A stretch of DNA of 25,874 nucleotides, taken from IMG/VR virus record IMGVR_UViG_3300042485_000150, positions 1 to 25,874 of that record. One strand, 5' to 3'. Every line of letters starts with the position of its first letter. Within the stretch, counting starts at the first letter, position 1. A model generated the notes under the pieces. That model searched no databases. It was not told where the DNA came from and worked only from the letters and a program-made list of their open reading frames with translations. Both the position numbers and the translations under genes were made by a program. This DNA comes from a virus. Positions 1 through 25,874 of this stretch are shown piece after piece.

Positions 1-1146
1 GGTTCTACTGTAGCTGAGGATGATGAGCAGTTGCATGGTACTAAAGGTATGCATGATGTGAAACCTGTTCTTGAAAGACAACACAATGAGCACCCTAAAG
101 ACGTGCTAGGTTCTTATTACGGCTCATTTTGCCAGCCTGAGTTTTGGTTAGAGAAGCCTAGAACAATGCCTGACTTACATGACTTGGATCTTCAACTAGC
201 TGCATCTACTACAGGTGATTTTGCTGAAGGCTGGCGTATAGCGCAGAAGTTAGAGGCTACAGAGCCAAGTAACAATAGAGCAGCATATAATCGTGGTTGG
301 TATCTCTTAAGACAAGGTCAGATTCAAAAGGGTTATCAGTTATTAGATAGAGGTCGTGTTGCTGGAGTCTTTGGTAATAAACAACCCGATGTACCTACAC
401 CACAGTGGGATGGCAAGACTAAAGGAATTGTGCTGTTAAATCTTGAAGGCGGTCTAGGCGATCAAATACATCAAGTTAGATATGCGAAGTATATCGCTGA
501 GAAGGGTTGTAAAGTCATCGTGGCTTGCTCTGGTCAGTTAGCGTCTTTATTCGTTAATGTAGAGGGTGTATCTAGCGTTATTCAGCACGAAGCGGTGTTT
601 GGTATCTATCATGACTTTTGGGTTGCTGGTATGAGTGCTATTGTACCGTTAGGCTTTGAATTAGAAGATATTAGTGGTGCACCTTATTTACCTAAACCTG
701 TTACAATAAAGGGAAGAAAGAAACGTATTGGTTTAAGATGGCAGGGCTCTACACAGTTTGAACATGAGCACCACAAAGCCTTTCCTTACCAGTTGATGTT
801 TGATGCTGTTAAGAGTGATAACTACGAGTTTATAAGTCTACAAAGAGATGCTGGTGTAGAGGCTACGCCTATGTGGGTTAAGCAAGTGCCTCTTAATAGT
901 TGGGAAGATACTAGAGCTGCTGTAGCAAGTTGTGATTTGGTCATATCGGCATGTACAAGTGTATCGCACTTATCGGCTGCCATGGGGATTGAGACTTGGG
1001 TAGTGACACCGATTATGCCTTACTTCCTATATGCACTAGAGGGCGAAGCAACCCCATACTATGACAGTATGACTTTAATAAGACAAGAAATATTTGGCGA
1101 GTGGGATGCCCCGTTTGCTTTAATTAAAGAAAGATTGGAGAACTAA
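1..1146 (+). CDS. TPR-containing glycosyltransferase family 9-like protein, 5' partial
   Basis: The frame is open from base 1 to a TAA at 1144-1146, so the gene probably begins left of the window. The TTG at 31 has no special support as a start. After an acidic, His-rich lead there is a TPR-like helix pair (about nt 180-360, around NNRAAYNRGWYLLRQGQIQKG). A GT-B-type domain follows: the GGLGDQIHQVRYAKYI segment (about nt 447-500), the RIGLRWQGS strand start (about nt 727-753) and the C-terminal nucleotide-sugar-binding region with DLVISACTSVSHLSAAMG (about nt 934-987). This order matches TPR proteins that end in a heptosyltransferase (GT9)-like domain. Such enzymes transfer a sugar from a nucleotide donor; the acceptor cannot be told here. 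The next gene starts directly after the stop codon. Modification of the fibre or of a host surface glycan is inference from position. Confidence 0.72.
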   Translation, partial: GSTVAEDDEQLHGTKGMHDVKPVLERQHNEHPKDVLGSYYGSFCQPEFWLEKPRTMPDLHDLDLQLAASTTGDFAEGWRIAQKLEATEPSNNRAAYNRGWYLLRQGQIQKGYQLLDRGRVAGVFGNKQPDVPTPQWDGKTKGIVLLNLEGGLGDQIHQVRYAKYIAEKGCKVIVACSGQLASLFVNVEGVSSVIQHEAVFGIYHDFWVAGMSAIVPLGFELEDISGAPYLPKPVTIKGRKKRIGLRWQGSTQFEHEHHKAFPYQLMFDAVKSDNYEFISLQRDAGVEATPMWVKQVPLNSWEDTRAAVASCDLVISACTSVSHLSAAMGIETWVVTPIMPYFLYALEGEATPYYDSMTLIRQEIFGEWDAPFALIKERLEN

Positions 1147-2358
1147 ATGTCAACTAAGTATCCCGGAGGCGTAATCAAGTCTTCACCTGTAGTACCAGCT
1201 GGACCGTATCAAAACAGTTCTGCTTCAGGTGTATGGACAATGGAGCAAGCGGGATACTGGATAAAACAAGGCAACTGGCCCACTGCTGGGAATTTACCAC
1301 CTTACGGGGGGTTGTACTCTTGGGGCCAAAATAATAGGGGTCAGTTAGGTCTAGGTAATATTACTAACCGTTCTAGTCCTGTGCAAGTAGGTGCACTTAC
1401 CACTTGGCTTAGCCTATCTGGGGGCGCTGAACATACCCTTACTATTAAAACTGATGGTACACTCTGGTCTTGGGGTTATAACGATAAGGGGCAGTTAGGT
1501 CTAGGTAATTCAACTTACTACTCAAGTCCTAAACAAATAGGTGCACTAACAACTTGGTCTAAAATTGCATGTGGAAATAGCTACACTATAGCCACTAAAA
1601 CTGATGGTACCCTTTGGTCTTGGGGGAGTAATAACTTTGGTCAACTAGGCCTAGGTAATATTACTAACCGTTCTAGTCCTGTGCAAGTAGGCGCACTAAC
1701 AACTTGGTTAAATATTGCATGTGGGGCTTTTCACACCATAGCAACTAAAACTGATGGTACACTCTGGTCTTGGGGTGGAAATAGTTTTGGGGAGTTAGGT
1801 CTAGGTAATACAACTAACCGCTCAAGTCCCGTACAAGTAGGTGCTCTTACAACTTGGTCTAAGATAGCATCAAATGGGGGTTACCATACCATAGCCACTA
1901 AAACAGATGGTACGCTCTGGTCTTGGGGAAAGAACGCTGACGGTCAGTTAGGGCTAGGTAACATAACTTACTATTCTTCTCCTAAACAAGTAGGCGCACT
2001 AACAACTTGGTTAAATATTGCAGGTGGGGAAGCTCACACCATAGCAACTAAAACTGATGGTACACTCTGGTCTTGGGGGGATGGCATCCATGGGCGGTTA
2101 GGTCTCGGCAATGAAACTAACTACTCAAGCCCTAAACAAATAGGTGCACTAACAACTTGGTCTAAAATTGCATGTGGGGAAGCTCACACCATAGCAACTA
2201 AAACTGATGGCACCCTGTGGTCATGGGGGTTTAATTCTAGCGGTCAGTTAGGTCTAGGCGATACAGACCAACGTTCAAGTCCTGTACAGGTAGGTGCACT
2301 AACAACTTGGTCTAAAATTGCATGTGGAGATAACTTTACTCTAGCCATCCAATCTTAA
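1147..2358 (+). CDS. Phage fibre-like protein with seven RCC1 beta-propeller repeats
   Basis: This 403-residue protein has two parts. Residues 1-45 carry the KYPGGVIKSSPVVPAG and SASGVWTMEQAGYWIKQGNWP signatures, a type of N-terminus seen on many marine phage virion proteins and probably a virion attachment segment. Residues 55-403 are seven units of about 50 residues, each built as LWSWG-x-N-xx-GQLGLGN, then SSPxQxGALTTW, then IACGxxHTIATKTDG. That is the RCC1 fold, and seven units is the blade number of a complete RCC1 propeller. In cells RCC1-type propellers bind proteins or chromatin; in a phage the likely role is host receptor binding as a fibre tip. Variation is concentrated in three short loops per blade. 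GGAG at 1137-1140 precedes the ATG. The stop of the upstream glycosyltransferase touches the start codon. Confidence 0.8.
   Translation: MSTKYPGGVIKSSPVVPAGPYQNSSASGVWTMEQAGYWIKQGNWPTAGNLPPYGGLYSWGQNNRGQLGLGNITNRSSPVQVGALTTWLSLSGGAEHTLTIKTDGTLWSWGYNDKGQLGLGNSTYYSSPKQIGALTTWSKIACGNSYTIATKTDGTLWSWGSNNFGQLGLGNITNRSSPVQVGALTTWLNIACGAFHTIATKTDGTLWSWGGNSFGELGLGNTTNRSSPVQVGALTTWSKIASNGGYHTIATKTDGTLWSWGKNADGQLGLGNITYYSSPKQVGALTTWLNIAGGEAHTIATKTDGTLWSWGDGIHGRLGLGNETNYSSPKQIGALTTWSKIACGEAHTIATKTDGTLWSWGFNSSGQLGLGDTDQRSSPVQVGALTTWSKIACGDNFTLAIQS
1318..2358 (+). repeat. Seven tandem ~150-bp RCC1 blade repeats
   Basis: The codons for SWG begin at 1318, 1468, 1618, 1768, 1921, 2071 and 2221, so the period is 150 bp with one unit lengthened by one codon. 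Similarity is high at the DNA level as well as in protein: 2024-2060 and 2174-2210 are identical over 37 bases. Two alternative loop versions (NRSSPVQ and YYSSPKQ types) are mixed along the array, which suggests copying between units. Confidence 0.9.
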
Positions 2359-2383
2359 TTAATTTCAAACAAAGGAAACAAAA

Positions 2384-2830
2384 ATGACACAATTATATGT
2401 ACAAGTAGTGAATGGCGAAATGGCACAATGTTGGGACACTATACCCCCAGTGCCAGTAGGTCAAGATGGTTGGAAGTATGCTATTGAGATTATTCCTACT
2501 GTTATACCTTACCAACAAGGCTTAAATGGTCCAGTCTATGATTGCACTAAAGACCCTGTTGAGATCGTATGGACAGTTTATGATATCTCTATTGATAGCC
2601 GTAAGTCTAATATGAAAGGTCAAAACTCAGGTCAGTTCAACCAAGTTGTAGCTTATGAAGCGCAAACTGAAACTGATGGCAACCCTAATACTCACTACGA
2701 TGCACAAGTAGTTGCAGATGCTCAGACACGTTATGAAAGAATTAATGTTGAGATTGCTGCAGCAACTACGCAAGACCAGTTAGATGTGATTCAACAAGAA
2801 CTAAACGCTTTTGTACCGCCATCTAACTAA
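2384..2830 (+). CDS. Small hypothetical tail-fibre-associated protein
   Basis: The 148-residue product has no motif I can assign with certainty. The N-terminal half is beta-like and aromatic (VQVVNGEMAQCWDTIPPVP, then VGQDGWKYAIEIIP). The C-terminal third is predicted helical (about residues 105-140, with TTQDQLDVIQQELNAF) and ends in FVPPSN. A clear AAAGGAAA ribosome site lies 8-12 bases upstream of the ATG. Its place directly after the propeller fibre resembles that of fibre-assembly or fibre-cap proteins, but this is inference from position only. The stop codon is followed after one base by the start of the methyltransferase gene, so the two are probably translated together. Confidence 0.6.
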   Translation: MTQLYVQVVNGEMAQCWDTIPPVPVGQDGWKYAIEIIPTVIPYQQGLNGPVYDCTKDPVEIVWTVYDISIDSRKSNMKGQNSGQFNQVVAYEAQTETDGNPNTHYDAQVVADAQTRYERINVEIAAATTQDQLDVIQQELNAFVPPSN

Positions 2831-2831
2831 T

Positions 2832-3398
2832 ATGAAGTTAAATCTTGGATGTGGGTATAACAAACTTGAAGGCTACATTAATGTAGATCAAGACCCACGT
2901 TGTAAGCCCGATGTTGTAGCAGACTTAGAGAAGACTTTGCCTTTTGAGGATAGCTCAGTAGATGAAATCGCTCTAACTCACGTGCTAGAACATCTGGGTC
3001 AAGATACTAAAACTTACCTAAACATATGGAAAGAGTTCTACCGTGTACTAAAAGACCAAGGCATTATAAAGATTGTCGTGCCTCATCACTTACACGAGAA
3101 CTTCCACCACGATCCTACGCATTGTAGGAAAGTAACACCTGTCGGTGTGGACATGTTTAGTCAAGAAAGAAATCTTCATACGATTGAGACAGGAGGTTCT
3201 GAGACTACGTTAGGTCTGCAGTGTGGTATTGATATAGGTGTTACTGAAGTTGGGTACGACCTCATGCCAGAAGTGCAAAAAGAGCTTCAAGGGCAACCAT
3301 ACCATATAATAGAGCGTGAAGTTAATAAGCGTAACAATGCATGTTTTCAAGTGCAGATCAACGCCAAAGCCTACAAACCAGCAAGAGGTGATGTATAA
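2832..3398 (+). CDS. Class I SAM-dependent methyltransferase
   Basis: The start is placed at ATG 2832, giving 188 residues. A TTG at 2811 in the same frame would add seven residues inside the previous gene and would put extra sequence before MKLNLGCG, the expected first beta strand. The SAM-binding glycine loop is LNLGCG (residues 3-8), the acidic end of strand 2 is INVDQD (D19), and HVLEHL (50-55) followed by FYRVLKDQGIIKIVVP (69-84) matches the central core of small Methyltransf_11-like enzymes. The family moves a methyl group from S-adenosylmethionine to small molecules, sugars or proteins; no DNA methyltransferase catalytic motif (NPPY or PC) is seen. There is no good ribosome site, so coupling to the gene before is likely. 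It lies in a block with a glycosyltransferase and a fibre. Confidence 0.78.
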   Translation: MKLNLGCGYNKLEGYINVDQDPRCKPDVVADLEKTLPFEDSSVDEIALTHVLEHLGQDTKTYLNIWKEFYRVLKDQGIIKIVVPHHLHENFHHDPTHCRKVTPVGVDMFSQERNLHTIETGGSETTLGLQCGIDIGVTEVGYDLMPEVQKELQGQPYHIIEREVNKRNNACFQVQINAKAYKPARGDV

Positions 3399-3769
3399 TG
3401 GGTTTTAAGTTAAGCGAGAAGTCTTTAAAGCGGTTAGAAGGGGTACACCCTGATTTGGTAAAGGTCGTACAACATGCCATTACTATAACGCCTTTAGATT
3501 TTGTGGTACTTGAAGGCCTACGCTCTAAAGAAAGACAACGCTATTTGGTAGACAAAGGTGCTTCTAAAACGATGGACTCTTACCATATTACAGGACATGC
3601 AGTGGACATAGCGCCTATAATAGGAGGAGAAGTTTCATGGGATTGGAAGTACTATAATGCCTTATCTGCCTTTATTAAAGAGGCGGCGCAAGATGTTGGG
3701 GTTTTTATAGAATGGGGTGGAGATTGGAAGACTTTTAAAGACGGTCCTCACTGGCAGATACATAGATAA
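3398..3769 (+). CDS. M15-family peptidase endolysin (L-Ala-D-Glu or D-Ala-D-Ala type)
   Basis: The 123 residues form a single compact catalytic domain. The SYHITGHAVDIAP motif supplies zinc ligands H63 and D70. EWGGDW (105-110) and DGPHW supply the probable catalytic D115 and the third zinc ligand H118. GLRSKERQ (40-47) is the substrate-side arginine motif. This is the arrangement of the M15 endolysins such as that of phage T5, which cut peptide bonds in the peptidoglycan stem. There is no signal peptide and no separate cell-wall-binding domain, as is usual for phages of Gram-negative hosts, so export needs a holin. The next gene encodes a plausible one. The start ATG shares one base with the TAA of the methyltransferase gene. 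Confidence 0.9.
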   Translation: MGFKLSEKSLKRLEGVHPDLVKVVQHAITITPLDFVVLEGLRSKERQRYLVDKGASKTMDSYHITGHAVDIAPIIGGEVSWDWKYYNALSAFIKEAAQDVGVFIEWGGDWKTFKDGPHWQIHR

Positions 3770-3770
3770 T

Positions 3771-3776
3771 TAGGAG
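3771..3776 (+). promoter_or_regulatory. Ribosome binding site of the small holin gene
   Basis: TAGGAG ends six bases before the ATG at 3783. This good Shine-Dalgarno match supports a real gene in a stretch that would otherwise look non-coding. Confidence 0.65.
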
Positions 3777-3782
3777 TCAACG

Positions 3783-3959
3783 ATGGCGTTTTTCTCATGG
3801 GTACTAGCAAGATTACAAGAAAGCTCAACATGGTACGGCCTAGCGGCTATACTAACAACTGCGGGTTTGAACTTAGATCCTGCTCTTAGTAAAGAGATTA
3901 TAAGCTTCGGTGTAAGTGCTGCTGGCTTTATTGCTGTTATAACTAAGAACAAAACATAA
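3783..3959 (+). CDS. Small holin-like membrane protein (58 aa)
   Basis: A 58-residue frame runs from ATG 3783 to TAA 3957-3959, directly after the endolysin. It has two hydrophobic stretches, residues 17-31 (WYGLAAILTTAGLNL) and 40-54 (ISFGVSAAGFIAVIT), separated by a short loop with D32, K37 and E38. It ends in the basic tail KNKT. Size, hairpin topology and position beside an M15 peptidase fit a small class II-like holin, which makes membrane holes that release the endolysin to the periplasm. It has a good ribosome site, and its TAA shares one base with the ATG of the next gene, as with other junctions here. Holins are too diverse for a family to be named from sequence alone. Confidence 0.72.
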   Translation: MAFFSWVLARLQESSTWYGLAAILTTAGLNLDPALSKEIISFGVSAAGFIAVITKNKT

Positions 3960-4588
3960 TGCTTGGGTTTGCTCCTCTTGCGACTATACCAATAGCGGAC
4001 ATACTGCTAGGAAACACTGTCACTCTAGCGGGGCAAAACCTAACCTTAACTCAATCTTCTGTATCAGCTGCAATATCAGCTACCATAAACCTTACAGGGC
4101 AAACAGCCCTTGTATTGGCTCAAAACTCTACATCCGTAACCGCCACAGCAAGTTACACGCTAGTAGGTCAAAACCTAGCATTTACTCAAAACAACCTAAG
4201 TATAACAGCTAGTAGTGTAAAGCTGCTCTTGGGTCAAGTAGCAATGAACTTAGCTCTCAATTCAATAGAGGCTACCGCAGCGGCAAATGCAATATTAACA
4301 GGGCAAACAACCCTTGTGCTGACCCAAACCAATGTAGCTGTTACGGCAGCGGCAAACTATGAATTAATAGGGCAATCTTTAACGCTAACACAAAACAGTA
4401 CAAAAGAGGCTGTAGCGCCTACATTAGGCAGCCAAAACATGCAATTAACCTTGCATTCTATGCGTATGTGGAACAAAATAGACCCATCGCAGAACCCTAA
4501 TTGGACGAGCATAAATACAACGCAATCATCAGGTTGGACGGAAATAAATACTGCTCAAAACCCTAATTGGACTGACATACCTACTTAA
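3959..4588 (+). CDS. Virion structural protein with seven ~22-residue beta repeats
   Basis: The 209-residue product opens with MLGFAPLATIPIAD, an N-terminal type found on marine phage structural proteins. About seven units of roughly 22 residues follow (residues 18-160), with the core pattern L-x-GQ-x-L-x-LTQNS-xx-VTA. Alternating hydrophobic residues suggest two beta strands per unit, as in a beta-solenoid or stacked fibre shaft. The C-terminal 45 residues repeat a tryptophan unit, NPNWTSINTTQ, SSGWTEINTAQ and NPNWTDIPT. There are no cysteines and very few charged residues before the tail. A fibre, spike or decoration role is inference. The gene follows the holin with a one-base stop/start overlap. 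Confidence 0.65.
   Translation: MLGFAPLATIPIADILLGNTVTLAGQNLTLTQSSVSAAISATINLTGQTALVLAQNSTSVTATASYTLVGQNLAFTQNNLSITASSVKLLLGQVAMNLALNSIEATAAANAILTGQTTLVLTQTNVAVTAAANYELIGQSLTLTQNSTKEAVAPTLGSQNMQLTLHSMRMWNKIDPSQNPNWTSINTTQSSGWTEINTAQNPNWTDIPT
4010..4450 (+). repeat. Seven imperfect ~66-bp repeats encoding GQ-LTQNS beta units
   Basis: The GQ (or SQ) core dipeptide recurs at about residues 25, 47, 69, 92, 114, 136 and 157 of the encoded protein. The units are conserved more in protein than in DNA, so this is an older duplication than the RCC1 array. Confidence 0.65.
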
Positions 4589-4599
4589 GAGATACAACG

Positions 4600-5172
4600 A
4601 TGCCGAGTACATACAGCTCTAATTTACGCATACAACTCATTGCCTCTGGTGAACAAGCTAACCAGTGGGGTATTACAACTAATACCAATTTAGGCACCCT
4701 TATAGAGCAAGCCATTGCGGGTTTAGCCAGCGTAGACGTAACTGCTGGAGATGTAACCTTAACTGCTTTAAATGGGGTATCTGACCAATCTAGGCAAATG
4801 ATACTTAACATAACGGGAACTCCCGGTGTATCAAGGCAGATACTAGCCCCTGCTGTATCTAAGGTGTATGTAGTTGCTAATGACTCTGATAGTGATGTTG
4901 AGATTGTAACTACGACTGTAGGAAGCTTGGGTATTACAGTTACTTCGGGTATTTCAACAATAGTTTATAGTGATGGGGTTGACTTCTATACTGCTAATGA
5001 TAACGTACTTGCTACTTATGCTCCTAATGTTGCAGTTATAACCGATGCTCTTGGTGTGTTGACAGGCTCTACAGTTACTGATACAGAATTAGGCTATTTA
5101 AGTGGGGCAACTAGTAATATACAAACCCAGATAAATAGTAAGTTTGCCACTAATTTTATTTTAAGCATATAA
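4600..5172 (+). CDS. Short tail-fibre-like structural protein
   Basis: The first 45 residues (TYSSNLRIQLIASGEQANQWG, then TNTNLGTLIEQAIAG) match an N-terminal segment common to marine phage fibre-like proteins, where it probably docks to the virion. The middle (about 46-135) is rich in Thr, Val and Ser with beta character. The last 30 residues contain TVTDTELGYLSGATSNIQTQI, a short fibre-shaft motif that is usually repeated many times in longer fibres but occurs once here. At 190 residues the protein looks like an adaptor plus a stub, so it may be a fibre base that lost its distal part or may pair with the RCC1 protein. It sits 11 bases after the previous gene and 13 before the next. Confidence 0.65.
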   Translation: MPSTYSSNLRIQLIASGEQANQWGITTNTNLGTLIEQAIAGLASVDVTAGDVTLTALNGVSDQSRQMILNITGTPGVSRQILAPAVSKVYVVANDSDSDVEIVTTTVGSLGITVTSGISTIVYSDGVDFYTANDNVLATYAPNVAVITDALGVLTGSTVTDTELGYLSGATSNIQTQINSKFATNFILSI

Positions 5173-5185
5173 CGGGGGCATATAG

Positions 5186-7432
5186 ATGCCTTTACAATAC
5201 CTACAATTTAGGCCGGGTGTATCAAGAGAGTCTACAGATTTAGCTAACTCAGGTGGTTGGTACGCCGGAGATAAGATACGCTTTCGTTCAGGTATGCCTG
5301 AAAAGTTAGGAGGATGGGCGCCAGCTACGTCAGCTATGTTCCTTGGGGACTGCAAACACATTGTAGAATGGGTTACTTTATCTGGATTCTATCTACTTGG
5401 CTTAGGGACTAACTTAAAGTACTACATATATTCTGGCGGTGCATACTTTGACATCACGCCACTACGGGTAACTTTAAACCTCCCTGCAAACCCTTTTCTA
5501 CCTATATATTCTACTCTTAATGCTAGTATTACGGCTACAGATACGTCTTTTGATGTCGTTAGTGGTACGTCTTTTACTCACCTAGCGCCTTATATTATTA
5601 AGATTGACTCCGAAGAAATATGGGTAAGCACTGCATCTATTAGCACTTTATCAGGTTGTATTCGTGGATATAATGGAACTACTGCAGCTGCACATAGTGC
5701 AACCACTCCGGTAACAAGCTCTTGGGTAACGGTAGACTCTCCATATAACCATGCAACACCTAATGACTTTGTAACTTTTAGTGGCGCTACGGCGTTCGGT
5801 CCTTATACAGTAGATGACCTTAATAAAGAATACGAAATCAAATACACTGATGCTGCTTATATCAATATAGACACAGGGGTTCAATCTACTTCAGTAACTG
5901 CGGGCGGTGGCTCTGCTCCTGTTGTAGCGGCTTATCAAGCAACTACTGGGTTAAATACTACTAGCTTTGGTGCTGGTTGGGGTGCAGGCCCTTGGAATGG
6001 AAATCATGGGTGGAATACCCCCTATCAAAGTAATGGAATTGAAGACGAGCTTCGTTTGTGGAGTGCTGATACCTTTGGGCAAGACCTATTCTTTAACTCT
6101 GAGTATGGTCCTATCTACTACTATGCAGGGTCTAATGTTTCTTTAAGTGGTCAAATAACAGGTCGTGGGATTAATATTCGTGCTATGGGGGGAACTGATG
6201 GGTTTGCTCCTGCTGTGGGTACTCGGGTGTTTGTTACTGAAGAGCGCCATGTTGTTGTACTAGGGACTAATGATCCTACGCTCCCTGTTGTTTCTGCAGG
6301 TAGTTTTGTACTAGGAACAGCTTATGTTATTGATAGTGTAGGGACTACAGACTTTACACTTCTCGGTGCAGCTAAAAACGAAATAGGGCAGTACTTTATA
6401 GCTACAGGGGCGGGCTCAGGAGCCACTACAGGAACAGCGATTAACGCTGTGAGAGACCCTTTATTAGTACAATGGTGCGATCAAGAAAATCCACTTATCT
6501 GGGACCCTGCAGATATAACAAACACTGCGGGATTTTATAGGCTCACTAATGGTAGTGAAATAATAACCTCTGAAAAGACTCGTAAAGAAGTTATTGTTTG
6601 GACAGATTCTGCTATCTATTCTATGCAGTATCAAGGGCAGCCTTTTATATTCGGGTTTAATCTTGTCTCTGCTGAAATAACTATAGCTTCTCCAAATGCG
6701 GCGACTACGGCTAATGGCATTACTTACTGGATGGGCATTGATAAATTCTATGCTTATTCTGGGCGTGTAGACACGCTTCCTTGTTCGTTAAGGCAGTATA
6801 TATTTGATGACTTTAACACCGATCAATCAGCTCAAGTATGTTCTGGCACTAATGAAAAGTATAATGAGATCTGGTGGTTTTATCCTTCTGCAGACTCTGA
6901 AGTCATTGACCGTTATGTTATCTACAACTATCTTGAAAAGCTTTGGTATTATGGACAAATGGAACGCACTGCGTGGCTAGACTCACATATACAGGGACTT
7001 CCTTGGGCTACTGTTGATGGTATGTTGGTGCAGCATGAGAATGGTGTAGATAATGGGTGTACTAATCCTCCTAGTGCGATTGTAAGTTATATAGAGAGCG
7101 CTGACTTTGATATTGGTGAGGGCGATCAGTTTTCTTTTGTTAAGCGGGTTATTCCTGACGTTGACTTTATTGGTTCTACCGTACCTGCTCCTTCAGTTGT
7201 TATGACTATATCTGCTAGAAACTTTCCGGGGCAAGGTGTTTTTACTTCTGCTGACGCTCCTGTAATTGCAGGTAATAAAGTGACTACTCAGGTATATGAT
7301 TATACCGATCAAATATGGATACGTTTACGTGGTAGACAGATAGCTTTTAGAATAGGTAGTGAAGATTTAGGTATAAAGTGGCAGTTGGGAACTCCTAGAC
7401 TCGAAGTGCAACCTGATGGGCGTAGAGGGTAA
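5186..7432 (+). CDS. Large virion structural (tail hub or tube-like) protein with two inserted modules
   Basis: The 748-residue protein begins LQFRPGVSRESTDLANSGGWYAGDKIRFRSGMPEKLGGW, a well-marked opening of a marine phage structural family often placed with podovirus tail proteins. The core has aromatic beta segments (residues 280-365 and 425-748), including DPLLVQWCDQENPLIW, TSEKTRKEVIVWTDSAIYSM and NEIWWFYPS, compatible with a beta-propeller like tail stabilisation proteins (P22 gp10 type). That fold assignment is inference. Two stretches look like foreign modules: residues about 107-178 (ITATDTSFDVVSG to CIRGYNGTTAAAHS) and about 368-421 (VIDSVGTTDFTLLGA to GQYFIATGAGSGA). Both resemble small domains scattered through unrelated phage proteins. 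No catalytic motif is seen. The ribosome site is a weak G-rich run before the ATG. Confidence 0.68.
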   Translation: MPLQYLQFRPGVSRESTDLANSGGWYAGDKIRFRSGMPEKLGGWAPATSAMFLGDCKHIVEWVTLSGFYLLGLGTNLKYYIYSGGAYFDITPLRVTLNLPANPFLPIYSTLNASITATDTSFDVVSGTSFTHLAPYIIKIDSEEIWVSTASISTLSGCIRGYNGTTAAAHSATTPVTSSWVTVDSPYNHATPNDFVTFSGATAFGPYTVDDLNKEYEIKYTDAAYINIDTGVQSTSVTAGGGSAPVVAAYQATTGLNTTSFGAGWGAGPWNGNHGWNTPYQSNGIEDELRLWSADTFGQDLFFNSEYGPIYYYAGSNVSLSGQITGRGINIRAMGGTDGFAPAVGTRVFVTEERHVVVLGTNDPTLPVVSAGSFVLGTAYVIDSVGTTDFTLLGAAKNEIGQYFIATGAGSGATTGTAINAVRDPLLVQWCDQENPLIWDPADITNTAGFYRLTNGSEIITSEKTRKEVIVWTDSAIYSMQYQGQPFIFGFNLVSAEITIASPNAATTANGITYWMGIDKFYAYSGRVDTLPCSLRQYIFDDFNTDQSAQVCSGTNEKYNEIWWFYPSADSEVIDRYVIYNYLEKLWYYGQMERTAWLDSHIQGLPWATVDGMLVQHENGVDNGCTNPPSAIVSYIESADFDIGEGDQFSFVKRVIPDVDFIGSTVPAPSVVMTISARNFPGQGVFTSADAPVIAGNKVTTQVYDYTDQIWIRLRGRQIAFRIGSEDLGIKWQLGTPRLEVQPDGRRG

Positions 7433-7434
7433 GT

Positions 7435-7767
7435 ATGAAAAATCCCGGCTTTAGTATTCCAACTCCTGACGTACTTCCACTGCCACCGCTTGAGTATGAC
7501 GTGCAGTATATGAACTCTTTGATACGGTTACTGAACTACTACATACAACAGCAAGCTAATCCGGGGCATTTACGTGGTACTGATCTTGTGATTACTCTAA
7601 CGGGGGCGGGTGCCGTACAGCCTGTAGCTTCTATAGAACATATATTAGACCCTGCTAGTGCCTTAGTGAATAAAACGATTGTTAATATTGCGGACCTTCC
7701 AACTTCCGCTACTGGGTTAAGTTCTGGTGATGTTTGGAATAGTGCTGGCACCCTTAAAATTGTATAG
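7435..7767 (+). CDS. Small virion-associated protein
   Basis: The 110-residue product has a Pro-rich head (STPDV-like IPTPDVLPLPPLEYD), an amphipathic helix around residues 25-42 (MNSLIRLLNYYIQQQ) and a C-terminal segment, ADLPTSATGLSSGDVWNSAGTLKIV. I recognise its end, the LPTSATGLSSG and AGTLKIV pieces, as a short motif recurring at the C-terminus of marine phage structural proteins. It starts two bases after the stop of the 748-residue tail protein, with GAGGGT as the ribosome site, so the two are probably made together and may form one complex. Function unknown. Confidence 0.62.
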   Translation: MKNPGFSIPTPDVLPLPPLEYDVQYMNSLIRLLNYYIQQQANPGHLRGTDLVITLTGAGAVQPVASIEHILDPASALVNKTIVNIADLPTSATGLSSGDVWNSAGTLKIV

Positions 7768-7776
7768 AGAATAAAT

Positions 7777-9276
7777 ATGGCATATAACACAACTGCAAAA
7801 GGCTTAGCATCTCTAGGACGTCATGGGGACGATACACTCTTACATGTTAGCAAAGACGAACTAGCCGGGCTTCAAGCTATTATAGGACACAAACTACCAA
7901 CCAACCCACATACAGGGCTACAAGAGGCGTTTGACTTAAAGAACATAATTGCCATGCTAGGTATAGGTGCCCTTGGTGCGTTTACAGGGGGTGTAGGCTC
8001 TGCCTTAGTTGGCGGTGGAACTATGGGGGCTCTTACAGGTACTGCCCTAGGTGCGGGTACTGGTGCTTTAGCTGGTGGGTCATTGAGTGCAGCTCAAGGC
8101 AAAGGCTTTGGGGCAGGTGCGTTAGGCGGTGCTTTGTCTGGTGGTATGGGGGGATTTGGTGGTAGTAATTTGTCTGGGGCTCCTACTGGGAGCACAAGTG
8201 TAGCAGTAAACCCCACAACAACATCTCCTATAACATCTTCTACACCCTTGTTAGAAGCCCCTGCTATACCTAAAGAATATATTAACTTAACTACTCCTTC
8301 TTTTGAAACTCCTCAGTTTAATGCTAAAGATTTTACTCCTAGTTTTAAGCCTGAAACAACCCTACAAAGTACAGCCACAGGTACAGAAAACCCTTTAACC
8401 CTAGGGCAAGCTTCAAAAGGGCAATTTAATGCTATGGGGGCTAACCAAGATGCCACAATGGAATGGCTAAAACCCACAGGTATGGGGGCTCTTTTAGGGG
8501 CTGGTGCTCAAGATATGGTAGAGCAGAACCAAGCTATGGCTACTCAAATGCGCCAAGCAAAGTTACAAGCGCAAGCTAATGAACAACAGCAACAAGACTA
8601 TTTTAAAAACTTAGGGTACCCATTAGCGTCGCTTTCTAGCCTTAATAGTCCTGATACCCAAACGCAGTTTAATTACTACAAAGATATTATTAATCCTAAA
8701 CAAAGCTATGCTGTGGGGGGTCCTGTAACAAAAAATGTAGCTGTGGGAGGAGTTCCTATTTCCTTCACTGTTCCACCTAGGTATTTAGATGAATTTTCAA
8801 AGTTAGATATTCCACACGAGATTAACCAAGCTAAAAACATTACTCAAGAAGGTATGGGTATGGCGAATGGGGGATATATTAATACTCAACCTGTAAACCC
8901 AAATGCTTTTTACCCCCAATCTCAAATACATAGTGCACAACCTTATCCAGCAGCTACACCACAACGCCATGAAATAATAGAAGGCTTTGAAGATGGAGGC
9001 ATGTTAGATGGTCCGGGGGATGGTATGTCTGATGACATCCCTGCTAATATAGATGGTGAAGAAGAGATTAGGTTGGCTGATGGTGAGTTTGTTGTACCAC
9101 CTGATTTAGTACGTATGTTGGGTTTTGGTGACCCTGAAAAAGGTGCTGATTTATTAGACAACCTGCTACCTATAGTAAGACAAGCGGCGCATGGTAAAAA
9201 AGAACAGATTAAACAAGACGCAGGTAAATTGGCTGCTGAGAAAATGTTAGCTAGAGCAGTAAAAGGTAAAGCATGA
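7777..9276 (+). CDS. Gly-rich internal virion or ejection protein with C-terminal LADGEFVVPPDLV domain
   Basis: This 499-residue protein has four zones. Residues 1-55 are a soluble head. Residues 57-125 are a long Gly/Ala-rich hydrophobic stretch with many GxxxG patterns, a possible membrane-inserting segment. Residues 130-405 are Thr/Pro/Gln-rich. The C-terminal domain from about 405 contains GFEDGGMLDGPGDGMSDDIP and RLADGEFVVPPDLVRMLGFG, followed by a Lys-rich helical tail ending VKGKA. The C-terminal domain type is common in marine phage virion proteins. Its core is shared with the protein encoded at 10061-11170. Membrane-active glycine-rich segments fit proteins ejected with DNA, but that role is inference. 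The stop overlaps the start of the cupin-SET gene by four bases (ATGA). Confidence 0.65.
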   Translation: MAYNTTAKGLASLGRHGDDTLLHVSKDELAGLQAIIGHKLPTNPHTGLQEAFDLKNIIAMLGIGALGAFTGGVGSALVGGGTMGALTGTALGAGTGALAGGSLSAAQGKGFGAGALGGALSGGMGGFGGSNLSGAPTGSTSVAVNPTTTSPITSSTPLLEAPAIPKEYINLTTPSFETPQFNAKDFTPSFKPETTLQSTATGTENPLTLGQASKGQFNAMGANQDATMEWLKPTGMGALLGAGAQDMVEQNQAMATQMRQAKLQAQANEQQQQDYFKNLGYPLASLSSLNSPDTQTQFNYYKDIINPKQSYAVGGPVTKNVAVGGVPISFTVPPRYLDEFSKLDIPHEINQAKNITQEGMGMANGGYINTQPVNPNAFYPQSQIHSAQPYPAATPQRHEIIEGFEDGGMLDGPGDGMSDDIPANIDGEEEIRLADGEFVVPPDLVRMLGFGDPEKGADLLDNLLPIVRQAAHGKKEQIKQDAGKLAAEKMLARAVKGKA

Positions 9277-10064
9277 ACTCCGTTCAGACCCAAGGAATCG
9301 TAAACTCTATTGATGAGCTGGCAGTGTGTATACAAGCTAAAGTGGACAGTGGCGAACTGCAAGGTGTAGAAACTCCCCTAAAGCACTACCACACAAAAGA
9401 GTTATACGGGCGTAGGATTATTGTCCCCGCAGGGTGCTTTTTTACAACCGCAGTACACAAAACAGATCATATATCTGTGGCTTTTAGAGGGCGTATAACA
9501 ATGCTTAACTCTGAAGGTGAATCTCAAGAAGTAACTGCCCCTGATATGTTTATAACACCAGCTGGAACGCACCGTGTAGTTTATGTGCACGAAGAAGTGG
9601 AATTTGCTACTATACACGCATGTACTGAACAAGATGATACTAAAGTTGCTGAAGTGTTGACGTTTAATACAATGGCAGAGTACCAACAGTACGACTATAT
9701 ACAAGCTATTACAGAGGCGGGGTTTACAGATATGCAAGCTAGAGCACTTTCAGAAAATCTAGAAGACCAAGTACCGATGCCAGAGAATGAGAAACTGACT
9801 TATATAGCCCCCTCTGCTATTCAAGGTCAAGGTGTATTTGCTTTTGAAGACATCCCTAGTGGTGCTCGTATAGCCCCCGGACGTATTGGACAATTTAGAA
9901 CCTCTGTTGGGAGATATACGAATCATAGTTCATTCCCTAATACACAGTACGTGCTGGCTGGAGATAATATAGACATGTACGCTATAAAAAAGATATATAA
10001 AAACGAAGAACTTACTGTGGACTACAGACAAGCTAACCGAGTAAGACTAGGAGCAGAACAATGA
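9273..10064 (+). CDS. Cupin-SET domain fusion, putative protein-lysine methyltransferase
   Basis: The 263-residue protein joins two domains. Residues about 36-117 read as a cupin-like beta barrel: RRIIVPAGCFFTTAVHKTDH, then VAFRGRITML, then APDMFITPAGTHRVVYVHE, with H62, H66 and H100 as possible metal ligands. Residues about 176-251 match a SET domain: the SAM-side GQGVFAFEDIPSGARI (185-200), the pseudoknot motif GRYTNHSSFPN (213-223; the usual NHSCxPN with Cys replaced by Ser), the AIKKI strand, and EELTVDY with the expected catalytic Tyr Y251. The region between the two SET halves (SET-I) is almost absent, so it is a minimal SET domain. The family methylates lysine side chains. It overlaps both neighbours by four bases and lies among virion genes, so a virion or host protein target is inferred. 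No substrate can be read from the sequence. Confidence 0.75.
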   Translation: MNSVQTQGIVNSIDELAVCIQAKVDSGELQGVETPLKHYHTKELYGRRIIVPAGCFFTTAVHKTDHISVAFRGRITMLNSEGESQEVTAPDMFITPAGTHRVVYVHEEVEFATIHACTEQDDTKVAEVLTFNTMAEYQQYDYIQAITEAGFTDMQARALSENLEDQVPMPENEKLTYIAPSAIQGQGVFAFEDIPSGARIAPGRIGQFRTSVGRYTNHSSFPNTQYVLAGDNIDMYAIKKIYKNEELTVDYRQANRVRLGAEQ

Positions 10065-11170
10065 GTTTTGTAGGAGCATTAGCTACCTTTGGAGCCACAG
10101 CCGCAGGATTGGTTGGTGTTGGTACAGGGGCAGTAGCGGGCGCAGCAGGTGCAGCAGGGGCGTCAGCAGCAGCGTTAGGAGCTACTTCATCAGCATTAAT
10201 TGGAGCAGGAACTGCGGCTACTGCAGGTGCTGGATTGGGGGCTATTCAAGCAGCGGCTACTGGACAAGATATAGGTAAAGGGGCTCTTATGGGAGCTGGA
10301 ACTGGGTTAGCCACAGCTGGTGTGGGATCAGGGTTAGCTGCTGGAGCAAAAGCGGCAGGGATGGCGGGAGCTATTGGAAATACAGCTACTAATGTTGCAG
10401 TTGGTGCTACTACAGGTGCAGCTATAGGCGCAGGATCCAGTGCTGTAAAAGGAGAAGATATAGGTAAAGGCGCCCTTATTGGAGGGGCTACTGGCGCAGT
10501 AACCGCTGGTGCGGGAGAGATGGCTGGAGGAATTGGAGGGCCAAAAGAAGTACCTACAACTGATTTAGGGCTTGGGAAACCTGCGGGGCCCACTACTCCT
10601 GCTACACTCGCAGATACTGCAGGTACAGGCACAACTACAAATCCTTTACCTGAACTTGGTAAAATTGACCCCGGTACCCCTATAGGTACAAATGACCCTA
10701 CTGGGCCTTCAGTATTAGCTAAAGGACCTGATAACTCTTACAATTTAGGGGCTATAGGTAGGGGAGCAGTTGCTGGAGCTGTGACTAATTACGCTGGGCA
10801 AAGCATGTTAAACGCAGATGAAGCGGCTAAGAAAGCAGAACAACAAAACGCTCAAGGGGCTATAGACTTCGCAAATCAAAATCAGGCAGGTATGGCAAAT
10901 TTAAAAGGCTTAGGTTTTGGGGCTCCTTCAGGGCCACTATCTTCATTAAGTGGTATTGGTAAAGCTACTGGAGGTCTTACGGCTTTGGCACATGGAGGTC
11001 AAATCCCCCTTAAAGATGGCGCCTATATTATCCCTGCTGATGTAGTAAGTGCATTAGGTAATGGCTCCTCTAAAGCAGGTGCAGAGTTCTTAAGACACCT
11101 TATGATGGAAGTGCGTAAAGAAGCAGTTAACATACAAGGCTTAGGAGCGGCTAAAAAACATGGCGCTTAA
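10061..11170 (+). CDS. Gly/Ala-rich virion protein sharing a C-terminal domain with the 7777-9276 product
   Basis: Residues 1-165 of 369 are almost entirely Gly, Ala, Thr and Val with repeated GAGTG-, GKGALxGxATG- and AAxxGxxxG patterns. Two near-copies of QDIGKGALMGAGTG and EDIGKGALIGGATG are visible. This looks like a membrane-inserting or flexible segment. Residues 165-235 are Pro/Gly/Thr-rich linker. The C-terminal part holds KATGGLTALAHGGQ, then KDGAYIIPADVVSALGNGS and a helical end rich in basic residues (VRKEAVNIQGLGAAKKHGA). The IPADVVSxLGNGS core is a familiar element of marine phage structural proteins and parallels VVPPDLVRMLGFG in the gene before the cupin-SET gene. An internal or ejection role is inference. 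Confidence 0.62.
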   Translation: MSFVGALATFGATAAGLVGVGTGAVAGAAGAAGASAAALGATSSALIGAGTAATAGAGLGAIQAAATGQDIGKGALMGAGTGLATAGVGSGLAAGAKAAGMAGAIGNTATNVAVGATTGAAIGAGSSAVKGEDIGKGALIGGATGAVTAGAGEMAGGIGGPKEVPTTDLGLGKPAGPTTPATLADTAGTGTTTNPLPELGKIDPGTPIGTNDPTGPSVLAKGPDNSYNLGAIGRGAVAGAVTNYAGQSMLNADEAAKKAEQQNAQGAIDFANQNQAGMANLKGLGFGAPSGPLSSLSGIGKATGGLTALAHGGQIPLKDGAYIIPADVVSALGNGSSKAGAEFLRHLMMEVRKEAVNIQGLGAAKKHGA

Positions 11171-11573
11171 AGTACAACAAGTCCCCCTAGAATATGTAAA
11201 CCAAACATGGGATTATGTCGAGCATTTCTTAGAGGCTGCTCTTGAGTATGCTTGTGGGGATTACAATATTGAAGAAGTGAGAGTGATGGTATCACTAGGG
11301 TCATGGCAGCTTATTGTTGCTACTGACGAAGAAAATACTATACATGGAGCTTTAGTTGTGTTTTATTTTAATAGACCAGCTGACAGAGTTGGATTTGTAG
11401 TGGCTATTGGTGGTAAACTAGTATCTAACAGGTCTACATGGGCTCAATTTGAAGACATACTCCGGTCAAACGGTGCTACTTATTTAGAAGGTGCAGGTCG
11501 TGAATCTATAGTTAAGCTATGGTCTCGATACGGCATGAAGCAAAAATATATAATTACAGGTAAATCCCTATGA
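11160..11573 (+). CDS. Small GNAT-like phage protein
   Basis: The 137 residues resemble the short GNAT-fold proteins found among internal virion genes of podoviruses. Seen in order: an N-terminal helix with WDYVEHFLEAALEY, the pair IEEVRVMVSLGSWQLIVAT, the strand HGALVVFYFN, GFVVAIGG in the position of the acetyl-CoA-side strand, and the C-terminal AGRESIVKLWSRYGMKQKY, which corresponds to the helix-loop with GR...GF at the end of the fold. The classical acetyl-CoA loop R/QxxGxG/A is not evident, so enzymatic activity is uncertain and a structural role is possible. The start overlaps the previous gene by 11 bases. It is 4 bases overlapped by the next. Confidence 0.55.
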   Translation: MALKVQQVPLEYVNQTWDYVEHFLEAALEYACGDYNIEEVRVMVSLGSWQLIVATDEENTIHGALVVFYFNRPADRVGFVVAIGGKLVSNRSTWAQFEDILRSNGATYLEGAGRESIVKLWSRYGMKQKYIITGKSL

Positions 11574-13744
11574 TATTCAAACCAAGTAGTCTTTCAAAAC
11601 TATTTTTTACTTACATCTGCCCTAGATTCTATGGCGGTGCGCCATCTACACCTTCAAATACTACCTCTACTCAGACTATCAATCAGTCTCCGTGGCAGAA
11701 CCCAGTGTACCAAGCTCTTATGTTAGGAACTGCGGATAAACCCGGACCTATTACTAGTATGTTACGATCAAGTGCTGGACAAACAGCGGCTTGGAATGAC
11801 ATGCTTAGGAAAGGGTATAGCCCAGTACCCACACAGTCTCAGTTTGTTCCCCCTTATGCAACGGCTCCTACGCCATCTGCAGAAACCCCTGTAGGGGCTA
11901 AACCTACTGTTCCTACTGTTCCTACTGTTCCTATAGTTACTTCCACCGCAGATCTACAACAAGCGGCTCGCGGTGGGATAATGTCTTTACAAGGTTATGC
12001 ACAGGGGGGACAACCTACTGTAAAACAGCAGATTGCAAAACTACAAAACGCAGTAAAGGGGGAAACCCCCAAACAAAAAGCAGACCGCATACAAAAAATA
12101 ATAGATTTGGGGGGAGCCCCAAATAAAGGAAATACTGCATTTATGCAGAATTATATTGACTCTACAGGTAATAAATATGAGGGCGCTATAGACTTAAAAA
12201 CAGGGATGGAAACCCCTAGACCTAGAGGGGTTACAGAGTCAGCTGCAGACTATACTAAATACTTATCAGAAGCGGCGGCTGGTGGGGCTACTATAACAGC
12301 AGACCAAAAAAAACTATATCCTAATGTAGATACCACCCCCCCTAAAACAACAGAGCAAGCTGCAGCAGATACTAGCTTAAAGAACACTATTGGCACATCT
12401 ATAACAAATGTGACTGCTGATACTGAGCCTGTTTGGAAAGACGGTATTGTAGGCGGCACTATAATAGGGTACAAGTCTACAAACCAAGATTTTTTAGACC
12501 TTCAGAAAGCGGCTAAAGACTTATCTACTCCAGAACAGTTTAAAACCGCAACAGGTATGTACGGAAGATCTTCAGCGGGGTTAGAAGCTGCAGCGGGGTA
12601 CAAGCCTACTGATGTACAAGCCGCTCAACTAGATAGGGGTAGTGTCCGTGACATAGCCGCTCAAAAGGCCGAGGTAGAAAGATATAAAGCTGAGATGATG
12701 AACGCGCCTTCCGATATAAGCGCACAAAACTACCAAGCAGCTTTAGCTGATTTAAACCAAATGCAAGGCCCTAAGTCTTGGACAGATCAAGGCACATCAG
12801 AACAATACATGTCTCCTTACATGCAGAATGTAGTAGATATACAAAAAAGAGAAGCTAATAGGGACTACGCTAAACAACTACAAGAGTTAAATAAACAAGC
12901 TACAGCTGCAGGTGCTTATGGTGGGTCTCGTCAAGCTATTGAAAGGTCTGAAGCAGCGCGTAACCAAGCCACTAGATTAGGTGATATAGAAGCACAAGGG
13001 TTAGAAAAGGCATATCAGTCAGGCATGGGGCAGTTCTCTGCAGAACAAGGGTTAGGACTACAAGCGGGGCAAGCTAACTTATCGGCTGCGCAACAAACAG
13101 CTCAACAAAATCAAGCCGCAATTAATCAACAAAGGTCTCAGTATGTACAACAAGCACTTGATGCTGCTAAAGTAAACTATGGAGGACAATTAACTGCGGC
13201 TCAACAAAACCAAGTAGCCCAAAATGCGGCCTACCAGTTTAACGCATCAGCGCAAAACTTAGCTAACAACAACTATGTACAACAACAACTAGCCGCTCAA
13301 CAAGCTAATCAGGGGATGGACTTTAATGTTGGACAAATGAATACCGCTAATCAACAAGCGGCAAGTCTAGCAAACCAACAAGCGGGGTTAACCGCTAACC
13401 AACAAGGTATTTCTGCACTTCAAGGTGTTGGTCAAAATGCCGCCGGTTTAACGAGTACAGGCACAGCGGCAAACCAAGCAGGCCTAGCAAACTTAGGGGC
13501 GCAAGGACAAGTAGTGCAAGCTCAACAAGCGCTGTCTCAAGCAGGGGTCAATGCTAACCAACAAACCGCTCAGAATGCTCTTGATTTTACTAACAAAGCT
13601 AATGCAGGAACTGTTGCAGGGGTAAATGCTCAACCTGTGAGTGGAGGGACATCAACAAGTCAAGCCGTTAATAATCCAGCTAGTTGGGGTGCTCGTGGTG
13701 GACTCATTAAAAACGGTAAAGTAAGCAAAAGAGGTATGAAATAA
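11570..13744 (+). CDS. Large Gln/Ala/Asn-rich internal virion or ejection protein
   Basis: The 724-residue protein has a Pro/Thr-rich front with WQNPVYQALMLG, a basic middle (about 140-215, KQQIAKLQNAVKGETPKQKADRI) and a core around residues 405-490. That core reads YMSPYMQNVVDIQKREANRDY, then AGAYGGSRQAIERSEAARNQATRLGDIEAQG. I recognise this as a conserved segment of marine podovirus structural proteins, with the hallmark AGAxGGSRQ. Residues 490-690 are a long helical region dominated by Gln, Ala and Asn with rough heptad spacing, which suggests an extended or coiled-coil form. The C-terminus is GARGGLIKNGKVSKRGMK. The hydrophobic N-terminus (LSKLFFTYICPRF) is unusual, and a later start is possible though no better ATG is close. 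The role as an ejected inner protein is inference. Confidence 0.6.
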   Translation: MIFKPSSLSKLFFTYICPRFYGGAPSTPSNTTSTQTINQSPWQNPVYQALMLGTADKPGPITSMLRSSAGQTAAWNDMLRKGYSPVPTQSQFVPPYATAPTPSAETPVGAKPTVPTVPTVPIVTSTADLQQAARGGIMSLQGYAQGGQPTVKQQIAKLQNAVKGETPKQKADRIQKIIDLGGAPNKGNTAFMQNYIDSTGNKYEGAIDLKTGMETPRPRGVTESAADYTKYLSEAAAGGATITADQKKLYPNVDTTPPKTTEQAAADTSLKNTIGTSITNVTADTEPVWKDGIVGGTIIGYKSTNQDFLDLQKAAKDLSTPEQFKTATGMYGRSSAGLEAAAGYKPTDVQAAQLDRGSVRDIAAQKAEVERYKAEMMNAPSDISAQNYQAALADLNQMQGPKSWTDQGTSEQYMSPYMQNVVDIQKREANRDYAKQLQELNKQATAAGAYGGSRQAIERSEAARNQATRLGDIEAQGLEKAYQSGMGQFSAEQGLGLQAGQANLSAAQQTAQQNQAAINQQRSQYVQQALDAAKVNYGGQLTAAQQNQVAQNAAYQFNASAQNLANNNYVQQQLAAQQANQGMDFNVGQMNTANQQAASLANQQAGLTANQQGISALQGVGQNAAGLTSTGTAANQAGLANLGAQGQVVQAQQALSQAGVNANQQTAQNALDFTNKANAGTVAGVNAQPVSGGTSTSQAVNNPASWGARGGLIKNGKVSKRGMK

Positions 13745-15390
13745 TGAGTGCTCCAGTAACTAATCAAGCTTACAGTCAGCAAGTTAATCAAGCTTTTGAC
13801 ATGCTAAAGTACGCTACACCTCAACAGATGCAAATTGTATCCCAACAGGTACAGCAAAACCCTAATAGTCCTGAAGCATTAGCCATGGCTATGGCAGCAC
13901 AGTTTCAACAACAGGCTAGGGCTCCACACCCACAGGCTCCACAACAAACGGTGCTACAACAAAAGCTGCAAGAGTTTCAACAAACTTCACCACAAGGACT
14001 ACCATCTGTAGGTGGGAACCAAATGGCTATGCAACAAGTAGACCCAATGCGAGGGGCAGGAATAGGCGTAGCTCCTGAAAATACTCCCGCTCCACAACAA
14101 GCGGCTACAGGTGGGTTAGTTGCACTGGCTCGTGGGGGTGAGGTTAGGCGTTTTGATGGTACGGCTGGAAGTTATACAGGAGACCCACTTGCTGGATTAA
14201 AAAATCTTAATATAGACCCTAATGATCCAAACCTAGAAACCAAGTATAACGAAGAAGCCGCTGCAGGTGATGTGGCTGTTGCTAATGAAGCGTTAGGCGG
14301 TACTCCAGACGCTAGTAGTCTTCAGTACGGTGATAATAAGTACGCTAAAGATAGAGCAATCGCAACACATAAGAATTTATTAAGTGAAGCTAAAACAAAA
14401 AAACAAGCTCCTTCTGAGAAAGGTATTGCATCGTTGCCGGGAGGAATTTATGTACCTTCTGATATATCTAAACTAAGTGAGTATTTAACTCCTAAAGGAT
14501 CTAAAGTAGACCCTAACTCCTATGATGCAGATGCGATAGTAGCTAATATGTTAAACAAGGATACTACCCCAAAATATAGTGAACAGCCTATAGGTAAACA
14601 CGACATACTATTTGCTCCTGCGGATACAAGCTCAGCTGCACGTAATGAGGCAGCGCCTACTGCCTATGAAGAGAAAGAGGCTATTAAAGCCTTTAGAGGT
14701 CCTGAAGCTGATATGTCTGAAGAAGTGGCTATGGCTAAGGAAGCAGCTAGAAGTGCTAATAAAGACAAATGGGGAACTGCTTTAGCTCAAGGCTTAGGCG
14801 GTATGTTATCTGCTCAGACTCCGTATATGAGTCAAGCTCTAGGTGCAGGTCTTTTGTCAGGTGTATCTGGCTATCAATCAGGTGCTAAAGAAGAACAAGC
14901 GGCTAATAAAGACCTTATGGCTCTACAAATGGCTCAAAAGAAAGCCCTTATGACTGGTGATCGAGAAGCTGCTGATTTGTACTTAGCTCAAAAGAACGCT
15001 GAAAAAACAGCGGCAGCGGCAGCAGCTGCTAAATTGGCTGAACTTAAATATGGGAAAGATGTAGAACTTCAAAAAGAACAAATGGGCAACAAATCTGCTA
15101 AAGAAATAGCTCAAATGAACGCTGATAATAACTATATAGTAGCCCAAATGAAAGCTCAGTATGAGGGTACTCCTAATGGGGCCCAGTTATTAACAGCATC
15201 TATGGCAGCCTTAAAACAAATAAATGAAAATCCAACAACAATGAGTCTGCCCCCCGAAGAAAAAATGGCCTTAGCTCGTAAATATGTAAGTTCAGGTGCT
15301 TCTAATCCTATGGTGAGTATAGGTAATATTGGAGGAGGCTCTTCTGCAGGGCAGGCTGTAGGTAATAGAGGAATTACTTTAATACCATAA
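13744..15390 (+). CDS. Ala-rich internal virion protein
   Basis: The start ATG shares a base with the preceding TAA. The 548 residues begin with a Gln-rich helical part (1-110). The short peptide ATGGLVALARGGEVRRFDG (about 120-138) follows, and then a Lys/Asp-rich central region. Residues 341-380 (WGTALAQGLGGMLSAQTPYM, then GAGLLSGVSGYQSG) are a Gly/Ala-rich helical segment that recurs in marine phage proteins of this neighbourhood. Residues about 408-475 form a charged Ala-rich helix, probably coiled coil, containing a run of seven alanines. The C-terminus is Gly/Ser-rich and ends GNRGITLIP. No enzymatic motif is present. The position just before the giant ejection gene fits an inner virion protein. 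Function unknown beyond that. Confidence 0.6.
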   Translation: MSAPVTNQAYSQQVNQAFDMLKYATPQQMQIVSQQVQQNPNSPEALAMAMAAQFQQQARAPHPQAPQQTVLQQKLQEFQQTSPQGLPSVGGNQMAMQQVDPMRGAGIGVAPENTPAPQQAATGGLVALARGGEVRRFDGTAGSYTGDPLAGLKNLNIDPNDPNLETKYNEEAAAGDVAVANEALGGTPDASSLQYGDNKYAKDRAIATHKNLLSEAKTKKQAPSEKGIASLPGGIYVPSDISKLSEYLTPKGSKVDPNSYDADAIVANMLNKDTTPKYSEQPIGKHDILFAPADTSSAARNEAAPTAYEEKEAIKAFRGPEADMSEEVAMAKEAARSANKDKWGTALAQGLGGMLSAQTPYMSQALGAGLLSGVSGYQSGAKEEQAANKDLMALQMAQKKALMTGDREAADLYLAQKNAEKTAAAAAAAKLAELKYGKDVELQKEQMGNKSAKEIAQMNADNNYIVAQMKAQYEGTPNGAQLLTASMAALKQINENPTTMSLPPEEKMALARKYVSSGASNPMVSIGNIGGGSSAGQAVGNRGITLIP

Positions 15391-15401
15391 TAAGCTATAA
15401 T
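15373..15401 (+). promoter_or_regulatory. Candidate sigma70-type promoter before the giant ejection gene
   Basis: The 43-base gap at 15391-15433 is the longest in the region after the lysis genes. It holds a perfect TATAAT at 15396-15401, but the -35 region around 15373-15379 (ATTACTT) is a poor match to TTGACA. In AT-rich DNA such a hexamer can occur by chance, so this is a weak call. Confidence 0.22.
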
Positions 15402-15433
15402 TACTCAACAATAATTTACTAGACGGATGTAGC

Positions 15434-18400
15434 ATGGCTAACGAAACTGCAATAGATAATTTTACTAACGCCTCTAACTCTGCTACACCTCCTAATACTC
15501 GTGGGCTAGACGCCTTTTTAAATATGGGAGAGTTTGCCCCTGCGCCTATATCCCGTGAGTTACCAACACTACCTCAAGAAGAAACTACTACACCTACTAG
15601 AGCACCTCTTTCTAGTTATAATGAAGCATTTCAAAGAGCTGAAAGTCAGTATGGTTTGCCTAGTGGAATTTTATCTTCTATGGCATATCAAGAAAGTAGG
15701 TTTAATCCCGATGCTGTAAATAAAAAAAGTGGCGCCACAGGCATCTTACAGTTTATACCTAAAACCGCTAAAGAATATGATATTGATCCTCGTGATCCTC
15801 ATGCCTCTATTAATGCCGCTGGTAAGAAAATGGCGGGATTGGTTAAATATTATAATGGTGATGTAACAAAAGCTGTTGCTGCTTATAACTATGGGGAAGG
15901 AAACCTCAATAAAGCTATACGAAAAGCAGGGGACAATTGGATGTCTGCTATACCTGAAGAGACTCAAGGTTACCTATCTAATATATTAGGAGGACGTCCC
16001 CAACAAGCGCAAACACAAACTCCTCAAGAAGATACATATGATATTCCTTTATTAAGTGGAGGCGTTTTAAAAGTTCCTTCTAGTATATCCAGAGAAGACG
16101 CCCTTGCGGAAGCTAGGTCAAATGGAATAGATGCTGTAGGTCTAAGAGATTTACTACTAGCCAGTGGTTCTAAACTACGTGTCCCTGATAATATAACAGA
16201 TGAAGACGCCCTTGCAGAAGCTAAAGAGTTACACCCGGACTTAGACTTTACAACTAAAGCTGAAGCAGAACATTATGAAAAAATGGGTTTTATACCTAGT
16301 GCTAAAAGTGCCGCTTTAATTGGGGGTAGTACCTTTCTTAGAGGTGGTGCTGAAATGCTTCAGGGTGCTGGGCAGTCTATGGGCTTTCCTTCATTGGAAC
16401 AAATTGGTACTTCCGGTATAGAAAAAAGTAAAGAGTGGGAGAAAAAAGCAGGTGAGATGTCTGAAGCTCCTACAGAAACAGACCCTTTGTATAGACAGAT
16501 TCCTCATTATGCTGGAGAGGTAGTTGGTGGGATTGGTCCTTATGCCACTGGTCTTGCTCTTGCACCCGAAGTGGTTGCTCCGTCTTTACTAGCTGGAACT
16601 ATGGGCTCTCAAGCACTAGGTAGTATGGCTCAAAGAACCGATGAGCAAGGTAAAGACTTTGAAGTAATGCCTCATCTACCTGCAGCAGCAGCAGAAACAG
16701 CTGTTAATTATGTAACCCTAGGGGTCTTAGGTCCTCTTAAAGGTAAGATACAAAGCCGATTCATGGAAGAACTGCTAACGCCTAATGTTCAAAAGTATAT
16801 TGCTGATGTTGTAGAGACTAAAGGTGTAGAAGCAGGTAAAGCTGCGGTTGGATCTAAAGTTGCTGACATTGCAAAAGAATTTGGATTGAACACTACTGGT
16901 ATGGTATTTGGTGATGTGGGTTCTGCTGTTATTGAACGTGCCGCTACTGGACAGGATGTGTCTTCCCCTGAAGCTATGGATGAGTATTGGGAGAACCTTA
17001 AAACGGATCTTGTTGGCGGTGGTTTATTAGCGGGGCCTATGGGCTTATCTCGTCATGCAGGTAAACAAGGCGCTTTAGAACAGGCTCAAGCAGAAGCAGA
17101 AGCCCCACCTCCGGTTGCACCAGAAGTTAGTCAACCAGAAGTTAATGAACAAGGCTATACACCAGAACAACAAGCGGCTATAGAAGTTATTGCTCCTGTA
17201 TCGGAACCCCCAGCGCCAGAACAACCTACGACAGAACAAGCCCTACCAACAGGAGAAGCCGTTACTCCTATACCTGAACAACCCACGACAGAACAAGTAT
17301 CTGTTGCGCCAACTCCGCCTATTGTGGAAGAGCAAAATGTAACTCAAACGGATACAGGCGAAATAGAAGAACCGACTATAAGACAACCTGAACAACCTAA
17401 AGCGCCTGAACAACCTGAAGCGCCTGAACAACCTGAAGCGCCTCATTGGGCGGATACTCTTGGAATAGCTCCATCTAGTGCTAAGTATAAACAACTTAAG
17501 CAATTAGATATAAATGATACAGATCAACATCCAGCTATAAAACGCATATTAGACTCGGTTGCTAGTACAAATATGAAAAAGGACTCTGCGGCTATAGAGG
17601 ATCTTTATAAACAGTTAGATGTTGTATCTCCAGAAGAGACTAGTAAAAAGAAATTAGATTTTGGTGAAGCCCTAGGGTACGGCTGGAAACCCCAAGTAGA
17701 TAGAGAAGGACGTATAACTGCTAAATTAAAAGAAACAGAAAACGAGGAGCTACGTAAAGCTGTACATAGTAGTGACATAAACTCCACTATAAGCGTTCTT
17801 AGCGAAAGTAAAAATCCTATTATTAGACACTTAGCAGAAACTACAAAAAACCTTACTGATCTTAATATTAAAGTTGGTGGTATATTAGGTAAAGCAAAAA
17901 GAGGGGCTACACGGGCGGGAGAATATTCTCCATCTGCTCACACTATACGTTTGAATCCAAAATATGCAGGTAACGAAACTACAGTAGGGCATGAATTGCT
18001 TCATGCTAACGTATACCATGCTATAGAAAATCCTACACAGAAACAAAAACCTTCTGTTGAAGGACTCAAAAAATTACATGAAACAGTTAAAACTCACCCT
18101 ACTTTACATAAAGAATATGGGGTTACAAATGTCCATGAGTTTGTATCTGAAGGCTTAACTAACCCGGAGTTTCAATATAAGCTTAAAAAGATCAAATACG
18201 AAAACACTACTATGTGGGGCAAGTTCACACAATCTATAGCTAATATGCTTGGGCTTAAACGTGATAATGCCTTTGTAGAATTGCTTACTCATACAGAAAA
18301 CCTATTGCCTAGCGAACCAGTACGTAGGGGGAAAGATACAAAAGGGGGCAAACCTTTATACAACGAACAGGAGCGAACAGATGCCGACAAAATCTCTAAA

Positions 18401-21400
18401 GCAACAACACCTAATGTTAGCCGCAGCACACAACCCGAAATTCGCCAAGAAGGTAAAGGTGCCCCAATCAGTAGCAAAGGAGTTCGTGAAGGCAGACCAG
18501 AAACTAAAGAAGAAAAAGTAACCCACGGGATAAATATTAACGACAAGGAACAAGCATTTACCGATCAAATATTAGCTGGGGAAAAAACAATTGAGACTAG
18601 GGACTCAAACTCATTAAAACCCTATATTGGTAAGAGAATGGGGCTTATTAAAACAGGTAAAGGTAAGGCGATGCATGTGGGTTATGCCACAATAGGGGAG
18701 CCAAAAGTCTATGATTCAGAAGCAAAATTTAGAGCTGACGAAGATAAACACCTAGTTAGTAAAGGCACCTTCCATGATATAAGTGATAAGAAATACGGAC
18801 GCCCTTTAAAATACGGATATCCTCTAACAGACATTGAGTCAATTACCCCTGTTCCAGTTACATCTGAGGGTCACGTTGCAAGAGTATTACCAGAAGCTAA
18901 AGAAGAAAAAGTAAATCCTGTAGTTTCTCCAAAGGTTGTTACTACCGATATAGAAAACCCAAGTGACTTTAAAAAAGAACACTACGAGCGAGCACTAGCT
19001 GAGGGTAATTATACAGAGCATAAAACAAAAAAAGGAGATATAATAAAACTTGTTAATTTACAAGATAAGTATAACCAATCAGGTGTTATTAAAGCCTTTG
19101 ATGAAAATAACAACCCTATAGGCTTTTTAGATTACGCTAATATAAAACAAGAAGGTAGTACTCCAGGGGTGTATGACGTAATTCCAAACCCCGATGTTGA
19201 AGTAGACTGGGACTGGCATAGACAAGGCATAGCCACAGCTATGTACGATTTAGCTGAAGAAACAGGAGGGCTTATCCCTTCTTATGAAACTTCCGCTTTA
19301 CGTACTGAATTGGGTGGGGCCTTTAGGAAAAGTAGAGAGCTAGCTAAGCTTGGAAAACCTAGGACATCTATTGAGGCAGATAGAGACGCACTTAAAGATA
19401 GAATAACTCATCTAGAAAAGTCATTGGATTATGAGAAAGACATGCCTGACTATCTTAGATGGTCAGAAAGTAGATTAGCTTTAGTGAATAAAGAAATAGA
19501 AGCCCTGAAAAAAGCTGCTTCATTACCAACTCCCCCAAGCCTTACTAAATTTGTAGAATCTTTTCAGGAACAAAACCAAGAAAAAGTAGGTCCTCTTTAC
19601 TCAGAAGTGCCTTCTGATGAGCCTGAGTTAGATAGATTGCGTTCGGCTGACATTTTGGTGGACCGTAGTCCTAAAGTAGAAGAATTAAAAAAACAACGTG
19701 ATAAAGATATAGAAAAAGCTCAAATGGCCGCTAGTAACCAAAGTGTTATTGGTCGCACGTTAAATAAAATACGTCAAAAATATATAGCCCACGATAGTAT
19801 GTTGGATTACTTAACTCGTGAAGACAAAACTGTTATGCCTAACGGAGAGTTTCACGAACGTATACTGCGAAATCAAGCTAAAGAACGTAGAAACTTTATA
19901 AGTAGTGCTATAGAACATGGGTTTGTTACTCGCTCTAGTACTGGACTATTAACTATAAATAGATCAGATAAACTTAATTTAGTTAAAATCTTAGAGCGTT
20001 CTCATGACCTTCCTAAAGGATATAAAGCAGAAGACGTTGAGCGTATTCTTACAGTGCTTGCTAATGAAGGGCACCAATTAAGATATCAAGATATAGAACG
20101 CCGAGCAGTACAACGCAGAGCCGATGCAGCTAAACTAATGGCCTTTGCAAAAACATTTCCTAAGAAGTCAGAGCCGAGAATATCTGCTATGACCGCAGCA
20201 AAAGAAATACGCAAATTGGCTGAAAGCGATCAACGTAGAGTAGATAAGATAAAAGCCGAAGGCGGTATAGGTGCACATATTACGCCTGATATGATATCTG
20301 ACGCGCATAAAGTTATGTCTACTGTACCTGAAATTAAATCTATTGTGGATGATGTGCATAAAGTCATGCGGTCTTTGGTAGATTTGTTAGAAAGCACTGG
20401 TAATATAGATGCAACCGTAGCTCGTGAATGGCGTAATCCTAAGTATCAGTACGCTCCGCTCTATATGTCTACTGACGAACTAGAATCTATGGGGGAGTCT
20501 AATATAAGTGTTTCTTCTGCAGTAAAAGGTATCGGTAAAGTTAAAGCTAAAGGAGTTAGTGAACATAAAATAAACATGTTTGAAAACTTACAAAAACATT
20601 ATGCTTTTGCTGTTGATGCTGCAATGGAAAACAATTATAAAACTGCATCATTAAACTGGTTGGCTAGACATGGCTCTGCCAGGGAGTTAGCTTTTAATAA
20701 TGGTAGTAAGTTCATGCAGGTGGTTAGTGTTTTACGTAAAGGTAAATCTGTTATGTATGCCATTGACGATCCAGTATTATTCGATGCTTTTAAAGATGTT
20801 GCTAGGTTAGAATTACCATCCTTTATTACTGCTCCATCTATGGTTATTCGTAAAGGCGCTTTGACAAACCCTATGTTTTGGTATCGCCAATTAATACGTG
20901 ACCCATTCATGGCTAATTTCACTGCTCAAACAGGGTTAGTTACGCCTATAGGTGCTGCAAGATCTTTCTTAAAAATTATTACTAACAGTAGTGAAGAGTA
21001 TAAAGAGTTAGTTAATAAAGGTATATTACAGTCGCAAAGCAACTTAGCAGATCAAAAGATAGATTTCATTAAAGGAAGAAAACAACGAGGTGCTGTAGAA
21101 AAAGGGTGGTCTTGGATACAACACATACATGAAGCAGCCGATGCGGCTACTAGAGTGGAAGTTTATAAAGCAGCTCTTAAAGAAGCTAAGTCAGTAAAAG
21201 GTTTAACCGAAGAAGGCAAAAAAGACTTTGCTACATCTAGAGCTAGAGACTTTATGAGTTTTGCTAACCAAGGTAATGACGCTACTATACGCATGGTAAA
21301 TCAATCGGTGCCTTTCTTTAACTCGTTTTTAAATGGTATGGATGTGCTTTTACGTAATGCTTCTGGAATGAATATGTCCAAAGCTGATGCAGCTAGAGCA

Positions 21401-22363
21401 CGTAAAATGTTTAGAACTAGGGCTATGTATATGACTCTAGCCTCTATGGCCTACTCTTACACCTTAGCTAATAGCTCTCAAGATTATAGAGAAGCCAAAG
21501 CTGATGATTGGATGAATAACTGGTTGATACCAACTCCATGGAATAACCGTATGGGCAAAGCAGCATCTCCATTTGAAGTAGGTACTGCATTTAAACTAAT
21601 ACCAGAAGCTATGGTACGACAAATGATGGGTTTAGATACAGGCACTCGTAGTAAAGAGTTATTATATAATTCTGTTATTAATGGGCTAACCCCACCTTTA
21701 CCTATCCCTGCATTTATTAAACCTATATTAGAAGCTGTTACTGGTAAATCTATGATCAGTAAAAATCCAGCAGAGTGGTTTGACATTGAAAACCAAGGGG
21801 ATAAAAACTTAGTCCGTGCAGAACGTGGTAGAGGTAAATCTTATCTTGCTGATGCCTTTAGTGATGTTACTGGAACATCTCCGGCTATTGGTGCTCAACT
21901 TTTAAGAGGGTATTTTACCGAGGTTTATAACGTAGCTGATATGTTTGCAAAAGGAATATCTACTGGTTTTGGAGAACAGGTAGGTAAAGATTGGACCGAA
22001 ACTACACCTTTTGTTAAAGCCTTTGTTACTAATCCTAATGCTTTGGCAGATCAAAATGAAGTATATTCCCAAGCAGAAAAATATAATCAGATATCCAATA
22101 CTCTTAAACATTTACTTAGAGTAGGAGACCCAAGAGCGGCATTGTATGCTACATCGGAAAACATCCCCGCCTTATACGGTAGTAAAGCAGAAGCTAAAGT
22201 CCTGTCAATGATGGCTAAGTTAAATCAAGCTATGGTATTTACTCAAAACGATGCGTCTATGCCTATAGAAAAAAAGCGTAAACAAATGGATGAACTGCTT
22301 ACTATGAAGCGTAATATACTTAAGATGGGTACAGGAATAATAAAGGATGTTGAAGAGGATTAA
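15434..22363 (+). CDS. Giant multidomain ejection (polyvalent) protein with lytic transglycosylase domain
   Basis: The 2309 residues contain, in order: a lytic transglycosylase (SLT) domain, about 62-185, with catalytic E87 in YQESRF, then SGATGILQFIPKTA and AAYNYGEGN; two LxVPxxIxxEDALAEA repeats (about 208-275); Gly-rich hydrophobic helices (285-400 and 520-550); a Pro/Gln/Glu linker (555-675); a zinc-peptidase-like domain with HELLH (853-857) and VHEFVSEGL (900-908); an ASCH-like domain (about 1031-1143, with ILAGEKTIETRDS); a GNAT-like domain (about 1178-1275, acetyl-CoA loop HRQGIATAMYDLAEE from H1262); coiled coil near 1315-1360; and a large C-terminal region resembling polyvalent-protein-associated domain LPD38 (about 1740-1985, with RARDFMSFANQGND and PFFNSFLNGMD). 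T7 gp16 is a similar ejected SLT protein. ASCH, GNAT and LPD38 assignments rest on motif recall. Its stop is followed by a terminator hairpin. Confidence 0.8.
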   Translation: MANETAIDNFTNASNSATPPNTRGLDAFLNMGEFAPAPISRELPTLPQEETTTPTRAPLSSYNEAFQRAESQYGLPSGILSSMAYQESRFNPDAVNKKSGATGILQFIPKTAKEYDIDPRDPHASINAAGKKMAGLVKYYNGDVTKAVAAYNYGEGNLNKAIRKAGDNWMSAIPEETQGYLSNILGGRPQQAQTQTPQEDTYDIPLLSGGVLKVPSSISREDALAEARSNGIDAVGLRDLLLASGSKLRVPDNITDEDALAEAKELHPDLDFTTKAEAEHYEKMGFIPSAKSAALIGGSTFLRGGAEMLQGAGQSMGFPSLEQIGTSGIEKSKEWEKKAGEMSEAPTETDPLYRQIPHYAGEVVGGIGPYATGLALAPEVVAPSLLAGTMGSQALGSMAQRTDEQGKDFEVMPHLPAAAAETAVNYVTLGVLGPLKGKIQSRFMEELLTPNVQKYIADVVETKGVEAGKAAVGSKVADIAKEFGLNTTGMVFGDVGSAVIERAATGQDVSSPEAMDEYWENLKTDLVGGGLLAGPMGLSRHAGKQGALEQAQAEAEAPPPVAPEVSQPEVNEQGYTPEQQAAIEVIAPVSEPPAPEQPTTEQALPTGEAVTPIPEQPTTEQVSVAPTPPIVEEQNVTQTDTGEIEEPTIRQPEQPKAPEQPEAPEQPEAPHWADTLGIAPSSAKYKQLKQLDINDTDQHPAIKRILDSVASTNMKKDSAAIEDLYKQLDVVSPEETSKKKLDFGEALGYGWKPQVDREGRITAKLKETENEELRKAVHSSDINSTISVLSESKNPIIRHLAETTKNLTDLNIKVGGILGKAKRGATRAGEYSPSAHTIRLNPKYAGNETTVGHELLHANVYHAIENPTQKQKPSVEGLKKLHETVKTHPTLHKEYGVTNVHEFVSEGLTNPEFQYKLKKIKYENTTMWGKFTQSIANMLGLKRDNAFVELLTHTENLLPSEPVRRGKDTKGGKPLYNEQERTDADKISKATTPNVSRSTQPEIRQEGKGAPISSKGVREGRPETKEEKVTHGININDKEQAFTDQILAGEKTIETRDSNSLKPYIGKRMGLIKTGKGKAMHVGYATIGEPKVYDSEAKFRADEDKHLVSKGTFHDISDKKYGRPLKYGYPLTDIESITPVPVTSEGHVARVLPEAKEEKVNPVVSPKVVTTDIENPSDFKKEHYERALAEGNYTEHKTKKGDIIKLVNLQDKYNQSGVIKAFDENNNPIGFLDYANIKQEGSTPGVYDVIPNPDVEVDWDWHRQGIATAMYDLAEETGGLIPSYETSALRTELGGAFRKSRELAKLGKPRTSIEADRDALKDRITHLEKSLDYEKDMPDYLRWSESRLALVNKEIEALKKAASLPTPPSLTKFVESFQEQNQEKVGPLYSEVPSDEPELDRLRSADILVDRSPKVEELKKQRDKDIEKAQMAASNQSVIGRTLNKIRQKYIAHDSMLDYLTREDKTVMPNGEFHERILRNQAKERRNFISSAIEHGFVTRSSTGLLTINRSDKLNLVKILERSHDLPKGYKAEDVERILTVLANEGHQLRYQDIERRAVQRRADAAKLMAFAKTFPKKSEPRISAMTAAKEIRKLAESDQRRVDKIKAEGGIGAHITPDMISDAHKVMSTVPEIKSIVDDVHKVMRSLVDLLESTGNIDATVAREWRNPKYQYAPLYMSTDELESMGESNISVSSAVKGIGKVKAKGVSEHKINMFENLQKHYAFAVDAAMENNYKTASLNWLARHGSARELAFNNGSKFMQVVSVLRKGKSVMYAIDDPVLFDAFKDVARLELPSFITAPSMVIRKGALTNPMFWYRQLIRDPFMANFTAQTGLVTPIGAARSFLKIITNSSEEYKELVNKGILQSQSNLADQKIDFIKGRKQRGAVEKGWSWIQHIHEAADAATRVEVYKAALKEAKSVKGLTEEGKKDFATSRARDFMSFANQGNDATIRMVNQSVPFFNSFLNGMDVLLRNASGMNMSKADAARARKMFRTRAMYMTLASMAYSYTLANSSQDYREAKADDWMNNWLIPTPWNNRMGKAASPFEVGTAFKLIPEAMVRQMMGLDTGTRSKELLYNSVINGLTPPLPIPAFIKPILEAVTGKSMISKNPAEWFDIENQGDKNLVRAERGRGKSYLADAFSDVTGTSPAIGAQLLRGYFTEVYNVADMFAKGISTGFGEQVGKDWTETTPFVKAFVTNPNALADQNEVYSQAEKYNQISNTLKHLLRVGDPRAALYATSENIPALYGSKAEAKVLSMMAKLNQAMVFTQNDASMPIEKKRKQMDELLTMKRNILKMGTGIIKDVEED
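17387..17440 (+). repeat. Three tandem 18-bp repeats encoding PEQPEA
   Basis: Units lie at 17387-17404, 17405-17422 and 17423-17440. The second and third are identical and the first differs by one base (Lys for Glu). They encode the end of a Pro/Glu linker before the peptidase-like part of the giant protein and are a likely site of length variation. Confidence 0.85.
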
Positions 22364-22364
22364 T

Positions 22365-22388
22365 AAAAAAGCCCCGTAGTAACGGGGC
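22365..22388 (-). terminator. Intrinsic terminator of the leftward replication transcript
   Basis: GCCCCGT (22371-22377) pairs perfectly with ACGGGGC (22382-22388) around a four-base loop. Read leftward, the stem is followed by six T (complement of 22365-22370). It lies 80 bases past the stop of the primase-helicase gene. For rightward transcripts the stem is followed by AAGGATAT, so it should terminate poorly in that direction. It begins two bases after the stop of the giant ejection gene. Confidence 0.85.
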
Positions 22389-22436
22389 AAGGATATAACT
22401 AACACATAAACGACATCACAGAGAAATTTAATGAAC

Positions 22437-22460
22437 GCACTACATATTAGCATGTAGTGC
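22437..22460. other. Perfect 9-bp inverted repeat in the convergent gap
   Basis: GCACTACAT (22437-22445) and ATGTAGTGC (22452-22460) form a nine-pair stem with a six-base loop. No T-run follows on either strand, so it is not a standard terminator. It ends seven bases from the stop of the leftward primase-helicase gene, where it could protect the 3' end of either mRNA or bind a protein. The rest of 22389-22467 shows no gene. Confidence 0.6.
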
Positions 22461-22467
22461 AGATCTG

Positions 22468-25410
22468 TCAAACATTTAATTCGGGCAAGCTTAATTTTGT
22501 AGTATCCAACCACAATACAGGAACGGGTACCCCAGCTGCAGCGGTATTCTCTGCTAATCGTTTTCTAGTCTTAGTGCTTAATACAATACCCTTTCTTTCT
22601 ATCTCATTATAAAAGCTTTTTACAGGCACTCTTCGCTCTGCACACCATCGCTCTAGGGCGCTCTTCGCTATATACATATGGTTAGTGTCAGGCTCTATAC
22701 GTACCACTAGCTCTCCCATTGCCTCTCTGACAGGGCGCTCATTTAATAACACGCTACCCACCTCTATAGAGGTGCTATTAACCACAAGAACATTTCTATT
22801 ATGCTCGTTTAAAAACCTACCCAGTATCGATACCGAGTCCTCAGAGCTACACTCTTTTACTGTAGCTTGTACAGAACCTAACGTAGTAACAGCCCATTGT
22901 TTAATGCTGTCTACATCTATGTCGTGCAAACCTAATCTTTTAGCAATAATAGCACCTGTGAAAGCCGCCGCACAACATGCAGAATAGAATCTTTGTTTAC
23001 CAGTAAATCCAGCGCACTTATCAAATTCTTTTTGGGTCTCTTTTAACAACTCTAAAACTTCAGGTAGGTTATCTACAACATAAGTCATAAAAACTTCTCC
23101 AGCCATACCATAGTTTTCAGGCAGTAATTGGTCATACCAATAGTCAGATTCTTCCTTTGCTAAAGAGTCGTCACTTTCAATTTCGAGCTCTATGATCCGA
23201 TACAGCTCGCCTTCTACTGATGCTCTATGTTGTTTTAAAGTGTCGTATAAACTGTTATTGCCTGATGTTACGGCTATGGTATTCCACTGAGTTACGTTTT
23301 TACGCAGTGTATTTGTATGTGAGGACATACGGTTCTTGCCTGAGTTTTGAGATATAGAGAAGACAAAATCACTCAATGCCTCACCATCCATATTAGTGAT
23401 CTCATCTATTAACAAAGGCAAATGACGTAGCACCCCAAATCTATGGTACTTGGCGTTCATGGTATCTTTGTTATTCATCATAGTCTTAACGGGGTCCCCC
23501 CATATACTACCTGCCATTTTCTGAGCAGTAGTTTTACCCACACCTGATGCCGCATTGGTGAGATGCACCGTTACGCTACCTAGATTTAAGAAGTTATATA
23601 AAGGAGCACCAAACCCTACAAACAATACAAAAGCTCGTGCTTCATTGCCCTTCTTAGCGTATAAATTAGCGATAGTTCTCCATGTATCTAAAGACCCCTC
23701 ACGTTGATATAAAGGAGTTACTTCGTCAGTTGATGCTGATGTAGGACTAAATAAAATACCCTTATCTAGCGCCACTTCACGGCTACCCATAACGAAACTT
23801 GTATTATTATCGTGCCAACCAAAGCTGGCTCTTGCTTGTTCTGGTTTGTCTTTCAATTCCGCCACCCAATCTTCAAAATACTTTTGTAATAACCCTAATG
23901 TTCTGGGGGTAATAGCCTTATACACTCCATGGAATGTGAGCAGTTCCTGGCACTTATCTCTCTTACCTATAGCCGTCAGGGGGGCTATAAACTCCGTAAC
24001 CTTTTTAGGTTCATTAGGACCCTGCGGCTCTATATGTACTATCTGTATGGAGGAACCTCCATGATGTGGGTCGTCTAAACGCTTCTTAACCCATAGGTCA
24101 TTTTCATAAATAACATCTTCTATTTGCTCCGGTGTTTCATCACCGTCCTGCACTTCCATACTAAGCCTAACAATGCCTCCAGAAGCTCGTCTAGCCCACC
24201 CAAAAGGATATTTATGTGGCGCTTCCATGGTTACATTTTGTTGTAGACTCTCATGTGCTAAGTCTTCAATGCTGTTGTCAGTAGGCGATGCTAATTCTAC
24301 GTATTTGCCTAGTTGTATAGGACTAGTTATCTTTCCTTTGTGTATGCACCCCCTACATATATCAGGGTTGTCCTTTTGAAACTCAAGGCAGGTACGAGGA
24401 CCTTTAAATCGTGAAGACTTTTCTTCTGTCTCACTAACAGTGTAATTTGGGTGTCCTTCCGATATAGTATGGATGGCTTCCGCTCCATCTGTACATGCTT
24501 TAGCTATAGATAATATAGCCCACCAAAGTGGTTCTTCTAATGTATTGCGATGCTCATCCGCATACAAAACTTGTGCGCACCCTGCACAACGCTCAAATAT
24601 TTTATTCTTAAAAACAATAGACTCATTACCTTCGCCATCCGTAGAAACTACCTTTACTTTTTCTTGATTGGAAATAAACTTACGGCTCTTACGAAGAATG
24701 ATTTCAAACTTACTAGGTGAATGCTCCCCACCCATAAGGCTCTTTGTTAAATCATCTGTCTGACCTAAGTTTAGAGTGTTATGTGTAATAGCTGGAGGTA
24801 CAATCTGTGAAAACTCAGCAAAGGATATAGGCTCTGCTGCTATTTTTATATATACTCTTTTGCTCTTACTAGGGTCTTTTGTATTAACGGTATCAGGCAC
24901 TCGTAAAATACGTGCTCCGTCCCCTGTCACACTACTATCAACTTGAAACCCAAACTCATGGGTCAGTTCTTTTAATCTAATACCTACAGGCTTCCATAGG
25001 TTATAAGGTACATCTTCCCCCAGCATCCAATACGCATGAATGCCATTACCTGAATCTACTAGCATCGGTACAGGTAACCCAGTGTGCTCACAAAACGCAT
25101 ACAGGGCAGTTACACCTTCTTGTTTACTTTTGTAGAACTTAGTTGGTCCGCAATCAATATCCACAAAATATGAACGATGATATGCGATATTAGATACTGT
25201 GGCTTGCTTGGTGTTATCTACAAATGTAGGCGTAGCAAAATAGGCTTCTCTACCATCTGCTACTAGTTGTTCTATATATTCGTCTGCCTCATCAAAATCG
25301 ATGAAAAATTTAGAGACAGGTTTACCGCGGGTCTGGTCGTAATACAGACCTCTTATATTAATGTAGCCCGATGGGCTAAACATCATGTCAAAAAATTCTC
25401 TCCGTGTCAT
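22468..25410 (-). CDS. Primase-helicase: AEP-type primase fused to DUF927-like AAA+ helicase
   Basis: The 980-residue protein starts with an archaeo-eukaryotic-type primase: YFVDIDCG supplies the metal-binding D84 and D86, DSGNGIHAYW supplies S120 and H125, and FQVDSS supplies D158. ARILRVPDTVNTKDP (166-180) is typical of RepB-like/AEP phage primases. A cysteine-containing region follows (CAGC 275-278; C341; CRGC 352-355), probably zinc-binding and PriCT-like, with LEEPLWWAILSIAKAC between. The C-terminal motor has Walker A ASGVGKTT (621-628), Walker B LPLLIDE (664-670), a sensor-like TSGNN (715-719) and R729 as a possible arginine finger, in a DUF927-type setting with FGWHD (530-534). It would prime and unwind DNA at the phage fork. 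The ribosome site before the first ATG is weak; GGAGAG before the M9-M10 pair allows a start eight residues later. Confidence 0.8.
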   Translation of the reverse strand: MTRREFFDMMFSPSGYINIRGLYYDQTRGKPVSKFFIDFDEADEYIEQLVADGREAYFATPTFVDNTKQATVSNIAYHRSYFVDIDCGPTKFYKSKQEGVTALYAFCEHTGLPVPMLVDSGNGIHAYWMLGEDVPYNLWKPVGIRLKELTHEFGFQVDSSVTGDGARILRVPDTVNTKDPSKSKRVYIKIAAEPISFAEFSQIVPPAITHNTLNLGQTDDLTKSLMGGEHSPSKFEIILRKSRKFISNQEKVKVVSTDGEGNESIVFKNKIFERCAGCAQVLYADEHRNTLEEPLWWAILSIAKACTDGAEAIHTISEGHPNYTVSETEEKSSRFKGPRTCLEFQKDNPDICRGCIHKGKITSPIQLGKYVELASPTDNSIEDLAHESLQQNVTMEAPHKYPFGWARRASGGIVRLSMEVQDGDETPEQIEDVIYENDLWVKKRLDDPHHGGSSIQIVHIEPQGPNEPKKVTEFIAPLTAIGKRDKCQELLTFHGVYKAITPRTLGLLQKYFEDWVAELKDKPEQARASFGWHDNNTSFVMGSREVALDKGILFSPTSASTDEVTPLYQREGSLDTWRTIANLYAKKGNEARAFVLFVGFGAPLYNFLNLGSVTVHLTNAASGVGKTTAQKMAGSIWGDPVKTMMNNKDTMNAKYHRFGVLRHLPLLIDEITNMDGEALSDFVFSISQNSGKNRMSSHTNTLRKNVTQWNTIAVTSGNNSLYDTLKQHRASVEGELYRIIELEIESDDSLAKEESDYWYDQLLPENYGMAGEVFMTYVVDNLPEVLELLKETQKEFDKCAGFTGKQRFYSACCAAAFTGAIIAKRLGLHDIDVDSIKQWAVTTLGSVQATVKECSSEDSVSILGRFLNEHNRNVLVVNSTSIEVGSVLLNERPVREAMGELVVRIEPDTNHMYIAKSALERWCAERRVPVKSFYNEIERKGIVLSTKTRKRLAENTAAAGVPVPVLWLDTTKLSLPELNV

Positions 25411-25437
25411 AGCTCTATGCCCGTATAAATTAGTGCT

Positions 25438-25462
25438 AAAAAAGGGGGTTTTAACACCCCCT
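25438..25462 (-). terminator. Intrinsic terminator between the two leftward replication genes
   Basis: AGGGGGT (25443-25449) pairs with ACCCCCT (25456-25462) around six bases. Read leftward it is followed by a run of T (complement of 25438-25442 and beyond). It lies 14 bases after the stop of the gene at the right edge and about 27 bases before the primase-helicase start codon. Hence it may partly or conditionally separate the two. No clear promoter is visible in the remaining 27 bases. Confidence 0.8.
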
Positions 25463-25476
25463 ATCTGGGATAAAAC

Positions 25477-25874
25477 TTAGTCCTCGTCATCTCCCCATTG
25501 ACTTAGAACATCGGCAAGATCTTTAGCAGGAGCGGGCGTTGCCTTTCTTTCTCTGACAACAGGTGCTACTTCTGGAACAGCTTCTACTTTAGTTTCACGG
25601 AACACAGGCGCCGCAGGTGCAGGGATATAGCCAGCCGTTGGAGTTTTGTTACTATCAGCTACTACAGGATTATAGATCACCGCATCTAATGCTTGTTGGT
25701 CTCTACCTAAGACACCCGCTGCTTCAATCTCTTCTACAGTTAACGCCCTAGCCGCTCTAAATGTTAACTTAGGTGCAGTAGAACTAGCATCAAAACGAAT
25801 CTCTGTAAGTACACTTGAGATAGTCAATCCATGACCACCGATAAACTTAGCATAAGCGCCTAATGGCATTTTAC
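25477..25874 (-). CDS. 3' part of a putative ssDNA-binding-like protein with acidic C-terminal tail
   Basis: The frame stays open to the right edge. The first ATG (25867-25869) is only five bases inside the window, has no visible ribosome site and may be an internal methionine, so the gene is treated as partial. The visible part has a beta-rich region (about 1-75, with KFIGGHGLTISSVLTEIRFD and PKLTFRAARALTVEEIEAAG), a Pro/Ala/Val linker (about 75-115) and the end KDLADVLSQWGDDED. A flexible linker ending in an acidic tip is the plan of single-stranded DNA-binding proteins such as bacterial SSB and T7 gp2.5, and the next gene is a primase-helicase. I do not recognise an OB-fold motif, so the role is inference. 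A terminator follows the stop. Confidence 0.5.
   Translation of the reverse strand, partial: KMPLGAYAKFIGGHGLTISSVLTEIRFDASSTAPKLTFRAARALTVEEIEAAGVLGRDQQALDAVIYNPVVADSNKTPTAGYIPAPAAPVFRETKVEAVPEVAPVVRERKATPAPAKDLADVLSQWGDDED

Follow-up and report, generated by a model that had tools for sequence, protein, structure and literature searches.

A seven-bladed RCC1 propeller in a viral genome as a candidate receptor-binding module with sequence tracts shared between blades

The window analyzed here is the whole 25,874-nt stretch of the viral record IMGVR_UViG_3300042485_000150 (positions 1 to 25,874). At 1147-2358 it carries a gene for a 403-aa protein with a 55-aa N-terminus and, from there to its C-terminal end, seven RCC1 repeats. 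The features of the locus are as follows.

1-1146, plus strand: 3' portion of a 606-aa gene that begins with a sulfotransferase domain (whole gene in contig L002, 3392-5212)
1147-1311, plus strand: N-terminal adaptor, 55 aa, common to virion-type proteins with different C-terminal folds
1312-1461, plus strand: RCC1 blade 1, loop state R..V
1462-1611, plus strand: RCC1 blade 2, loop state Y..K
1612-1761, plus strand: RCC1 blade 3, loop state R..V
1762-1914, plus strand: RCC1 blade 4, loop state R..V, one residue longer
1915-2064, plus strand: RCC1 blade 5, loop state Y..K
2065-2214, plus strand: RCC1 blade 6, loop state Y..K
2215-2355, plus strand: RCC1 blade 7, loop state R..V, the C-terminal end of the protein
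2384-2830, plus strand: 148-aa gene without a family match, 3' of the RCC1 gene in nearly all relatives
3398-3769, plus strand: M15-type endolysin, a context gene

The Pfam RCC1 family matches the protein in seven stretches (E 3e-96; 316 bits against a curated cut-off of 21.7). An AlphaFold2 model has a pLDDT of 88.5 overall and of about 95 in the propeller, and the adaptor part is of low pLDDT apart from one helix. The closest solved structure to the modeled propeller is UVR8 (35% identity, TM 0.79/0.85, rmsd 1.5). According to the model the gene product is a closed seven-blade ring, in agreement with a preliminary description of this DNA, which had proposed a full RCC1 ring. That description placed the start at 1318; blade 1 begins 6 nt before, at 1312, and the gene itself starts at 1147, so that its coordinates leave out the N-terminus.

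On L002, a longer contig from this phage that is 99.9% identical to the window over 8.4 kb, two further seven-blade RCC1 genes lie upstream, and their N-termini differ from that of the window gene. With the window RCC1 gene, the phage thus has three seven-blade RCC1 genes in tandem, and the 606-aa sulfotransferase-domain gene stands between the window copy and the two upstream copies. This array layout is shared by relatives, and most of the fuller records hold 7, 21 or 28 RCC1 repeats, with a few counts just below these values. The position of the 148-aa gene next to RCC1 was counted in loci fetched by the 148-aa gene itself and reaching far enough upstream; its product might, as a guess, be a fibre-assembly factor. 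When the 148-aa gene was used as a query against the genome collection, no relative was found, and therefore no host link was obtained. The other neighbours of the window RCC1 gene are a methyltransferase, the M15 endolysin and virion structural genes, and in one relative a tail-fibre-like gene lies just upstream in the RCC1 neighbourhood.

Several further features were observed around these loci. A sulfotransferase-domain gene with a long C-terminal part without assignment lies between RCC1 genes in many relatives; our guess is that the copy at L002:3392-5212 may modify surface glycans or virion proteins. At four loci (L063-L066) the usual slot upstream of the 148-aa gene has no RCC1 gene, and a sulfotransferase-type gene lies directly against the 148-aa gene; in the record behind L063, seven RCC1 repeats occur elsewhere, despite its empty usual slot. 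Endonuclease-like genes occur at different points inside the RCC1 arrays of L002 (2664-3470, NUMOD3) and L010 (8988-9737, GIY-YIG-looking), and seem to be absent from the matching interval in L003 and others; such genes could promote local conversion. In the window itself, 3959-4588 encodes a protein of 209 aa whose internal repeats follow the pattern LTGQ(N/T)LxLTQxxxxVxAxA; 9273-10064, within the virion gene block, encodes a 263-aa protein that matches a SET domain (E 5e-9); and 15434-22363 encodes a 2309-aa polyvalent protein with an N-terminal SLT transglycosylase and LPD38 near the C-terminus, which is probably an ejected virion protein.

The N-terminal 50 residues of the window protein were found in more than 50 viral loci, joined to RCC1 propellers, DUF7483, LamG (laminin-G/ConA-like), Gly-rich and Lcl_C lectin-like domains; in phage DSL-LC04 the same adaptor is carried on a ConA-like lectin. 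The virion-type N-terminus suggested earlier is consistent with this distribution among lectin-like and other virion-type sequences. In L103 (4001-5002), L119 (4001-4981) and L104 the same adaptor is fused to fn3 and an Lcl_C lectin-like domain, a fold class known from retroelement-diversified proteins; no reverse transcriptase was found on these three short contigs. Outside the adaptor family, the T7-like Pseudomonas phage isolates PollyC and Ppr_SeaP1-4 have an RCC1 propeller behind a T7 gp17-type tail-fibre N-terminus (PF03906, E about 6e-5, slightly under the cut-off), and their fibre gene occupies the tail-fibre position, with an internal virion protein ahead of it and holin and terminase behind it. 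Because the adaptor bears swapped lectin-like modules, the gene lies in a tail module and T7-like fibres carry similar fusions, we infer that the window protein is located in the virion, that its propeller is probably a tail-tip attachment protein, and that this propeller would bind a receptor. The literature searched contained no tests of virion location or binding for RCC1 propeller proteins, and a search of incomplete coverage found no paper that describes RCC1 propellers as receptor-binding or hypervariable modules of phages.

Loop variation among related phages, on which the preliminary description had counted, is strong. Between the window and sister phages the propeller is only about 63-77% identical, against mostly 87-95% in the flanks; by part, the upstream gene is at 92-95%, the adaptor mostly at 86-95%, the 148-aa gene at 87-94% and the propeller at 64-76%. 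Likewise, phage pairs with flanks of mostly 84-96% identity have propellers of 62-77% nucleotide identity, and the propeller is the least conserved part in all 15 pairs of the six phages with comparable flanks (the window phage, L003, L005, L006, L008 and L011). The silent codon identity of a blade to the same blade in another phage is 0.529, to a random RCC1 blade of another phage 0.521, and to other blades within the gene 0.538. Same-position blade orthology between phages is erased, and the grouping of blades by genome, as seen in the within-gene value, is weak. The T7-like set repeats the pattern independently: its flanks are 97-98% identical in nucleotides and its fibre N-termini 95-100% in amino acids, and propeller identity falls to about 30% in amino acids. 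The SeaP phages even have two very different propeller types between the same flanks.

The preliminary description had seen the diversified surface in two loop alleles, assigned to blades 1, 3, 4 and 7 versus 2 and 5, with blade 6 intermediate. The loop states of blades 1-7 are R Y R R Y Y R; the assignment of the first six named blades is correct, but blade 6 (NYSSPKQ) is in the Y..K state. Among 461 blades, the residue pair flanking SSP is Y-K in 247, R-V in 139, Y-V in 12 and R-K in two, and the pairing was found in distant phages too. As judged from these alignments, R..V / Y..K is a coupled two-state feature of the whole family and switches from one blade position or genome to another. 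The main diversified surface is a different one; the hypervariable sites lie elsewhere.

Across 154 blades from 22 genes most columns hardly vary, and the entropy reaches 2.7-3.7 bits in six: the residue that follows WSWG, two residues in front of GQLG, a further two within the G-x-x-H loop, and the H itself. In the AlphaFold2 model the strands of blade 2 comprise residues 106-110, 125-131, 137-142 and 146-151, and the variable columns are located in the loops between strands 1 and 2 and between strands 3 and 4; one such column is the first residue of strand 4. Since the blade is antiparallel, these two loops lie on one face. The mean entropy of the loops on this face is 1.62 bits, against 0.49 bits for the nearly invariant loops of the opposite face (GALTT and TDGT). 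When aligned with UVR8 (residue numbers by our own counting), the variable positions fall on W94, D96, W233/W285/W337 and R234, whereas D107 is matched by a less variable position; D96 and D107 have a role in the UVR8 dimer surface. The tryptophans contribute to the surface through which UVR8 dimers interact (PMC9546227). Strand order and the UVR8 alignment both place the hypervariable positions on one predicted face, as the earlier proposal of a common propeller surface would have it.

Long identical DNA tracts are shared by blades of the window gene:

1351-1391, plus strand: 41-nt tract identical to 1651-1691 (blades 1 and 3), taking in the R..V loop
1528-1574, plus strand: 47-nt tract identical to 2131-2177 (blades 2 and 6)
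2024-2060, plus strand: 37-nt tract identical to 2174-2210 (blades 5 and 6), taking in the hypervariable residues E-A-H

The 37-nt match was already reported in the preliminary description and is exact; the other two are longer. Tracts of at least 36 identical nt occur in six of the 21 blade pairs within the window gene, in one of 98 pairs with the other RCC1 genes of the same phage, and in none of 931 pairs with blades of other phages. For all genes, the corresponding numbers are 14/462 within a gene, 5/931 with another gene of the same phage and 9/9884 between phages (non-orthologous pairs; p 6e-14 versus within gene), and a replicate set of 39 separate genes gave 5/744 within a gene versus 7/32014 (p 4e-6); these p-values are only a guide, the blade pairs being partly dependent on one another. 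The window gene accounts for six of the 14 within-gene tracts and its sister gene b for one. A silent-site permutation was significant for the window gene (p = 0.018-0.024) and in fewer than half of the gene and genome tests, and the within-gene silent excess of the window gene (+0.075) is the largest of 22 genes. Homogenization is weak overall, because average within-gene silent identity is barely above background (0.538 versus 0.521), and it is strong only in some genes, most of all in the window gene. Taken as a sign of strong concerted evolution, that average is weak.

Most tracts span the middle of the blade (LGLGN..SSPxQVGALTTW), including the two-state loop, and the six hypervariable positions are included in only two of the 14 within-gene tracts. 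Agreement at these positions among blades of one gene equals chance (0.132 versus 0.137, and 0.13-0.14 everywhere), suggesting that conversion rarely copies the hypervariable residues. From the tract coverage and this chance-level agreement it follows that exchange would keep the framework alike and that the loop residues differ by some other input, of which selection is probably a part.

Closely related phages give a view of recent changes. L017 and L018 have three differences in 1590 nt, all within 8 nt of one blade-7 loop, and over 2476 nt L010 differs from L009 by just 2 nt, which lie in two neighbouring hypervariable codons; donors for the loop changes of L017 and L010 were searched for and none was found. 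A candidate conversion of blade 1 of L067b from its own blade 7 failed at the codon level. L041b and L043b have blades 1-2 in common and different blades 3-7, which indicates a crossover inside the gene, and in L009b/L010 the N-termini of genes a and b are fused in a single gene. In Ppr_SeaP1 (L135:2121-4823), the RCC1 propeller of the fibre contains a tandem duplication of 37 aa, which its close relatives SeaP2-4 and PollyC lack. The clustered changes, crossover, gene fusion and duplication fit frequent recombination. A recombinase search of the records did not find RecA or RecT, and ERF was found in G015 only. No reverse transcriptase (RVT_1) was found in 25 records, several of 53-68 kb and some possibly incomplete, with positive controls, and this agrees with the earlier suggestion of diversification without such an enzyme.

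The main rival explanation is pure allele replacement, in which co-infecting phages swap propellers or large segments by homologous recombination in the adaptor and the downstream gene; blade-to-blade exchange would then be rare and secondary, and the diversity would be old and maintained by balancing selection. The sharp fall of identity from the conserved flanks to the propeller, the crossover in L041b/L043b, the fused N-termini of L009b/L010 and the two SeaP propeller types between the same flanks are all expected from it. However, it leaves the roughly 30-fold excess of identical within-gene tracts unpredicted, and among genes of different lineages, where sampling is thin, no donor propeller of >85% identity was seen. 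We regard it as possible, though rather unlikely.

An ordinary RCC1 repeat gene, recently amplified and under strong fold constraint, with loop types that are due to chance or structure and have no role in diversification, appears improbable. The family-wide coupling of R..V / Y..K is what structural constraint would give, and RCC1 repeats are common in phages; but silent sites among blades are near background and the amplification is therefore not recent, the tracts are local and not whole-blade, and the variation is confined to the propeller and concentrated in the loops of one face. Targeted hypermutation of loop codons, for example by a diversity-generating retroelement elsewhere in the genome, could produce the clusters of changed neighbouring loop codons that set near-identical phages apart, and the same adaptor does carry an Lcl_C domain in L103 and L119. 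We consider it very improbable, as the 25 records gave no reverse transcriptase and the framework silent sites are fully different too, which is unexpected from loop-targeted mutation. A role in DNA condensation, suggested for the RCC1 protein of phAPEC6 (PMC7247149) and echoed in the database names of phage RCC1 proteins, is just as improbable given the adaptor common to lectin-like proteins, the tail-module location, the hypervariable face and the T7-fibre fusions.

The explanation that we favour, and hold to be reasonably probable, is a receptor-binding propeller diversified by tract exchange between blades, exchange between phages and selection. The N-terminal adaptor would dock the propeller to the virion and the loops of one propeller face would bind the host receptor. 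Several tandem RCC1 genes per phage would bring 21-28 blades with near-identical framework close together, so that short tracts could be copied from blade to blade within a gene and, more rarely, from one gene to another, while whole propeller segments would pass between phages. The framework would thereby stay uniform and recombinable, new loop residues would be kept by selection for receptor change, and the ring would be held at seven blades because closure needs seven. The molecular process of tract exchange suggested by the shared sequences is gene conversion, and selection would act on the loop residues. Between-blade gene conversion, as proposed in the preliminary description, accounts for the shared framework tracts but cannot alone explain the near-random hypervariable residues and the lost blade orthology; therefore, between-phage exchange and selection are also needed. 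Of the earlier interpretation as a whole, the ring, the adaptor, the tract exchange and the one-face variation are supported; the loop alleles as the diversified surface are not, and conversion is not enough by itself. A more specific version, reverse-transcriptase-free receptor diversification in which three or four propellers form a 21-28-blade repertoire and tract conversion continually recombines the hypervariable face, is put forward tentatively, with the odds slightly against it.

Phage RCC1 proteins usually bear the name of a nuclear protein and are left without explanation. If the proposed reading is true, many of them would be host-recognition modules, in which six variable positions per blade and seven blades add up to about 42 such positions, all on the same face of a scaffold that stays fixed. 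Phages would then have a repeat-based way to alter a binding surface, comparable to that of fungal self/non-self receptors. The idea of a receptor module is testable in the cultured T7-like phages.

The proposed system is close to the HET-D/HET-E (NWD) family of WD40 repeat proteins in Podospora anserina, in which repeats are exchanged within and between genes (PMC1805685). Both have propeller repeats of high identity in a multigene family, exchange within and between genes (in the phage a proposed one), and in each repeat a small number of variable codons on one face, which in the phage is a predicted interaction face. However, HET-D/E are WD40 receptors of the fungal immune type and the window gene encodes an RCC1 protein of a phage; homogenization is weaker in the phage genes. 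UVR8 has the closest solved fold, and its dimer-face residues match the variable loop positions, but it is a plant UV-B photoreceptor with fixed Trp, Arg and Asp at the matched positions. The fibre of PollyC and Ppr_SeaP1-4 resembles the window protein in its C-terminal propeller, which is variable beside conserved neighbours; in contrast, it is encoded by one large gene with a T7 gp17-type N-terminus, its blades are far more diverged from each other, and tandem RCC1 genes were not seen at its locus. Finally, the targets of diversity-generating retroelements, such as Mtd-type C-type lectins, are phage receptor-binding surfaces diversified at a few positions of a fixed scaffold. The window system differs from them in that no reverse transcriptase was found in the 25 records and in that its variation is spread over seven repeats and tied to repeat exchange.
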